Below, in pieces: positions 1 through 64,000 of a DNA stretch of 64,000 nucleotides. This DNA comes from Halobacterium wangiae (GTDB lineage Archaea; Halobacteriota; Halobacteria; Halobacteriales; Halobacteriaceae). The DNA is taken from the NCBI RefSeq assembly GCF_021249345.1, contig NZ_CP089588.1:1240001-1304000 (forward strand), written 5' to 3'. A program made the translations under genes and the position numbers. The notes beneath the pieces were generated by a model, which did no database searches, had not been told where the DNA came from, and was given only the letters and a program-made list of their open reading frames with translations. The stretch's first letter is position 1. Every line of letters begins with the position of its first letter.

Positions 1-1
1 C

Positions 2-1855
2 GAGGACGACGCCGACGTCGGCGAACACACCTACGACACGGACGTCCAGTGGGAACGCATCGAACTCCCCGACGAGGTCCTGGAGGTGCGTGACGCCGTC
101 AACGAGGTCATCGAGGACCGCCTGGAGAAACTACGCGAACTGGGCGTCACGCGGGCGTCCAGCCCGGACGTCTCCCAGAAGGACCTGAACAAGATTCGCG
201 CACGCCTCCAGGAACTCATCGACAACGACGACAGCGAGGGCTACCAGGGGATGAGCGTCCACGCGGAGGTGATGAAGCTCCGCCGGGCAGTCGAACTCGT
301 GGAGACCCAGAGCGTCGAGTCCGTGCGGAGGTACTTCGAGCGCCAGCGCAACGCCGCCCGCTCGTCGGGCGCGTCGAAGGCGAGCCAGCGCCTCGTAAGC
401 GAACCCAAAGTGAAGGAGGCGATGCGGAAGGCCGACGAGTTCGACGGCCTCCACCCGAAGTTCCGGCGCGCCAGAATACTGCTCGCGGAGACGCTGGGCA
501 TCGAGGAGGGCGAGCGCGTCATCGTGTTCACGGAGTCGCGGGACACCGCCGAGGCCCTCACCGAGTTCCTCGGCCAGCACTTCGACACCCGCCGGTTCGT
601 CGGCCAGGGCGACGCCGACGGCTCCGACGGGATGACCCAGACGGAGCAACGCGAGACACTCGACGAGTTCCGGAGCGGCGAGTTCGAGGTGCTCGTCTCG
701 ACGTCCGTCGCCGAGGAGGGCCTGGACGTCCCAGAGGTCGACCTCGTGCTGTTCTTCGAACCGGTGCCGACCGCCATCCGCTCCGTCCAGCGAAAGGGCC
801 GGACCGGCCGCCAGACGGAGGGACGCGTCGTCGTGTTGATGGCCGAGGACACCCGCGACGAGGCGTACTTCTGGATCTCCCGGCGCCGCGAGCAGGAGAT
901 GGAGGACGAACTGCGCTCGCTGAAGGGCGTCGCCGACGAACTGGCCGGCGACCTCGGCGACGACCAGCGGGCGCTCGACGACTACGAGAACAGCGAGACC
1001 GACCAGGCGGACGCGTCGGAGAACGCAGCGGAGAACGCTGACGCGAGCGCCACCGCCGACGGCGGCGAGAGCACCGAGACGAGCGACGACCAGCAGGCCG
1101 GTCTCGCGGACTTCGAGGCGCCCGCCCCCGAGGACGTCGAGGGCGGCGACGAACCCGAGGAGGGTGTCACCGCCCGTGCGTCGAGCGAGGACGGCGAGAC
1201 GGTCGAGGTGGTCGTCGACCAGCGCGAACTCGACTCGAACATCGCCCGCGACCTCTCGAAGCGCGAGACCGTCGAGACGCGTCTGGAGACGCTCTCCGTG
1301 GGCGACTACGTGCTCTCGGACCGCGTGGCCGTCGAGCGGAAGTCACACGCGGACTTCATGGACACGTTGCTGGGCGGCGACCGCTCGCTGTTCGAGCAGG
1401 CCAAGGACCTGACGCGCCACTACACGCGACCCGTGCTCCTGCTGGAGGGCGACGGCGACCTCTACGCCGAGCGCAACGTCCACCCGAACGCCATCCGCGC
1501 GGCGCTGTCCTCGCTGGCGGTGGACTGGGGCGTCAGCGTCGTCCACACGCGCGGCGAGGACGACACCACGGAGATGATTCGGACCATCGCGGAGCGCGAG
1601 CAGGTCGACAACGACCGGGAGGTGAGCGCGCACGGCGAGAAGGCCGCGAAGACGCTCGGCGAGCATCAGGAGTACGTCGTCTCCGCCATCGCGGACATCG
1701 GTCCGGTCACGGCGCGCTCGCTGCTCGACGAGTTCGGGAGCGTGGAGGCCGTGATGACCGCCGGCGAGGACGACCTGCTGGACGCGGCGGGCGTCGGGCA
1801 GGTGACCGCCGAACGCATCCGCGAAGTGGTGGCGAGCGACTACCGGCCCGACTAG
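2..1855 (+). CDS. hef: Hef helicase/nuclease (FANCM/XPF-like), 5' end outside window
   Basis: This is the C-terminal 617 residues of the archaeal branched-DNA helicase/nuclease that processes stalled forks. The frame is open from the first bases, so the GTG at 86 is internal and the N-terminal helicase half lies upstream. Visible parts in order are: helicase C-terminal domain with VAEEGLDVPEVD and QRKGRTGRQ (motifs V and VI, about residues 235-265); a long acidic linker; an ERCC4-type nuclease with VERKS and a following DF (about 442-450); and tandem HhH (IADIGPVTARSLLDEFGS) at the C terminus. This is the Hef domain order, so both activities look intact. Its TAG stop overlaps the opposing stop of the stress-protein gene in a shared CTAG. 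Confidence 0.95.
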   Translation, partial: EDDADVGEHTYDTDVQWERIELPDEVLEVRDAVNEVIEDRLEKLRELGVTRASSPDVSQKDLNKIRARLQELIDNDDSEGYQGMSVHAEVMKLRRAVELVETQSVESVRRYFERQRNAARSSGASKASQRLVSEPKVKEAMRKADEFDGLHPKFRRARILLAETLGIEEGERVIVFTESRDTAEALTEFLGQHFDTRRFVGQGDADGSDGMTQTEQRETLDEFRSGEFEVLVSTSVAEEGLDVPEVDLVLFFEPVPTAIRSVQRKGRTGRQTEGRVVVLMAEDTRDEAYFWISRRREQEMEDELRSLKGVADELAGDLGDDQRALDDYENSETDQADASENAAENADASATADGGESTETSDDQQAGLADFEAPAPEDVEGGDEPEEGVTARASSEDGETVEVVVDQRELDSNIARDLSKRETVETRLETLSVGDYVLSDRVAVERKSHADFMDTLLGGDRSLFEQAKDLTRHYTRPVLLLEGDGDLYAERNVHPNAIRAALSSLAVDWGVSVVHTRGEDDTTEMIRTIAEREQVDNDREVSAHGEKAAKTLGEHQEYVVSAIADIGPVTARSLLDEFGSVEAVMTAGEDDLLDAAGVGQVTAERIREVVASDYRPD

Positions 1856-2244
1856 GGGATCACGGTGATGGGGACGCGCTCGGAGCGCAGCACCGTCTCC
1901 GCAGCGCTCCCGAGGATGGCGCGTTCGATGGTGCCGGAGCCGTGGTGGCCCATGACGACGTGGTCGTAGCCGTAGTCCGTGACGAGTTCGAGGATGTCGT
2001 CGCCGACCTTGTCCCCCGGCCGGAACTCGAGGTCGACGTCCGTGGTGACCTCGGGGACGGCGTCGACGCCCTGGGCGTCGAGGACGTTCTGCGCGCGGTT
2101 CACGATTTCGTCCGTCGCGTCCGTCTCGGCGTCCGAGAAGTGGACGACGTGGAGGTCCGCCTCGTAGCGGCGCGCCATGTCCGCGGCGAACTCCAGGGCG
2201 CGGAAGCTACAGTCCGACCCGTCGACGGGGACGAGGATGTCCAT
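1852..2244 (-). CDS. Universal stress protein, UspA family
   Basis: A single-domain UspA-fold protein of 130 residues, slightly shorter than the usual 140-150. It begins MDILVPVDGSDCSFRALEFA, the typical first strand and nucleotide-contact loop. It ends with the GHHGSGTIERAILGSAAETV stretch that carries the G-2x-G-9x-G(S/T) ATP-binding pattern, then PITVIP as last strand. It is probably cytoplasmic and ATP-binding, and family members act in stress survival; no specific partner can be inferred. It is convergent with hef, sharing a CTAG stop, and is separated from the upstream zinc-ribbon gene by about 40 bases, so the two may be co-transcribed. Confidence 0.92.
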   Translation of the reverse strand: MDILVPVDGSDCSFRALEFAADMARRYEADLHVVHFSDAETDATDEIVNRAQNVLDAQGVDAVPEVTTDVDLEFRPGDKVGDDILELVTDYGYDHVVMGHHGSGTIERAILGSAAETVLRSERVPITVIP

Positions 2245-2285
2245 GTGCGAACGTGGACCGCCCCCGGCAAATCAGTTCTGCCCGG

Positions 2286-2930
2286 CTACCGGAGCGCGGC
2301 GAGCGCTTCGGCGGCCTCCCGGGCGGCCTCCAGGTACTCGCGTGCGGTGCGCGGGTCGTCGGCGGCCGCGGCGCGGCGTGCGAGCGCCGCGATAGACGAT
2401 TCGAGCGCGTCGGCGGCCTCGCCGGACGGCGCCGCTCCGCCGGAGCGTTCGGGGAGGGACTGGGGCGCCTGCGTCCGCTCGGCGACGGCGTCCCGCGAGC
2501 GCTGCTGGTCGCGGGATCCGGGTGCGTGCGGGCCGCCGGACTTCGACGGCGGGGCGCGCCGGCCGCCGGTCTGGGCCGCGGCCGGCGGGTCCGGCTGGGA
2601 CTCCGTGGCCGTCTCGTCGGCGGTTCCCGCGTCTGCGGTCTGGGTGTCGGCTGGCTGCTCCGTGCGCGCGTTCTGCTTGGGACTGTCAGCCGCCTCCCGA
2701 GCCTGGGCCTGTTCGGCCTCGTGCTGGCAGTTCGGGCAGAACGACTCGCCGTCGTAGCGGAAGATGGGCGAGCCACAGCGGTCGCAGTGCTCGCTGGTCA
2801 TCGTCGCGCCCTGCAGGAGGAGTTCGCTCATCCGGGCGGTCGCCTCCCGGTCCTCGCGTTCGTCCTCGTACTTCTCGCGGAGTTCCTCCCGCACGGCCTC
2901 CTCGTCGAAGCCGCCGTCCGTGTCGCTCAT
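2286..2930 (-). CDS. Zinc-ribbon protein, Sjogren's syndrome/scleroderma autoantigen 1 family
   Basis: A 214-residue protein with an acidic N-terminal helix, a zinc ribbon (C49, C52, C65, C68; CDRCG and CPNC) and a long low-complexity, Gln/Ala/Pro-rich tail ending in an Ala-rich helix. The ribbon and spacing match the family named after human autoantigen p27 (SSSCA1); the function in archaea is not established. The start chosen is the ATG before [12 protein letters not shown]. The frame is open further upstream, but that extension is basic, unlike haloarchaeal proteins, and would run into the mdh promoter. It diverges from mdh. Confidence 0.85.
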
Positions 2931-3056
2931 GGGCGAGGAATGGGGCGCGGCGGCGAAAAGCCTGCGGGAAGACGTGTTCGTCGTGCGTCGAATCGCCGTT
3001 CGGCGCCTGTCGGCACGCAGAGCGGCCGCGTACGGGCCGTCCATTGGCGTTACCGA

Positions 3057-3093
3057 AGCGCTTAACGGCCTGCCCGGTGGCAGTTTACGTGAT
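3057..3093 (+). promoter_or_regulatory. Probable mdh promoter
   Basis: A CGCTTAAC TATA-like element around 3058-3065, preceded by a purine-rich GAA, sits about 30 bases before the mdh ATG. This is the spacing of leaderless haloarchaeal genes. It is a sequence-based inference only. Confidence 0.5.
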
Positions 3094-4008
3094 ATGACGA
3101 AAGTCAGCATCGTGGGGGCCGCCGGCACCGTCGGCGCCGCCGCAGGCTACAATCTCGCGCTCCGCAACGTCGCCGACGAGCTCGTGTTCGTGGACATCCC
3201 CGACAAGGAAGACGAGACCGTCGGGCAGGCCGCGGACGCGAACCACGGCGTCGCCTACGACTCGAACACCGAGGTGTACCAGGGTGACTACGAGGACACC
3301 GCGGGCTCGGACGTCGTCGTCATCACGGCGGGCATCCCGCGCCAGCCCGGCCAGACCCGCATCGACCTCGCGGGCGACAACGCGCCGATCATGGAGGACA
3401 TCGGCTCCTCGATTGCCGAGCACAACGACGACTTCGTCACCGTCACGACATCGAACCCCGTCGACCTGCTCAACCGCCACCTCTACGAGACGGGCGACCG
3501 CGACCGCAACAAGGTCGTCGGCTTCGGCGGCCGCCTCGACTCCGCGCGGTTCCGCTACGTGCTCGGCCAGCGCTTCGACGCGCCCGTCCAGAACGTCGAG
3601 GCGACCATCCTCGGCGAGCACGGCGACGCCCAGGTCCCGGTGTTCTCGAAGGTCCGCGTGAACGGCACGGACCCCGACTTCGGCGACGACGAGAAGGACG
3701 AGATCCTCGGCGAACTGAAGACGTCCGCGATGAACGTCATCGAGAAGAAGGGCGCGACCCAGTGGGGTCCCGCGACGGGCGTCGCCCACATGGTCGAGGC
3801 CATCCTCCGGGACACCGGCGAGGTGCTCCCCGGCTCGGTCGTCCTCGACGGCGAGTTCGGCCTCGACGACGTCGGTCTCGGCGTCCCCGTGAAACTCGGG
3901 AGCAACGGCGTCGAGGAGGTCGTCGAGTGGGACCTCACGGAGTACGAGCGCGACCAGCTCGGCGAGGCCGCCGAGAAGCTCTCCGAGCAGTACGACAAGA
4001 TCTCGTAG
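3094..4008 (+). CDS. mdh: Malate dehydrogenase (LDH-like family)
   Basis: A 304-residue, full-length enzyme of the [LDH-like] MDH family that interconverts malate and oxaloacetate with NAD(H) in the cytoplasm (TCA cycle). Visible are the Rossmann loop [15 protein letters not shown], with Asp ending strand 2 (FVDIPDK, favouring NAD), the substrate loop [21 protein letters not shown], the catalytic His in GEHGD (about residue 176) and the [18 protein letters not shown] helix. The strongly acidic composition and length match the well-studied haloarchaeal MDH. The start is the ATG at 3094, 30 bases after a TATA-like element. A strong hairpin plus T-run follows the stop. Confidence 0.96.
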
Positions 4009-4012
4009 CGCG

Positions 4013-4087
4013 CGTCGTCCGAGCGGAGCGAGGACGACGGAACGAGCGAGCGGTGAACGGAGTGAACCGCGAGTGCAGGTTTTTCTT
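4013..4087 (+). terminator. Hairpins plus T-run after mdh
   Basis: A perfect 8-bp stem (CGTCGTCC/GGACGACG, 4013-4020 with 4032-4039, 11-base loop) is followed by a second stem (GCGGT/ACCGC, 4050-4054 with 4066-4070) and then a T-rich run (4080-4087). The position just after the stop suggests transcription termination. The loop GAGCGGAGCGA resembles loops in other hairpins of this window, so it may also be a dispersed haloarchaeal repeat. Confidence 0.6.
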
Positions 4088-4108
4088 CCCGGTCGACGAC
4101 ACGCGAGT

Positions 4109-4246
4109 ATGCGACAACGCGTCAGCTCCGGCACTGACTGGGAGGATCGCGTCGGCTACTCGCGAGCGGTCCGCACGGGCGACGAGGTCCACGTCTCGGG
4201 CACGACCGCCGTGGAGGACGGCGAGGTGGTCGCTCTCTGCGAGTAA
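4109..4246 (+). pseudogene. RidA/YjgF-family fragment (N-terminal third)
   Basis: A 45-residue reading frame: M, then [20 protein letters not shown], then [20 protein letters not shown], then a stop. This is recognisably the start of a RidA-type enamine/imine deaminase of haloarchaeal type, with the [20 protein letters not shown] signature strand pair. Family members are about 120-130 residues; the rest, including the conserved Arg and C-terminal Glu, is missing. The following bases open a different frame (4246 to about 4407) reading FGRLVGLGLLVVGLRPDRYF, which I cannot identify and which has no start. Both look like remnants of a deletion or rearrangement between mdh and the next gene. Confidence 0.65.
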
Positions 4247-4440
4247 TCAGGGCAGCGGCGGCGTTCGAGCGACTACGACGGCGATACTTCCCGCTGGAGT
4301 TCGGCCGTCTCGTCGGCCTCGGCCTCCTCGTCGTCGGTCTCCGCCCAGACCGGTACTTCCTCCCAGGGATGACACATGCTACCAATGAATACGGTAGGCT
4401 ACAGTAAGAAGGTTCGGGGCAACTCGGCGTCTCGACGGCG

Positions 4441-4650
4441 CTACCGGGCGGTGTCGATGCCCGCGACGCGGTTCACCGGGCACTTCCGGGTCGTCCCCGT
4501 CAGGACGAGGATGGCTCCCGCGAGGAACAGCGTCAGTCCGACGACGACGCCGGCCCAGACGCCGGCGAACGCCGCGGCGCTCGCGAGCACGAGCACGACG
4601 CCGACCACGAGGCGAGCGGTGCGGTCGAAGCCGCCGACGTTTCGGTCCAT
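4441..4650 (-). CDS. Small membrane protein, DUF2892/YgaP-TM type
   Basis: A 69-residue protein with two hydrophobic helices separated by a short turn (LVVGVVLVLASAAAFAGVWA and VVVGLTLFLAGAILVLTG). It has the N-terminal MDRNVGGFDRTAR and C-terminal TTRKCPVNRVAGIDT typical of DUF2892 proteins (consensus start NVG..DR..R, end CP.....G). It is an inner-membrane protein of unknown role; relatives are often fused to rhodanese domains. It lies 40 bases downstream of the ferredoxin gene on the same strand, so they may be one transcript. Confidence 0.85.
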   Translation of the reverse strand: MDRNVGGFDRTARLVVGVVLVLASAAAFAGVWAGVVVGLTLFLAGAILVLTGTTRKCPVNRVAGIDTAR

Positions 4651-4692
4651 GCACGCCGGGCTACGGACTCTCGCTCGAAAAACGTGACGCGG

Positions 4693-4941
4693 TCAGGGGA
4701 TGAGCTGTTCGCCGTCGTCGTCGTACACCGTGATGGCGTCGACGGGGCACGCCCGCGCCGCGAACTTCGCGTCCAGTTCCGCGTCCTCGGGCACCTCCCG
4801 CGAGAAGACGTCCTCCTCGGTCTCCTCACCATCGACGAGAACCGCTTTCCCAGCGTCCATGTCCTTCTCGAAGCCCTCCTCCCACTCCGCGACGCACTGG
4901 AACATTCCGATGCAGGTGTCCCGGTCGTACTCGATTCGCAT
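4693..4941 (-). CDS. Ferredoxin, single-cluster three-cysteine type
   Basis: An 82-residue acidic ferredoxin. Cysteines are seen only at 10, 16 and 65 (TCIGMFQC and RACPVDAI), so the cluster motif is C-x5-C...CP with no second cysteine between them. That arrangement is typical of [3Fe-4S] ferredoxins, or [4Fe-4S] ones with a non-Cys ligand. It probably serves as a small cytoplasmic electron carrier; no partner oxidoreductase is next to it. The start ATG fits the conserved MRIEYDRDTC beginning. A closely similar but broken copy of its first 25 codons lies at 13412-13486, in the same orientation. Confidence 0.9.
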   Translation of the reverse strand: MRIEYDRDTCIGMFQCVAEWEEGFEKDMDAGKAVLVDGEETEEDVFSREVPEDAELDAKFAARACPVDAITVYDDDGEQLIP

Positions 4942-4985
4942 AGCTGACTGTCGGAACGGGAGGGGGAAAGCGTTGGCGGGGCGGC

Positions 4986-7900
4986 TCAGTCGCGACAGCC
5001 GAGGTAGACGGCGGCGGCCGCGAGCGCGAGGAGCGCGAGCACGGCGAGTGCGACGGCGTCCTGACCGGCGCCGACGTCCGCCGAGGGTTCGGTCGTCGCC
5101 GCTGTCGTCGTACCGGGCGACTGTGCGGTGGTGGTCGTTCCAGCGGTGGTCGTCGGTCCCACGGTGGTCGTGCCCTGGGTCGTCGGAGCGGCGCGGGTCG
5201 CGACGACGAACACGGAGAGACCCGGTGCGGTCGCCTCGTAGACGACGCTGTCGGCGGTCTCGTCCACGACGCGCGTGTCGATAGCGCCCCACGCCCCGTC
5301 GTGGTGGCGGTAGAGCGTCACGTCGTCGGGCTGGACGCCGCGGTCGGCGAGCGAGTCGCGCGCGACGGTGAAGCGGAAGGTGGCTCCCGTGATGCGGTCG
5401 TCGGGCACGGACGGGTGGGCGACGTCGATGTACGCGACTGAACGCTGGCCGGCGACGGCGAACGTCGCGCCGCCCGCGGGCGGTGAGTCGGACGCGGACA
5501 CGCTGAGTGCGACGTCGCCGTCGGTGGTGGGCGTGACCGCGAGCGAGTCGAGGGAGACGCCGGCTGCGCCGAGTTCGCCAGCGGGGAACCCGATGGTCGC
5601 GGGCTGGTCGGCGCGGGCGTCGGTGACGGTGGCGTCGAAGCCGGCGTCGCCGAGCGACGTGACCGTCACGGCGGGTGCGGGTGCCGCAGGTCCGCTGCCG
5701 CCTGAGCCTGTCGATGGTGAGTCGCCGTCGGAGCCACCCGCCGGACCGCCTGACGACGGGCTGCCGCCGCTGTTCGCCGGTGCTGCGACGGTGAACGAGA
5801 CGACCTCTGTGACGCTGTTCCCGAGTTCGTCCACGACGGTCACCTCGAGCTGGTGGCTGGAGCCGTCGGCGAGCCCGGTGGCGGCGTACTCGACCGAGCT
5901 GCTCGTGATCGTGGTCGCGCCGTCGGTGGTGACGTCGGTGCCGTCGAAGAGGACGGCGGTCCGGTCGGCGTCCACGCCGGCAGGCGCGTCCGCGAAGTCG
6001 ACCCGGAGCGTCGTTGCCGTGGTGCCGGCGGCGAACTCGTGGCCGTCGACGGGGGTCGACGAGGTGATGGTGGGCGGGGTGGTGTCGGTGACGACCGCGC
6101 CGTACGTCGAGAAGTGCGTGACGGTGGCGACCCAGTACCGGCCGGTCGTGCCGTTCAGCGTGACGTTCTCGATGGTCGTCGGGACCCGCGTCCACTGACC
6201 TCTCGTCTCGTTGAAGTACCGGAATCGTACGTCGTCTCCGTCGGCGCCCTGCGGGAGCAGCGACGGATCGACGGGGATGCCGATGACGGCGTAGCTGAGG
6301 TTCCCGGTGAGTCGCTTGTCGAGTGCAGCGTCGAGGAACTGCAGGCCGGCCTGCCCGCGGACGAGCGGCGCGACCGGTACCTTGCTCTCCGTCATGGTGA
6401 CGAACGTGTCGTTGACGGAGCGGTTCGTGTTGAAGCGGACGAACAGCCCGGAGGGCTCCATCTGGACCGTGATGGTGTTGTTCGTCGTGTTCGCGGTGGT
6501 GAGCCGGGTGGTCGCGGTGTCGCTGCCGCGGTTCCCGGCGAGGTCGAGTGCGGTCACCGAGAGCCCGTACTGGCCGTCCGCGGGGGTGGCGAAGGTCCCG
6601 TTCCAGTGGTCGCCCTCGTCGGTCATCGTGACCGTCACGACGTTGCCGTCGGGCCGCTCGACGTCGACCGAGAGCGTTCCGTTCAGGAGGGGTTCGCTCG
6701 ACCTGACCGTGACGTTCGCGTTGCTCGCATCGAGCCGGGTGACGGACGCCGCGAGCGGTGGCGGCGTCCGGTCGACCACGACGCTGTCGTTCACCGTGAC
6801 GGTTCGCCAGTTACCCCGGCTGTCGGACGCCAGCACGGTCACGTCGTACTCGTCCTCGGCGAGGGCGGAGACGTCCACGGTGGTCGTCCAGTTGCCAGTG
6901 GTCCCGTTCTCGCTCGCGAACGCCGAGGCGGTGTCGCCCGCCGTCCGGGCGTTCAGGGTGACCCGGACGTCCTGGACCGTCCCGTGCGCGTCGGTGGCGT
7001 CGACCTCGAACGCGACCGTCTCGTTCTCGTAGACGACGGAGCCGTTCGGGTTCGAGTCGTCCGCGTACGAGCCGGTCACGTTCACCGCGTGGATGGTCGG
7101 GTCGGCACCGTCGTAGCTCGTCCCGGCGAGCGTGACGTTCACGGCCTCCTCGCCCGGGCTGTCGCTGTGGACCGTCAGCGTCGCCTCTGACGCGCCGAGT
7201 CCCGTCGGTGCGTACTCGACGACGAACGCGTTGGTGCCGCCGTAGCCGAGGACGTCGGTCGCGTTCCCACCGACGACAGCGAAGTCGGTCGCGTTCGGCC
7301 CGGAGAGCGTCGCGCCGGAGACCGTGAGGTTCAGGTCACCGACGTTGGCGACGGTGAGCGTCTCCCGGGCAGTCGTGCCGGCCGGGACGGTGCCGAAGTC
7401 GACCTCGTCTCTGGCGATGGCGACGTCGGCGGTACCGGTGGTGGACGCGTCGACGACGGTGATGGTCACCGTCCCGCCGGCGGCCTGCTCGCCGTGTTCG
7501 TCCTCGACCCAGTACGTGAAGCTGTCGACGCCGACGAAGTCCGGGTCCGGCGTGTACTCGAACCCGCCAGTCACGGAGAACCGATTGAGGTCGCCGTGGC
7601 TCGGATTCCCGTGGTACTTCGTGACCACGCCGTCGCCGTCGAGGTCGTAGTCGTTCGCGAGCACGCCCGGCGCGCTCACGTCTAGCGTCTCGCCCTGGAG
7701 GACGACGTAGTCGTCCGGGACGGGTTCGGGCGCGCGGTTCGGGTCCGGGAGCACCGTGACGGTGACGACCCCGCCAGCGGCCGTCGCACCGTGTTCGTCC
7801 TCGACCCAGTAGGCGAAGCTGTCGGTCCCCGTGAAGCCCGGGTCGGGGCGGTACTCGAACCCGCCAGTCACGGAGAACCGGTTGAGGGTGCCGTGGCTCG

Positions 7901-10900
7901 GGTTGCCGTGGTACTTCGTGTCCACGCCGTCGCCGTCCGGGTCGCGGTCGTTCACCAGCACGCCCGGCGCGCTCACGTTCAGCCACTCGCCCTCCGTGAC
8001 GGTGTACGTGTCCGCGACAGCGGTCGGCGCGCGGTTCCCGGTCGCGTCGGGGTCCGGCACGACCTCGATGGTGACGACCCCGCCGGCGGTCTGCTCGCCG
8101 TGTTCGTCCTCGACCCAGTACGTGAACGAATCCGTCCCCGTGAAGCCCAGGTCCGGCGTGTACTCGAAGCCCCCGTTCACCGAGAACCGGTGGAGGGTCC
8201 CGTCGTCCGGGTTACCGTGGTACTTCGTGTCCACGTCGTCGCCATCCGGGTCGTAGTCGTTGGCGAGCACGCCCGGCGCAGAGACGTTCAGCCACTCGCC
8301 CTCCGTGACGGTGTACGTGTCCGCGACAGCGGTCGGCGCGCGGTTCCCGGTGGTGTCCGGGTCCGGGAGCACCTCGACAGTGACGGTGGCGGCCGTCAGG
8401 GACTCGTTCCCGTTCGCATCGTCGATCACGTAGGTGAACGTGTCGGCCCCGGTGAACCCCTCGTCGGGGCGGTACTCGAAGCCGCCGGTCACGGAGAACG
8501 TCTGGAGGTCACCGTGGCCCGGGTTCCCGTGGTACTTCGTGGTTATCGAGTGGTTTCGCGGGTCGACGTCGTTCGCGAGTACGCCCGGCGCGCTCACGTT
8601 CAGCCACTCGCCCTCGTAGACGGTGTAGTGGTCGTCGACTGCGACGGGGTTCGTCGCGTTCGGGTCGACCACCTCGACGGTGACGGTCCCGATGCCGGCC
8701 TCCGCACCACGCTCGTCCTCGACCCAGTACGTGAACGAGTCAGTCCCCGTGAAGCCCTCGTCGGAGAGGTACTCGAAGCCGCCCGGCCCGTAGAACCGGT
8801 GGAGGGTGCCGTCGTCCGGGTCACCGTGGTACTTCGTGTCGACGCCGTCGCCGTCGAGATCGTAGTCGTTGGCGAGCACGCCCGGCGCAGAGACGTTCAG
8901 CCACTCGCCCTCGAGGACGGCGTAGTGGTCGTCGAGGGGCGTCGGCTGCCAGTTCTCCTGGACGACGACGGTGACGGTCGTGTAGCTGGTCTCGCCGTCC
9001 TCGTCCTCGACCCAGTAGACGAAGCTGTCGGTCCCCGTGAAGCCCTCGTCGGAGAGGTACTCGAAGCCCCCGTTCACCGAGAACCGGTTGAGGGTGCCGT
9101 GGCTCGGGTTGCCGTGGTACTTCGTGTCCACGTCGTCCCCGTCCTGGTCCCAGTCGTTCGCGAGTACGCCCGGCGCGCTCACGTTCAGCCACTCGCCCGG
9201 CGCGACGGTGTACGTGTCCGCGACAGCGGTCGGCTCGCGGTTCTGCGGCGGGAGCACCTCGATGGTGACGGTGGCGTACGCGGTCTCGCCGTCCTCGTCC
9301 TCCATCCAGTAGCCGAACGTCTCGGTGCCGGTCTGCCACGAGTCGGCCCGGTACTCGAAGCCGCCCGTCACCGAGAACCGGTGGAGGTCGCCGTTCTCCG
9401 GGTCGCTGTGATACTTCGTGTCGAGGTCGTCCCCGTCCGGGTCGCGGTCGTTCACCAGCACGCCCGGCGCGCTCACGTTCAGCCACTCGCCCGCGTGCAC
9501 CGAGTAGTGGTCGTCGGTCGCGTCCGGCCCGCGGTTCGAGTCCGGCAGCACCTCGATGACGACCCGACCCAGGGTCGAGGAGCCGGCCGCCTCGTCCTCG
9601 GCCCGGTACGTGAACGAGTCCGTCCCCGTGAAGCCCGGGTCGGCCGTGTAGTTGAAGCCGCCACTGGCGCGGAACGACGCGAGCGTGCCGTTGCCCGGCT
9701 GGACGTAGCTGGGTGCGTCGATGGTGTCGTCGTCCGGGTCGAGGTCGTTCGCTAGCACGCCCGGCGCGCTCACGTTCAGCCACTCGCCCTCGTAGACGAC
9801 GTAGTAGTCGGTCGCCGTGACCGGTGCACGGTTCTGCTCGGCCCCGTTGCCCCGGATCGAGACGGAGACGTACGTGTCGTTGGTCGAAATCGGCAGCGAC
9901 GTGGCGGCGGGCCCCTGCCTGAGCGGAGCGAACCGGACCGTGACGTTGTGCGTCTCACCGGGCGCGACGACCGTCGAACCACCGCCGGAGACGACGCTGA
10001 ACGTCAGGAACGACGTCTCGAACGACGCGCCGTGGACAGCGAGCGGAGCATCGCCGTCGTTCCCGATGGTGACGTTGGCCGTGGCGGCCGACCCCACCGA
10101 CACGTTCCCGAAGTCGAGCGAGGACGGCGTCACGGTGACGCTCGGGGTGGGCACGCCCGTTCCCGACACGGAGACGCCGACCGACGGCGCCTCGGGGTCG
10201 TCGGTGAGCACGTTCAGGTTCGTGCCGAGCGAACTCTCGGTCTCCGGCGCGAACGAGACCGTGAACTCGTGGGAGTCGCCGACGGCCAGAACCCGCGACT
10301 CGTTCCCGGCGGTGACCTCGAACGCCGAGTGACCCGAGTTCGTCACGCCGTCGTAGCTCAGCGGTCCTGCGCCGTCGTTGGTGAGGGTGACGTTCGTCGT
10401 CGCGGTCTGCCCGACGGGGACGTCGCCGAAGTCGTAGCTCGTGGGTGTGACGGAGGCGTTCGGTGCCGGGGCGACGCCCGTACCGGTGAGCGTCCCCGTC
10501 AGTGCCCCCGAGAACAGCGTGTCGACCTCGAGCGTTGCCGTCCGCGTCCCGGACGCGGTCGGCGCGAACCGCAGCCAGATCGTCGCGCTGTCGCCGGGGT
10601 TGACGTTCGTCTGCGAAACGCTCAGGATGGAGTAGTCGCCCGGGTGCGTCCCGGAGAGCTGCGCGCCGTCGAGGTAGAGGGTCTCGGTTCCCTCGTTTTT
10701 CACCTGCACGAGGCGGTCGAGGTGGTCGCCGGTGTCCACGTCCCCGAAGTCGAGAGTCGTCTGCGAGAGGACCGGGTCCGCGGAGGCTTCGGTCACGGTC
10801 ACCTCGACCGGCGGCAGGCCCTCGATGGAGACGTCGTAGGTTCCGACCGCGTCCGGTGTCCACGTGAACTCGACGGTCTCGGTGTCGTAGAAGCCGGTGC

Positions 10901-12389
10901 CGACCTCAGCGGACGTCGTCTGCTTCACGACGCCGTCGACGGTGAACTCGGCCTCGTAGGAGCAGGCCGAGTCGGCGAGGTTCTCGACGGTGGCGTTGAC
11001 CGTCACCTGCTGACCGACGGCCGCGTCGGTCGGGTACGCGCCCAGGTCGTAGTAGTCGAACAGCACGCGTTCGGTGGCGGTCTCGCCGCCGTCGAGCGCG
11101 TACAGGGTGTGGGTGTACGAACTGTCGTTCAGACTAGCGACGAGCAGCCGGCCGTCGGCGACGACGGGCCGGAACGGCACCTCGGTCCCGGCGTGGTAGC
11201 GCCACGCGAGGTCGCCGGTCGTCCCGTCGACGGCGAGCACGTCCCCACGGCGCGTGCCGGCGTAGACGACGCCGTCCGCGACGGCGGGTGCGAGCGCGAC
11301 CATCCGGCCGTGGCTCAGGCCGTAGTCGAGGCTGCCGGAGAGCCGGTGGAGCCACCGCTGCTCGCCGGTCGTGGCGTCGAGCGCGCGGACAGTGTGGCCC
11401 GAGGAGACGTAGACGGAACCCCCGGACGCCGCGGCCGCAGTCGGCCGATCGTTCAGGTCGTGGATCCACTCGACGTGGCCGTCGGTGGCGTCGAGAGCGT
11501 ACAGCTTCGGGTCGTGGGTCTCGGTGCCGCCGCCGACGTAGACCGTGCCGTTCACGAGCGTCGGCGTCATCGAGACGACGCCCTCGACCTCGAACCGCCA
11601 GCGCTCGGAGCCATCCGACGCGTTCAGCGCGTAGACGGAGTGCTCGCGGGCGAAGCCGTCGTCGACGCGCGCCGTCGCGTAGACGGTGTCGCCGTGTGCA
11701 GCGAGGCCGCCCGTGGACGCGCCGGCGTAGCTCCGCCACCAATCCTCGCTGCCGGTCCGGAGGTCGAACGCGTGGAGGCGCACCCCGCTGCCGTACGTGG
11801 CTTGCTCGGCGTAGAGCGTGCCGTCGGCGACGACTGACGACTGCACGTCGAAGTCGGTGTTGTTCCAGAGCTCGGTACCGTTCGCAGCGTGGAACACGTA
11901 CAGCTCGTCCCAGTACGGGCTGGTGGCGACGACGAGGTCGTCCGAGACCGATACCCTGTCGGCTCTGACGCCGGTGACGTTCCAGAGCTCGGTGCCGGTT
12001 TCGTTGTCGAGCGCGCGGAGGCTGCTGTCGCCCGGCACGAACACGCGGCCGTCGGCGACGACTGCGGGGTTCTGGTCGTGGTCGTCGTACTCGTGAATCC
12101 AGCGGGCGTCGACCGCCGTCTTCGGGCCGACGACGTCGGTCGCCCCGGATCGGTTCGCGTCGTGGCCGGCGGTCGGCCAGTCGCCCGAGGAGGGTGGGTC
12201 GTCGATGGCCGCCGAGTCGCCGACTGTGGCGGGCTCGGAGAGCGACGCGGTACCAGCCGGCGACGTCGGCGAGTCGAGCGCGCCAGCTGTCCCCGCCGCA
12301 ACCGACGAGACGACGAGAAGCGTCGCCACGAGCGTCGCAAGCACCTGCTCCGTTCGGATGTGTCTACACGAGAAGGGGCCTGTTGCCAT
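4986..12389 (-). CDS. Giant secreted PQQ/tandem-repeat surface protein
   Basis: A 2,467-residue predicted cell-surface protein. Order: signal peptide (1-41, hydrophobic core LATLVATLLVVSSVAAGTAG), PQQ/WD-like beta-propeller (about 50-435), CARDB-like domain (440-530), three ASPM/SPD-2/Hydin (ASH) domains (533-840, FGDV and FGNV strands), eight tandem cadherin-like repeats of about 100 residues (853-1645), a fourth ASH domain, Ig-like modules, a PGF-pre-PGF domain (about 2235-2400), a Thr-rich linker and a C-terminal membrane helix. Many N-x-T/S sites suggest heavy N-glycosylation. The chosen ATG directly precedes the signal peptide; the frame runs open upstream. It is likely an adhesin or surface receptor, with function inferred only from architecture. 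It diverges from a regulator that may control it. Confidence 0.9.
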   Translation of the reverse strand: MATGPFSCRHIRTEQVLATLVATLLVVSSVAAGTAGALDSPTSPAGTASLSEPATVGDSAAIDDPPSSGDWPTAGHDANRSGATDVVGPKTAVDARWIHEYDDHDQNPAVVADGRVFVPGDSSLRALDNETGTELWNVTGVRADRVSVSDDLVVATSPYWDELYVFHAANGTELWNNTDFDVQSSVVADGTLYAEQATYGSGVRLHAFDLRTGSEDWWRSYAGASTGGLAAHGDTVYATARVDDGFAREHSVYALNASDGSERWRFEVEGVVSMTPTLVNGTVYVGGGTETHDPKLYALDATDGHVEWIHDLNDRPTAAAASGGSVYVSSGHTVRALDATTGEQRWLHRLSGSLDYGLSHGRMVALAPAVADGVVYAGTRRGDVLAVDGTTGDLAWRYHAGTEVPFRPVVADGRLLVASLNDSSYTHTLYALDGGETATERVLFDYYDLGAYPTDAAVGQQVTVNATVENLADSACSYEAEFTVDGVVKQTTSAEVGTGFYDTETVEFTWTPDAVGTYDVSIEGLPPVEVTVTEASADPVLSQTTLDFGDVDTGDHLDRLVQVKNEGTETLYLDGAQLSGTHPGDYSILSVSQTNVNPGDSATIWLRFAPTASGTRTATLEVDTLFSGALTGTLTGTGVAPAPNASVTPTSYDFGDVPVGQTATTNVTLTNDGAGPLSYDGVTNSGHSAFEVTAGNESRVLAVGDSHEFTVSFAPETESSLGTNLNVLTDDPEAPSVGVSVSGTGVPTPSVTVTPSSLDFGNVSVGSAATANVTIGNDGDAPLAVHGASFETSFLTFSVVSGGGSTVVAPGETHNVTVRFAPLRQGPAATSLPISTNDTYVSVSIRGNGAEQNRAPVTATDYYVVYEGEWLNVSAPGVLANDLDPDDDTIDAPSYVQPGNGTLASFRASGGFNYTADPGFTGTDSFTYRAEDEAAGSSTLGRVVIEVLPDSNRGPDATDDHYSVHAGEWLNVSAPGVLVNDRDPDGDDLDTKYHSDPENGDLHRFSVTGGFEYRADSWQTGTETFGYWMEDEDGETAYATVTIEVLPPQNREPTAVADTYTVAPGEWLNVSAPGVLANDWDQDGDDVDTKYHGNPSHGTLNRFSVNGGFEYLSDEGFTGTDSFVYWVEDEDGETSYTTVTVVVQENWQPTPLDDHYAVLEGEWLNVSAPGVLANDYDLDGDGVDTKYHGDPDDGTLHRFYGPGGFEYLSDEGFTGTDSFTYWVEDERGAEAGIGTVTVEVVDPNATNPVAVDDHYTVYEGEWLNVSAPGVLANDVDPRNHSITTKYHGNPGHGDLQTFSVTGGFEYRPDEGFTGADTFTYVIDDANGNESLTAATVTVEVLPDPDTTGNRAPTAVADTYTVTEGEWLNVSAPGVLANDYDPDGDDVDTKYHGNPDDGTLHRFSVNGGFEYTPDLGFTGTDSFTYWVEDEHGEQTAGGVVTIEVVPDPDATGNRAPTAVADTYTVTEGEWLNVSAPGVLVNDRDPDGDGVDTKYHGNPSHGTLNRFSVTGGFEYRPDPGFTGTDSFAYWVEDEHGATAAGGVVTVTVLPDPNRAPEPVPDDYVVLQGETLDVSAPGVLANDYDLDGDGVVTKYHGNPSHGDLNRFSVTGGFEYTPDPDFVGVDSFTYWVEDEHGEQAAGGTVTITVVDASTTGTADVAIARDEVDFGTVPAGTTARETLTVANVGDLNLTVSGATLSGPNATDFAVVGGNATDVLGYGGTNAFVVEYAPTGLGASEATLTVHSDSPGEEAVNVTLAGTSYDGADPTIHAVNVTGSYADDSNPNGSVVYENETVAFEVDATDAHGTVQDVRVTLNARTAGDTASAFASENGTTGNWTTTVDVSALAEDEYDVTVLASDSRGNWRTVTVNDSVVVDRTPPPLAASVTRLDASNANVTVRSSEPLLNGTLSVDVERPDGNVVTVTMTDEGDHWNGTFATPADGQYGLSVTALDLAGNRGSDTATTRLTTANTTNNTITVQMEPSGLFVRFNTNRSVNDTFVTMTESKVPVAPLVRGQAGLQFLDAALDKRLTGNLSYAVIGIPVDPSLLPQGADGDDVRFRYFNETRGQWTRVPTTIENVTLNGTTGRYWVATVTHFSTYGAVVTDTTPPTITSSTPVDGHEFAAGTTATTLRVDFADAPAGVDADRTAVLFDGTDVTTDGATTITSSSVEYAATGLADGSSHQLEVTVVDELGNSVTEVVSFTVAAPANSGGSPSSGGPAGGSDGDSPSTGSGGSGPAAPAPAVTVTSLGDAGFDATVTDARADQPATIGFPAGELGAAGVSLDSLAVTPTTDGDVALSVSASDSPPAGGATFAVAGQRSVAYIDVAHPSVPDDRITGATFRFTVARDSLADRGVQPDDVTLYRHHDGAWGAIDTRVVDETADSVVYEATAPGLSVFVVATRAAPTTQGTTTVGPTTTAGTTTTAQSPGTTTAATTEPSADVGAGQDAVALAVLALLALAAAAVYLGCRD
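7450..9830 (-). repeat. Eight tandem cadherin-like coding repeats
   Basis: This is a repeat array inside the giant surface-protein gene. Each unit is about 290-310 bases and begins with a conserved GEWLNVSAPGVLANDxDPDGD segment, followed by TKYHGNPxHG, GGFEY and GTDSFTYWVEDE. The eighth unit (nearest the C terminus) has ETLDVSAPGVL instead. The Asp-rich DPDGDD loops could bind calcium, as in related VCBS/tandem-95 repeats. Core motifs lie near 7670, 7960, 8270, 8580, 8880, 9170, 9460 and 9760. High nucleotide similarity between units makes the copy number prone to change by recombination. Confidence 0.92.
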
Positions 12390-12524
12390 ATGATAACCGC
12401 ATGACGCAGTCACGCTCCCTATATGCATCCACCGCACGTCGTTCGGCGAGCGGACGACGTCCGGAACGTGGAACGCGTTCCACGAGAGGAAACAGCTTTG
12501 ATGTGTGCCTGCGCGGGAACTGTA

Positions 12525-13319
12525 ATGGCCGCCGAGACGCCCGAAGGAGGGGACAACAGTCTCCCGATCGAGAGTATCAAGCGGGCTGATACGCTCGACG
12601 CGCTCCACGAGGGGGCGATGGACCGCGCCGACCTCATGGCGACGCTGGACGTGTCGCGGACGACCGTCCACCGCGTCGTCCGAGCGCTGGAGGGCCGGGG
12701 CCTGATCGTACAGGACGGCAGCGAGTTCCGACTGACACCGCTCGGGCGGGCGGTCGCCGCCGAGGTCGCGTCGTTCCGCCGGGGCGTCCGGACGGCCAGT
12801 CGACTCGAGCCACTGCTGGAAGCGGTCGGCGACGACGCGGCGGCCATCGACGTGTCGCTGTTCGAGGACGCCACTGTCACCACGATGGCACCGACGAACC
12901 CCTACGGGCCGGTCGGCCGGTTCATGGAACTCCTGGTCGCGTCGCCGAGCCTCCGCGGGTTCGACACGACGACCATCGCGCCCGTGTTCGTCGACAACAT
13001 CCGCGACGAGATACTCGGCGGGATGGAGGTCGACGTCGTCTACCTGCCCGCCGTCGTCGACGCCGTGGTCGACAGCTACCCCGACGAGGTCCGCGCCGCG
13101 GTCGACTCCGGGCGGCTGACGCTTTCCACCCACCCCGACCTCCCGTACGGGCTCGCGATCTTCGAGGACCGGATCGGCGTCGGCGGGTACGACGCCGAGA
13201 CCGGGATGCTCCGGGCGTTCGTCGACACGAGCGACCCCGCCGCACGGGAGTGGGCGCTCGCCGAGTACGAGCGCTACCGCGAGGAAGCGACGGTACTGGA
13301 CCTGTCGGCGGAGGAGTGA
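12525..13319 (+). CDS. Winged-helix regulator with FilR1/DUF1724-like domain
   Basis: A 264-residue predicted transcription factor. Residues 15-75 form a winged helix (MDRADLMATLDVSRTTVHRV as the HTH, LIVQDGSEFRLTPLG as the wing). The rest is the alpha/beta ligand-type domain seen in haloarchaeal FilR1/DUF1724 regulators. It is transcribed away from the giant surface-protein gene across 135 bases, so control of that gene and itself is plausible but unproven. The start chosen is the ATG at 12525; an in-frame ATG at 12501 would add MCACAGTV, which looks less likely. The ligand is unknown. Confidence 0.82.
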   Translation: MAAETPEGGDNSLPIESIKRADTLDALHEGAMDRADLMATLDVSRTTVHRVVRALEGRGLIVQDGSEFRLTPLGRAVAAEVASFRRGVRTASRLEPLLEAVGDDAAAIDVSLFEDATVTTMAPTNPYGPVGRFMELLVASPSLRGFDTTTIAPVFVDNIRDEILGGMEVDVVYLPAVVDAVVDSYPDEVRAAVDSGRLTLSTHPDLPYGLAIFEDRIGVGGYDAETGMLRAFVDTSDPAAREWALAEYERYREEATVLDLSAEE

Positions 13320-13411
13320 TCGCGCCGAACTCGCATCCGGCACGCGTCCACGGGACCCTCGCGCCAGCCCTCCGCTGGGTCGGTCGCGCCGAGTGACGAC
13401 GCACTCTCTCT

Positions 13412-13486
13412 GTCGATTTCGACGCCCTCCTCCCACTTCGCGACGCACTGGAACGTCCCGGTGCAGGTGTCCCGGTCGTACTCGAA
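13412..13486 (-). pseudogene. Ferredoxin fragment (25 codons)
   Basis: On the minus strand the sequence reads FEYDRDTCTGTFQCVAKWEE then GVEID. It matches residues 4-28 of the intact ferredoxin at 4693-4941 almost residue for residue, including both N-terminal cluster cysteines. The start codon is gone (CTATTC replaces ATGCGAATC) and downstream the frame becomes unrelated (RESASSLGATDPAEGWREG). It has the same orientation as the intact gene, with the giant surface protein and its regulator between them. It looks like a decayed duplicate or a scar of an insertion or recombination. Confidence 0.8.
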
Positions 13487-13560
13487 TAGTGGTCTGCGGC
13501 AGCCCCGGGGTAGATCGTTGCCGGGGACGAGAACGACCACCCCTGCACGTCCGCCCCGAC

Positions 13561-13594
13561 AGTTTAAACCGCGGGACGTGCCTATCCCGGTCCA
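13561..13594 (+). promoter_or_regulatory. Probable hel308 promoter
   Basis: The palindromic AGTTTAAACC (13561-13570) is a good TATA-box candidate 25-30 bases before the hel308 ATG, consistent with a leaderless transcript. Confidence 0.55.
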
Positions 13595-15958
13595 ATGAAC
13601 GTCGCGGACATCTCGGGGCTGCCCGAGGGGGTCGCCGAGCACCTCGAGAGCGAGGGCATCGAGGAGCTCTACCCCCCACAGGCGGAGGCCGTCGAGGCGG
13701 GCGCCACCGAGGGCGAGAGCCTCGTCGCCAGCGTGCCGACTGCGAGCGGGAAGACCCTCATCGCGGAACTGGCGATGCTGTCGGCCATCGAGCGCGGCGG
13801 CACGGCGCTGTACATCGTGCCGCTGCGCGCGCTCGCCGGCGAGAAGGCCACCGAGTTCGAGGCCTTCGAGCAGTTCGGCATCTCGGTGGGCGTCTCGACG
13901 GGGAACTACCAGAGCGACGGCGAACGGCTCTCGGACAACGACATCGTCGTCGCCACCTCCGAGAAGGTCGACTCGCTCGTGCGCAACGGCGCGGGCTGGA
14001 TCGACGACCTGGCCTGCGTGGTCGCCGACGAGGTCCACCTCGTGGACGACCAGCACCGCGGCCCGACCCTGGAGGTGACGCTCGCGAAACTCCGTCAGCG
14101 CGTGCCCGACCTCCAGGTCGTGGCGCTGTCGGCGACGGTCGGGAACGCCGACGAGATCGCCGACTGGCTGGACGCCGCGCTCGTCGACACCGACTGGCGG
14201 CCCATCGACCTGCGGACGGGCGTCCACTACGGGCAGGCGGTCCACTACGACGACGGCACCCAGGAGGAGCTCTCGGTGGGGTCAGGGAGCCAGACCGCGG
14301 CCGTCGTCGCTGATACCCTGAAGGACGACGGCTCGACGCTCGTGTTCGTGAACTCCCGGCGGAACGCCGAAGCGGCGGCCCGCCGGCTCTCGGACGTGAC
14401 GAAGGGGTCGCTGAGCGCCGACCAGCGCGACCGCCTCCGCGAGGTGGCCGAGGAGATCCGGGGCGTCAGCGACACGGAGACGAGCGACGACCTGGCGGAC
14501 GCCGTGGCGAAGGGCGCGGCGTTCCACCACGCGGGCCTCGCCCGCGAACACCGCGAACTCGTCGAGGACGCGTTCCGGGAACGCCTCATCCGCGTGGTCG
14601 CGGCGACGCCGACGCTGGCGGCGGGCGTGAACACGCCCTCGCGACGGGTCGTAGTGCGGGACTGGCAGCGCTACGACGGCACCGCGGGCGGGATGCAACC
14701 CCTCTCGGTGCTCGAAGTCCACCAGATGTTCGGGCGCGCGGGCCGCCCGGGCCTCGACCCGTACGGGGAGGCCGTCCTCCTGGCGAACGGTCACGACGAA
14801 CTGGAGGAGCTGTTCGACCGCTACATCTACGCGGAGCCCGACCCCGTGCGCTCGAAACTCGCGGCCGAGCCGGCGCTCCGGACGCACGTGCTGGCGGCCG
14901 TCGCGACGGGGTTCACAACCACCGAGGAGGCGCTCCACGAGTTCCTCGGGGAGACGCTGTACGCCGCCCAGACAGACGATCCGAGGCGCCTGGAGAGCGT
15001 CACGCGGGACGTGCTCGCCTACCTGGAGGCCAACGAGTTCGTCGAGCGGGAGAACGGCGCGCTGCGCGCGACCACCACCGGGCACCTCGTGAGCCAGCTG
15101 TACGTCGACCCGATGAGCGCGGCGACGCTCGTGGACGGACTGCGGGATGCCGCACGCGCGGCCGAGCGAAGCGAGGCCGCGGACGGAGCGAGCGGCGAAG
15201 CCGCGAGCCGCGCGGACGAGGCTGGCGGGCCGTTCCAGACGGCCAGCGACCTCCAGACCGAGGCGGAGCCGATTCCCGAGGACGTCGACGTCGAACTGAC
15301 GCCGCTCGGGCTCTACCACCTCGTGAGCCGGACGCCGGACATGTATGAGCTCTACCTCCGGTCTGGCGACCGGGAGACGTACACGGAACTGGCCTACGAG
15401 GTCGAGGACCAGTTGCTCGGCCCGGCGCCCCGAGAGGAGGAGGCCCACTGGGAGGACTGGCTGTCGGCGCTGAAGACCGCGAAGCTCCTCGACGACTGGG
15501 CCTCGGAACTCGACGAGGACCGCATCGCGGAGCGCTACGGCGTCGGGCCGGGGGACATCCGCGGGAAGGTCGAGACGGCGGAGTGGCTGCTGAACGCGAC
15601 CGAACGGCTCGCCGCCGACATCGGCGTCGGCGCGACCGCGGTCCGGGCGGCCCGCAAGCGCGTGCAGTACGGCGTCCGCGAGGAGCTACTGGACCTCGCG
15701 GGCGTCAGGGACGTCGGCCGGAAGCGCGCGCGACGGCTGTACGAGGCGGGCATCGAGACGCGGGCGGACCTCCGGAACGCCGAGAAGAGCGTCGTCCTGG
15801 GCGCGGTCCGGGGGCGCCGGAAGACGGCCGAGCGCATCCTGGAGAACGTCGGCCACCCGAACCCGGACCTGACGGACGTCGACGCGGACGCAGACACGGT
15901 CGCGGCGGTCGAGGAGAGCGAACGCGACGGGCAGGCGAACCTGGGGGACTTCTCGTGA
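13595..15958 (+). CDS. hel308: ATP-dependent DNA helicase Hel308 (Ski2 superfamily)
   Basis: A 787-residue superfamily 2 helicase that unwinds lagging strands at stalled forks. Seen: [11 protein letters not shown] (Q-motif region), Walker A TASGKT (about residue 50), DEVH (about 144), [37 protein letters not shown], and GRAGRPG in motif VI. A winged helix, ratchet domain and C-terminal HhH ([19 protein letters not shown]) follow. Length is slightly above archaeal relatives because of a low-complexity insert around residues 520-545 encoded by hairpin-forming DNA (15157-15210). Its TGA overlaps the GTG of cgi121, so they are translationally coupled, a pairing I recall as common in haloarchaea. 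Confidence 0.95.
15157..15181 (+). repeat. Hairpin-forming repeat inside hel308
   Basis: CGCGGCC (15157-15163) pairs with GGCCGCG (15175-15181) around the loop GAGCGAAGCGA. The downstream bases contain further GCGGC/GCCGC pairs. It encodes the Ala/Glu/Ser-rich insert [20 protein letters not shown] of the helicase. The loop resembles those of non-coding hairpins after mdh (4013) and in 41621-41842, suggesting a dispersed element that has entered a coding region. Confidence 0.55.
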
Positions 15959-16437
15959 GAGTCGTCGAGGGCGTCGCGAGCGTCGACGACGTGGACGCGT
16001 TCGTCGCCACCCTCGGCGACGTCGGCGACGAGCACGGTTGTGCGGTGCAGGCGTTCGACGCGGACTACGTCGCGGACCGCGCGCACCTCGAGTCCGCCGT
16101 CGCGCACGCGAACCGGGCGTTCGAGCGCGGGGAGAACGTTGCCAGTGACCGTGCAGTCGAGATTCTGCTGTACGCGGCGGGCCGCCGCCAGATTCGACGC
16201 GCGCTCGCGATGGGCGTCGACGAGGGCGAACACGAGGTAGTCGTCGTCGTGGATGGTGAGAACGAAGCGGCCGCTGCGAGCGCGGTCGCGGACCTGCTCG
16301 ACGAGCGGGCGACCCTCGGCGGGGACCCGGCGGCGCTGCGAGAGTTCTTCGACGTGAGCGACGACGAGTACGCGGTCGTCGACGACCTCTCCGGGGTCGT
16401 CCGGGAGCGCGTGGCGCTGCTCGACGTCGAGAAGTGA
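15955..16437 (+). CDS. cgi121: KEOPS complex subunit Cgi121
   Basis: A 160-residue protein of the Cgi121/TPRKB family, the KEOPS subunit that binds tRNA and Bud32 during threonylcarbamoyladenosine (t6A) synthesis. Recognisable parts are the early [19 protein letters not shown] region and the [20 protein letters not shown] helix with MGVDEG, plus the C-terminal domain [11 protein letters not shown]. The start is GTG at 15955, overlapping the hel308 TGA (GTGA). Other KEOPS genes are not in the window, so the link to Hel308 is by co-transcription only. Confidence 0.9.
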
Positions 16438-16455
16438 GGCGTGCTCGCACACCAC

Positions 16456-16478
16456 GTTCCAGTCGAAACGAAGGGGTC
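16456..16478 (+). other. Origin-recognition-box-like element, intergenic
   Basis: The sequence GTTCC followed by AGTCGAAACGAAGGGGTC in the gap after cgi121 is nearly identical to the ORBs around orc1 about 40 kb away (box at 55981-56003). A weaker half-copy (CTCCAGTCGAAACGG) lies near 16559. Binding of Orc1 here is an inference from sequence alone. Confidence 0.6.
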
Positions 16479-16602
16479 GCGTCGCCGCGCTACCCCACGG
16501 TTTCGCGTGCCAGAAGGTAGTGAGGAGGTCGCTGGGACCGCGAGCCGTCGGTGAGTTCTCCAGTCGAAACGGCGCCCGCGGAGAGCAGACGAGCGTCAGA
16601 CG

Positions 16603-16986
16603 TTACGCGAACAGCACGTCGGCGACGGTGTCGCGGTCGTAGCGCGCGTCGCAGTCGGGGTCGCTACAGGAGTAGTCGTCGCCGCGGAGGTTCCGCATCC
16701 CGCCGTGACCGCAGGGGAGCGTGCGGCGCTCGCGACGGATCTCGCGGGCGACCTCGTAGGCGCCGGGGTCGGTACGGTAGACGTTCGACCCGCCGTCGGA
16801 GCGGGACACCGCCTCGACGATGCCGTGCTCCCGGAACCGCCGGAAGACGCGGCGGACCTCCTCGGGGAGGTCCGAGAGTTCGTACGTCTCGGCGGGCGAC
16901 GGGAGGCGAGCGGTCGCGTCGGGATTGCCGTTGAGGACGCTCCGCGTGCCGTTCGCCACGGAGTTCGCCCGGGGGTCTATCGACAC
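16603..16986 (-). CDS. Small haloarchaeal zinc protein, function unknown
   Basis: A 127-residue protein. The middle looks like a small winged-helix fold (LPEEVRRVFRRFREHGIVEA, then SRSDGGSNVYRTDPGAYEVA). The C-terminal part carries CGHGG...YSCSDPDCDARYD, a probable Cys/His metal site. It starts with GTG (16984-16986). It follows the 45-residue zinc protein gene with only six bases between, so the two form an operon. DNA binding or a regulatory role is possible, but no named family is recognised. Confidence 0.75.
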   Translation of the reverse strand: MSIDPRANSVANGTRSVLNGNPDATARLPSPAETYELSDLPEEVRRVFRRFREHGIVEAVSRSDGGSNVYRTDPGAYEVAREIRRERRTLPCGHGGMRNLRGDDYSCSDPDCDARYDRDTVADVLFA

Positions 16987-16992
16987 GCTCGC

Positions 16993-17130
16993 TCACCCCC
17001 GGAGGTCGGTCGGCTCGTAGTGCGTGTCGCAGCTCCGGCAGTAGTACCGGCCGTCCCGGAGCCGCCGCAGACGCGTGTGCCCGCGAGGGCACTTGACGCG
17101 CCAGCCCGCGTCGGCGTGGTTCTCATCCAT
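16993..17130 (-). CDS. 45-residue zinc-finger microprotein
   Basis: A short gene: ATG at 17128-17130, TGA at 16993-16995. The product contains WRVKCPRGHTRLRRL, then GRYYCRSCDTHYEPTDL. CPxGH and CRSC form one compact zinc finger, like the small CPxCG-type proteins that are abundant in haloarchaea and sometimes act as regulators. Six bases separate it from the following zinc protein of 127 residues, whose C-terminal metal site is similar (CGHGG...C), suggesting joint function. The acidic/basic balance and intact frame between two zinc motifs argue for a real gene. Confidence 0.75.
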   Translation of the reverse strand: MDENHADAGWRVKCPRGHTRLRRLRDGRYYCRSCDTHYEPTDLRG

Positions 17131-17206
17131 CAGTCACCTGTCTGTACGTGGGCTCGTTCGCCCCATATACCGCATCCTGCCGCGAGGTGAAAGTGAAAGT
17201 GGACGG

Positions 17207-17953
17207 TTACGCCAGCGAGAGCACGAACAGCACGACGCCCACGATGCCGGCTGCGGTGGCGGCGCCGCCGAGCGAGCTGTCGTGGCTCTCGTGGAGGCCG
17301 TGGGTCCAGATGTACGCCTGCCACGCGACGCCGACGAACGTGCCGAGGACGCCGAGCGCGCTGCTGGAGGTGTTCGCGAGGCGGCGGAGCTGGTCCGCCA
17401 GCAGTTCGGGGTCGCTCGCGAAGTCGACGCCGCCGAACGCCAGGGCGATGCCGACGACCCCGAACAGCGTCGACACGAGCTGTGCGGGGGTCGCCCAGCC
17501 GGTGACGACGAGCGTGTCCCCGAACGAGCCGCTCCCGCTCGTGAACGCGGTGACCGCGTGGAGACCGACGGCGACGAGCAGCCAGCCGACGTACGTCCCG
17601 AAGAACGCGAAGGGAATCCGGCCGAACACCGCGGACTGCAGTTTCGCCCCGACGGACACCTGCTTCGTCTGCGGTTCGTCGATGGTGCAGGGCTCGGGGA
17701 GCGGCCCCTCCATCTCGGCGTAGCTCTGGCAGATCGACTCGGACCACGGCTCAAGGGTCGTCACCGTCACCGTGGCGTCGATTCGCGACGCCAGGAACAC
17801 GCCGATCAGGGCGAGCACGAGGCTGCTGAGCACCGCGACGGCGGAGACGGCGGCGAGTGCACCGAGGAACGAGTCCTCCGGCGGGTTCCGCTCGAAGAAC
17901 GTCGCCGGGTCGAACAACACGGTACGGAGGGCGTGGAGGGCGGAACGGAGCAT
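17207..17953 (-). CDS. Yip1-family integral membrane protein
   Basis: A 248-residue membrane protein with about five hydrophobic helices. It begins MLRSALHALRTVLFDPATFF with ERNPPEDS, the characteristic amphipathic start of Yip1-domain proteins. A first TM (AVAVLSSLVLALIGVFLAS), an extracytoplasmic loop with two Cys, then four more TMs follow, with GWATPAQLVSTLFGV matching the family's central motif. In bacteria and archaea these are membrane proteins of unknown function. It faces the cox-like operon across a 272-base divergent intergenic region. Confidence 0.85.
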   Translation of the reverse strand: MLRSALHALRTVLFDPATFFERNPPEDSFLGALAAVSAVAVLSSLVLALIGVFLASRIDATVTVTTLEPWSESICQSYAEMEGPLPEPCTIDEPQTKQVSVGAKLQSAVFGRIPFAFFGTYVGWLLVAVGLHAVTAFTSGSGSFGDTLVVTGWATPAQLVSTLFGVVGIALAFGGVDFASDPELLADQLRRLANTSSSALGVLGTFVGVAWQAYIWTHGLHESHDSSLGGAATAAGIVGVVLFVLSLA

Positions 17954-18084
17954 CGGACTGGCAGTGTTTCACGGACGGCGGGCATCAGTTTTCTGTCTTC
18001 GGGAGCGAGAGAGAAAGGGGAGGCGGCGCCGAACGGCCGCCGAGTCAGCTGGAATCCACGGCCGTCCGCCGGTAATCGGCGCTT

Positions 18085-18118
18085 AACTCGTTACGCGAGT
18101 TCCGGCTCGTAACGAGTT
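18085..18118. promoter_or_regulatory. 11-bp inverted repeat upstream of the cox-like operon
   Basis: AACTCGTTACG (18085-18095) and CGTAACGAGTT (18108-18118) are perfect reverse complements separated by 12 bases. An AT-rich TATTTACTTTT follows at once (18120-18130) and could be a TATA box for the operon at 18226, giving a leader of roughly 80 bases. The arrangement fits an operator for a dimeric regulator; a hairpin terminator for an unseen transcript is the alternative. Confidence 0.5.
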
Positions 18119-18225
18119 CTATTTACTTTTTCCAGCCGTTTCCTGTTCCACACGAACACTTTTGCCGCCGGGGACAGACGTTACCACGAGGGTTGTTCAC
18201 ACCCAGCAATAGGTGACTGTCCACG

Positions 18226-18849
18226 ATGAAATTCGACGGTACGTTCGAGCTAGACGACACGACCACCGAGGAGGTGTGGCTCGCCCTCTCGGACCCCGTG
18301 CTCGTGGCGGCCGCGCTCCCGGGCTGTGAGTTCCTCGTCGAAGTCGAGGACGAGGACGTCGACTTCGACGCGCTCCGCGAGCAGTACGCCGACCGGGACC
18401 TGAAGCCGACCGCCGACCCGGACGTCATCGAGGAGCGCGCGTTCGAGGAGGGCGCCACGTACGCCGCGCTCGTCCAGATCAGCGTCGGTCCGGTGAACCC
18501 GACGTTCGAGACCGTCGTGACCGTCGACCACCGGGAGTTCCCGGAGATGTCGGCGTCCGGCGAGGGGTCCTCGGGCGACAGCTCCTTCGAGATGGCGTCC
18601 TCGATGGCGCTCTCGGAGACCGACGACGGCGTCGCCGTCGACTGGGAGACCGAGGCCGACGTGTTCGGCCGCGTCGCGAACATGGGCCAGCGCGTCGTCA
18701 ACCCGGTCGCCAACCAGGTGGTGAAGCGGTTCTTCGCCACCGTCCAGCAGGAGCTCCGGGAGCTGGAGATGGCCGACGGCGACGGAGAGACAGACGACCG
18801 AAGCCTCACTGACCGGCTGCTCGGCCGGTCGAGGGGAGACAAGACATGA
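18226..18849 (+). CDS. CoxG-like SRPBCC protein
   Basis: A 207-residue CoxG family protein (START/SRPBCC fold): MKFDGTFELDDTTTEEVWLA, then LSDPVLVAAALPGCEFL, with the conserved proline-glycine-cysteine of the first helix turn, and a C-terminal amphipathic segment ANQVVKRFFATVQQEL. In bacteria CoxG helps attach CO dehydrogenase to the membrane or carries a hydrophobic co-substrate. Here an acidic insert (about 45-65, EDEDVDFDALREQYADRD) lengthens the domain. It is the first gene of a four-gene operon; its TGA overlaps the next ATG. Confidence 0.85.
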   Translation: MKFDGTFELDDTTTEEVWLALSDPVLVAAALPGCEFLVEVEDEDVDFDALREQYADRDLKPTADPDVIEERAFEEGATYAALVQISVGPVNPTFETVVTVDHREFPEMSASGEGSSGDSSFEMASSMALSETDDGVAVDWETEADVFGRVANMGQRVVNPVANQVVKRFFATVQQELRELEMADGDGETDDRSLTDRLLGRSRGDKT

Positions 18850-19463
18850 CGACACACGACATCACACTGACGGTGAACGGCACGGACCACGACCTCACGG
18901 TCGAGTCCCGAACACTGCTCGTACACGCGCTCCGGGACGAACTCGGCTACACGGGCACGAACGTGGGGTGCGAGACGAGTACCTGCGGCGCCTGTACGGT
19001 GCGCCTCGACGGCGACGCGGTGAAGTCCTGTACGGCGCTCGCCGTGCAGGCCGACGGCGCGGAGATCCAGACCGTCGAGGGGCTGTCGACGGGCGGCGAC
19101 CTCCACCCGATACAGCAGGGGTTCCAGGAGGAACACGGCCTCCAGTGCGGGTACTGCACGCCCGGGATGATGCTGTCCGCGGCGGACCTCCTGGAGGAGA
19201 ACCCGGACCCCGACCGCGAGGAGGTCCGGGAGGCCCTCGAGGGGAACCTCTGTCGGTGCACGGGCTACCAGAACATCGTGAACGCCGTCCAGAACGCCGC
19301 CGAACAGCTGCAGACCGCACCCGGCGGCCAGCAGACGGCGGCAGCGGACGGCGGGGAGCGTCCCGGTGGAACGCGACCCTCGTCGGACCACCGGTCCGAC
19401 GGCGGAGCGGAGTTGGACCTCACCGCGGACTACCCGACCGGCGACGGAGGTGGTTCGGAATGA
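18846..19463 (+). CDS. Molybdenum hydroxylase small [2Fe-2S] subunit (CoxS-like)
   Basis: A 205-residue iron-sulfur subunit. The N-terminal plant-type [2Fe-2S] domain has GCETSTCGACTV and a later C (KSCTALA). The C-terminal helical domain has the second cluster in QCGYCTPGMM and LCRCTGYQNIV. Both clusters look complete. It passes electrons from the molybdenum site to FAD. A low-complexity tail of about 45 residues (GGQQTAAADGGERPGGTRPS and on) is longer than in typical CoxS proteins of about 160 residues. Overlapping ATGA junctions join it to both neighbours. Confidence 0.92.
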   Translation: MTTHDITLTVNGTDHDLTVESRTLLVHALRDELGYTGTNVGCETSTCGACTVRLDGDAVKSCTALAVQADGAEIQTVEGLSTGGDLHPIQQGFQEEHGLQCGYCTPGMMLSAADLLEENPDPDREEVREALEGNLCRCTGYQNIVNAVQNAAEQLQTAPGGQQTAAADGGERPGGTRPSSDHRSDGGAELDLTADYPTGDGGGSE

Positions 19464-21910
19464 GCATCGACTCCGTCGACCCGGACGACGTGGACGCCGC
19501 GGACATCCTCGGGTCGGCAATCGAGCGCCGCGAGGACCCCTCGCTCATCACGGGCGACGCCGAGTACACGGACGACATCGAGCTGCCGAACACGGCGCAC
19601 ATGGCGATCCTCCGGAGCCAGTACGCCCACGCGGACATCAAGGACGTGGACACGAGCGGTGCCGAGGAGATGGACGGCGTGATCGGCGTCTACACCCACG
19701 ACGACCTGGCGCGCGAGGACACGCCGGGGGAGCTCCCGTTCATGCTGCCGGTGGCGTGGCTGCTGCCGAGCCTGAACGCCGTCGACCACCCGATTCTCGC
19801 GGACGGCCGGGTGCGCTACCAGGGCGACGCCATCGCGGTCGTCGTCGCCGAGGAGCGCTACCTCGCCCACGACGCACTCGACGAGATCGACGTGGACTAC
19901 GAGCGCCGGGAGGCTGTGACGAGTCCGAGCGACGCACTCGCCGGCGACGCGCCGGAACTCCACGCGGAGGCCGACGGCAACGTCGCCCTCGACTGGGAGA
20001 TCGGCGACGAGTCGAAGACCGACGAGGCGTTCGCGGACGCCGACCGCGTCGTGGAGTTCGAGGCGGACAACCAGCTGCTGATCCCGAACGCGATGGAGCC
20101 CCGCGCGGCGGTCGCGGACTACTCGCCCGGCACGGACGAGCTGGACGTGTTCATGACGACCCAGAACCCCCACGTCCACCGGCTGCTCATGTCGGGGGTC
20201 ATCGACCACCCGGAGCACAAACTCCGCATCAAGGCGCCGGACGTCGGCGGCGGGTTCGGGAGCAAGATCCACCACTACGCCGACGAGGCGCTCGTGGCGT
20301 GGGCCGCGAAACACCTCGAACGGCCCGTGAAGTGGGTCGCCACGCGCTCGGAGACGTACATCACGGACGCGCAGGGTCGCGGCCACGAGACGACCGCCGA
20401 ACTCGCGGTGAGCGACGACGGCGACATCGAGGGGTTCCGCGTCGACACGAAGGCGAACCTCGGCGCCTACCTCTCGACGTTCGCGCCCGCGGTGCCGACG
20501 TACCTCTACGGCACGCTGCTCTCCGGCCAGTACGACATCCCCGCCATCCACTGCTCGGTGGAGGGTGCGTTCACGAACGTCCCGCCCGTCGACGCCTACC
20601 GCGGCGCGGGCCGCCCGGAGGCGTCGTTCGTCGTCGAGCGCACGATGCACCTCGCCGCGCGCGAACTCGACATGGACCCCACGGAGTTCCGCCGCCGGAA
20701 CTTCGTGGACAGCGAGGACTTCCCGTTCGAGACGCAGGTCGCCGTCGTCTACGACAGCGGTGACTACGAGAAACCGATGCAGGAGGCGAAGGACCTCGTG
20801 GACTACGAGAGCTTCCGCGAGCGCCAGGCGCAGGCCCGCGAGGAGGGCAAGTACCTCGGCATCGGGTTCTCCTGTTACATCGAGGCGTGCGGGCTCGCGC
20901 CCTCGGAGCTGGCGGGCCAGCTCGGCGCGCAGGCCGGGCTCTGGGAGTCCAGCGTCGTGCGCTTCCACCCCTCCGGGACGGTGACGGCGTTCTGTGGCAC
21001 CTCCGACCACGGGCAGGGCCACGGCACGACGTACGCCCAGATCGTCGCGAACGAACTCGGCATCCCCTACGACGACGTGGAGGTCGTCGAGGGCGACACG
21101 GACGAGATCCCCCACGGGATGGGGACGTACGGCTCGCGGAGCGCCGCGGTCGGCGGGAGTTCGCTCGTGAAGAGCGCCGAGAAGGTCGTCGAGAAGGGCA
21201 AACGCATCGCCGCCCACCAGCTCGAGGCCGACCCCGACGACGTGGAGTTCTCGGACGGGCGGTACCGCGTCGCGGGCGCTCCCGACCGCTCGATGGGCAT
21301 CAAGGACGTCGCCGCGCAGTCGTACCTCGCCCACGACATCCCCGAGGACGAGGAGCCCGGCCTGGAGGCGACGTCGTTCTACGACCCGGACAACTTCGTC
21401 TTCCCGTTCGGCACCCACGTCGCCATCGTGGAGGTCGACCCCGAGTCCGGCGAGATCGAGTTCGAGCGCTACGTCGCGGTCGACGACGTCGGCAACCAGA
21501 TCAACCCGAAGATCGTGGAGGGCCAGATCCACGGCGGCGTCGCCCAGGGCGTCGGCCAGGCACTCTACGAGGGCGCGGAGTACGACGAGAACGGCAGCCT
21601 CCTGACGGGGTCGATGCAGGACTACGCGGTGCCGAAGGCCGAGCACATCCCCGAGATGGAGACCGAGTCGACGGTGACACCGAGTCCCCACAACCCCCTC
21701 GGCGTGAAGGGCGTCGGGGAGGCGGGCACCATCGCCGCGCCGCAGGCCGTCGTGAACGCCGTCTCGGACGCCCTCGAACCGTTCGGCGTCGACGGCGTCG
21801 AGATGCCGATGACCGAGGAGCGCGTCTGGCGCGCCGTCAACGGCCAGGCCACCGCGGACGGCAGCGGGGAGCGCGGAGATTCGGACGCGGACGAAGGGGG
21901 TGAGCGCTGA
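19460..21910 (+). CDS. Molybdenum hydroxylase large subunit, form II CoxL-like
   Basis: An 816-residue xanthine-dehydrogenase-family molybdopterin subunit. Seen are the N-terminal a/b hammerhead (EDPSLITGDAEYTDDIELPN), PDVGGGFGSK, the active-site loop AYRGAGRPEA, TSDHGQGHGTTYAQI, GSRSAAVGGSSL and the terminal VKGVGEAGTIAAP with the catalytic Glu. The loop AYRGAGR marks form II; true CO dehydrogenases (form I) have the AYRCSFR loop with the Cu-binding cysteine. The substrate is therefore unknown: an aldehyde, a purine or another heterocycle. The start ATG at 19460 overlaps the previous TGA. No dedicated maturation genes (CoxD/F-like) are seen nearby. Confidence 0.92.
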   Translation: MSIDSVDPDDVDAADILGSAIERREDPSLITGDAEYTDDIELPNTAHMAILRSQYAHADIKDVDTSGAEEMDGVIGVYTHDDLAREDTPGELPFMLPVAWLLPSLNAVDHPILADGRVRYQGDAIAVVVAEERYLAHDALDEIDVDYERREAVTSPSDALAGDAPELHAEADGNVALDWEIGDESKTDEAFADADRVVEFEADNQLLIPNAMEPRAAVADYSPGTDELDVFMTTQNPHVHRLLMSGVIDHPEHKLRIKAPDVGGGFGSKIHHYADEALVAWAAKHLERPVKWVATRSETYITDAQGRGHETTAELAVSDDGDIEGFRVDTKANLGAYLSTFAPAVPTYLYGTLLSGQYDIPAIHCSVEGAFTNVPPVDAYRGAGRPEASFVVERTMHLAARELDMDPTEFRRRNFVDSEDFPFETQVAVVYDSGDYEKPMQEAKDLVDYESFRERQAQAREEGKYLGIGFSCYIEACGLAPSELAGQLGAQAGLWESSVVRFHPSGTVTAFCGTSDHGQGHGTTYAQIVANELGIPYDDVEVVEGDTDEIPHGMGTYGSRSAAVGGSSLVKSAEKVVEKGKRIAAHQLEADPDDVEFSDGRYRVAGAPDRSMGIKDVAAQSYLAHDIPEDEEPGLEATSFYDPDNFVFPFGTHVAIVEVDPESGEIEFERYVAVDDVGNQINPKIVEGQIHGGVAQGVGQALYEGAEYDENGSLLTGSMQDYAVPKAEHIPEMETESTVTPSPHNPLGVKGVGEAGTIAAPQAVVNAVSDALEPFGVDGVEMPMTEERVWRAVNGQATADGSGERGDSDADEGGER

Positions 21911-22800
21911 TGTTCCCCGACGAGTTCGACTACCACGAGGCGGAGTCGGTCGACCACGCGGTCGAACTGCTCGGCGAGTACGGCGGCCAGCAGGTCGAAC
22001 TGCTCGCGGGCGGGCACAGCCTCCTGCCCGCGATGAAGACCGGACTGTCGAGTCCGGACGTACTCGTCGACCTCGGCGACGTCGACGAACTCCACGGCGT
22101 CCGCGCCGACGGCGACACGCTCTCTATCGGGGCGATGACGCGGTACAGCGACCTCCTCGACGCCGACGCCGCTCGCGAACACGCACCGGCGATGACCGCG
22201 GCCGTCGCCGAGGTCGGCGACGCACAGGTCCGGAACCGGGGGACGGTCGGCGGCAACCTCGCGCACGCCGACCCCGCCTCGGATCTGCCTGGGGCGGCAC
22301 TCGTCTCGGACGCCACGCTCGTCGCCCAGGGGCCGGACGGCGAACGCGAGATCCCCGCCGAGGAGTTCTTCTACGGGATGTACGCCACCGACCTCGCGGA
22401 GGACGAGTTGCTGACGCGCGTCGAGGTCCCCGTCGCGGACGGCGCCGTCGGCGCCTACGCGAAGAAGCCGAGTCCGTCCTCGGGGTACGCGATAATCGGC
22501 GTCTCCGTCCTGCTGGACGTCGACGGCAGCACCGTCACCGACGCCCGGGTCGGCGCGAACGGCGTGGTCGGCCAGGGCGTCCTGCTGCCGTCGGTGGCCG
22601 ACGCCATCGAGGGCGGCTCGATAGACGACGACAGCGCCGCGAACGCCGCGAGTCGCGCGACCGACGACGTCGACGAGGCGATGCTGATGGACGACCTGCA
22701 GGCGTCCGGGGAGTTCCGCGCTCAGCTCCTGGAGGTGTACGCCGAACGCGCGCTCCTCGAAGCGGCCGAAGAAGCGTCGGCGCCCGCCGCGGCGGACTGA
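21910..22800 (+). CDS. Molybdenum hydroxylase FAD subunit (CoxM-like)
   Basis: A 296-residue FAD-binding subunit of the same complex. The N-terminal FAD loop is LLAGGHSLLPAMKTGLSSPD, with the second FAD motif GDAQVRNRGTVGGNLAHADP. A C-terminal CO-dehydrogenase flavoprotein domain follows (SPSSGYAIIGVSV, then LLEVYAERALLEA). It accepts electrons from the small subunit and passes them to a quinone or other acceptor. Its ATG overlaps the large subunit's TGA. It is the last gene of the operon; the next 227 bases hold no gene that I can support. Confidence 0.92.
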   Translation: MFPDEFDYHEAESVDHAVELLGEYGGQQVELLAGGHSLLPAMKTGLSSPDVLVDLGDVDELHGVRADGDTLSIGAMTRYSDLLDADAAREHAPAMTAAVAEVGDAQVRNRGTVGGNLAHADPASDLPGAALVSDATLVAQGPDGEREIPAEEFFYGMYATDLAEDELLTRVEVPVADGAVGAYAKKPSPSSGYAIIGVSVLLDVDGSTVTDARVGANGVVGQGVLLPSVADAIEGGSIDDDSAANAASRATDDVDEAMLMDDLQASGEFRAQLLEVYAERALLEAAEEASAPAAAD

Positions 22801-23027
22801 CGCGGTCGCTCTGCGAGGAACCCATTTTTCGGGACCGTGATCCGTCAAGCGCGTCGATACGACCCGGAGTTGGCAGCAGTAGTTGCTAGCGCGGGTTCTC
22901 TGTTCAGAATAGGAGCTGGAGCGACTGAATCGGTGAGTAGGTGTGCAATTTCCCCGGTCAGGCTGGCGTCTAAACTCGATATTCCACCCTTCCATACCCT
23001 TTTACGTTGACGGTTCCAACGCGGAAT

Positions 23028-23356
23028 ATGAACCTCCGGGTCCTCATCTCCCCCGCCCTCTACGGCGGCGGCGCAGCCGCCGTCGTGGCCGCTCTCGGGT
23101 ACGCGCTCGCCGCCTCGCAGTCGTTCCCCTCGCCCTGGCTGCGTTAGCCTTGACGTTCGGCAGTCTCACCGTCTTCAGCCTGCTCGCGGGCGCCACCAGC
23201 CTCAACGAGAACTCCGAGACCCCCGACCCCCTCGTCGAACAGGACGACCTCCTCAGCGCCCCCACCGAAGCCGGCGGGCCGCGCCGCCTGCTCCTGCTAT
23301 GTTTCTTTCTCGGCCTCTCGCTCGCGGGCGTGCTTGGGATGGCGCTCTTCAGGTAA
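23028..23356 (+). pseudogene. Small membrane protein gene with a frameshift
   Basis: Two frames together make a plausible two- to three-helix membrane protein. From the ATG at 23028 the first frame reads MNLRVLISPALYGGGAAAVV through AALGYALAASQSF and then meets TAG at 23145. The frame two bases over reads PLALAALALTFGSLTVFSLL, then AGATSLNENSETPDPLVEQD and the final helix LLLLCFFLGLSLAGVLGM to a stop at 23356. A single-base change around 23115-23140 would restore one protein of about 109 residues. It is either a genuine pseudogene, a programmed shift or a sequencing error. Family and function are unknown. Confidence 0.6.
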
Positions 23357-23658
23357 CTGTTCGTGGGGCGGGATGCCCACCGCGTGCTGCAACAGCGACG
23401 GAGGGCAGTACCACCGGCACCCACGCGAGCCACGTTCACTGTGTCTCTAACGGCAGGCTCACCCCTGACGCCGAATAGAGAACCCGCATTGGCAACCACT
23501 GCGAGAAGTCCTCCGAGCCGTCTGTAGCGACGAGACTGCGTAACGCTAGGATTCGAACGTCAGAAGTCACGGTCCCGGGAAGATTCGAACCGGAGGGAGA
23601 CGCGGTCTCCCAGGGGTCGAATCCGGACGATTCACTCCTCGCGAAGTTCGGAGAGAAG
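23357..23658. other. Gene-free stretch with tRNA 3'-end copy
   Basis: No convincing coding frame. The minus-strand frame that covers part of it also runs through the tRNA gene and resembles nothing known to me. The only recognisable content is a 19-base copy of the tRNA-Gln 3' half (listed separately) and another ATTCGAAC near 23550. This looks like decayed integration-site DNA. Confidence 0.5.
23572..23590 (-). repeat. Partial duplicate of tRNA-Gln 3' end (possible att scar)
   Basis: GTCCCGGGAAGATTCGAAC at 23572-23590 is identical to 23661-23679, the T-arm and acceptor strand of the adjacent tRNA-Gln gene, and has the same orientation. Duplicated tRNA 3' ends are the usual footprint of integrase-mediated insertion. 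Only about 70 bases now separate the two copies, so any inserted element is gone. Confidence 0.6.
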
Positions 23659-23731
23659 TAGTCCCGGGAAGATTCGAACTTCCGTCGTTGCCCCCAGAAG
23701 GCAACAGGATTGGCCACTACCCCACGGGACT
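23659..23731 (-). tRNA. tRNA-Gln (anticodon CTG)
   Basis: A 73-base cloverleaf on the minus strand. The acceptor is AGTCCCG/CGGGACT with discriminator A, the D arm starts GGGTAGTGG, the anticodon stem TTGCC/GGCAA encloses loop TTCTGGG (anticodon CTG), the variable loop is CGAC and the T arm is GGAAG-TTCGAAT-CTTCC. No CCA is encoded and no intron is seen. It reads CAG, the main Gln codon at this G+C. Confidence 0.93.
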
Positions 23732-23832
23732 GCTGTCTGCACGCGTTACAAGACGGCTGTGGCTTATGAGTGTTGCGAACCCTGCCAGGGAGTCGTGCTA
23801 GGGTGTGACGAGGCCGCCGGGTGCGGGCGTCC

Positions 23833-24486
23833 TCAGTAGCCGAGTCGGTCCCGGATCAGCACGAGGGTGGTGCGGCCCTCGGTGTTCTCGTGGTGGTAGA
23901 CGAACTCCTTGCCGACGACGCTGCCGACGCCGTAGGCGTCCTGGGCGCGGGCGTCCTCCAGCGGGTAGACGACGTCGCGGACGCGGTCGCGGGCCGCCTC
24001 GAGGTCGTCGACGACCTTGTTGACGCCGCTGACGAGCAGCAGGTTGCCGGCGGCGAACGGGTAGGCGCCGACGCGGCTGCCGGAGGCGTCGGCGGCGACG
24101 AGTTCGCCGGTCTGTGCGATGGCGTTGACGCTGCCGAGGAAGTAGTCGGCGGCCTGGGCCTCGCGGCGGCGGCGGGCGCGCTCGGCGTCGTCGTCGGCCG
24201 CGCCGACGTGGTCGTGGAAGTCCTCCCAGTCGTGGTCGCCGGCGAGGTGCTCGACGAACCCGATCTCCTCGAGCGTCGTGGAGTGGCCGTTCATCACGGA
24301 CGCGCCGTCGGGGATGCGGGAGACGACCTCGTCGAGGGCGTCCTCGCCGCTGTCGACGACTACGACGTCGAAGCCGCGGTCCTCGAGGTTCGAGACGGTG
24401 GTCTCGAGTTCCTCGTCGGTCGGGAGCTCGTCGAGTGATTCGTCGTACGCTACGTCGTCCTCGTAGTCTGCTTTGGTCTGCGACAT
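23833..24486 (-). CDS. LUD-domain protein (LutC/YkgG-like)
   Basis: A 217-residue LUD domain protein. The fold is visible as LEDRGFDVVVVDSGEDALDE, VMNGHSTTLEEIGFVEHL, NAIAQTGELVAADASGSRVG, FAAGNLLLVSGVNKVV and the closing YGVGSVVGKEFVYHHENTEG. LUD proteins occur in lactate-utilisation complexes, but no LutA/LutB (iron-sulfur) partners are nearby, so this solo haloarchaeal copy need not act on lactate. The start chosen is the ATG at MSQTKADYEDD; the extension upstream is basic and low-complexity. It diverges from purO across 225 bases. Confidence 0.88.
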   Translation of the reverse strand: MSQTKADYEDDVAYDESLDELPTDEELETTVSNLEDRGFDVVVVDSGEDALDEVVSRIPDGASVMNGHSTTLEEIGFVEHLAGDHDWEDFHDHVGAADDDAERARRRREAQAADYFLGSVNAIAQTGELVAADASGSRVGAYPFAAGNLLLVSGVNKVVDDLEAARDRVRDVVYPLEDARAQDAYGVGSVVGKEFVYHHENTEGRTTLVLIRDRLGY

Positions 24487-24657
24487 TGGTGTGGAAGTCG
24501 GCGCGCGCGGCAACACGAGTGCCGCCGTGGCGCGCCGGGCGGGTGACCGCACTGTTCGTAGCGGCGCCAGCCCCTTAGTCGCTCGCGGACGGCGGTGTCA
24601 GCGGGTGACGGCGGTGATACCAGGTGGTTCCGGGGATGCCACTACCGGCGACAGGTA

Positions 24658-24711
24658 GCTCGAACGTGCACAACCGACGAGTATTTGCTGGCCGAGAGTG
24701 CACGTTCGAGC
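24658..24711. promoter_or_regulatory. 14-bp perfect inverted repeat before purO
   Basis: GCTCGAACGTGCAC (24658-24671) and GTGCACGTTCGAGC (24698-24711) are exact reverse complements with 26 bases between. The right arm ends one base before the purO ATG. The spacer contains GTATTTGC, a TATA-like element at about -30. It could be an operator overlapping the promoter and transcript start, or an mRNA hairpin hiding the start codon if transcription begins upstream. Confidence 0.6.
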
Positions 24712-25296
24712 ATGTACGTCGGACGCTTCGTCGTCGTCGGTCCGGAGGTCGCAGCGTACCGTGTCTCCTCGCGGTCGTTCCCGAATCGCCGCGTCGTCGA
24801 GCGCGCGGACTCGCTGACCGTCGCGCCGACGCCGGACGCTCCGGAGACGGACAACCCCTACGTCTCCTACAACTGCTACCGGGAGTCCGCGGACCACGCC
24901 GTGGTCGGGAACGGCAGCCACGTCGACCCCGTCGCGGAGAAACTCGGCCTCGGCTACCCCGCGCGGGACGCCCTCGCGGAGAGCCTGCTCGCACTCGACT
25001 ACGAGAAGGACGACTACGACACGCCCCGCATCGCGGGCGTGCTGACGCCGGAGGGCGACGCCTACGTCGGCACCGTGCGCAAGGACGCGCTGCTCGTCGA
25101 ACGCGTCGAGGAGCCGACGCTCGTCGCGACCTACGAGAAGGACAGTCCCGAGCCCATCGGCTTCGACGCCGACACCCCCGAGGAGGCGGCCGAGGAGGCC
25201 TACGGCGCGGCGTTCGAGCACGCGGTCTGTGCGGTCGGCGTGACCCGGGCTGGCGACGGCTACGCGACGGCCGTGGAGAACGGACCGGACAACTAA
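24712..25296 (+). CDS. purO: IMP cyclohydrolase, archaeal PurO type
   Basis: A 194-residue archaeal enzyme that closes FAICAR to IMP, the last step of purine synthesis, replacing the cyclohydrolase half of bacterial PurH. Typical segments: [57 protein letters not shown] and [17 protein letters not shown]. Length and the N-terminal Y-V-G-R-F motif fit the family, and the ATG at 24712 is the only start giving that N terminus. A long perfect inverted repeat abuts the start codon and may control expression. Confidence 0.93.
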
Positions 25297-25321
25297 GGGC
25301 GAGGCCGCCCGACTCCCGGGC

Positions 25322-25981
25322 ATGAAGGTCGGCGTCGTCTCGGACGTCCACTCGAACCTCGTCGCCCTGGAGGCCGTCCTCGAGGATATGCCGGACGTGG
25401 ACCGCCTGGTCTGTGCGGGCGACGTGGTCGGCTACAACGCGTGGCCCGCAGAGTGCGTGGACGTCCTCCGCGAGCGGAACGTCCCGACGGTGATGGGCAA
25501 CCACGACCGGATGGTGGCGACCGGGCGGAACTTCCGCGGGAACGGGATGGCCCAGGCCGGCGTCGAGCACGCGAACGCGGAACTCAACGACGTCCAGCGG
25601 ACGTGGATCGAGAACCTCCCTCGCGAGCGCACGCTCGCGGACGGCCGCCTGAAGGTCGTCCACGACCACCCGGAGGACCAGGACCGCTACACGTACCCCG
25701 AGGACTTCTCGGCGTCGCTGCTCGGCGCGGAGGACGTGCTCGTGCTCGGCCACACGCACGTCCAGCACCACGAGCGGTTCGACGAGGGCGTCGTTCTCAA
25801 CCCCGGGAGTGTCGGGCAACCCCGTGACCGCGACCCGCGGGCGGCGTTCGCGGTGCTCGACCTCGACACCCTGGAGGTGACCGAGCACCGCGTGGAGTAC
25901 GACGTCGAGCGCGTCGCCGGCGCGGTGCGGGACGCAGGACTGCCAGCGAGAACTGCGGACCGGTTGGCGGAAGGGAGATAG
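25322..25981 (+). CDS. Calcineurin-like metallophosphoesterase (YfcE/MJ0936 family)
   Basis: A 219-residue cytoplasmic phosphoesterase. All metal ligands are seen: SDVHSN (D, H), AGDVVGYNAWP (D), MGNHDRMV (N, H), VVHDHPEDQD (H) and LGHTHVQHH (H, H), followed by LNPGSVGQPRDRD, a YfcE-type hallmark. Its substrate is unknown; relatives split phosphodiesters or small phosphate esters. It begins 25 bases after purO on the same strand and is probably co-transcribed, but a role in purine metabolism would be speculation. Confidence 0.92.
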   Translation: MKVGVVSDVHSNLVALEAVLEDMPDVDRLVCAGDVVGYNAWPAECVDVLRERNVPTVMGNHDRMVATGRNFRGNGMAQAGVEHANAELNDVQRTWIENLPRERTLADGRLKVVHDHPEDQDRYTYPEDFSASLLGAEDVLVLGHTHVQHHERFDEGVVLNPGSVGQPRDRDPRAAFAVLDLDTLEVTEHRVEYDVERVAGAVRDAGLPARTADRLAEGR

Positions 25982-26094
25982 GCGCCACCCTCGCGCTCCG
26001 CCAACCACGAACCTGGTGGTCGTCGGGAGGCGGTTGCGCTCAAGGTTGCTTCGTTCCGGCCGACCGTGACGGTCGAAAGGAGTGGTACGGACCG

Positions 26095-27177
26095 TTACGG
26101 TCTTGCTTCGAAGACCAGACTAGTCGGTGTCTCGGCCACGCGTCGGAAGTGCGTGAACCCCCCGTCGGTGACGACCTCGCGGGTGCGTTCCTCTCCAGCC
26201 TGCGCGCCGAGCCCGTAGCCGACCTTCTGGCTCAGCGAGTTCGGCGTGCAGGCCACCGTCGATATCGAGTACGCCAGGCGACCGAACGGCGTAAAGTTGT
26301 CTTCGGTCTGGTCCGCGGCGTAGGGTTCGACGATCATCCACGTTCCGTCGTCGGTGAGCGTCTCCCGGACGTGAGCCGCCACACCCACCGGGTCGCCCAT
26401 GTCGTGGAAGCAGTTGAACATCGTGACGAGGTCGTAGTCGGCCCCGTCGTAGGTCGACGCCGTCGCCACCTCGAAGTCGACGCGGTCGGCGACACCCGCC
26501 GTCTCCGCCCGCTCGCGCGCCACTGCGACCGACGCCTCGTGGTAGTCGACGCCGACGACCGTCGAGTTAGGGTACGCCTCGGCTATCCGGATCGTCGGCG
26601 CGCCGTGGCCACAGCCAACGTCGGCAATCCGCCCGCCCGCGTCCAGCGTCTCGTCGACCCCGTCGAGCGCCGCGATCCAGTCGAGCAGGAAGGCGCCGTA
26701 GGACGGTCCGAAGAAGCGTTCGGTGCCGTGGAACACGTCCTCGTCGTGTTCGTGCCAACCGATGCCCCGGCCTGTGCGGAACGCCTCGCGGAGTTCGGGT
26801 TCGATCTTGGCCGCCGACGCGACCAGCTGGAACGCGCCGGGCATGAACACCGGGCTCTCCTGGTCGGCTAGCACGTACGCCTGTTCCGGCGACAGACTGT
26901 AGCGGTCGGTCTCGGAGTCGTAGCTCACGTACCCGCCAGCGGCCTGCGAACGCAGCCACTCGCGGACGTAGCGTTCTGCGGTGTCCGTCTCCTCGGCCAG
27001 CTCGGTGGACGTGAGCGGCCCGTCGGCCTCGAGTGCCGTGTAGAGCCCGAGCTCGTCACCGATGATGGTCAGCGCGGCGTGGACCGTCGCACCGAGGTCC
27101 ACGAGTGACGTCTCCACGAGCTGGTTCAGCTCCTCTTCGTCGATCGGGTTCTCCCCCGACCTGGTTCCTGATGACAT
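26095..27177 (-). CDS. SAM-dependent methyltransferase with N-terminal winged helix
   Basis: A 360-residue class I methyltransferase. The N-terminal dimerisation/winged-helix domain (residues 25-95: LGLYTALEADGPLTSTELAE, then ERYVREWLRSQAAGGYV) resembles O-methyltransferases and the S25-type family. The SAM site is IADVGCGHGAPTIRIAEAYP, with VGVDYH (acidic residue after strand 2) and NCFHDMGDPV. The substrate is unknown. It starts nine bases downstream of a DUF1059 gene on the same strand, so the two form an operon with a shared AT-rich promoter. Confidence 0.88.
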   Translation of the reverse strand: MSSGTRSGENPIDEEELNQLVETSLVDLGATVHAALTIIGDELGLYTALEADGPLTSTELAEETDTAERYVREWLRSQAAGGYVSYDSETDRYSLSPEQAYVLADQESPVFMPGAFQLVASAAKIEPELREAFRTGRGIGWHEHDEDVFHGTERFFGPSYGAFLLDWIAALDGVDETLDAGGRIADVGCGHGAPTIRIAEAYPNSTVVGVDYHEASVAVARERAETAGVADRVDFEVATASTYDGADYDLVTMFNCFHDMGDPVGVAAHVRETLTDDGTWMIVEPYAADQTEDNFTPFGRLAYSISTVACTPNSLSQKVGYGLGAQAGEERTREVVTDGGFTHFRRVAETPTSLVFEARP

Positions 27178-27186
27178 GATTCTGTG

Positions 27187-27360
27187 CTACACGGTTTGCA
27201 GGTGTTCGCTGCGGAGTTGTTCGTCCGTGAGGTTCTTCCCGTGGGCGTCGCGCATGTGGTTGTTCGCCAGTTCGATGGCTTCCGCCTCGTTCTCGGAGTG
27301 AACGACGAACCGGCAGTCCGCTGCCGCTGCGTCACGATCTAGGTTGTGTGCTTGTACCAT
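27187..27360 (-). CDS. DUF1059 small protein
   Basis: A 57-residue protein. It contains the DUF1059 pattern: LDRDAAAADCRFVVHSENEA, then EAIELANNHMRDAHG and a final E-x-L. The family is common in haloarchaea; one Cys and a helix with conserved His are its only notable residues, and no function is known. It is the first gene of an operon with the methyltransferase. Upstream (27390-27425) the DNA is unusually AT-rich, with the near-palindrome AAAGATGATTATCTTT, a likely promoter/operator. Confidence 0.85.
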   Translation of the reverse strand: MVQAHNLDRDAAAADCRFVVHSENEAEAIELANNHMRDAHGKNLTDEQLRSEHLQTV

Positions 27361-27397
27361 CGCTGTGCACCCCACTCTAGAACTCCAACCACCACCG

Positions 27398-27424
27398 AGA
27401 TAAACATAACTAAAGATGATTATC
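27398..27424 (-). promoter_or_regulatory. AT-rich promoter/operator before DUF1059
   Basis: A run AGATAAACATAACTAAAGAT followed by GATTATCTTT stands out from G+C-rich surroundings. AAAGAT and ATCTTT (27411-27426) form a 6-bp inverted repeat, and TTTATC on the minus strand could be the TATA element about 40 bases before the start. This suggests regulated expression. Confidence 0.45.
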
Positions 27425-27578
27425 TTTGGAGTGCTCCCGTGCGGCAGTGCCGTGCGCCGGAGGCGCCGACAGGCGAACGCCGCCCGCGGACTGCCAGGAG
27501 ACGCGCGACCGAGGCGCGCAACGAGTCCATCGAAGGCGTCCCGGACGGCGACTCGGCCGTCGACGCCCTGGGGACCAC

Positions 27579-28925
27579 TCAGTCGAGCGGCCGGAGTTCC
27601 GCAGAGAAGTGCCGGAGTTCCGCCATCGACGGCTCCGCGACGATCTCCATGCCCGAGATCTCGTCCGCGCGCTCGCAGACGGCTTCCGCGGTATCGGCGA
27701 CGTGCTCGATGTGGTCGGGGCCGTAGGTACGCCGCGGGAGCGCGAGTCGGACGAGGTCCCGCCGTTCGGTCTCGGGGAAGGCGAACCGGCCGAGTTCGAC
27801 ACCGCGGACACCGCCCTCGCGGTAGAGTTCGCAGACGAACGCCTGGCCGGGGAACTCCTCGCGGGGGACGTGGGGGAGCGCCTGGTTGGCGTCGACGTAG
27901 ACGGCGTGGCCGCCGGCTGGCTGGTAGACGGGGACGCCGCGGTCGGCGAGCGCCCGGCAGAGCCGCTGGACCTGCTCGACGCGCTCGGCGACGTACGGCG
28001 GGTCGACGGCCTCCCGGAGGCCGACGGCGAAGGCGGCGAGGTCGCGGCCGGCCATGCCGCCGTACGTGGAGAACCCCTCGTAGAGGATGCCGCGCTGGCG
28101 ACACTGTTCGTACAGTTCACTGTCCTCCCGGAGCCCGACGAAGCCGCCGATGTTGACGAGGCCGTCCTTCTTCCCGCTCATCACGCAGGCGTCGGCGTAG
28201 GAGAGCTGTTCGCGCGCGATGGCGGCGACGCTCTCGGTCTCGAACTCGGGTTCGCGCTGCTGGACGAAGTACGCGTTCTCGGCGAACCGGCAGGCGTCGA
28301 CGACGAACGTGGCGTCGATGTCGTCGGCGAAGGCGGCGACCTCGCGGGTGTTCTCGACGCTCACGGGCTGGCCCGCCATCGAGTTGTTCGTGATCGTGAG
28401 GACGACGACGGGGACGTTCTCTTCGCCGACCGCCTCGACGACCTGGCGGCCGCGCTCGACGGAGAAGTCGCCCTTGAACGGCGCCTCGGAGTCCATGTCC
28501 GTTGCGGCCTCGACCGGGCAGTCCACGGGGTCGCCGCCGTTCGCGGCGACGTGGGCCCGGGTGGTGTCGAAGTGGGCGTTGTTGAGCACGGTGTCGCCCT
28601 CGGAGACGAGCGCGCCGTAGAGGATGTTCTCGGCGCCGCGGCCCTGGTGGGCGGGGACGACGCGCTCGAAGCCCATCACCGCCTGGGCGGCGGCTTCGAG
28701 TTCGGCGAACCCCTCGCTGCCGGCGTACGCCTCGTCGCCGCGGAACATCGCCGCCCACTGGTCGTTGCTCATGGTGCCGGTGCCCGAGTCGGTCAGGAGG
28801 TCGACGAAGACGTCCGCACTGTCGAGGTTGAAGACGTTGTAGCCCGCGTCCGCGAGAGCGGCCTCGCGGTCCTCGCGGGGGAGGAGACGGACGGGGTCGA
28901 CCATCGTCGCCTTGTAGGAACGCAC
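27579..28925 (-). CDS. tnaA: Tryptophanase / tyrosine phenol-lyase family beta-eliminase
   Basis: A 448-residue PLP enzyme of the beta-eliminating lyase family. Conserved blocks: FNLDSADVFVDLLTDSGTGT, AHQGRGAEN, NAHFDTTRAH, NNSMAGQPVS, the Schiff-base lysine in SGKKDGLVNIGGF, GGHAVYVDA and ELGRFAF. It would split tryptophan to indole, pyruvate and ammonia, or tyrosine to phenol; the two cannot be told apart with certainty here, and I favour tryptophanase because haloarchaea commonly carry TnaA. It starts with GTG at 28925; an ATG seven codons in is an alternative. Confidence 0.88.
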   Translation of the reverse strand: MRSYKATMVDPVRLLPREDREAALADAGYNVFNLDSADVFVDLLTDSGTGTMSNDQWAAMFRGDEAYAGSEGFAELEAAAQAVMGFERVVPAHQGRGAENILYGALVSEGDTVLNNAHFDTTRAHVAANGGDPVDCPVEAATDMDSEAPFKGDFSVERGRQVVEAVGEENVPVVVLTITNNSMAGQPVSVENTREVAAFADDIDATFVVDACRFAENAYFVQQREPEFETESVAAIAREQLSYADACVMSGKKDGLVNIGGFVGLREDSELYEQCRQRGILYEGFSTYGGMAGRDLAAFAVGLREAVDPPYVAERVEQVQRLCRALADRGVPVYQPAGGHAVYVDANQALPHVPREEFPGQAFVCELYREGGVRGVELGRFAFPETERRDLVRLALPRRTYGPDHIEHVADTAEAVCERADEISGMEIVAEPSMAELRHFSAELRPLD

Positions 28926-29025
28926 GAGTACGAGAGGGTGCTACACCGTGAAAGTTCCGGCGTAGAAGACGTGTACGCGGATGTACAGGGCTGTTCGACG
29001 CTCGCCAGCTGCGGCTGGAGAGGGG

Positions 29026-30210
29026 TTACGAGCGGACGCTGTCCTGGACGATGTCGAGGGCCTCCTCGCGGTCCGCCCAATCGACGAAGATGGCGACCGA
29101 CGTGGCACTCGAGATGATGTCGATGACGTTGATGTTCGCCTCCGCGATCGGGTCGACGATGCGCCGGAGGACGCCGGGCTGGTTCGGGAGTTCGCCGCCG
29201 AGCACGCGGATGACGGCGATGTCGTCGGTGACCGTCACCGAGGAGAGTTCGCCGACCTCGATGACCTCCCGGTGGAGGACGTTCTCGGCGCGCTCGGCGA
29301 CCGACTCGTCGACGTAGAACGTCATCGAGTCCATCCCTGAGGCGATGGCGTCGACGTTGATGTCGCTCTCGTACAGCGCGGTCGACAGCGTCGCCGCGAT
29401 GCCGGGGCGGTTGCGGATCGCCCGGCCGGCGACGGTGAGACACGCGAGCTGGGACTCCCGCATGTCGACCATGTTCTCGAACTGGCCCTCGATGCGCGTG
29501 CCGCCGGAGAGCAGGTCGCCGTGCTGGTAGTGGATGACGCGGACGTCCAGTTCGTCGTCCTTGAACGACAGCGCCGACGGCGCGACAACCTCGGCGCCGC
29601 GGAAGGACAGGTTCCGGAGTTCGTCGACGGTGATCTCCCCGACGTTCCGCGCGCCCTCGACGACGTGGGGGTCGCCGGTCATGACGCCCTCGACATCGGT
29701 CACGATGACCACCTGGTCGGCGTCGACGTAGCGCCCGAGCATCACCGCGGTGGTGTCCGACCCGCCGCGGCCGAGCGTCGTGACGTTGCCGTCGTGGTCC
29801 TCGGCGAGGAACCCCGTGATGACGGGAACCGTCTCGCCCAGTCGCTCGGCGAGTTCGGCCGCGCGCTCCCTCGTGGCGTCGGCGTCCACCTCGCCGCGCT
29901 GGTTCGTGACGATGGGCCAGTCCGGGTGGCCGGGTTCGAGGAACGTCGCGTTCACGCCGCGGGCGGCCAGCGCCGCCTTCAGCATCCGGACGGACGTCCG
30001 CTCGCCCATCGAGACGATCTCCGCGCGGTCCGTGTCGTCGGCCTCGAAGGTGATGTCCTCGAGCAGTTCGTCCGTGGTGTTCCCCATCGCGGAGGCGACG
30101 ACCGCTATCTCGTGGTCGGCGGCGACGGCGTCCGCGATGGAGTCGGCCGCTCGCTCCACGCGGTCGCCGCTGCCGAGACTGGTGCCGCCGAACTTCGCGA
30201 CTACTCGCAT
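29026..30210 (-). CDS. lysC: Aspartate kinase
   Basis: A 394-residue aspartokinase making aspartyl phosphate for Lys, Thr and Met synthesis. The amino-acid kinase domain has KFGGTSLGS, ASAMGNTTDELL, MGERTSVRM, LGRGGSDTTAV and VTDVEGVMTGDP. Two C-terminal ACT domains follow (LTVAGRAIRNRPGIAATLS, then IRVLGGELPNQPGVLRRIVD), suggesting allosteric control by an end-product amino acid. It is shorter than bacterial monofunctional enzymes (about 400-450) but complete. It diverges from the GNAT-like gene and has no other pathway genes beside it. Confidence 0.94.
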   Translation of the reverse strand: MRVVAKFGGTSLGSGDRVERAADSIADAVAADHEIAVVASAMGNTTDELLEDITFEADDTDRAEIVSMGERTSVRMLKAALAARGVNATFLEPGHPDWPIVTNQRGEVDADATRERAAELAERLGETVPVITGFLAEDHDGNVTTLGRGGSDTTAVMLGRYVDADQVVIVTDVEGVMTGDPHVVEGARNVGEITVDELRNLSFRGAEVVAPSALSFKDDELDVRVIHYQHGDLLSGGTRIEGQFENMVDMRESQLACLTVAGRAIRNRPGIAATLSTALYESDINVDAIASGMDSMTFYVDESVAERAENVLHREVIEVGELSSVTVTDDIAVIRVLGGELPNQPGVLRRIVDPIAEANINVIDIISSATSVAIFVDWADREEALDIVQDSVRS

Positions 30211-30337
30211 CGGCGGTCACCGGCACTGCGTACCGTGGTCATTGCCGGAACGTACGGTCTGCCGGCGGGATAACTGCTTGCATGGACGAAACGGTTGCCG
30301 CGCGGGGATTAAGTCCGTCGCCCGCCTACGGAAGGGC

Positions 30338-30718
30338 ATGAACGTCCGCGACGCGACGGACGACGACGCGGAGTCCCTCGTCGCGCTCGCCAGCGACGAC
30401 ATCGACGCCGAGCGACTGATCCGTGACCGGACCGTCCGCGTGGCAGAGACCGACGACGGGGTCGCCGGGTTCGTCGCGTTCGACACGTGGCGGGGCGCCG
30501 TCCACGTCACGCGGTTCGACGGCGAATCCGACGTCGTCGGCGAACTGCTCAGCGAACCCCGGTCGTTCGCGGCCGGCGAGTCCCTGCCCGTCGAGGTCGT
30601 GGTGCCGGACGGCGACGAGGCGTTCCACGAGGTGCTCGTGGACGCCGGGTTCGAGGACGAGGGAGAGGGACCGGCCTTCAACGGCGAGGAGACGCGGCGG
30701 TTCCGCTGTCGACCCTAG
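30338..30718 (+). CDS. Small GNAT-like acetyltransferase, haloarchaeal
   Basis: A 126-residue protein with the beginning of a GNAT fold (MNVRDATDDDAESLVALASD) and a middle strand VAETDDGVAGFVAFDTWRGA. The usual acetyl-CoA loop Q/RxxGxG/A is absent, so it may be a degenerate, non-catalytic member. Acidic throughout, as expected for a haloarchaeal cytoplasmic protein. The start at 30338 gives the family-like NVRDATDDD beginning. Its TAG overlaps the stop of the opposing permease gene in a shared CTAG. Confidence 0.72.
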   Translation: MNVRDATDDDAESLVALASDDIDAERLIRDRTVRVAETDDGVAGFVAFDTWRGAVHVTRFDGESDVVGELLSEPRSFAAGESLPVEVVVPDGDEAFHEVLVDAGFEDEGEGPAFNGEETRRFRCRP

Positions 30719-31560
30719 AGGTCGGCGCGCTCGAAGATGCGGTAGCCGACGAGCGGCACGACGACGAACCACACCACCATCATCGCGAGCGCCGCCCACT
30801 TCGAGAGGTGGATCGGCGGGCTCTGCGGGAAGTACTGCGCGATGTTGCCGGCGTTGCCGGGGAGGAACTGGAACACCGCACTGGAGAACGCCGAAGACGG
30901 CGGCAGGCGGTTGAGGAGGAGGTACCAGTCCGGTGGCGTGCCCATCGGGGAGAACCGCCCCGTCTGGAGGTAGAGGAGGCCGGTCGGGACGAGACCCCAC
31001 GCGAGTTCGAAGAAGACGTAGAAGCCGGCGACGAGAATCGTCGCGCGGCCGCCGTCCTTCGTGGTGGCCGAGAGGCCGACGCCGATGGCCGTGTACATCA
31101 CGGCGAGGAACAGCGTGAGCGCCGCGAACCCGAGGTACGCCGTCGCGTCGAAGCTGTCGTACAGCGCGACGGTGACGACGGCAGCGACGACGAGGCCGAC
31201 GAGGACGGCGACGCCCATGACGGCGCCCCGGCCGACGACCTTGCCGACGATGGCGTCGCGGCGGGTGTGGGGAAGCGACAGGAGGAACTTCGCGCTGCCG
31301 GACTCGACTTCGCCCGCGATGGACTTGTGCGCCATGACGAGCGCGGTCAGCGGGATGAGCAGCGTGACCGGACTGATGAGGAAGAAGATGAGGCCGAGGC
31401 TCTCGAGGTCGTCCGTCCCGGCGGGACCGCCCGACTGGACGAGCGTGTACACGTACGCCATGCCCGCCATGAACAGCACGAACAGCACGCTGAGCGCCCA
31501 CAGCGCCTTCGAGCGGCCGGCGTCCCGGAAGTCCTTCTTGGCGACGACGGACCAGCTCAT
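30715..31560 (-). CDS. ABC-2 type transporter permease (module 1, distal)
   Basis: A 281-residue membrane subunit. It begins SWSVVAKKDFRDAGRSKALW, a cytoplasmic amphipathic start typical of NosY-like permeases, and has about six TM helices. The KFLLSLPHTRRDAIVGKVVG segment after TM2 is the common coupling region of this family. It pairs with the ATPase gene just upstream in the transcript (ATGA overlap at 31557-31560). Probably exports a substrate or supports membrane assembly; the substrate is unknown. Similar in sequence to the permeases at 32551 and 36332. Confidence 0.88.
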   Translation of the reverse strand: MSWSVVAKKDFRDAGRSKALWALSVLFVLFMAGMAYVYTLVQSGGPAGTDDLESLGLIFFLISPVTLLIPLTALVMAHKSIAGEVESGSAKFLLSLPHTRRDAIVGKVVGRGAVMGVAVLVGLVVAAVVTVALYDSFDATAYLGFAALTLFLAVMYTAIGVGLSATTKDGGRATILVAGFYVFFELAWGLVPTGLLYLQTGRFSPMGTPPDWYLLLNRLPPSSAFSSAVFQFLPGNAGNIAQYFPQSPPIHLSKWAALAMMVVWFVVVPLVGYRIFERADL

Positions 31561-32477
31561 GCGCGCATCGCCTCCTCCTCCTCGGTGTACGCGGCGAACA
31601 CGTCGTCCAGCGACGCCTCCTCGGTGGAGAAGTCGACGACGTCCGCGCCGGTGCCCTCGACGGCGTCGAGGACGTCGGTCTTCGCGGCGCTCTCCGTGCG
31701 CACGGTGAGCGTGTCACCGTCGGCAGTCACGCTGGTGACGCCGGGCACGTTCCGGACTGCGGTCAGCACGTCGTCCGTGAGCGCGTCGACGGCGACCCGG
31801 AGCGTCGTCCCGGTGCCGGCGGCGTCGCGGAGGCCGCGGATGGTGTCCTCGGCGACGAGTTCGCCGTCCTGGAGGATGCCGACGCGGTCACAGACCGCCT
31901 CGACCTGTTCGAGGATGTGACTCGAGAAGAACACCGTCGCGCCGCGGTCGGCCTCCTCCTGGATGATGGCCCGCATCTCGCGAGCGCCGTTCGGGTCGAG
32001 GCCGGTCGAGGGCTCGTCGAGGATGATGAGGTCGGGGTCGCCGACGAGCGCGACGGCGAGTGCGAGGCGCTGGGCCATCCCCTTCGAAAAGCCGCCCGCC
32101 TTCCGGTCGGCGGCGTCCGGGATGCCGACGCGCTCGAGGAGTTCCTCGGGGTCGTCGTTGGCGTCCTTCGACTCGATGGCGAACTGGAGGTGCTGGCGCG
32201 CGGTGAGTCGGTCGTAGACGTGGAAGCCGTCCGGGAGCACGCCGGTTCGCTGGCGGATGGCCAGCGAGTCGTCCTGTGCGTCCATCCCGAGGACCGACGC
32301 CTGCCCGGAGGTCGGGCGCACGAAGTCCAGGAGGATGTCGATGGTCGTCGACTTCCCGGCGCCGTTCGGCCCGAGGAAGCCGTATATCTCGCCGTCCTGG
32401 ACCTCGAGGTCCAGGTCGTGGAGAGCAGTGACGTCACCGAACCGCTTGGTGACGCCCGATAGCTCGATTGCTGGCAT
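31557..32477 (-). CDS. ABC transporter ATPase (module 1)
   Basis: A 306-residue ATPase of the CcmA/NosF-like export subfamily. Walker A is GPNGAGKSTT, the signature region is GGFSKGMAQR, Walker B is LIILDEPSTGLDPNG, and the switch His lies in FFSSHILEQVE. The C-terminal 80 residues form an extra domain (LRVAVDALTDDVLTAVRNVP) shared with the paralogue at 37180. It lies between two permease genes; a strong TATA element (CTTATAAAT at 32498-32506) 25 bases before the ATG gives it its own leaderless promoter. Confidence 0.93.
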   Translation of the reverse strand: MPAIELSGVTKRFGDVTALHDLDLEVQDGEIYGFLGPNGAGKSTTIDILLDFVRPTSGQASVLGMDAQDDSLAIRQRTGVLPDGFHVYDRLTARQHLQFAIESKDANDDPEELLERVGIPDAADRKAGGFSKGMAQRLALAVALVGDPDLIILDEPSTGLDPNGAREMRAIIQEEADRGATVFFSSHILEQVEAVCDRVGILQDGELVAEDTIRGLRDAAGTGTTLRVAVDALTDDVLTAVRNVPGVTSVTADGDTLTVRTESAAKTDVLDAVEGTGADVVDFSTEEASLDDVFAAYTEEEEAMRA

Positions 32478-32497
32478 GGGGGGAACAACTCCAGGAG

Positions 32498-32506
32498 CTT
32501 ATAAAT
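32498..32506 (-). promoter_or_regulatory. TATA box for ABC module 1 ATPase
   Basis: On the minus strand the element reads ATTTATAAG, centred about 25 bases before the ATG at 32477: a near-consensus archaeal TATA box at leaderless spacing. Confidence 0.7.
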
Positions 32507-32550
32507 GGGTTGTGGTGTTTCTCAGGCGAGGAAACGCCTGCGGCGGCCGC

Positions 32551-33333
32551 TCAGAGGTCGATGCCGCCGAACCGGTGTGCGGCGACCGCGTAGCCGAGAC
32601 TCGCCCACGCGAGCAGGACGACGACACCGCCCCACTCGGGGAGGTGGCCGGTCGGTCCGGTGAGACCCCCTCCGACGGCCGAGACGGCGTTCTGGTAGGC
32701 GTAGATGGGGCTGAGCTGGACGACCGTGTCCACGGCCTGCTGCGGGACGGGGACCCCGAACTGTCCCGTGAGGACGACGGACCCGACGGCGACGACGCCC
32801 GGCCAGACGAACGACAGCAGGAAGAACCCGTAGGTCGTGGCCGCCGCCAGCGTCGTCGACCGCGAGCGTGCGGTGAACGCGAGCGTCGCACCGACGAACG
32901 CAGCGCCGAGGAGGGCGGTGACTGCCAGCGTCTGGACGGTGACGAAGACGTCGACCGGAGCGCCGCGGAAGACGTACACCGCGAGCGCGGCGAGGGCGCC
33001 GACACCGGTGGCGGCCAGGGTAGCGGCCAGCGCCGCGGCACCGGCACCCGCGACGAACGCCTCGCGGGTGTGTGGCAACGAGAGCGTGAGTCGGACGCGG
33101 CCACTCGTCACGCTCCGCGGGATGGCCTCGTGGACGATGGTCCCGCCGGTGAGGGGGACGCCGAACATGAGCAGGACGGCGAGGATACCGGCCAGGGGCG
33201 TGGGGCTCTGACCGCGAGCGGCGACGAGCGAGACGCCGCCGCCGACCAGCGCGAAGAACCCACAGAAGTACAACAGCGTCCGGTCTGCGAGCAGTTCACG
33301 GAGGTCGCGGCGGGCGAGAACCTGCCAGGTCAC
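32551..33333 (-). CDS. ABC-2 type transporter permease (module 1, proximal)
   Basis: A 260-residue permease related to its neighbours. It starts TWQVLARRDLRELLADRTLL, has six hydrophobic segments and carries RVRLTLSLPHTREAFVAGAG, the same coupling-region motif as the other permeases here. It starts with GTG at 33333. It is transcribed just upstream of the ATPase, but a separate TATA box lies in the 73-base gap. It may therefore form a heterodimer with the other permease, or be independently expressed and use the same ATPase. Confidence 0.86.
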   Translation of the reverse strand: MTWQVLARRDLRELLADRTLLYFCGFFALVGGGVSLVAARGQSPTPLAGILAVLLMFGVPLTGGTIVHEAIPRSVTSGRVRLTLSLPHTREAFVAGAGAAALAATLAATGVGALAALAVYVFRGAPVDVFVTVQTLAVTALLGAAFVGATLAFTARSRSTTLAAATTYGFFLLSFVWPGVVAVGSVVLTGQFGVPVPQQAVDTVVQLSPIYAYQNAVSAVGGGLTGPTGHLPEWGGVVVLLAWASLGYAVAAHRFGGIDL

Positions 33334-33424
33334 GCGTCGGTCACCGCGGGGAGGGCGTCGTGCATACGCCGACGTCTCGCGGCGACGTGAAGTGTTTTGC
33401 TCCCGGTCGCCACCGCTGCGAACC

Positions 33425-33679
33425 CTACACGCGGTCGTCGGGGTCGTGGCGGTCGCGCATCCGGGTCGCCTCCTCCGCGTAGCGCTGTCGTTCCTGGTCG
33501 TCCGCTGGGGGTTCGAGGTCGTCGACCTCGACGTCGACGGCGGCCGTCGGGTCGCCGGCGTTCATCGAGCGCTGCTTGCGGAGGACTCGCTCGCCGTCCG
33601 GCGTGGCGTAGACGACGTTCAGCAGGCCCTTGTCGGTGTACTCCCGGTAGACCAGCCAGGCGCGCTCGGTGTCGGTCAT
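33425..33679 (-). CDS. Haloarchaeal conserved hypothetical protein, 84 residues
   Basis: A small, soluble, charged protein: RAWLVYREYTDKGLLNVVYA, then TPDGERVLRKQRS as two predicted strands, then an acidic helix rich in Asp, Glu and Arg (ADDQERQRYAEEATRMRDRH). No family with a known function is recognised; the two-strand N-terminal part resembles short haloarchaeal proteins found beside transporters. Clear ATG start, intact frame and acidic composition support it being real. It lies between the ABC permease and the membrane protein gene on the same strand. Confidence 0.7.
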   Translation of the reverse strand: MTDTERAWLVYREYTDKGLLNVVYATPDGERVLRKQRSMNAGDPTAAVDVEVDDLEPPADDQERQRYAEEATRMRDRHDPDDRV

Positions 33680-33725
33680 CGTCTGGCGGTTCTCGGAGGA
33701 CGCCCTTGAAGCGTTCGGGGTCGGC

Positions 33726-34403
33726 CTACCGGGAGCCGGCGACGGCGCCCCCGAGGTAGCCGCCGAGCGCGCTCAACGCGACGAGGTAGACGACAGAGAA
33801 CAGCAGCGCAGCGACCAGCACGGCCGCGATGGGGACCGAGACGGTCGCCACGCCGACCGTGGGGAACACGAGCAGGAGGACGACGGGCACGGACGCGACC
33901 AGTCCGGAGAGCGTGCCGGCCGCGACGGCTCCGCCCCCACGTTCGAGGTAGCCGGCGAGCCCGCCGCCGATCACCGGCGAGAGCGGGATGCTGCTCGCGA
34001 CGGCGGTGACGGCCGCACCGAGCACGACGTTCCGCCGAGATTCCGCGAGCGCGCGCTCGCCACCCCGCGAGCGGACGCGGCGGTAGTGAACGAGGAACCA
34101 GACGCCAGCGACGACCAGCGCCACACCCGTGACGACCATCCCGAGGCCGGTCCACGACCCCAGTGCCTCGGTGACCTCGATCGTCTCAGCCTCCGTCAGG
34201 ATCGTCGACTCGACGGTCTGTTCGGCGACCAGTTCGCGAGCCAGTTCCTCGTCGACGGCGGCGTAGAAGAGGGCGCCCGGGACGGCGAGCACGGCCCCTG
34301 CCACCACGAGCAGCGCGGCGACCAGCCAGTCGATGGCGCTGTCGAGCAGCCAGGACGCCGGGAGGTCGTGGTCGACCGAGGACTCCGGTTCAGAGACGGA
34401 CAT
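33726..34403 (-). CDS. Haloarchaeal membrane protein (DUF5518-like)
   Basis: A 225-residue protein with about five TM helices. An N-terminal pair (WLVAALLVVAGAVLAVPGAL and LGMVVTGVALVVAGVWFLVH) flanks an extracytoplasmic acidic loop (about 50-85). The C-terminal half has SPVIGGGLAGYLERGGGAVA, the glycine-rich helix pair typical of DUF5518, and ends SALGGYLGGAVAGSR. Function unknown. The start chosen is the ATG at MSVSEPESS; an in-frame ATG six codons upstream (MFLNVH) is possible but would precede the acidic start. It diverges from uvrC. Confidence 0.75.
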   Translation of the reverse strand: MSVSEPESSVDHDLPASWLLDSAIDWLVAALLVVAGAVLAVPGALFYAAVDEELARELVAEQTVESTILTEAETIEVTEALGSWTGLGMVVTGVALVVAGVWFLVHYRRVRSRGGERALAESRRNVVLGAAVTAVASSIPLSPVIGGGLAGYLERGGGAVAAGTLSGLVASVPVVLLLVFPTVGVATVSVPIAAVLVAALLFSVVYLVALSALGGYLGGAVAGSR

Positions 34404-34543
34404 GTGTACGTTCAGGAACACTCCGGCGCACCCTAAACGTGGCGGGCGCCCCCGCTGTTCGCGGCTCCCGGGGCTGTTCGCTCGTTCGCCCTCGCTCTCG
34501 GCGACCGCGTAACTGAAGCGGCCGAAGCGCCTACGGCCGCCCG

Positions 34544-36331
34544 ATGGACGGGGACGCGGTCCGGGAGTTCGCGAGCGACCTGCCCAGGGAGCCCGGCGTC
34601 TACCAGTTCCTGCGGGACGACGGGACCGTGCTGTACGTCGGGAAGGCCGTGGACGTCCGCTCCCGGGTGCGGTCGTACGCGGACCCGCGGAGCAGGCGCA
34701 TCGCGAACATGGTCGAGCGTGCGGACGGCCTCGACTTCGCGGTCACCGACACGGAGACGCAGGCGCTGCTGCTGGAGGCGAACCTCGTCAAGCGCCACCA
34801 GCCACGGTACAACGTCCGCCTGAAGGACGACAAGTCCTACCCACTGGTGCAGTTCACGGACCACGACGCCCCCCGGATCGAGGTGACCCGCGACCCCGAG
34901 GAGGGCGCCGTCGCGTACGGCCCGTACACGGACATCGGACAGGTGAACACGGTCGTGAAGGCCGTCCGCGAGGTGTACGGCGTCCGGGGCTGCTCCGAGC
35001 ACAAGTACCGGGGCCGCGAGCGCCCCTGCCTGGACTACGAGATGGGGCTCTGCACAGCGCCCTGCACGGGCGAGATCGCCGAGGAAGACTACCTCACGGA
35101 CGTGGAAGCGGCGCGGCGGTTCTTCGAGGGCGAACCCGGCGTGCTCGCGGACCCGATGCGCCGGGAGATGGAGCGAGCGGCCCAGAACCAGGAGTTCGAG
35201 CGCGCGGCGAACCTCCGGGACCGACTGGAGGACGTCGAGTCGTTCCACGGCGGCGCGGGCGCGGCGGTCGCGAGCCACGACGACACGAAGACGACCGACG
35301 TGCTCGGTGTGGCCGTGGAGGGCGACCGGGCGACCGTCGCCCGCCTGCACGCCGAGCACGGACAACTCGTGGAGCGCGACCAGCACTATCTGGACGCGCC
35401 CGACCGCGCGGCCGACTCCGAGGAGGCCGCGGAACGAGCGAACGGGGAGGGACGACCCGTGAGCCACATCGCGGACCTGCTCGCGGCGTTCATCGTGCAG
35501 TTCTACGCCGAGCGGGAGCTCCCGGACCGCCTGCTGCTCCCCGAGGCCCACGGCGACGACGACGTGGCGGCGTGGCTCGACGCGGCGGGCGTCGAGGTCC
35601 AGGTGCCGGGCGCTGGCCGGGAGGCGACGCTCGTCGATCTGGCCCTGAAGAACGCCCACCGGCGCGCCGGCGACAAGGACGAACTCGGCGCGCTCGCGGA
35701 CGCCCTCGGGACTGCCCGTCCGGAACGCATCGAGGGGTTCGACGTGAGCCACGCCCAGGGGAAGGCGGCCGTCGGCAGCGACGTCTGCTTCGTCGGCGGG
35801 AGCGCGGAGAAGGCCGGCTACCGCCGGAAGAAACTCGACGACGAGAACGACGACTACGCGAACATGAAGCGCCTCGTGCAGTGGCGCGCAGCGCGCGCGC
35901 TCGAAGGGCGGGACGACCGCCCGGACCCCGACCTGCTGCTCGTCGACGGCGGAGAGGGACAGCTGAACGCCGCACTCGATGCCCTCGAGGAGACGGGGTG
36001 GGACGTGCCGGCGGTGGCGCTGGCGAAAGACGAGGAGGTCGTCATCACCCCCGAGCGGACGTACGACTGGGACGGCGACGCACCCCAGTTGCACGTCCTC
36101 CAGCGCGTCCGCGACGAGGCCCATCGGTTCGCGGTGGCGTACCACCAGACGGTGCGCGACGAGGTGTCGACGGCGCTGGACGGCGTCGACGGCGTCGGCC
36201 CGGAGTTGCGCAAGCGCATCCTTCGGCGGTTCGGGAGCGTCGAAGCGGTCCGCGAGGCCTCTGCGGGCGACCTGCGGGACGTCGAGGGCGTCGGCGAGAA
36301 GACGGCGGAGACGCTGGCACGGCGGCTCTGA
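34544..36331 (+). CDS. uvrC: Excinuclease ABC subunit C
   Basis: A 595-residue UvrC, the double-incision nuclease of bacterial-type nucleotide excision repair. The GIY-YIG domain is N-terminal ([20 protein letters not shown] with a later Arg). A Cys cluster follows ([21 protein letters not shown]), then the UVR motif ([16 protein letters not shown]), the RNase H-like domain ([15 protein letters not shown] and [13 protein letters not shown]) and a terminal (HhH)2. It works with UvrB, encoded 4 kb away. An Ala/Glu-rich insert (about 285-305) is haloarchaeal. Its TGA directly abuts the stop of the opposing permease gene with no base between. Confidence 0.96.
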
Positions 36332-37183
36332 CTACCCGAGTTCCGACCGGCGGAAGGAGAGGTAGCCGACGAGCATCGAACCGGCGCCCCAGACGAACAT
36401 CACGAGGGCGTTGAACCAGAACTTCGCGTACACCTTGTCCGGTGCGTTACCGATCTGGGCGTTGAGCGAGTCGTACGGCGTCGGGAACAGCCCCTGGTAG
36501 ACGATCTGGGTGCTGTAGAGGTACGACGTCGCCGGGGAGAGCGCCCGTACCAGTTGCTGGGTGTCCTCGGAGATGGTCGTCCCGAGGACGTCGGCGACGG
36601 TGTTCAGGAGGTCGGGGAGGCCGATGACGGGGAGGAACCCGAACCAGAACGGCACGAGCAGGAAGTAGGCGCCGAAGACGCCGAGCATCGCCCGGGACCG
36701 ACTGTTCGTGACCGCGGAGATGCCGACGTAGATGCCGACGAACGCGAACGCGGCCAGCAGCGAGACGCCGGCGAACGCCGCGAACCGCGCGGGACCCGGG
36801 GCCTCGACGAACGCCAGGAGCGCGACGAGGAAGCCGGCGGCGACGGCGAGGACGACGGCGGCGACGGCCACCGCGAACCGCGAGGCGAACTTCCCGAGCA
36901 CGTAGTCGGTGCGCGTGTTCGGCAGTCCCATCACGTACTTGATGGCGCCGCTGTCCCGGTCGCCGGCGATGGCGAGGTACGTGAGCGGCGCGAGGATGAT
37001 GGGGAACACCAGGAACATGAAGAACGACACGTCGAACAGCGCCCGGTACGGGTGATCGTAGACGGTGATCTCGGAGACGAAGATGAGCGCGACGAGCGCC
37101 GTGAGGACGCCGACGACGCCGAGCACGACGTACGACCGGCGGGCGTTCGTGAAGTCGTCGCGAGCGACGGTGCGGAGACTCAC
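36332..37183 (-). CDS. ABC-2 type transporter permease (module 2)
   Basis: A 283-residue, six-helix permease: SLRTVARDDFTNARRSYVVL at the N terminus, AIKYVMGLPNTRTDYVLGKF as coupling segment, then TMs ending FVWGAGSMLVGYLSFRRSEL. It starts with GTG at 37183, overlapping the TGA of the ATPase gene. It is clearly paralogous to the two permeases of module 1 (same start motif and the LPxTRxxxVxGK element). The substrate is unknown. Its stop is directly adjacent to the uvrC stop on the opposite strand. Confidence 0.88.
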   Translation of the reverse strand: MSLRTVARDDFTNARRSYVVLGVVGVLTALVALIFVSEITVYDHPYRALFDVSFFMFLVFPIILAPLTYLAIAGDRDSGAIKYVMGLPNTRTDYVLGKFASRFAVAVAAVVLAVAAGFLVALLAFVEAPGPARFAAFAGVSLLAAFAFVGIYVGISAVTNSRSRAMLGVFGAYFLLVPFWFGFLPVIGLPDLLNTVADVLGTTISEDTQQLVRALSPATSYLYSTQIVYQGLFPTPYDSLNAQIGNAPDKVYAKFWFNALVMFVWGAGSMLVGYLSFRRSELG

Positions 37184-38151
37184 GCCGCGTCACCTCCGGG
37201 AGCGGCGGCAGCCTTCGGTGCGGTTCCACTCGCGTCGCTCCGCTCGCCGTCGCCGTTCTCGGTGTACTGCTCGAACAGCGCCTCCAGGGAGGCGTCCGCG
37301 ACGGTGATGTCGGTGACGGTGGCGACGGCGTCGAGCGCGCGGAGCGCCGGCATCTTCGCGTCCGGCCGGACGCAGGCGATCTCGATCGTCTCGCCGACGA
37401 CGGTCACGTCGCGGACGCCGTCGACGGCCGCGACCGACTCGACGTCGGGCACGGACGCCACGTCGGCCTCGATGACGGACTCGGCGTCGATGCGCTCGCG
37501 GAGGTTGTCGATGGTGTCGACGGCGGTCATCGTCCCCTGGTTCATGATGCCGACGCGGTCGCAGACCTGCTCGACCTGCCCGAGGACGTGGCTGGAGAAG
37601 AACACGGTAGCGCCGCGTGCGGCCTCCTCGCGGACGATGTCCCGGAGGAGTTTCGCGCCCTTCGGGTCGAGGCCCGAGGACGGTTCGTCGAGGATGAGGA
37701 GGTCGGGGTCGCCGACGAGCGCCATGCCGAGTGCGAGGCGCTGGGTCATCCCCTTCGAGTAGCCGCCGGCGGCGCGGCGGGTGGCGTCCGGGTCGAGGCC
37801 GACGCGGTCGAGAATCTCGTCGGGGTCGTCGTCGGCGCCCTTCGTCTCGATGGCGGAGATGACGTGCTCGCGGCCGGTGAGATTCTCGTAGACCGAGAAT
37901 CCCTCGGGGAGGAGGCCGGTGCGCTGGCGGACCGCCCGGGACTCGCGGGTGGCGTCGTGGCCGAGCACCGCCGCGGTGCCGTCGCTGGCGTTCAGGAAGC
38001 CCAGTAGCACGTTGATGGTCGTGGACTTCCCGGCGCCGTTGGGACCGAGGAAGCCGAACACCTCGCCCTCCTCGACGGTCAAATTCAGGGCGTCGACGGC
38101 CGTGAGGTCGCCGAAGCGCCTCGTCAGGCCGTCTGTCTCGATTGCGGGCAT
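37180..38151 (-). CDS. ABC transporter ATPase (module 2)
   Basis: A 323-residue ATPase: Walker A GPNGAGKSTT, signature GGYSKGMTQR, Walker B LLILDEPSSGLDPKG and H-loop FFSSHVLGQVE. It matches the module 1 ATPase along its whole length, including the extra C-terminal domain, so the modules arose by duplication or repeated acquisition. Its promoter is visible: TTAATAAAC near 38175-38183, about 27 bases before the ATG. With the permease it probably forms a two-gene export system. Confidence 0.93.
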   Translation of the reverse strand: MPAIETDGLTRRFGDLTAVDALNLTVEEGEVFGFLGPNGAGKSTTINVLLGFLNASDGTAAVLGHDATRESRAVRQRTGLLPEGFSVYENLTGREHVISAIETKGADDDPDEILDRVGLDPDATRRAAGGYSKGMTQRLALGMALVGDPDLLILDEPSSGLDPKGAKLLRDIVREEAARGATVFFSSHVLGQVEQVCDRVGIMNQGTMTAVDTIDNLRERIDAESVIEADVASVPDVESVAAVDGVRDVTVVGETIEIACVRPDAKMPALRALDAVATVTDITVADASLEALFEQYTENGDGERSDASGTAPKAAAAPGGDAA

Positions 38152-38172
38152 ACGTGCACGTCTGTGGACACG

Positions 38173-38184
38173 ACTTAATAAACT
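38173..38184 (-). promoter_or_regulatory. TATA box for ABC module 2
   Basis: CTTAATAAACTA (38174-38185) reads TAGTTTATTAAG on the minus strand, about 27 bases before the ATPase ATG. Good leaderless spacing. Confidence 0.65.
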
Positions 38185-38266
38185 ATCCTGGTTTTACAGG
38201 CTCTGAGACACCCGTCTGTGGGAAGTTAGCACGGGCCGGAGTGTGGCGGGTGGCGGCGGTCGTCGG

Positions 38267-38581
38267 TCAGTCACTCCCGGTGTACTCGAAGGCGACGTCG
38301 TGTACCTCCAGTTCCGGGTGGGCGAGGAACATCTCCCTGGGCGCGTCACCGGCGTGAGCGTCCCCGAAGTCCTGGCTCTCCGTCCACGCCTCGAAGTCCG
38401 CTCGGGACTCCCAGTACGTCGCGGAGACGAACGTGTCCGTCTCCTCGCTGGCGGGCGTGAGGAGTTCGAACGTCACGAAGCCGTCGTGGTCCTCGAGCCC
38501 GTCGACGCTGTCGCGGAAGCGCTCGACGAACTCCTCCTCGTACCCGTCGGCGATTTTGAAGCGGTTGGCGACGAGAATCAT
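38267..38581 (-). CDS. ABM-domain monooxygenase (HmoA-like)
   Basis: A 104-residue antibiotic-biosynthesis-monooxygenase domain: MILVANRFKIADGYEEEFVE, FRDSVDGLEDHDGFVTFELL, VSATYWESRADFEAWTESQD and FGDAHAG, close to the haem-degrading HmoA/IsdG-like branch (N near start, W and H in the last helix). It may break down haem or detoxify small molecules; haem transport genes are not adjacent. Dimeric ferredoxin-like fold expected in the cytoplasm. It lies between ABC module 2 and uvrB, 45 bases downstream of the uvrB stop, so possibly co-transcribed with it. Confidence 0.85.
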   Translation of the reverse strand: MILVANRFKIADGYEEEFVERFRDSVDGLEDHDGFVTFELLTPASEETDTFVSATYWESRADFEAWTESQDFGDAHAGDAPREMFLAHPELEVHDVAFEYTGSD

Positions 38582-38626
38582 TGCGTCCGAACAGACGGCG
38601 ACCGACTCGAAAAGCGTTGTCCGGGC

Positions 38627-40690
38627 CTACCACTCCTCGGCTTCGGGGGCGACGCCCTCGTCGGCGGCGTCGGGTGTGCCGATGTCGAACTCCCTGCGGA
38701 GTTCGCGCATGCGGTCGCGGATGTCCGCTGCGAGTTCGAACTCCAGGTTGTTCGCGGCGGCCTCCATGCGCTCTTCGAGTTCCTCGACGAGCAGCGCGGC
38801 CTCCTGTTCGTCCGCCGGCCCCTCGCCGGTGACCGAGGAGGTGTCCGTCTCCGCGCCGGGGAGGTTCATCTCGCTGACGTCCTTCTCGATGGTCGTCGGC
38901 GTGGTGTCGTTGTCCTCGTTGAACTGCTGCTGGATGTGGCGGCGGCGCTGGGTCTCCTCGATGGCATCGGCCATCGCGTCGGTCGTCTCGTCGGCGTAGA
39001 GGATCACCTCGCCGTTGACGTTCCGGGCCGCCCGCCCCATCGTCTGGACGAGGCTGGTCTCCGAGCGCAGGAACCCCTGCTGGTCGGCGTCGAGGATAGC
39101 GACGAGGCTCACCTCGGGGATGTCCAGGCCCTCCCGGAGGAGGTTGATGCCGACGAGCACGTCGAACTCGCCGAGGCGGAGGCCGCGGACGAGTTCGTGG
39201 CGCTCCAAGGTGTCCGTCTCGTCGTGCATGTACTCGACGGCGACGCCGGCCTCCTCGAGGTACTCCGTGAGGTCCTCGGCCATGCGCTTGGTGAGCGTGG
39301 TGACGAGCACGCGCTCCTCGCGCTCGACGCGGTCGTCGATGCGTGCCATGAGGTCCTCGACCTGTCCGGTCGCCTCCGCGACGTTCACCTCGGGGTCGAC
39401 GAGGTGCGTCGGGCGGACGATCTGCTCGACGACGTTCGCGGAGTGCTCGCGCTCGTAGTCGCTGGGCGTCGCGGAGACGTACAGCGTCTGGTCGGTCTTC
39501 TCCTCAAACTCCTCGAAGGTGAGCGGGCGGTTGTCGTAGGCGGTCGGGAGGCGGAAGCCGTTCTCCACCAGGCTGTCCTTCCGGGACTTGTCGCCCGCGT
39601 ACTGGCCCTTGATCTGCGGGACCGTGCGGTGGGACTCGTCGATGACCGTCATGAAGTCGTCGGGGAAGTAGTCCAGCAGGGTGTACGGCGCGTCCCCGGG
39701 TTCGCGGTCCGAGAGGTAGACCGAGTAGTTCTCGATGCCCGAACAGTAGCCCGCCTCGGCCATCATCTCCAGGTCGAAGGTGGTGCGCTCTTCGATGCGC
39801 TGGGCGGCGATCATGTCACCCTCGCGCTCGAAGTAGCGGACCCGGGCCTCCATGTCCTCGCGGATCTCCTCGATGGCCGACGCCATCTCGTCCTCGGGGA
39901 CCGAGTAGTGCTCCGCCGGGTGGAACAGGACTGCGGGTTCCTCGCTCTCGACGGTCCCCTCGAGGGGGTCGAGTTTCGCCATGCGGTCGACCTCGTCGCC
40001 CCAGAACTCAACGCGAACGGGGTAGCGGCCGTACATCGGGAACACCTCCACGGTGTCGCCGCGAACGCGGAACGTCCCCTGCGTGAAGTCGACGTCGTTG
40101 CGCTCGTAGTTCAGGTCCACGAGTTTCGAGAGCAGTTCCTCGCGTTCGATGGTCTGACCGCGTTCGAGGCGCAGGCTCATCCCCTCGTAGTTGCGCGGGT
40201 CACCGAGGCCGTAGATGGCCGACACCGACGCGACCACGATGGTGTCGTCCCGCGTCAGCAGCGAGCGCGTCGCGGAGTGGCGGAGTCGGTCGATCTCGTC
40301 GTTGATGGAGGCGTCCTTCTCGATGTACTTGTCCGTCTGCTCGACGTACGCCTCGGGCTGGTAGTAGTCGTAGTAGGAGACGAAGTACTCGACGGCGTTG
40401 TCCGGGAAGAGGTTCCGGAACTCCTCGTACAGCTGGGCGGCGAGGGTCTTGTTGTGGGCGATGACGAGCGTCGGTTTCTGTACCTGTTCGACCACCCACG
40501 AGACGGTGTTCGTCTTCCCCGACCCCGTGACGCCGAGCAGCGTCTGCTTGTCGGCGCCCGACTGGAAGCCCGCGGCGAGCTCCTCGATTGCCTGGGGCTG
40601 GTCGCCCGCGGGGTCGAACGGGGCCTCCACTCGGAACGGGACCTCCGCTTTCGGGTCGTCCGGCTGGAGTGGGCCGCTGGCGTCACTCAT
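38627..40690 (-). CDS. uvrB: Excinuclease ABC subunit B
   Basis: A 687-residue UvrB, the damage-verifying helicase-like subunit of nucleotide excision repair. Walker A is [11 protein letters not shown], the beta-hairpin is [20 protein letters not shown], the DEXX box is [10 protein letters not shown], and motifs V-VI are [14 protein letters not shown] and [11 protein letters not shown]-terminal UVR domain ([20 protein letters not shown]) contacts UvrC. Full length compared with bacterial homologues of about 670. UvrA is not in the window. The gene reads toward the ABM protein; the divergent neighbour is a small membrane protein. Confidence 0.97.
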
Positions 40691-40839
40691 TGGTTCCCCC
40701 TAGTCACGTGGCCACTTCAGGAGCGCGGTGGCCGCACGTCGTGCGGCGTCCGGGACCTCCACTGGCGCCGTTCGCCCCCTGCCGCGAGTGCGAGTCTGAC
40801 GTACGTTTAAGTGGGGTGATCCTCCTTGTCGGCTTGGAC

Positions 40840-41250
40840 ATGGCAACAGCCAACCAGTATTCGCAGGGCGAAAAAGTAGCACTCGGTGGGGCAGGGCTCG
40901 CCGCAGTCGGCGCGTTCCTTCCGTGGATCAAACTCGGCCAGCTGGGTAGCATGAACGGCCTGGACGGGGACGGGACGTACACCCTCATCTTCGCCGTCGT
41001 CGCGGTCGGTATCATCGTGGTGCGCAACTGGGAGCGAATCGACAAGGGCGCCGTGGCGGTGCTCGGACTCCTCACGCTCGGAATCGGTGCGCTGTACATC
41101 ACCGACCCGGCGGCCGGGACGAACCTCGGACAGGCCGGCGCCTTCGGCGAGGCCATCGCGGAGGCCCTCCAGCCCGGGATGGGACTGTACGTCACCGCGC
41201 TCGGCGGTCTCGGGATGCTCGTCGGCGGCGGCCTCGGACTGCAGGACTGA
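40840..41250 (+). CDS. Small membrane protein, haloarchaeal
   Basis: A 136-residue protein with four hydrophobic helices (GGAGLAAVGAFLPWIKLG, TLIFAVVAVGIIVV, VAVLGLLTLGIGALYI, YVTALGGLGMLVGGGLGL). An early FLPWI and a Gly-rich ending are common in small haloarchaeal membrane proteins. No family function is known. The start is chosen as the ATG of MATANQYSQGEKV; GTTTAAGTGG 33 bases upstream (40804-40813) is a suitable TATA element. Divergent from uvrB and about 50 bases from the next gene on the same strand. Confidence 0.78.
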   Translation: MATANQYSQGEKVALGGAGLAAVGAFLPWIKLGQLGSMNGLDGDGTYTLIFAVVAVGIIVVRNWERIDKGAVAVLGLLTLGIGALYITDPAAGTNLGQAGAFGEAIAEALQPGMGLYVTALGGLGMLVGGGLGLQD

Positions 41251-41299
41251 GTCGACACCGGACCGCAGTTATTTCTCTCTCGGGACCCGATACCGACAC

Positions 41300-41572
41300 A
41301 TGGCACGAGACGAATTGAGCGCCGCGAGCGACCACCTGCGCGAGGCGGCGATCGCCACGACCAACGAAGAGCGCGAACAGCGACTCTACGAGCAGTCCGA
41401 CCAGCTAGCGCGGCTCGCGACGGCGGACTCCGGCCCGGACCACGGGCGCCTGGACCGCATCACGAACGCGCTGAACGAACTCTCCGCGGAACTCGACGCC
41501 GACGCGAAGGAGAGCGTCGAGGCGGCCAAGGAGCGCGTCGTAGCCTACCGGGAGACCGTCGAAGGCGTCTAG
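41300..41572 (+). CDS. Haloarchaeal hypothetical protein, 90 residues (DUF7553-like)
   Basis: An entirely helical, acidic protein (ARDELSAASDHLREAAIATT, then NEEREQRLYEQSDQLARLAT and VEAAKERVVAYRETVEGV), suggesting a two- or three-helix coiled bundle. It resembles short haloarchaeal proteins annotated as DUF7553; no activity is known. The ATG at 41300 gives the conserved MARDELSAASDHL beginning. It ends before a 289-base hairpin-rich gap that separates it from the convergent rubrerythrin-like gene. Confidence 0.75.
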   Translation: MARDELSAASDHLREAAIATTNEEREQRLYEQSDQLARLATADSGPDHGRLDRITNALNELSAELDADAKESVEAAKERVVAYRETVEGV

Positions 41573-41620
41573 CGGGGCGCGAGTCGCTCCGAACAACGGT
41601 GAGTGAAACAACGCACGCAT

Positions 41621-41842
41621 CCGCGACCCGAGTGGTCCGAAGGACCCGGAAGGGTCGCGGTTCACTCTGCGAGTGAGCGAAGCGAGCGAGCAGAGGCCGA
41701 CGACTGAACGGAGTCGGTCGAAAGAGCGCGAAGCGCTCTTTCGTGATGACGAGAGACGCCACAGGCGTCTCTCGAACCACGAAGCGAAGTGAAGGCGGAG
41801 TGCTTTTAGTGCAGGTTTTGCCAGCGAGCGGCCGGAGGCCGC
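41621..41842. repeat. Array of four strong hairpins between convergent genes
   Basis: Perfect stems: CCGCGACCC/GGGTCGCGG (41621-41629 with 41652-41660), enclosing GGTCC-GAA-GGACC. Then CGAAAGAGCG/CGCTCTTTCG (41719-41728 with 41734-41743, 5-base loop), CGAGAGACGCC/GGCGTCTCTCG (41750-41760 with 41764-41774, loop ACA) and GCGGCC/GGCCGC (41828-41833 with 41837-41842, loop GGA). The gap has no gene. It may be a two-way terminator, an RNA-processing region or a structured non-coding RNA. Confidence 0.7.
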
Positions 41843-41861
41843 GAGCGCAGCAAAACGTGCG

Positions 41862-42491
41862 TCAGCAGACCGGCTTCGGGTTGACGCCCATCGACTCCAG
41901 CTGGTCGACGTACTCGTCGTAGGCGGCCTGGATGGCGCCGTCCGCGGCCGCTTTCGCCGCGTCCCAGTCGGCGTCGTCCGCACAGACTGCGTCGAGGAGC
42001 TCGAGGGCCCGCTCGCGCTGGTCGCCGAGGTCCCCCTTGAGTTCGCGGAACAACTGGGCGGTCTGGGGGTCGGCCTGCCCGACGAAGAAGCCGGTGAGCT
42101 GTTCTTTGGACTTGCCGGTGGCTAGCACGCGCCCGAGCAGGCCGCCGGCGCGCTCGACCGTCGAGTCGAGGCCGCGGAGGTGGGCCTGCATCGCGGAGGG
42201 CTCGCCGTCGGGGTCGTACTCGCCGAGTTCGGCGAGGACGGACTCGTAGTGGTCGTCCTCCTCGTCGGCGGTGGTCTCGAACGCCTCGCGTGCCTCGGCG
42301 TGGTCCTCCGTGTCGGCCCACGACTCGAACGTGCGCGCGGCGGCGAACTCGGCGTCGGCGGCGGCGCGCAACACGTGGTCGGCGTCCATCTCGCCACCGG
42401 TGGCGGCGTACAGCGACTTCGAGGAGCCGAGCCGGGAGAGCGCGGTTTCGTTGTCGTCCCGGACCGCATCGAGGAACTCGTCTGGGTTCAT
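41862..42491 (-). CDS. Rubrerythrin/ferritin-like protein, haloarchaeal
   Basis: A 209-residue, all-helical protein. Ferritin-like helices are visible: DHVLRAAADAEFAAARTFES, ETTADEEDDHYESVLAEL (EExxH-like metal site as DEEDDHYE), then a longer tail ending VNPKPVC. It lacks the C-terminal rubredoxin domain of true rubrerythrins, so peroxide reduction is uncertain; iron binding or oxidative-stress defence are possible roles. Acidic, cytoplasmic. It is downstream of the tssA sulfurtransferase on the same strand with 79 bases between, and convergent with a helical hypothetical gene across the hairpin array. Confidence 0.8.
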   Translation of the reverse strand: MNPDEFLDAVRDDNETALSRLGSSKSLYAATGGEMDADHVLRAAADAEFAAARTFESWADTEDHAEAREAFETTADEEDDHYESVLAELGEYDPDGEPSAMQAHLRGLDSTVERAGGLLGRVLATGKSKEQLTGFFVGQADPQTAQLFRELKGDLGDQRERALELLDAVCADDADWDAAKAAADGAIQAAYDEYVDQLESMGVNPKPVC

Positions 42492-42570
42492 ACGAGTGGA
42501 TAGGCGAGCCTGCGGCTTGTATGCTGGCGTCGCGGCGAAGAAAATGCGGTCGGTTGTGGCGGTTGCGGCG

Positions 42571-43431
42571 TTAGCTGCCGTCGCCGGTCTCGATGGGTGC
42601 GTCCACGAGGTTGCCCCACTCGGTCCACGAGCCGTCGTAGTTGGTGACGTCGTCGTAGCCGAGCAGCTCGGAGAGCGCGAACCACGCGATCGATGAGCGC
42701 TCGCCGATGCGGCAGTAGGCGACGACCTCCTGGTCGTTCGTGATGCCGCCGTCCTCGTACAGCTTTGCGAGTTCGTCGTGGCTCTTGAACGTGCCGTCGT
42801 CGTTGACCGTCGCGGCCCACGAGATGTTCGACGCGCCGGGGATGTGGCCGCCGCGCTGGGCCGTCTCCTGGAGGCCCGGCGGGGCGAGGATCTCGCCGCT
42901 GAATTCCTCGGGGGAGCGCACGTCGACGAGCGGGATGCCGCGGTCGATGGCCTTCTCGACGTCGTCGCGGTAGGCGCGGATGCCGTCGAAGGGGCCGCGG
43001 GCGTCGTACTCCTGTGCGGAGAACTCCGGCACCTCGTCGGTGGTCGGGTAGTCGTTCTCGACCCAGTAGTCGCGGCCGCCGTCGAGGAGCTTCACGTCCT
43101 CGTGGCCGTAGTACTTGAACTGCCAGTAGGTGTAGGCGGCGAACCAGTTGGAGTTGTCGCCGTAGAGGACGACCGTAGAGTCCTCGGTGATGCCGTGGCT
43201 GCCCAGCAGGTCCGCGAAGTCCTCCTTCTCGAGGATGTCGCGCTGGGTCTGGTCCTGAAGCTGGGTCTCCCAGTTGAAGCCGATTGCGCCCGGCGCGTGG
43301 GCGTCGTCGTAGGCCTCGGTGTCGACGTCCACTTCGACGAGTCGGTAGTCGGGGTCGTCGCTCTGGAACTGATCGAGGTTGTCCTCGACCCAGTCGGCGG
43401 TGACGAGTACGTCGTTAGCGTAGTCTGCCAT
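42571..43431 (-). CDS. Thiosulfate sulfurtransferase, tandem rhodanese (TssA-like)
   Basis: A 286-residue protein with two rhodanese domains. The first (LVEVDVDTEAYDDAHAPGAI, VVLYGDNSNWFAAYTYW) lacks the catalytic Cys. The second carries it in AYCRIGERSSIAWFAL, with VDVRSPEEFSGE upstream. The CRIGERSS loop (seven residues after Cys to Trp) resembles thiosulfate:cyanide sulfurtransferases. It transfers sulfane sulfur, probably in cyanide detoxification or sulfur supply. The start is the ATG at MADYANDVLV. It diverges from a second tandem-rhodanese gene, so both may share control. Confidence 0.9.
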   Translation of the reverse strand: MADYANDVLVTADWVEDNLDQFQSDDPDYRLVEVDVDTEAYDDAHAPGAIGFNWETQLQDQTQRDILEKEDFADLLGSHGITEDSTVVLYGDNSNWFAAYTYWQFKYYGHEDVKLLDGGRDYWVENDYPTTDEVPEFSAQEYDARGPFDGIRAYRDDVEKAIDRGIPLVDVRSPEEFSGEILAPPGLQETAQRGGHIPGASNISWAATVNDDGTFKSHDELAKLYEDGGITNDQEVVAYCRIGERSSIAWFALSELLGYDDVTNYDGSWTEWGNLVDAPIETGDGS

Positions 43432-43641
43432 ACCACACTCTAGGACCCGCGGCCCCATAACTGTCAGACACCCCGGCAGGTTCCCCCGGCCGTCGAGTGT
43501 AGCGGCGAGGTTCGCCGGAACTCTGGTTCGGAGCCGGTCGCTGCAGCGACTGCCGGGAGAAGTACCGGCAGCGTCTGTCGCTACTCCGGAGCCGCGGCGA
43601 CGACCCGGACGCTAAGAGGGCGGCGTGCGTACCGCCACGCG

Positions 43642-44433
43642 ATGAACGACTGGGTCGTGACGACGGGGTGGCTCGCGGGCCGCCTCGCCGACGAGGCGGG
43701 CGAGGACGGTGGCCGGGTGCGCCTCGTCGACGTCCGGGACGCTTGGGAGTACGATGGCATCGGCCACGTCCCCGGCGCCGTGAACGTCCCGTTCGACGAG
43801 TTCCGGTCGACGGACGGGGCGGCCGGGATGATGCCCGACCGCGGGGACTGGGAGGCGCTGCTGTCGGCGGCGGGCGTCGCGCCCGAGGACACGCTCGTGG
43901 CGTACGACGACACCCACGGCGTGTTCGCCGCGCGCTTCCTCCTCACCGCACTCTACTTCGGCCACGAGGACCTGCGGCTGCTGGACGGCGACTACAGCGC
44001 CTGGATCCGGGACCACGAGGCGACCACCGAGGTGCCCGACGTCGACGAGACGGACTACCGGGCCGGGGACGCGCCAGCCGGCGTGTTCGTGGACGACGAG
44101 ACGGTACTGGCTGCCATCGACGACCCCGACGCTGTCCTCGTCGACACCCGCGAACCGTGGGAGTACGAGGAGGGCCACGTCCCCGGCGCGGTGAACCTCG
44201 ACTGGAAGGAGGTCGTCGACGCCGAGTCGCGCGGGCTGAAACCGCGCGAGGAGGTGGCCGAACTCCTCGAATCCCGGGGCGTGACGGCCGAGAAGCGCGT
44301 CGTCCTCTACTGCAACACTGCGCGCCGCATCAGCCACACGTTCGTCGTGCTGGGGTGGCTGGGCTACCCGGACGTGGCGTTCTACGAGGGGAGTCTCACG
44401 GAGTGGACCGAGCGCGGCCACCCGCTGGAGTAG
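43642..44433 (+). CDS. Sulfurtransferase, tandem rhodanese (TssB-like)
   Basis: A 263-residue protein with two rhodanese domains. The N-terminal one is inactive-looking (VAYDDTHGVFAARFLLTALY in place of the Cys loop). The second has VLVDTREPWEYEEGHVPGAV and the catalytic Cys in LYCNTARRISHTFVVLGWLG. The loop CNTARR differs from CRIGER of the divergent partner, so the two may prefer different sulfur donors or acceptors. The start ATG at 43642 gives WVVTTGWLAGRLAD. Only three bases separate its stop from that of the convergent transporter gene. Confidence 0.9.
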   Translation: MNDWVVTTGWLAGRLADEAGEDGGRVRLVDVRDAWEYDGIGHVPGAVNVPFDEFRSTDGAAGMMPDRGDWEALLSAAGVAPEDTLVAYDDTHGVFAARFLLTALYFGHEDLRLLDGDYSAWIRDHEATTEVPDVDETDYRAGDAPAGVFVDDETVLAAIDDPDAVLVDTREPWEYEEGHVPGAVNLDWKEVVDAESRGLKPREEVAELLESRGVTAEKRVVLYCNTARRISHTFVVLGWLGYPDVAFYEGSLTEWTERGHPLE

Positions 44434-44436
44434 CGC

Positions 44437-45429
44437 TCAGACGCGGCCGTTGTTCCGCTCGGCGGCGAGGAGTTCGGCGGCCTCGACGGTGAGCGCGACG
44501 ACCAGCGGGCCGGCGATGATGCCGACCGGGCCGACGGTGAGCAGACCGCCCGTGAAGCCGATGAAGTAGAGGCTCCCGGGGAGGTCCGCCGTCGACCGGG
44601 AGAGGCGGGGTCGCACAAGCACGTCGGGGAGCCACGCGACGATGACGCCCGCGACGACGAGGACGGTGAGCGCGCCGGTGACGTTCCCGACGGTGACCTG
44701 GTAGGCCGCGATGCCGAAGACGACCAGCGACGGTCCGACGATGGGGACGAACTGGAGGACTCCCGCCGCGACGGCGAGCGTGACCGGGTAGGGGACGCCG
44801 AGGACGAGGAACACCGGCAGCGCGAGGACGGTTGTGACGATGGCCGTCGCGGCCTGGAGGACGTAGATGGCGTACAGGGTGGCGGTCGCGCGCTTCCCGA
44901 GCGCGTGCGCGACGTCGTGGTAGGAGTCCGGCAGCGTCGCCAGGAACGCGCGCTCGGCCTTCTCGTGGGCCAGTAGCAGGCCGAACAGGAGCATCCCGAA
45001 CAGCGTCAGTTTCAGCGCGACGACGGGGAGCGCGGCGGCGGCGTCTACGGCGAGAGCCGCGGCGTAGGTGATCGCGGCGTCAACGACGAGGCTGATGTCG
45101 ACGGCGTACTCGTACTCCAGCACGGAGATCGGGTACTCCTCGGGGACGTCCCGGAGCGCGTCGAGCACCACGCCGATCCGGGTGCTGGCGAGGTAGAGGC
45201 CCAGCGCCACGGGGACGCCGACCAGGAGGGAGGCCAGGCCGGCCGTGGCGGCGCTGGCGAACCACCGGGAGAGGCCGAGGCGCTCGACGCGGTACAGCAG
45301 TGGGATGAGAAGGTAGGCGACCGTCCCGGCGAAGAAGACGGTGCCGATGACCGCGCCGAGCAACACTCCGGAGAGGACGAGCAGCCCCCCGAGGAGCCCG
45401 GCGAGGACGACGTTTCGCGACAGAGGCAC
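44437..45429 (-). CDS. AI-2E family transporter
   Basis: A membrane protein of about 330 residues of the AI-2E/PerM family with eight predicted helices. Typical features: early GLLVLSGVLLGAVIGTVFFA, the amphipathic middle (VVLDALRDVPEEYPISVLEY), ALGKRATATLYAIYVLQAA, VLQFVPIVGPSLVV and the closing VGPVGIIAGPLVVAL. Members export ions or small molecules; function here is open. I place the start at GTG 45429 (MPLSRNVVLAG), because a T-rich element sits about 27 bases upstream; a TTG nine codons earlier is the alternative. It diverges from the thiamine-type importer operon. Confidence 0.87.
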   Translation of the reverse strand: MPLSRNVVLAGLLGGLLVLSGVLLGAVIGTVFFAGTVAYLLIPLLYRVERLGLSRWFASAATAGLASLLVGVPVALGLYLASTRIGVVLDALRDVPEEYPISVLEYEYAVDISLVVDAAITYAAALAVDAAAALPVVALKLTLFGMLLFGLLLAHEKAERAFLATLPDSYHDVAHALGKRATATLYAIYVLQAATAIVTTVLALPVFLVLGVPYPVTLAVAAGVLQFVPIVGPSLVVFGIAAYQVTVGNVTGALTVLVVAGVIVAWLPDVLVRPRLSRSTADLPGSLYFIGFTGGLLTVGPVGIIAGPLVVALTVEAAELLAAERNNGRV

Positions 45430-45519
45430 GCCGGGGAGTACCGAGAGGACCGACAAAAGCGTTGGCTAGCGCTCCCGGAAGCGACGGTCTTTTCTACCAC
45501 AGGCTGGAACAACCCAGTA

Positions 45520-46572
45520 ATGAAACGACGAGCGTACCTGAGAACGGCCGGCGCGGGTGTCCTCGGACTCGCCACCGCGGGCTGCCTCGAAATCGGCGGA
45601 GGTGGGCCGTCCGGGCCGCTGACCGTCGCCACGTACGACTCCTTCTTCGGCGACGAGGGGACGGCGGGGCGGTGGCTCAAGGACGAGTGGGAGGCCGACC
45701 ACGACGTCGACATCGAGTTCACGGCGCCGAGCAACGGCATCAACGAGTTCATCCAGCGGAAGAAGCAGGGCGCAGACATCGAGGCCGACCTGTTCGTCGG
45801 GCTGAACACGGGCGAACTCGTTCGCGTCGACGAACAGCTACCGGACCAGGACCTCTTCGACTCGCTCGGCGACGTCGCGGGTACCAACAACATCAAGGAG
45901 AGCCTCCGCATCGACCCCCAGAATCGCGCGCTGCCCTACGACACCGGCTACATCACACTCGTGTACGACGGCACCGAGGTGGAGAACCCGAGCACCTTCG
46001 AGGCGCTGCTCGAACCGGAGTACGAGGGCACGCTCCTCGCGCAGAACGCCCAGTCCAGCGACCCCGGACGGGCGTTCCTGCTCTGGACCGTCCACGAGTT
46101 CGGCCCGGAGGGCTACCTCGACTACTGGGAGGGCCTCGTCGAGAACGACGTCCGCGTCCTCGACGACTGGCAACCGTCCTACGACGCGTTCCTCAACGAC
46201 GAGCGACCCATCGTCGTCTCCTACTCCACCGACCAGGTGTACTACAACGACGAGGACGAGATCCCCCACCACCAGGTCGGCTTCCTCGACGACCAGGGGT
46301 ACGCGAACCCGGAGACGGTGGCGCGGTTCGCCGACGCCGACCGCTCGGAGACGGCCGCGGAGTTCGTCGAGTTCGTGCTCACCGACGAGGCCCAGCGGAA
46401 CGTCGCCGTCAACAACGTCCAGTTCCCGGCCACGACGACGGCGGAGCTGCCCGAGGAGTACGCCCAGTACGCCTACGAGCCGCCGGAGCCGGTCACGTTT
46501 ACGTACGACGAACTCGCAGGGAACGTCGAGGAGTGGACAGAATCGTGGGCACAGCAGGTCGCGAGCAACTGA
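45520..46572 (+). CDS. thiB: Thiamine-type ABC transporter substrate-binding lipoprotein
   Basis: A 350-residue binding protein. The N terminus MKRRAYLRTAGAGVLGLATA followed by GC combines a twin-arginine motif with a lipobox (ATAGC), so it is Tat-exported and lipid-anchored, as usual in haloarchaea. The body shows TVATYDSFFGDEGTAGRWLK, SNGINEFIQRKKQGADIEAD, LPYDTGYITLVYDGTEVENP and AQSSDPGRAFLLWTV, matching the ThiB/TbpA family. Thiamine is the best guess; iron or polyamines are less likely. It begins an operon with the permease and ATPase genes. Confidence 0.88.
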   Translation: MKRRAYLRTAGAGVLGLATAGCLEIGGGGPSGPLTVATYDSFFGDEGTAGRWLKDEWEADHDVDIEFTAPSNGINEFIQRKKQGADIEADLFVGLNTGELVRVDEQLPDQDLFDSLGDVAGTNNIKESLRIDPQNRALPYDTGYITLVYDGTEVENPSTFEALLEPEYEGTLLAQNAQSSDPGRAFLLWTVHEFGPEGYLDYWEGLVENDVRVLDDWQPSYDAFLNDERPIVVSYSTDQVYYNDEDEIPHHQVGFLDDQGYANPETVARFADADRSETAAEFVEFVLTDEAQRNVAVNNVQFPATTTAELPEEYAQYAYEPPEPVTFTYDELAGNVEEWTESWAQQVASN

Positions 46573-48401
46573 CGGCGGCCGCCGACCGACTGGGACTCAC
46601 CGCGACCGTCGAGCGACTGGGGCTGCGGGCGGCCGGCGTCCTCACGCTCCTCGTCCTCGGTGTGGTCTTCTACTACCCCGTCTGGTCGGTGTTCGCCGAG
46701 GCGTTCGGGAGCGCCGCCGCGCCCGTCCGCGCAGTGCTCACTTCGGAGTTCTACCTGGGCGCCGCCCACGGCCTGTTCACGGACCCGCTGGGGGTGCCGG
46801 GCGACGTGCTCGCGTGGCTGGCGAGCGTGCGCGTCCACGCGGCGTGGACCGGCCTGCTTCCCGACGTCTGGGTGACCTACCCCCGCCTGCGGAAGGGGCT
46901 GTTCGGGTTCACGACCTACCAGGCCGCACTCTCGACACTGGCGAGCGTCGTACTCGGGCTGCCCGGGGCGTACGTACTCGCGCGCTTCGAGTTCCCCGGG
47001 CGGCGCACGCTGAAGGCGCTCACCATCCTCCCGTTCGTCCTCCCCTCCATCATGGTCGTCGTCGGCTTCGTCGCGACGTTCGGCCAGTTCGGCACCGTCA
47101 ACGACCTGCTCGCGGCGCTCGGCATCGGCCGCGTCCAGATGCTGTACACGCTGGAACTGGTGGTTCTCGCCCACGCGTTCTACAACGCGCCGCTGGTCAC
47201 CCGGATGGTCGGGACGGCCTGGGAGAACGTCGACGCCAGCGCCGTCGAGACGGCGCGGTCGCTCGGCGCGAACCCGCTGCGGGCGTTCCGCGACGTCGTC
47301 GCTCCGCAGCTGTTGCCGGCACTCGCCGCGAGCGCGGTGCTGACGTTCGTGTTCACGTTCATGACGTTCCCCATCGTGCTCGCGCTCGGCGGCCTCCAGC
47401 TCGCCACCGTCGAGGTGTGGCTGTACGCCCGCGTTCAGCAACTCGACTACGAGACGGCGGCCGCCCTCGCCACGCTGGAGACGCTGTTCTCGCTGACCCT
47501 GACGTACGTCTACCTGCGCTACGAGGCGCGGCGCGCGGCGAGCGGCACGAACAACCCACTCCCGCGGAGTCGGCTCTTCGACGCCGAGACCGCTCGTGAG
47601 TGGTTCGTCCGGGCCGGAATCGGCGTCTACGGGGTCGTCGTGGCGTTCGTCTTCCTCGCGCCGCTGGCGAGCATGGTGCTGGCGAGCTTCGGCGGCGCCG
47701 CCGACCCCACGCTGGAGTGGTGGCGCTTCCTCGTCGAACGCCAGTCCGGGAGCCGCACGCAGCCCTCGACGGCGGTGTGGAACTCGTTGGTGTTCGGCGT
47801 CGGGGCGCTCGCGCTCGCGCTCCCGATGGGCGTCGTCGTCGCGGCGTTCTCCGCGCGCGGCGGCCGCGGCCGGAAGGTCGTCGACGCGGTGCTGATGGCG
47901 CCCATCGCCGTCTCGGGCATCGTCGTCGGGTTTGGGATGTTGCAGTCGCTCGTGTTCGGCGTGGAGCTGTTCGGCACCAGAGTCAGCGTGGTCGGGCCCG
48001 CAGTCGTCGTCGCCGCCCACGCCGTCGCGGGCTATCCGTTCGTCGTGCGGAACGTCGCGCCGATGCTGTCGGCCGTCGACAGCCGGCTCGTGGAGTCCGC
48101 GCGGGCGCTCGGCGCGAGTCGGGGGCGGGCGCTCTGGGACGTGGAACTGCCCCTCGTCTGGCCGGGCGTGCTGGCGGGCGCGGCGTTCGCGTTCGCCATC
48201 AGCATCGGCGAGTTCGACGCCACCGTGTTGCTCGCGAGCGACGGCGCGTACACGATGCCAGTCGCCCTGAAGCGCTACCTCGTCGACCGTACGGCCGGCC
48301 CGAGCGTCGGCCCGGCGGCCGCGATGGGGACGGTCCTGCTGGTCGTCACGGCCGCCAGTTTCGTGGTCATCGACCGCGTCGGGGGGCGGTACAGACCGTG
48401 A
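46545..48401 (+). CDS. thiP: Thiamine-type ABC permease, two fused transport domains
   Basis: A permease of about 618 residues with two BPD_transp_1 domains, as usual for ThiP and FbpB. EAA loops are ETARSLGANPLRAFRDVVAP (first half) and ESARALGASRGRALWDVELP (second half). About 12 TM helices. The gene begins inside thiB. I take GTG 46545, which has GAGGAG at a good ribosome-binding distance; GTG 46533 is an in-frame alternative. This 28-base overlap indicates translational coupling. Its TGA overlaps the ATPase GTG. Confidence 0.87.
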   Translation: MGTAGREQLTAAADRLGLTATVERLGLRAAGVLTLLVLGVVFYYPVWSVFAEAFGSAAAPVRAVLTSEFYLGAAHGLFTDPLGVPGDVLAWLASVRVHAAWTGLLPDVWVTYPRLRKGLFGFTTYQAALSTLASVVLGLPGAYVLARFEFPGRRTLKALTILPFVLPSIMVVVGFVATFGQFGTVNDLLAALGIGRVQMLYTLELVVLAHAFYNAPLVTRMVGTAWENVDASAVETARSLGANPLRAFRDVVAPQLLPALAASAVLTFVFTFMTFPIVLALGGLQLATVEVWLYARVQQLDYETAAALATLETLFSLTLTYVYLRYEARRAASGTNNPLPRSRLFDAETAREWFVRAGIGVYGVVVAFVFLAPLASMVLASFGGAADPTLEWWRFLVERQSGSRTQPSTAVWNSLVFGVGALALALPMGVVVAAFSARGGRGRKVVDAVLMAPIAVSGIVVGFGMLQSLVFGVELFGTRVSVVGPAVVVAAHAVAGYPFVVRNVAPMLSAVDSRLVESARALGASRGRALWDVELPLVWPGVLAGAAFAFAISIGEFDATVLLASDGAYTMPVALKRYLVDRTAGPSVGPAAAMGTVLLVVTAASFVVIDRVGGRYRP

Positions 48402-49417
48402 CCAGCCTCGAACTCGACGGCGTGACCAGACGGTTCGGCGGGACGACCGCCGTCGACGACGTGAGCCTCACTGTCGAGGACGGCGAGTTCTTCACGCTCG
48501 TCGGCCCCTCGGGGTGCGGGAAGACGACGACCCTCCGCCTGATCGCTGGCTTCGAGTCGCCCGACGAGGGCGACGTCCGCTTCGGCGGCGAGTCGATGAC
48601 CGGCGTCCCCCCGGAGGACCGCGACGTCGGCATCGTCTTCCAGAGCTACGCGCTGTTCCCCCACATGAGCGTCGCGGAGAACGTCGCCTACGGCCTGCGC
48701 TTCCGGGACCCGCCCGGCGACCAGACGACCGACGAGCGCGTCGACGAACTGCTCGAACTCGTCGACATGCCGGGGATGGGCGACCGCTCGCCCGACCAGC
48801 TCTCCGGCGGGCAACAGCAGCGTGTCGCACTCGCCCGGGCGCTCGCCCCCGGCCCCTCGGTGCTGCTGCTCGACGAACCCATGAGCGCCCTCGACGCCCG
48901 CCTGCGCGAGCGACTGCGCGTGCAGGTCAAGCAGATCCAGTCGGAACTCGACATCACCACCGTCTACGTCACGCACGACCAGGAGGAGGCGCTCTCCATC
49001 TCCGACCGCCTCGCGGTACTGAACGCCGGCCGCGTCGAACAGGTCGGCACGCCCGAGGCGGTGTACCGCGAACCGGCCTCCCGATTCGTCGCGTCGTTCC
49101 TCGGGGACAACAACGTCTTCGACGGCGGCATTCCAGTCGAAACGAAGGGGTGTTCTATTCGTGTCGGCGGAACCGAATTCGAAGTCGGAGAGCAGACAGA
49201 CGGTAGAACGACGGTCTGTGTGCGACCGGAGTCCCTTCGGTTCGACTGCGTGCACAACCGCTTCGCGGTGCGCGTCGAGAGCGTCGAGTTCCTCGGGGAC
49301 GCCTACCGCGTCCACTGTGACTGGGACGGCCGCGACGTCCTCGTGAAGACCCGGGAGGCGCCGCCGACCGGGGAGGGGACGCTCGGGTTCGACCCCGCGG
49401 ACGCGACGCTTCTCTGA
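48398..49417 (+). CDS. thiQ: Thiamine-type ABC transporter ATPase
   Basis: A 339-residue ATPase of the PotA/FbpC/ThiQ class: Walker A GPSGCGKTTT, Q-loop VFQSYALFPHMSVAENV, signature LSGGQQQRVALARAL, Walker B VLLLDEPMSALD, H-loop VTHDQEEAL. A C-terminal TOBE-like regulatory domain follows (VCVRPESLRF). The linker at residues 245-252 reads PVETKG and is encoded by an exact origin-box-like sequence (49130-49152). It starts with GTG 48398 overlapping the permease stop. Three bases separate it from the convergent methyltransferase gene. Confidence 0.92.
   Translation: MTSLELDGVTRRFGGTTAVDDVSLTVEDGEFFTLVGPSGCGKTTTLRLIAGFESPDEGDVRFGGESMTGVPPEDRDVGIVFQSYALFPHMSVAENVAYGLRFRDPPGDQTTDERVDELLELVDMPGMGDRSPDQLSGGQQQRVALARALAPGPSVLLLDEPMSALDARLRERLRVQVKQIQSELDITTVYVTHDQEEALSISDRLAVLNAGRVEQVGTPEAVYREPASRFVASFLGDNNVFDGGIPVETKGCSIRVGGTEFEVGEQTDGRTTVCVRPESLRFDCVHNRFAVRVESVEFLGDAYRVHCDWDGRDVLVKTREAPPTGEGTLGFDPADATLL
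49130..49152 (+). other. Origin-recognition-box-like element inside thiQ
   Basis: ATTCC, then AGTCGAAACGAAGGGGTG: the same core as the ORBs at orc1, embedded in coding sequence about 6.8 kb from the nearest origin box. It encodes IPVETKGC at the junction between the ATPase core and the C-terminal domain, where an extra peptide would be tolerated. Confidence 0.65.
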
Positions 49418-49420
49418 GGA

Positions 49421-50098
49421 CTACGGCGCGACCCCGACGGTCAGGAGAGTCCCGTAGGTACGGTAGCGTTCGACCATCTCCTCGCGCGTGTCGAAGCCCT
49501 CGTGAGGGAACGCACTCTCCGGCGGAATCTCGACGTCGCGGTCGGCGACGTTGTCCTGCTCCGTGACGTGGAGGCCGGCGTCCCGGAACGCCTCGCGGTA
49601 GGTCGGGCGGTCCCAGCGCGTCATCTGGACGGCGATGTTCTCCTGCCAGTTGTGGCTGTGGACGTTCTCCTCGTAGTAGTTCACCGCGCAGTAGAACGTC
49701 CCGCCGGGTCGCAGAATCCGTCGGATCTCCGCGAGGGTCTCGTGGGGGTCGGCGGCGTAGTAGAACGCCTCCATCGAGAAGACGTGGTCGACGCTGTCGT
49801 CGGCGAACGGCAGGGAGCCGAAGTCGCCGACCACGAACCCGATCCGGTCGTCGTCGGTGTACGACCGGGCGTTGCGCGCCATCTCCGGGGCGCCGTCGAG
49901 ACCGTAGCCGCGGGCGACGCCGCGTTCCCGGAGCGCGCGGAGCGCGTACCCGCTGCCGGTGCCGAGGTCCAGGACGAAGTCGTCGTCCTCGACGGGCATC
50001 CGGGCGAGCACGTGCTTGGCGGTCTGCCAGTGGCGCTCCTCCATCCCCCGGTCGCGGCCCGAGGCCGCCCACTCGTCGAACTCCTCGCGAACGCTCAT
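49421..50098 (-). CDS. SAM-dependent methyltransferase
   Basis: A 225-residue class I methyltransferase. SAM motif VLDLGTGSGYALRALRERGV, acidic YGLDGAPEMARNAR, FVVGDFGSLPFADDSVDHVF and post-motif RILRPGGTFYCAVNYYEEN. It resembles UbiE/COQ5-like small-molecule methyltransferases; the substrate is unknown. The start is the ATG at MSVREEFDEWAASGRDRGME; that beginning, with an early RDRGMEERH, is common in haloarchaeal members. It diverges from the DUF2391 gene. Confidence 0.88.
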   Translation of the reverse strand: MSVREEFDEWAASGRDRGMEERHWQTAKHVLARMPVEDDDFVLDLGTGSGYALRALRERGVARGYGLDGAPEMARNARSYTDDDRIGFVVGDFGSLPFADDSVDHVFSMEAFYYAADPHETLAEIRRILRPGGTFYCAVNYYEENVHSHNWQENIAVQMTRWDRPTYREAFRDAGLHVTEQDNVADRDVEIPPESAFPHEGFDTREEMVERYRTYGTLLTVGVAP

Positions 50099-50224
50099 AC
50101 CGGGGGGATGCTTGCGGACGGGAAAACGACACCGGAGTCGGTCCTGTCCCGGTGTCACCGACGACCTCGCCGGGAGCACCCCGCCAGTCGGTGGCGTTTT
50201 CCCCGCGCTTGACCTTGGGAGGGT

Positions 50225-50662
50225 ATGGTCGGTCGGAACCAGCGGTACGCGCTCGCCGACTCCGCCCAGCAGGTCGTCGGCGGCTTCCTACTCGCGGGGC
50301 CGTTCGTCGTCACCGAGGAGGTGTGGCTGCTCGCCAACGAGATGGCGTGGTACAACGTGGTGGTGACGGTGGCTATCGTGTTCGCCATCGGCTACGGCGC
50401 GCTCTACCAGGCCGACTCCGGGCGCGACCCGGACCGCGAGGCGGAGGTCGGCGGGATTCCCGTGCGCTTCGTCTCCCTGATGGTCGTCTCCTTCGGCTCG
50501 GTGCTGGTCCTCGGACTCGCGATCACCGCGCCGACGACGTTCGCCGAACAGCTCGAACTCGGCACCGAGCCGGCAGTGATCGCGGCGCTCACGCTGAAAG
50601 CGACGTCAGTCGGCGCCATCTTCAGCGTCGTCGGCGCCGCGACGGCCGACAGCGTGTTCTGA
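50225..50662 (+). CDS. DUF2391 membrane protein
   Basis: A 145-residue protein with four predicted helices (VVGGFLLAGPFVVTEEVWLL, VVVTVAIVFAIGYGALY, LMVVSFGSVLVLGLAITAP, TLKATSVGAIFSVVGAATAD). It matches DUF2391 (the TIGR02587 type), whose N-terminal GGFLLAGPF and the conserved acidic residues within the first helix are characteristic. Function unknown. The next gene starts about 50 bases downstream on the same strand, with its own TATA-like ATTAAG. Confidence 0.82.
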   Translation: MVGRNQRYALADSAQQVVGGFLLAGPFVVTEEVWLLANEMAWYNVVVTVAIVFAIGYGALYQADSGRDPDREAEVGGIPVRFVSLMVVSFGSVLVLGLAITAPTTFAEQLELGTEPAVIAALTLKATSVGAIFSVVGAATADSVF

Positions 50663-50709
50663 CCGCCGCCACCCGCAACATTAAGACGACGCGACCGTTC
50701 TCCTGCGGT

Positions 50710-51288
50710 ATGGACTACGACCTCGCCATCGAGGGTGCACCCGACGCTGTCCCGGGTGGCACTGTCGTACTGTTGCTCCACCCGAGCACGGGCGAGACGG
50801 ACCGGATGGACACCGACTTCCTGAAGACCGACACCGACCACTTCCTCGTGGTCTCCACGCGGACCACCGCCCGCGAGGTGACCCAGAAACTGGAGTACTA
50901 CGACGTCGACGAGGACCGCGCGGAGATCCTCGACACGCTCTCCGTCGAACGCGGCTACTCTCGACGGGGCGCCAGCCACATCCACTACGTCTCCTCGCCC
51001 GACGACGTCGACGGCATCCTCTCGGCCGTCGAGTCGTTCCTCGCGGACAACACGGGGAAGCGCCGCGTGAGCTTCGACTCGCTCACGGAGCTCGCCTACT
51101 ACGCCGACGAGGAGCGTGCGCTCGACGCGCTCGTGCGCCTCGGCGAACTCCTCGAGGCACACGACGCCGTGGCGCTCGTCCACGTCTCCCAGGAGGTCCA
51201 CGACGACTTCGTCCTCGAGCAGTTCCGGGACGCCAGCGACCTCGTCGTCGAACTCGGCGAGGGCGGGGACGTCGTCACCGACTACTGA
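50710..51288 (+). CDS. Haloarchaeal RecA-fold-like protein without clear Walker A (DUF7090-like)
   Basis: A 192-residue protein. Pattern of strands and helices (GTVVLLLHPSTGETDRMDTD, FLVVSTRTTAREVTQKLEYY, IHYVSSPDDVDGILSAVESF, AVALVHVSQEVHDDF) resembles the RecA/KaiC-like fold of haloarchaeal HTR-like proteins. The P-loop position reads HPSTGETD instead of GxxxxGKT, so ATP binding is doubtful. Function unknown, perhaps structural or signalling. Convergent with the next gene at 24 bases. ATTAAG about 33 bases before the ATG fits a promoter. Confidence 0.68.
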   Translation: MDYDLAIEGAPDAVPGGTVVLLLHPSTGETDRMDTDFLKTDTDHFLVVSTRTTAREVTQKLEYYDVDEDRAEILDTLSVERGYSRRGASHIHYVSSPDDVDGILSAVESFLADNTGKRRVSFDSLTELAYYADEERALDALVRLGELLEAHDAVALVHVSQEVHDDFVLEQFRDASDLVVELGEGGDVVTDY

Positions 51289-51312
51289 CTGCGCTCGCGC
51301 GGGAAGAACACG

Positions 51313-52089
51313 TTACTCGTCGGTGAACAGTTTCTCCGCCCACTTCACCGCGTAGCTCGCGCCGTGTCGCCGGTACGCGAGCGTGTCGAGCGCCGCGAAC
51401 GGCGCGGGCAGGTCGAGGCCGTGTTTGACGCCGCTGCAGGCGAGTTCCGCGGCGTCCGAGAACGACGTCTCGCCGCGGGCGACCTCCCCGGAGAGCCCGT
51501 CGATGCGCGGCTGGATGCGCTCGCCCGCGTCGACCCACGCGTCGTGGAGTGCCGGGAAGTCCTCGGTCCACGCCTCGAACTCTTCGCGCGTGTGGAGGCC
51601 GCGGTAGGCGTCGCAGCACGCCGCCGCTAGCTGGTAGACGGTGGCCGGTTCGCGGTCGACGGCGGCGTCGAATTTCTGGTATTGCTCGCCGAAGAAGCCG
51701 AGGAACTGCTCGGGGAGCCCGAGGCCGGCCTCGACGAGCGCCTCCGCGACGAGGAAGTCGGCGAACGCGCCGGGGGTGCCCTCGATGCGCGCCTTGACGA
51801 ACACCACGGGCGGGTCGGTCTGTGTGGTCCAGGCGACGGCGCCGTCGCCCGGCGTCCCGACCACGAACTCCGTGGTCGTGAGCTGGTGGAGGAGCTGTGG
51901 CGCGTCCCCGGGGAGCCACGCCTCGTCGTACTCGCTGGGCTCGATGTTGTCCGTGAGGAGCGCGAGGTCGTCGCGGTGCTCCGGGGGGAGGGTCTGGAAG
52001 TCCCGCGCGCAGTCGAGGACGAGCGCGCCCGGCACGTACGCCTCCCGGACGGCCGCGAGTTCGTCCCCGAGGTCGCGCTCGGAGAACAT
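51313..52089 (-). CDS. Haloarchaeal conserved protein (DUF7089-like)
   Basis: A 258-residue, soluble, mainly helical protein: FSERDLGDELAAVREAYVPG, LPPEHRDDLALLTDNIEPSE, then a central strand-rich part (TTEFVVGTPGDGAVAWTTQT) and long helices with two adjacent Cys (LAAACCDAY). Only haloarchaeal relatives come to mind, without function. The ATG at 52089 directly follows the stop of a 27-residue membrane peptide gene, so the two are almost certainly co-transcribed; the large protein may act at the membrane through it. Confidence 0.75.
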   Translation of the reverse strand: MFSERDLGDELAAVREAYVPGALVLDCARDFQTLPPEHRDDLALLTDNIEPSEYDEAWLPGDAPQLLHQLTTTEFVVGTPGDGAVAWTTQTDPPVVFVKARIEGTPGAFADFLVAEALVEAGLGLPEQFLGFFGEQYQKFDAAVDREPATVYQLAAACCDAYRGLHTREEFEAWTEDFPALHDAWVDAGERIQPRIDGLSGEVARGETSFSDAAELACSGVKHGLDLPAPFAALDTLAYRRHGASYAVKWAEKLFTDE

Positions 52090-52173
52090 CTACGCGACGT
52101 TGAAGATGATGAACAGTGACAGCACTGCGGCGATGGCGACCGATCCGACGACGAGTTTCGTAGCCGTGCTCAT
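52090..52173 (-). CDS. 27-residue single-helix membrane microprotein
   Basis: A very short gene (ATG at 52171-52173, TAG at 52090-52092). The product is MSTATKLVVGSVAIAAVLSL followed by FIIFNVA: a short polar start and one hydrophobic helix. Support: it fits exactly between a TATA-like CTTAAATT (52197-52204, about 28 bases before the ATG) and the abutting ATG of the 258-residue gene, with no base between. Similar tiny membrane peptides occur in haloarchaea. Function unknown; perhaps an anchor or regulator of its neighbour. Confidence 0.7.
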   Translation of the reverse strand: MSTATKLVVGSVAIAAVLSLFIIFNVA

Positions 52174-52196
52174 GGTCGTGGGTTCGCCCGCTACGA

Positions 52197-52204
52197 CTTA
52201 AATT
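52197..52204 (-). promoter_or_regulatory. TATA box for the microprotein operon
   Basis: CTTAAATT reads AATTTAAG on the minus strand, about 28 bases before the microprotein ATG. It is also near the end of the MATE gene (stop at 52232), so it lies in a 58-base gap. Confidence 0.6.
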
Positions 52205-52231
52205 GCTGTCGTTCGCGGTGCTCGACGCGGT

Positions 52232-53713
52232 TCAGTCCGCGGTCGTCGGTGTGCCGTACGCGCGCCACGCCCCGGACCGGAACCGGACCAGGTTGACGGC
52301 GGCGCGAGCGTACATGTCCCCGAGGATGGCCGCGAAGATGGCGATCAGTCCCAGGCCCATCCCGGGCGCGACGGAGAGTGCGGGGACCGCGATGGGGCCG
52401 AGCGCGACGGGGCCCACGGAGATGGCGTAGCCGACCGGGAGCGCGACGAACGCCAGCGGCAGGCGAACCACGTAGGTGCCGAGGATGCCGCCGTAGAACG
52501 GCCAGCGCGTGTCGCCGGCGCCGCGCAGACCCCCGCGTAGCGTCCGGGAGACGGAGAACCCGGCGACACTGAGTCCGAAGACGCGGATGAACGTCGCCGT
52601 CAGCGCGACGTCGCCAGCGCCGAACGCGCGAGCGATGGGGCCGGCCGCGAGGAAGATCGCCGCGCCGATGAGCAACTGGGTGGCGAGCGCGATGCGGAGC
52701 GTCTGCCAGCCGTAGTCCGCCGCCTCGTCGGGGTCGTTCGCGCCGAGGCGCTGGCCGACGAGCGTACTCGCCGCCGTCGCGTACCCCCACGCCGGCATCA
52801 GCGCGAGCAACATGACGCGCCGGCCGATGGCGTACGCCGCGACGGTCGTCGGCCCGAACACGCCGAGGACGAACAGGAACGGGAACCGCCCGAACGTCCG
52901 GGAGAGCCGGGTGCCCGCGAGCGGGAGCGCGACCCGGACGATCTCCTTCGCGATGGCCGAGTCCCACTGCTTCCCGCCGAGGTGCAACGAGACGCTCCAG
53001 CGGCCCGAGACGAGCACCGCGAAGAAGACGACGCCGGCGAGCGCGTTCGCCAGTGCGGTCCCCCACGCCGCACCGACGACGCCGAGCTCCGGGAAGCCGA
53101 GGAGGCCGAAGATGAGCAGCGCGTTCAACACGATGTTCGTCGGAAGCGTCACCAGGCGGACGTACATCGGTGTCCGGGTGTCCCCCGCTCCCGCGAGCGC
53201 ACGCGCGGCAATCATACTCCAGAACCGGAACACGACCGCGAGCATCACCACGCGGAGGTAGTCCGCGCCGAGGGCTGTCGTCTCGGCGTCGCTGGCGAGC
53301 AGTCCCACGAGCGGGTCGGCGTACAGCCACGCGCCGACCGTGATGGGGACCGAGACCAGCAGCGAGAGCCACAGCGACTGCTTGATGGCGAAGTCCGCGC
53401 CGACGTCGTCCTCGGCCCCCTTCAGTCGGGAGACGACGCTGATAGTGCCGCTCGTGAGCGCGAGCGCGAGCCCGAACGGGATGAAGTAGTACTGGAAGCC
53501 GAACTCGAGCGCGGCGACGGCGGCGTCGCCCGCGGCGATGCTCACCATGAAGAAGTCCGCGGTCCGCAACACCGTCCGGAGGCCGCCGGTGACCATCGCG
53601 GGGACCGCGAGGTCGAAGGCCTCCTCGCCCTTCTCCCGGTCGAGCAGGCCGAGTCTCGCGAGCGCCGCCGGGAACGCCGCGAGCAGCGCGGCGATTCGGT
53701 CGCGGAACGGCAT
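52232..53713 (-). CDS. MATE family efflux transporter
   Basis: A 493-residue, 12-helix multidrug/toxin extrusion protein. Two homologous halves are visible. The first has AVPAMVTGGLRTVLRTADFF and the cation-site region FQYYFIPFGLALALTSGTIS, then RALAGAGDTRTPMYVRLVTL. The second has GWQTLRIALATQLLIGAAIF and TLRGGLRGAGDTRWPFYGGI. MATE proteins export cationic drugs or metabolites in exchange for Na+ or H+; Na+ is plausible in a halophile. No regulator is adjacent. Confidence 0.92.
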   Translation of the reverse strand: MPFRDRIAALLAAFPAALARLGLLDREKGEEAFDLAVPAMVTGGLRTVLRTADFFMVSIAAGDAAVAALEFGFQYYFIPFGLALALTSGTISVVSRLKGAEDDVGADFAIKQSLWLSLLVSVPITVGAWLYADPLVGLLASDAETTALGADYLRVVMLAVVFRFWSMIAARALAGAGDTRTPMYVRLVTLPTNIVLNALLIFGLLGFPELGVVGAAWGTALANALAGVVFFAVLVSGRWSVSLHLGGKQWDSAIAKEIVRVALPLAGTRLSRTFGRFPFLFVLGVFGPTTVAAYAIGRRVMLLALMPAWGYATAASTLVGQRLGANDPDEAADYGWQTLRIALATQLLIGAAIFLAAGPIARAFGAGDVALTATFIRVFGLSVAGFSVSRTLRGGLRGAGDTRWPFYGGILGTYVVRLPLAFVALPVGYAISVGPVALGPIAVPALSVAPGMGLGLIAIFAAILGDMYARAAVNLVRFRSGAWRAYGTPTTAD

Positions 53714-53810
53714 CTACGCGATTGGCGGTGGCGGAGCGGAAAACAACTTCGGCACGCGGCAATCCGCTCGTCGCCGGACGGGTGTGGAATCTAGGTGTCT
53801 GGCACTCCCG

Positions 53811-54524
53811 TCAGTAGTCCTCGCTGGACTCGGGGGCGTCCCACGCGTCGGGCACCTCGATGACGTACTGGCCGTCCTCCTGGAGCGCGATGATGTACTC
53901 CTGGCGGTCGTACAGCTCCATCAGGTTGAGTTCGTACTGACCCGGCGCGACGATGCGGATCGACTCGAACTGGTCGTTCAGTTCCTCGCGGAGGTCCTCT
54001 AGATCCGGTCGCTCGTCGGGCGAATCGGGCTCCTTGACGACCCGGCCCTCGGGGGTGTCCGGCAGCGAGTTGCGGTCGACGACCTCGCTGCGGGCGGTCG
54101 CCTGCGCGCTGTCCTCGTGGTCCGCGAGGCCCGCGTCGACGGACTCGCTCGCGTCGACGTCGGCATCGGCGGCGGGGGAGGTGTCCACGCTGGCGTCCTC
54201 CTCGCCGGGCCAGGCCGTGCGGCCCTCGGACTCGTCGACATCGTCGCCGTCGGCGGTCGCGGCCTCCGACGCCGCGTCGGACTCCACCGACGAGGGATCG
54301 GGGTCGCTCGACACGGCGTCGCGGACCTTGTTCGCGGCACGGCCGACCGCGCCGGTGACGGAGCCGCCCTCGCGCTCGGGCGGTTCGGCGTCCGTCGGTG
54401 GCTCGTCGGGAACCTCCCCGGGGTGGTACTGGAACTTGTTGCCGCCGCAGTCCGGGCACCCCGAGAGCATCTCCTTGGAGCCGTCCGCGAAGACGTGCCC
54501 GCAGTTCGTACACTGGTGTGGCAT
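53811..54524 (-). CDS. oapC: OapC/ArvC zinc-ribbon protein
   Basis: A 237-residue protein. The N-terminal zinc ribbon has C5, C8, C23 and C26 (HQCTNCGHVF, then GCPDCGGNKFQYHP). A long, highly acidic, low-complexity middle (about 35-165) follows, then a conserved C-terminal domain (FESIRIVAPGQYELNLMELY, QEYIIALQEDGQYVIEVPDA). This order fits the OapC/ArvC family, whose genes accompany the oriC1 origin in haloarchaea. With ArvA and ArvB it belongs to the set linked in recent work to extracellular vesicle formation. It overlaps oapB by one base. Confidence 0.9.
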   Translation of the reverse strand: MPHQCTNCGHVFADGSKEMLSGCPDCGGNKFQYHPGEVPDEPPTDAEPPEREGGSVTGAVGRAANKVRDAVSSDPDPSSVESDAASEAATADGDDVDESEGRTAWPGEEDASVDTSPAADADVDASESVDAGLADHEDSAQATARSEVVDRNSLPDTPEGRVVKEPDSPDERPDLEDLREELNDQFESIRIVAPGQYELNLMELYDRQEYIIALQEDGQYVIEVPDAWDAPESSEDY

Positions 54525-54904
54525 TACTTGCGGGAGATGAGCGCGCTGATGAGCGTCTCGTCCTTGTGGAGCGACTGGATCTGGTTCGCCGGTCCGATGA
54601 CCGTCAGCTTCGACGTCGACTCCTTGCCCATCAGGCGGCCGAGCAGAGTCGTGTCTTTGGTGTCGGACTGCGGGAAGCTCTCGATCTCGATGCCGGTGAA
54701 GTCGTCGGGGTTGATCTCGCTCATCGTCACCTCGATGAGTTTCGACTCCTCGTCGGGCGTGAGTCCCGTCTCCAGGACGACGATCTTGCCGTCGCGGACG
54801 CCGTCGAGAATCATGCGGATCTTCTCCATCGACGTCTTCCCGGACATTCGCTGGCCGCTGATGAGGTCGATCTGGACGCCGTCCGGGTTGGTTGTCTCAG
54901 GCAT
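54524..54904 (-). CDS. oapB: OapB/ArvB, DUF2073 protein
   Basis: A 126-residue DUF2073 protein: VQIDLISGQRMSGKTSMEKI, RMILDGVRDGKIVVLETGLT, PDEESKLIEVTMSEINPDDF and TGIEIESFPQSDT. Despite MSGKTSM it lacks the standard P-loop GxxxxGK(S/T), so nucleotide binding is doubtful. It is the middle gene of the oapA-oapB-oapC operon next to the origin, six bases after oapA. The family is conserved across many euryarchaea beside this GTPase, implying a complex. Confidence 0.92.
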   Translation of the reverse strand: MPETTNPDGVQIDLISGQRMSGKTSMEKIRMILDGVRDGKIVVLETGLTPDEESKLIEVTMSEINPDDFTGIEIESFPQSDTKDTTLLGRLMGKESTSKLTVIGPANQIQSLHKDETLISALISRK

Positions 54905-54910
54905 GGGTGA

Positions 54911-55555
54911 TCACCCGAAGTAGGCCGCGATCTTCTCGTAGACCTCGTCCATGTTCGAACCCTCCTTCGCCGAGAGCGGAATCGTCTCGTGCTGGGGGAA
55001 GGCGTTCGAGATCTGCTGGATGTTCGAGTCCTCGAGGTCCGTCTTGTTCCCGAGGATGAGCACCGGCAGCTCCCGGCTCTCGATGATGCCGATGAGCATC
55101 GTGTTCACCTGCGTGAACGGGTCCTCCGTGGAGTCGAGGACGTAGATGACGCCGTCGACGTCCTCGCGGAGCCAGTGCATCGCCTCGGCGACGCCCTCGG
55201 TGGCCTCGCGGGAGCGACGGACGGCCTCGTCCTTCTCCATGTCGTGGTCGAGGAACTCCGAGTAGTCGACCTTCGTGGTGACCCCCGGCGTGTCGACGAT
55301 GTCGATGTTGACGGTCTTGCCGTTGCGTTTGATCTCGACGTTCTCCTTCCGACGCGCGCGACGCGTCTCGTGCGGGATGTGGCTCTCCGGACCGACCGCG
55401 TCGCCCGTCCAGTCGCGAGCGATGCGGTTGGCTAGAGTGGTCTTACCCGCGTTAGGCGGGCCGTAGATCCCGATTCGTTTCGGCTCCGAGTCGTCGGCGA
55501 ACATGCTCGCCGTGACCCGGGATATGCTGTCTCTGAGTTCTGCGAACAGTCCCAT
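54911..55555 (-). CDS. oapA: OapA/ArvA, Era-like small GTPase
   Basis: A 214-residue Ras-like/Era-like GTPase. G1 GPPNAGKTT (about residues 31-39), a helical switch region with HETRRARRKENV, G3 DTPGVTTKVD, G4 LGNKTD and G5 SAKEG. The N-terminal FAELRDSISRVTASMFADDS could be a membrane-binding amphipathic helix. The family is known as OapA (oriC1-associated) and ArvA, the GTPase reported to drive vesicle formation in haloarchaea. It is the first gene of the operon, reading away from the origin; its promoter lies within the origin region. Confidence 0.93.
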   Translation of the reverse strand: MGLFAELRDSISRVTASMFADDSEPKRIGIYGPPNAGKTTLANRIARDWTGDAVGPESHIPHETRRARRKENVEIKRNGKTVNIDIVDTPGVTTKVDYSEFLDHDMEKDEAVRRSREATEGVAEAMHWLREDVDGVIYVLDSTEDPFTQVNTMLIGIIESRELPVLILGNKTDLEDSNIQQISNAFPQHETIPLSAKEGSNMDEVYEKIAAYFG

Positions 55556-55980
55556 CCTTGGCCTCCATTCGCACCCCGCCCCTTGTATGCTTGACGCAGG
55601 ATGCGGATAGTAACGAGAAGCTACCGGCGCGGAGACTTAAACTTACGGTCCGGGGAGTGTCGAACGTTCGAACGAAGATGCGGAGGAACCCACCGGGAGA
55701 ACAGTTGGATTCCGAACCAGAGTTCGGTGTCGAGAAGGCTGGTCGAAGAGAGTGATCGAAGAGAGTAACCGAAGAATTTGGTCAGATAGTGTGGACGAAG
55801 AGTACGGCCTGGAGAGTGACACTTTCGAGTGATCGATTGGAGGGGTGTTGCGTTCAGGAACGTAGCTCGAGAGCTGTGAGTGCGATACCGGTAAGTGCGA
55901 TATCGATGAGTACGAGAGCGGTGTTCGTGAGCGGTTCGTTCGCACTGGAAATTCCGGGCAGGAGATAGACGGGAATCCCC

Positions 55981-56003
55981 CACCCCTTCGTTTCGACTGG
56001 AAC
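55981..56003 (-). other. Origin recognition box (ORB A)
   Basis: Minus strand: GTTCC, then AGTCGAAACGAAGGGGTG. It has the ORB core GAAACGAAGGGG with the G-string, and points away from ORB B, giving the inverted pair around the A+T-richer centre. Confidence 0.85.
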
Positions 56004-56185
56004 GGGGAGAGGGACCGTCCGGCGAGACGGGACGGACGGGAATTCGTCGGGAACTCCACTAGAACTAGACCCTTCCACCCCTACAACCAGCTATCTTCTC
56101 TGTTCTACGGTTCTTGTTACCAGGGTGGGTACTTAGTTGTTTCCCAGCCTAGATGCACTCTCTACCCCGCACCCACTCTTTCTCC

Positions 56186-56208
56186 GTTCCACCTGAAACG
56201 AAGGGGTG
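56186..56208 (+). other. Origin recognition box (ORB B)
   Basis: GTTCC, then ACCTGAAACGAAGGGGTG. Full core and G-string; inverted relative to ORB A with 182 bases between. Confidence 0.85.
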
Positions 56209-56234
56209 GGGGGTTCCACGCATTCTCGGCGTGC

Positions 56235-56257
56235 AACCCCCTGGTTTCCGATGGAAC
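56235..56257 (-). other. Degenerate origin box
   Basis: Minus strand: GTTCC, then ATCGGAAACCAGGGGGTT. It keeps GTTCCA, GAAAC and the G-run, but CGAA is changed to CAG. It lies 26 bases from ORB B in the opposite orientation, so the pair could form a composite site. Confidence 0.5.
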
Positions 56258-56664
56258 AACCAGTCGAGCACTCCCGCCGTTGTCGCGACATCTCGTCTGT
56301 GAACGTCCGTTGTTCCAGTATCGCTGAGCATCACGATCGGTCGTCCAGCTGTCGGCGTCGTCCCGCTCACTCGTAGTCACTCCGTTCGGAGCCGCCGCCT
56401 GCTTGCGGTTACATCCGGCGACCTCGCGTACTGCTCACGATCCACATTCGCCCGATCCGTCTCGTGTCGGTACGGTTATCGTACCGAACTCCCGCCTCGA
56501 GTAACGCCATCCTACCTTCGTGGACCTCCGCGGTAAGCGTCATCGAAACTTATTAGTCTCTCTCGTTTCCATTGGTTCATCTGCATCAACTGGAGTGTCT
56601 GGCGGGGGGCTCCCGTGGAACGCCGTGGTGACGGTCGTTTCCGGACCGCTCGCGTCTGAAGACG

Positions 56665-56687
56665 CTCTCCACACGAAACGAAGGGGT
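56665..56687 (+). other. Origin recognition box (ORB C), next to orc1 start
   Basis: CTCTCC, then ACACGAAACGAAGGGGT. It lies 13 bases before the orc1 ATG, overlapping the likely promoter, so Orc1 binding here could also control its own gene. Confidence 0.8.
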
Positions 56688-56700
56688 ATTCAATCGACAC

Positions 56701-58248
56701 ATGTCTGACGAACCGATGCCGGACGGACGACGCACGGCCGACCGAGACTTCGAGGTCGATCTCGACGACGTCCTCGTCGACGACGACGAGGGGGACGAGG
56801 GCCTCTTCGACGACCTCCTGAGCGGCGAACCGATCTTCGAGAACAAGGAGGTACTGCGCCCGTCGTACACGCCACACGAACTCCCCCACCGGAAGGACCA
56901 GATCAACAACATGGCGACGATCCTCGTCGCCGCGCTCCGCGGGGAGACGCCGTCGAACATCCTCATCTACGGGAAGACGGGGACGGGGAAGACCGCGAGC
57001 GCGAAGTTCGTGAGCCAGGAACTCGAACGGACCTCCCAAAAGTACGACGTCCCCTGCGAGGTCGAGTACATCAACTGCGAGGTCACCGACACCCAGTACC
57101 GCGTGCTCGCGCAGCTCGCGAACACGTTCATCGAGCAGAACCGCACCTTCGTCGACGAGCGGGTCGCCGACCTCCAGGACCTCCGCAACGAGATGGAGGC
57201 CGAGACCGACGCACCCGAAACGGGGGGGTTGCCGGGCGAGTTCGAGATGGGCGACGGGAGCGAGCAGTCCGAGGACGACTCCACCGACCTCCGCGAGCAG
57301 TTCGACTCTGTCGAGGCCGTCGACGAACGCATCGAGGAACTCCTCCAGGAGAAGTCGGAGATGGAGGAGGTCCCGATGACGGGGTGGCCGACCGACCGCG
57401 TGTACGCGACGTTCTTCGACGCCGTCGACTACGTCGAGCGAGTGGCGGTCATCATGCTCGACGAGATCGACAAACTCGTCGAGAAGTCCGGCGACGACAC
57501 GCTGTACAACCTCTCCCGGATGAACTCCGAACTCGACAACTCCCGGGTCTCCATCATCGGCATCTCGAACGACCTGAAGTTCACCGACTTCCTCGACCCG
57601 CGCGTGAAGTCCAGCCTCGGCGAGGAGGAGATCGTCTTCCCGCCGTACGACGCCAACCAGCTCCGGGACATCCTCCAGCACCGCTCGGAGGTGGCGTTCA
57701 AGGGCCAGGCCCTCTCCGAGGACGTCATCCCGCTGTGTGCGGCGTTCGCGGCACAGGAACACGGCGACGCGCGACGCGCGCTCGACCTCCTGCGGACCGC
57801 GGGCGAACTCGCCGAACGCGACCAGTCCGACGGTGTCACCGAAGAACACGTGCGTCGCGCGCAGGACAAGATCGAACTCGACCGCGTGGTCGAGGTCGTG
57901 CGCACGCTCCCGACCCAGAGCAAACTCGTCCTCTACGCCATCCTCCTCCTGGAGGACAACGGCGTCCACAACGTCAACACGGGCGAGGTGTACAACATCT
58001 ACAAGACTCTCTGCGACGAGCTCGACGCGGACGTCCTCACGCAGCGTCGAGTCACCGACCTCATCAGCGAACTCGACATGCTCGGCATCGTGAACGCGGT
58101 CGTCGTCTCGAAGGGCCGTTACGGGCGCACGAAGGAGATCTCGCTGTCGGTCCCCGTCGAGGAGACCGAGACCGTCCTCGAGGCCGACTCCCGGCTGAGC
58201 GACATCGAGGACGTCACGCCGTTCGTGCAGGCGCGCTTCGACAACTGA
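56701..58248 (+). CDS. orc1: Orc1/Cdc6 replication initiator
   Basis: A 515-residue initiator. The AAA+ core has Walker A YGKTGTGKTAS (about 91-101), Walker B VIMLDEIDKLVE (about 250), sensor 1 IGISNDLKFTDFLDPRV and sensor 2 GDARRALDLLRTAGELA. The initiator-specific motif is between Walker A and B, as expected. A C-terminal winged helix follows (TGEVYNIYKTLCDELDADVL). An acidic insert (about 160-220) enlarges the lid region relative to crenarchaeal proteins. It faces the origin it should bind, with boxes both before the ATG and after the stop. This is the oriC1-type initiator. Confidence 0.96.
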   Translation: MSDEPMPDGRRTADRDFEVDLDDVLVDDDEGDEGLFDDLLSGEPIFENKEVLRPSYTPHELPHRKDQINNMATILVAALRGETPSNILIYGKTGTGKTASAKFVSQELERTSQKYDVPCEVEYINCEVTDTQYRVLAQLANTFIEQNRTFVDERVADLQDLRNEMEAETDAPETGGLPGEFEMGDGSEQSEDDSTDLREQFDSVEAVDERIEELLQEKSEMEEVPMTGWPTDRVYATFFDAVDYVERVAVIMLDEIDKLVEKSGDDTLYNLSRMNSELDNSRVSIIGISNDLKFTDFLDPRVKSSLGEEEIVFPPYDANQLRDILQHRSEVAFKGQALSEDVIPLCAAFAAQEHGDARRALDLLRTAGELAERDQSDGVTEEHVRRAQDKIELDRVVEVVRTLPTQSKLVLYAILLLEDNGVHNVNTGEVYNIYKTLCDELDADVLTQRRVTDLISELDMLGIVNAVVVSKGRYGRTKEISLSVPVEETETVLEADSRLSDIEDVTPFVQARFDN

Positions 58249-58294
58249 GTTGGACCGCCACCGAGTGCGACCGCCGGCTGGTCCACACACTGAC

Positions 58295-58316
58295 ACCCCT
58301 TCGTTTCTAGTGGAGA
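58295..58316 (-). other. Origin recognition box downstream of orc1 (ORB D)
   Basis: Minus strand: TCTCC, then ACTAGAAACGAAGGGGT, 47 bases after the orc1 stop. A partial box (CCAGTCGAAAACAGG) follows near 58342. Both lie in the 195-base gap before the DoxX gene, so the initiator gene is bracketed by boxes. Confidence 0.75.
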
Positions 58317-58443
58317 ACACCACACTGAGTGGTCGAAACTATCCAGTCGAAAACAGGAACTGCGCCGAGAACGGTGTTCGAACGGAGCCGACGGCGCCGC
58401 AGCGACGGCCGGTACTGGCTGCGTGGGGGACTCGCCCCCAGTG

Positions 58444-58992
58444 CTACCCGAGGAGGTAGCGCAGCCAGCCGTTCTGCTTGACGACCTCCAGTTCCTCGAG
58501 GATGGCGTCGAGGCCGAGGATGCGGCCCGCGCCGAACGCCGCGACGGCGAGGAACACGAGCATGTACGCGAAGTCACCGTTGACGTAGCCGTGTCCGACG
58601 CTCCAGTTCCCGAAGTAGAACAGGAGCATCATGAACGCGCCGAAGAACGCGGCCAGTCGCGTGACTGCCCCGAGCAGGAGCGCGGCGCCGATGAGCGCCT
58701 CACCCCACGGGACGGCGACGTTCACGAAGTCGAGGAACCACGGCGTGTTCGCCATCCACGCGAACATCCCCTCGAGGGGGTTGCCGTTGGTCGCCGCGAC
58801 GTTCCCGAGGTAGCCGCCGGCGCTGAACCCTCCCGAGAGGATCTTGTCGACGCCGGAGCCGAGGAACGCGTACCCCATCATCAGCCGGAGTGCGAGCACG
58901 AACCACGCGCTCAGGCTGTGTGCTTTGCCGCGAACGGTCACGCCGCCGAGCCGGGATTCGAACGTGTTCGGACCGGCCGTAGTTTGGGTCAT
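58444..58992 (-). CDS. DoxX-family membrane protein
   Basis: A 182-residue protein with four TM helices of the DoxX/DoxD type: WFVLALRLMMGYAFLGSGVD (first helix with family motif R..MG..F...G..K), VNVAVPWGEALIGAALLLGA, TRLAAFFGAFMMLLFYFGNW and DFAYMLVFLAVAAFGAGRIL. The TQTTAGPNTFESRLGGVTVR start is a haloarchaeal extension. DoxX proteins are associated with quinone or sulfur redox chemistry; which applies is unclear. It diverges from a winged-helix regulator, a possible controller. Confidence 0.88.
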   Translation of the reverse strand: MTQTTAGPNTFESRLGGVTVRGKAHSLSAWFVLALRLMMGYAFLGSGVDKILSGGFSAGGYLGNVAATNGNPLEGMFAWMANTPWFLDFVNVAVPWGEALIGAALLLGAVTRLAAFFGAFMMLLFYFGNWSVGHGYVNGDFAYMLVFLAVAAFGAGRILGLDAILEELEVVKQNGWLRYLLG

Positions 58993-59125
58993 AGTTTTCC
59001 CTCCAGTTAGTCGTAGGCTCCACGGGTGGATATACGGAACAGGCGGTTCCCACTCTCTGAGGGTCGTTCTCGGACTTTGAGAATCGGGAGCGAATGCCCG
59101 CTGTCCGTCGCGCCGACGTCGAACG

Positions 59126-59132
59126 AATTATA
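59126..59132 (+). promoter_or_regulatory. TATA box for regulator operon
   Basis: AATTATA, about 30 bases before the ATG at 59161, in otherwise G+C-rich DNA. Confidence 0.6.
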
Positions 59133-59160
59133 GGACGACACACCAGACGTCCGACTGTCG

Positions 59161-59535
59161 ATGCGCGCTCCGTTCGACTCGGACGAGGCACCCGACCTCC
59201 AGGACGTCCTCGACGCCCTGGACGACGAGGGCTGTCGACGCATCATCGAGGTGCTCGACGAGCCGATGACTGCCAAGCAGGTCGCCGACGCGTCCGACGT
59301 GCCGCTGTCCACGACCTACCGGAAGCTCGACCTGCTGACGGACGCCGCACTACTGGAGGAGCGCGCGGTGCTCCAGCCGGACGGCCACCACACGACGGAG
59401 TACGAACTCGCGTTCGAGGAGGTGGTCATCCAGTTGGCCGAGGACCGGAGCCTCGACGTCGGTATCGCTCGCCCACCGGCGTCGACGGACGAGCGCCTCG
59501 AGACGCTCTGGGCGGAGGTGAGCAAGGAAACATGA
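59161..59535 (+). CDS. ArsR-type winged-helix transcriptional regulator
   Basis: A 124-residue protein. The winged helix spans residues 18-75: DEGCRRIIEVLDEPMTAKQV, then ADASDVPLSTTYRKLDLLTD as the recognition helix and ERAVLQPDGHHTTEYELAFE as the wing. No metal-binding Cys pair is seen. Such small haloarchaeal regulators usually control neighbouring genes; here the candidates are the co-transcribed membrane protein gene (ATGA overlap) and the divergent DoxX gene. Confidence 0.86.
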   Translation: MRAPFDSDEAPDLQDVLDALDDEGCRRIIEVLDEPMTAKQVADASDVPLSTTYRKLDLLTDAALLEERAVLQPDGHHTTEYELAFEEVVIQLAEDRSLDVGIARPPASTDERLETLWAEVSKET

Positions 59536-59804
59536 GACACTACACCATCGTCGTCGCGCTGAAGACAGTCACGCTGCTGCTCGGCGGTGCGGTCACGTAC
59601 TTCGCGCTGAAGGCGTGGCGACGCACCGGTTCGCCGGCGCTGCGGTCGCTCGCCATCGGGTTCGGGTTCGTGACGCTCGGGTCGCTGCTCGCCGGCGTCG
59701 CCGACCAGCTACTGAACGTCGACCAGACGTTCGCGATCCTGACGGAGAGCGCGCTCACGGCTGTCGGGTTCGCAGTGATCGTCTACTCGCTGTACGTCGA
59801 CTAG
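59532..59804 (+). CDS. Small membrane protein (DUF7521-like), regulator partner
   Basis: A 90-residue protein with three hydrophobic segments (IVVALKTVTLLLGGAVTYFA, SLAIGFGFVTLGSLLAGVAD, ALTAVGFAVIVYSLYV). It always seems to follow an ArsR-type gene in haloarchaea; the ATGA overlap here supports coupling. It may sense membrane state for the regulator, an inference from context only. The stop TAG is in the CTAG shared with the signal peptidase gene on the opposite strand. Confidence 0.8.
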   Translation: MRHYTIVVALKTVTLLLGGAVTYFALKAWRRTGSPALRSLAIGFGFVTLGSLLAGVADQLLNVDQTFAILTESALTAVGFAVIVYSLYVD

Positions 59805-60520
59805 GCCGTCGTCGCTACGGGGCCACTCGCGTTCGCGGACGCGGGCTGGATCGACGCCGTCCCGGAGACGGTCAGTCGCACCCAGCCGAGGTACGGGATG
59901 CGGTACTCCGCGGTCCCCTCGATCCACGACGGTCGGACGGGTTCGGAGATGCCCTTCGCCTGGTCGTAGTAGTCGTTGGTGACGGCGTTGTCTCCCTTCG
60001 TGATGAACCCCGCGTGGGGGGCGGGACAGTTCCTGAGTTCCTGGCAGTTGTCGGCGCCGCCGACGTAGCGGTCGTCTGCCTCGTCGTACCAGTTCTCGCC
60101 GGCGTCGACCCAGAAGCGGACGCGGTGGATCACCGGTGTCTGCCTGTCGTTGCCGTTCGGCTTGTAGACGACGACGTCGCCGTAGCTACCGAACTTCCGG
60201 AAGTTCTCGTCGGCGGCCGTGCGCGCGGGGACGACTCCCGTCTCGCCGGTCGCGTAGTCGGGGCTGAACCGCTGTTCCTCCATCACGAACACGAGGTCGC
60301 CTTTCTCCATGTTCGGCTGCATGCTCCCGCTCTCGACGGCGACCAGCGGTGGCCAGACGCCGCTGACGGCGAACAGTAACAGCCCGACCATCCCGACTGC
60401 GAGCGCGCTGCTCGCGGCCTCCCGGACGAACAGGACGACGCCGTTGTCGGTGCGGAGGAACCAGCTGGCAGCGGCGCGAATGCCGCCGCGGGGGTCGGGC
60501 GTGTCGTCGCCGTTCGTCAT
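59801..60520 (-). CDS. sec11: Signal peptidase I, archaeal/ER type
   Basis: A 239-residue S26B signal peptidase. An N-terminal TM (ALAVGMVGLLLFAVSGVWPP) precedes the catalytic Ser in VESGSMQPNM. His replaces the bacterial Lys in TPVIHRVRFW, and the Asp follows in FITKGDNAVTNDYYDQ, the archaeal/ER Ser-His-Asp type. It removes signal peptides of Sec substrates at the outer membrane face, such as the giant surface protein of this window. It diverges from the DNA polymerase gene. Confidence 0.94.
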   Translation of the reverse strand: MTNGDDTPDPRGGIRAAASWFLRTDNGVVLFVREAASSALAVGMVGLLLFAVSGVWPPLVAVESGSMQPNMEKGDLVFVMEEQRFSPDYATGETGVVPARTAADENFRKFGSYGDVVVYKPNGNDRQTPVIHRVRFWVDAGENWYDEADDRYVGGADNCQELRNCPAPHAGFITKGDNAVTNDYYDQAKGISEPVRPSWIEGTAEYRIPYLGWVRLTVSGTASIQPASANASGPVATTA

Positions 60521-60606
60521 TCACTCCCCGTTCGGCGCTGGCGGGTTTCAACCTTCCCCTCCTGCGACCGCCACGCTTTTGCTCGGCGTCCGCGTCGCTC
60601 AGTAAC

Positions 60607-62244
60607 GTGCCCCTAGAACCCCCGGTTCGGGTCGTCCGCGAGCTCACGAGCCGGGGGTACAACGCCGACCGCGAGGCAGTGACGCTGTTGGCGGGCGCGG
60701 ACGACCCGATGGCCGCCGTCGAGCGAGCCGTCGACGAGGCGCCGGCAGACGGCCTGACGCTCACGGTCGACCACGTCCGGTCGGTGCTGCAAGCCGATCC
60801 TACCGACGCCCGGACGGACGGTGCGAGCGAGGCCGCCGACGCGGCGACCGACGCCTTCCCGCCGACGACACCAGAGTCGAATAAATCCGATCCTACCGAC
60901 TCTCCCACCGCTTCCAGTGGAGACGAAACCCAGAGTAACCGCACTGAGGAAACAGGTTCTCCACTAGAAACGAAGGGGGTCGACGACGGGACTCCGGCTG
61001 CCGACTCGGCGGGGAACTCATCCGGTCGCGACCCCGACGCGCGCAGCCTCGACATCGCGGGCGACATCACCGGAGAGTCCACCGGGACGGGCGAGTACAA
61101 GAACTTCGTCGCGACGTTCCGCGACCGCTACGACCGTCTCTCGAAGAAACTCCGCGGGCGCGTCAACCACCGTCCGACGACCGCACTCGACTCGATGCCC
61201 GGCGGCAGCGACGCCGCCGTCGTCGGCATGGTCAACGACGTCCGGTCGACGAAGAGCGGTCACTGGCTCGTCGAGGTGGAGGACACGAACGGCGTCTTCC
61301 CCGCGCTCGTGATGAAGGACAAGGACATCGCGGCGTCCGTCGACGAACTCCTCATGGACGAGGTCATCGCCATTGAGGGGACGCTCTCGGACGACGGCGG
61401 CATCCTGTTCGCGGACGACATCTTCTTCCCCGAGATTCCGCGCACACACGACCCGAACACCGCCGACCGCCACGTGCAGGCCGCGCTCGTCTCCGACGTC
61501 CACGTCGGCAGCCAGGAGTTCGCCGACGACGAGTGGTCGGCGTTCGCGGACTGGCTCCACACGCCAGAGGCCGACGCCGTCGAGTACCTCCTGATCGCGG
61601 GCGACATGGTCGAGGGCGTCGGCGTCTACCCGAACCAGGACGAGGAACTCGACATCGTCGACCTCTACGAACAGTACGAGACGTTCGCGGAGCGCCTCAA
61701 GGAGGTCCCCGGCGACACGGAGATCGTGATGATCCCGGGGAACCACGACGCCGTCCGCCTCGCCGAACCGCAACCGGCGTTCGACGAGGAACTACGCTCG
61801 ATCATGAGCGCCCACGACGCCACGTTCACCGGCAACCCCTCGACGGTCACCCTCGAGGGCGTCAACGTCCTGATGTACCACGGCGTCTCCATCGACGAGG
61901 TCATCGCCGAACACCCCAGCGAGGACGTCTCCTACGACAACCCCCACCGCGCGATGGAACTGCTCCTCCGGAAGCGCCACGTCGCCCCGCAGTTCGGCGG
62001 CCGGACGCGGCTCGCGCCCGAGGAGGAGGACTACCTCGTGATGGACGAGGTGCCCGACGTCTTCCACACGGGCCACGTCCACAAACTCGGCGTCGGCACC
62101 TACCACAACGTCCGGATGGTCAACTCCGGCTGCTGGCAGCACCAGACCGAGTTCCAGAAGTCGGTGAACATCGACCCGGACGTCGCCACGGCGCCCATCC
62201 TCGACCTGGACACACTCGACGTGACGGTCCGGAAGTTCGTCTGA
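60607..62244 (+). CDS. polB: DNA polymerase D (II) small subunit DP1
   Basis: A 545-residue exonuclease subunit of the archaeal replicative polymerase D. It starts with GTG 60607 (PLEPPVRVVRELTSRGYNAD, N-terminal winged-helix-like domain). A low-complexity linker (about 65-170) is followed by an OB fold and the phosphodiesterase domain with VSDVHVGS (about 295), AGDMVEGVG, PGNHDAVR, YHGVSIDE and HTGHVHKLGV: all metal ligands present, so 3'-5' exonuclease active. Two origin-box-like sequences lie in the linker. The large subunit DP2 is not in the window. Confidence 0.95.
   Translation: MPLEPPVRVVRELTSRGYNADREAVTLLAGADDPMAAVERAVDEAPADGLTLTVDHVRSVLQADPTDARTDGASEAADAATDAFPPTTPESNKSDPTDSPTASSGDETQSNRTEETGSPLETKGVDDGTPAADSAGNSSGRDPDARSLDIAGDITGESTGTGEYKNFVATFRDRYDRLSKKLRGRVNHRPTTALDSMPGGSDAAVVGMVNDVRSTKSGHWLVEVEDTNGVFPALVMKDKDIAASVDELLMDEVIAIEGTLSDDGGILFADDIFFPEIPRTHDPNTADRHVQAALVSDVHVGSQEFADDEWSAFADWLHTPEADAVEYLLIAGDMVEGVGVYPNQDEELDIVDLYEQYETFAERLKEVPGDTEIVMIPGNHDAVRLAEPQPAFDEELRSIMSAHDATFTGNPSTVTLEGVNVLMYHGVSIDEVIAEHPSEDVSYDNPHRAMELLLRKRHVAPQFGGRTRLAPEEEDYLVMDEVPDVFHTGHVHKLGVGTYHNVRMVNSGCWQHQTEFQKSVNIDPDVATAPILDLDTLDVTVRKFV
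60911..60980 (+). other. Origin-box-like elements in the DP1 linker
   Basis: TTCTCC, then ACTAGAAACGAAGGGGGT (60957-60980) is a near-exact ORB, the same variant as the box at 58295. A weaker one (CTTCCAGTGGAGACGAAACC, 60911-60930) lies just upstream. They encode part of the variable linker (SPLETKGVDDG), where protein sequence is unconstrained. Confidence 0.65.
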
Positions 62245-62247
62245 GAG

Positions 62248-62490
62248 TCAGCGCTCCGGCGCCGTGACTCCCCACGAGATGCGGTTCCACAGTCGCTCGT
62301 AGCCGTAGTACGTCCCGGTCTTGATGACGTTCGCGGCGACGCCGATGTTCACCGCGTCGGTCGCGCTCCCGGTCACCGCCCAGGCGACCACGATCGTGAC
62401 GAGGACCATCAGCGCGCGGTAGAGGAGTGTCTTCACTATCGCGCGGCGTCGCGCCTCGTGGGGCCGCCAGGAGATGTAGTCTCGGAGCAT
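62248..62490 (-). CDS. DUF2061 membrane protein
   Basis: An 80-residue protein with two TM helices matching DUF2061: RAIVKTLLYRALMVLVTIVV, then TDAVNIGVAANVIKTGTYYG and YERLWNRISWG, the conserved closing motif. Function unknown; members are found in bacteria and archaea, sometimes beside sulfate-assimilation genes, which are absent here. The ATG at 62490 is preferred over an in-frame start 12 codons upstream. Its stop is three bases from that of DP1 on the other strand. Confidence 0.87.
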   Translation of the reverse strand: MLRDYISWRPHEARRRAIVKTLLYRALMVLVTIVVAWAVTGSATDAVNIGVAANVIKTGTYYGYERLWNRISWGVTAPER

Positions 62491-62550
62491 GGTCGCCGTT
62501 GCCCGACTCCTCGGACGGGAACGCAATAACAGGTTCGTCGCCGGTATCGG

Positions 62551-64000
<1,450 letters not shown>

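Follow-up and report, generated by a model that had tools for sequence, protein, structure and literature searches.

A giant surface-protein gene and its regulator, probably gained horizontally, sit inside a duplicated ferredoxin 5' end in Halobacterium wangiae

Introduction

In a 64,000-nucleotide stretch of Halobacterium wangiae DNA (the window), a ferredoxin gene and a short piece of a ferredoxin gene lie on either side of a giant surface-protein gene and a regulator gene. How did this arrangement arise, and was its central part brought in from elsewhere? An earlier note on this DNA had read the locus as the product of a duplication or insertion at the ferredoxin gene, and had taken its contents for a mobile or transferred module. 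The locus shows how haloarchaeal surface genes move between microbes: its scar lets the acquisition of a surface-protein cassette be read almost base by base, and the empty site is found in related genomes. Furthermore, the insertion adjoins a probably important electron carrier, the promoter region of which differs from that of its relatives, and joint inheritance of the giant gene and the regulator makes the target of the regulator testable.

Results

The intact gene (4693..4941, minus strand) encodes an 82-residue ferredoxin of the single-cluster 4Fe-4S type (Fer4_15, Fer4_13; PF13459, 4.9e-23), with 98% amino acid identity to the ferredoxin of the nearest relative, G008. A whole-genome search with the protein (E ≤ 0.001) gave two places only, the full-length match of the intact gene and a decayed 5' fragment at 13411..13485 on the minus strand. 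The two copies form a 75-bp direct repeat (4860-4934 and 13411-13485, ungapped, 67/75 identical), in line with the likeness and shared orientation noticed earlier; to the G008 gene the fragment matches at 66/75. The local alignment score of the repeat was 55. Shuffling 200 times never gave more than 16, and no other tile of the window exceeded 17.5, which rules out a chance match. The fragment is not a working second ferredoxin gene, since it holds the 5' 75 nt only and has no ATG; a gap of 5 nt covers the start region in the alignment. The genus also has distant paralogues of this ferredoxin, but at only 38-44% amino acid identity these were rejected as the source of the fragment.

Only two genes lie between the copies, at 4986-12389 (minus) and 12525-13319 (plus), just as the earlier note had it. 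The first (4986..12389, ATG start, TGA stop) encodes a giant surface protein of 2,467 residues. With its domains assigned by Pfam, it comprises an N-terminal hydrophobic stretch, a PQQ propeller, HYDIN/ASH Ig-like domains, Big_9/cadherin-like repeats (eight of about 300 nt each, at 7444-9837), a threonine-rich stalk and a C-terminal hydrophobic stretch. The hydrophobic ends suggest that the protein is secreted and membrane-anchored. The start is most likely at 12389, and the program-made reading frame of 2,897 residues (4986-13679) overruns it. The second gene (12525..13319, plus strand) encodes a 264-residue winged-helix regulator of the FilR1/HVO_A0261 type, which combines the HVO_A0261_N and FilR1_middle domains in one protein (PF08350, 2.3e-30; PF25213, 3.2e-22; values computed on a longer frame from 12423, the start at 12525 being set by comparison with homologues). 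The starts of the two genes bound a divergent intergenic region of 135 bp (12390..12524). The spacer from the giant-gene stop to the ferredoxin start is 44 bp, and that from the regulator stop to the fragment 91 bp.

To the left, the ferredoxin gene faces a malate/lactate dehydrogenase gene identified by Pfam (mdh, 3088..4008, plus strand), which adjoins the ferredoxin in 21/21 fetched loci of relatives. A gene for a YgaP-like membrane protein (PF11127) lies between the two at 4441-4650 of the window; tblastn against these 21 loci did not find it. On the other side, the fragment is followed by the hel308 helicase gene (Pfam; 13595..15958, plus strand), a conserved neighbour in the family. We surveyed 26 family genomes for both genes, using E ≤ 1e-20 for ferredoxin (found in 22) and E ≤ 1e-120 for hel308 (found in 25). 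Both were found in 22 genomes and are divergent neighbours in 18 of these, this genome included. The gap between them is 82-600 bp in 16 genomes, 2,066 bp in G009 and 8,653 bp here. In the other four (G004, G005, G012 and G019), ferredoxin and hel308 lie about 150 kb apart or on separate contigs.

The empty site, ferredoxin next to hel308 without the cassette, is thus present in 17 of the 21 other family genomes that have both genes. The earlier note had proposed looking for exactly this order as support for an insertion, and G008 is among the genomes that show it. In G008, whose hel308 is 96% identical, the gap is 593 bp, of which about 485 bp is DNA absent here. Two intact ferredoxins at unrelated loci, named beforehand as the contrary outcome, did not turn up; no relative has more than one close ferredoxin (75-98%), and further matches are remote, at 38-44%. 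Two side observations concern hel308 itself: in G001 (L025 2549-4698) its match falls into two overlapping frames, perhaps through a frameshift or assembly error, and in G005 (L054 9624-13544) an intein interrupts the gene (Intein_splicing, 3.6e-20; LAGLIDADG_3, 4e-14).

The fragment, the block upstream of it and hel308 form a continuous alignment with each of three relatives: G001 (L025) over 13431-15690, G003 (L032) over 13431-16602 and G007 (L028) over 13419-16477. Because of these three alignments, we take the fragment to be the ferredoxin 5' end in its ancestral place; the corresponding ferredoxin is intact in all three relatives. On the other side, the 3' end of the intact gene faces mdh, as in relatives. 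With both ends in their old places, the cassette must sit inside a duplicated ferredoxin 5' end.

Could the cassette instead be ancestral and have been lost in all relatives? A manual count on the alignment gave about 7 private changes in the 75 nt of the fragment, which is close to the neutral expectation for one lineage after the separation from G008 (half of the fourfold-site difference of 0.158 given below) and would suit an old arrangement. The same count indicates that the insertion event is not very young. However, short gaps occur in 16 of the 18 adjacent genomes, four of them compact (82-103 bp), and many independent clean losses would be needed, which makes ancestral presence highly improbable.

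The spread of the cassette was examined with a 416-residue C-terminal piece of the giant protein as query. Within the family, the piece matched this genome twice and G016 at 33%; the other 12 genomes of the genus all lack it, and G016 was the sole match among the 25 other family genomes. In the order, 53 of 392 genomes matched at E ≤ 1e-25. Leaving this genome aside, the closest six (54-58%) are G156, G281, G195, G320, G104 and G306, from three other families. Close homologues are found in three other families and none in its own, and it is this distribution, not composition, that argues for a foreign origin.

In 6/6 of the closest homologues, a FilR1-type regulator (39-65% identity) divergently adjoins the giant gene; none was seen beside the G016 match or a second G104 locus in the stretches fetched. 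When the regulator was searched alone, the best four matches outside the genome were the partners in G306, G281, G195 and G156, and the fifth place went to a truncated second pair in the genome itself. The G104 partner ranks far lower (45%) and the G320 partner did not appear at the 1e-60 cut-off. We conclude that the FilR1-type regulator and the giant haloarchaeal surface gene are passed on as a pair.

The second match of the giant piece in this genome (710216-711457, 57%) belongs to that truncated pair (C1:709331-712231; L050 9331-12231), from which the facing parts of both genes are gone. Its site differs in G008: the common gene order ends at L050:9256 and resumes at 15068, and neither the regulator nor the giant gene was found in the corresponding G008 stretch. 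Small trees joined the two pairs of this genome, with support of 0.855 for the regulator and 0.869 for the giant piece. In view of this modest support, we consider two separate gains, an old duplication in this lineage and a joint acquisition equally possible. A contig scan with the giant protein yielded 19 stretches matching the pattern, none of which was confirmed.

Direct repeats at both ends, one intact and one truncated, are the usual signature of site-specific integration. The ferredoxin 5' end could have served an integrase as its attachment site, with the gene then restored by the element, as happens with tRNA-targeting elements, and the repeat found here, with one intact and one truncated copy, has that form. 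However, neither an integrase nor a transposase is encoded between the ferredoxin copies, where the two cassette genes are the only ones; the tRNA scan gave one tRNA, about 10 kb away. The homologous cassettes do not have a common end sequence and adjoin other genes: the sequences after the stop codons of seven homologous pairs had nothing in common with this cassette beyond a reversed-sequence control, and among the flanking genes of homologous cassettes common neighbours occurred only in L090 and L091. Thus, of the two features of a tyrosine-recombinase integrative element, the locus has the repeat with one intact copy and lacks the integrase inside, and we consider such an element very unlikely.

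Insertion of a transposon or IS was rejected, there being no transposase and no inverted repeat of at least 18 nt joining the cassette ends. GC content in 1-kb windows is 0.68-0.74 in the insert and 0.66-0.73 in the flanks, so the compositional difference that is frequent, not required, in acquired DNA is absent. The earlier suggestion of a mobile or transferred module thus holds for transfer; for mobility, neither a gene nor an element end was found at the locus.

The regions upstream of the two ferredoxin copies carry information on how the cassette entered. A motif scan of the ancestral ferredoxin/hel308 divergent intergenic region (13486..13594, 78/92 to the G001 gap) located the genus block CGGCAACGATCTA on the ferredoxin side and TTTAAAC on the hel308 side. 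We scanned 12 ferredoxin loci of the same genus, the intact copy of the window among them. In 10, the block, as CGGCAACGATWTA with slight variants, is placed 37 nt ahead of the ATG; it is missing from the intact copy of the window and from G009. The genus block is present upstream of the fragment, and the intact gene has a diverged promoter-like block in its 44-bp upstream region (4942..4985, minus strand). This region matches that of G008 at 26/44 positions ungapped, exceeding the null distribution (mean 13.6, maximum 24 of 6600).

We compared this divergence with the fourfold-site differences between this genome and G008, which are 0.158 for hel308 and 0.133 for mdh. In gapped alignment, the intact-copy upstream region differs from G008 at 15/43 positions (p = 0.0017 against 0.158, a value that depends on 43 bp, the way gaps are placed and a neutral rate from one gene, hel308, with counts derived from alignments and scores). 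The fragment upstream region differs at 8/43 (p = 0.37 against 0.158). The region before the intact gene is a recognisable ferredoxin upstream region that is more diverged than neutral descent predicts. It may originate from a donor ferredoxin, or may have changed under a new role. Its match to G013, of genus g2, is 29/44, compared with 24 to G014 of the same genus and 26 to G008, and the likeness to G013 is suggestive only. With one promoter pattern searched in 392 genomes, no donor carrying the cassette directly upstream of ferredoxin was found; nine genomes match at up to 3 mismatches, and only the own site matches with 0.

A purely local event would have duplicated the ferredoxin 5' end and promoter during cassette capture, by a staggered break with fill-in, by template switching or otherwise during end joining; both copies would then be native and the promoter of the intact gene changed later. 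The coding parts of both copies do look native. That of the intact gene shows no foreign sign, with 78/81 positions identical to G008 in the first 81 nt and 153/168 in the remainder, and codon 5 is TAC in both copies and in G001, and TTC in G008. A version of the promoter block upstream of both copies also agrees with a local origin. On the other hand, the 15/43 differences exceed the neutral level in a region where constraint is expected, and 75-120 bp would be a long duplication for a staggered break. We give the local event a minority share of the probability, ranking it next after one-sided homologous recombination with a donor ferredoxin, the favoured route, to which we assign about even odds.

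At the same junction, G009 (L027 10118-11997) carries a two-gene insert that is a possible defence pair. The first gene encodes an AAA_15 ATPase (PADLOC AriA, 1.3e-25; PDC-M38A, 1e-24) and the second a 201-residue protein (PDC-M38B, 1.4e-5) with a weak OLD-like TOPRIM match (0.042). The genus promoter block is absent upstream of the G009 ferredoxin. A frame of 136-150 residues containing CPHEFQRF was observed between ferredoxin and hel308 in G025 (L057 7655-8167) and G024 (L096 8210-8757), with a similar start in G023; by eye it is Rieske-like, and its 60-residue pieces had no Pfam match. The G009 insert at this junction, the missing block in G009 and the roughly 485 bp of other DNA in the G008 gap raise the idea of a family insertion hotspot for surface-protein and defence-like cassettes, where incoming DNA would restore ferredoxin with its own promoter and so rewire it each time. 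We regard this as a doubtful extension of the present case.

Discussion

The best explanation is that a horizontally acquired two-gene cassette was inserted, in this lineage, into the ancestral order mdh / ferredoxin (minus) / hel308 (plus), with partial duplication of the ferredoxin 5' end. This reading, to which we give a probability of roughly 0.85 for the insertion of an acquired cassette and not for the route of integration, is based on the empty site in relatives, the patchy spread of the cassette, the fragment in its ancestral place and the repeat. The proposal of a duplication or insertion at the ferredoxin gene is in the main borne out by the empty site and the ancestral fragment. As a horizontal gain the event is ordinary, such gains being common; what is unusual is how readable its scar is.

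For the acquired cassette, the following course can be proposed. Incoming DNA would have entered the chromosome at the ferredoxin gene. One joint would lie within or beside ferredoxin and give the intact gene, and the other at about codon 27 of the resident ferredoxin. The resident 5' end with its promoter-like block would have been left as a dead fragment beside hel308. By acting on the common intergenic region of 135 bp, the regulator probably controls the surface gene. The intact ferredoxin may now rely on its altered promoter region of 44 bp, or on transcription reading through from the surface gene.

FilR1 and HVO_A0261-type regulators have the PF25213 and PF08350 domains in common with the regulator described here. 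At this locus the regulator stands divergently next to a giant surface gene, an arrangement that is conserved, and its function is a prediction from sequence. Our literature search on Hel308 with ferredoxin and gene order returned no paper.

In Haloquadratum walsbyi, deletion-coupled insertions and strain-specific surface-protein islands have been described (PMC3119063). According to the parts of that study used here, accessory DNA including surface-protein genes is likewise exchanged at set positions within a conserved gene order, with no identified mobility gene. Those insertions are coupled to loss of host DNA and are contrasted with site-specific islands that make direct repeats, and short repeats, mostly under 20 bp, are tied to the deletions (PMC3119063). 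Unlike these cases, the present locus has no apparent host loss and a 75-bp direct repeat with one copy intact. Halomucin, as presented in the same parts of the study, is also a very long haloarchaeal repeat protein (PMC3119063), and export is apparent for the giant protein here. Going by its description there, its domain make-up differs from the PQQ propeller, HYDIN/ASH and Big_9/cadherin-like domains found in this work.

The closest mechanistic parallel to the favoured route is homology-facilitated illegitimate recombination, described for naturally competent bacteria, in which one end joins by homology, the other illegitimately, and foreign DNA is trapped between them (PMC2884548). The intact and truncated ferredoxin copies, judged by their sequences, fit the anatomy that this process leaves behind.
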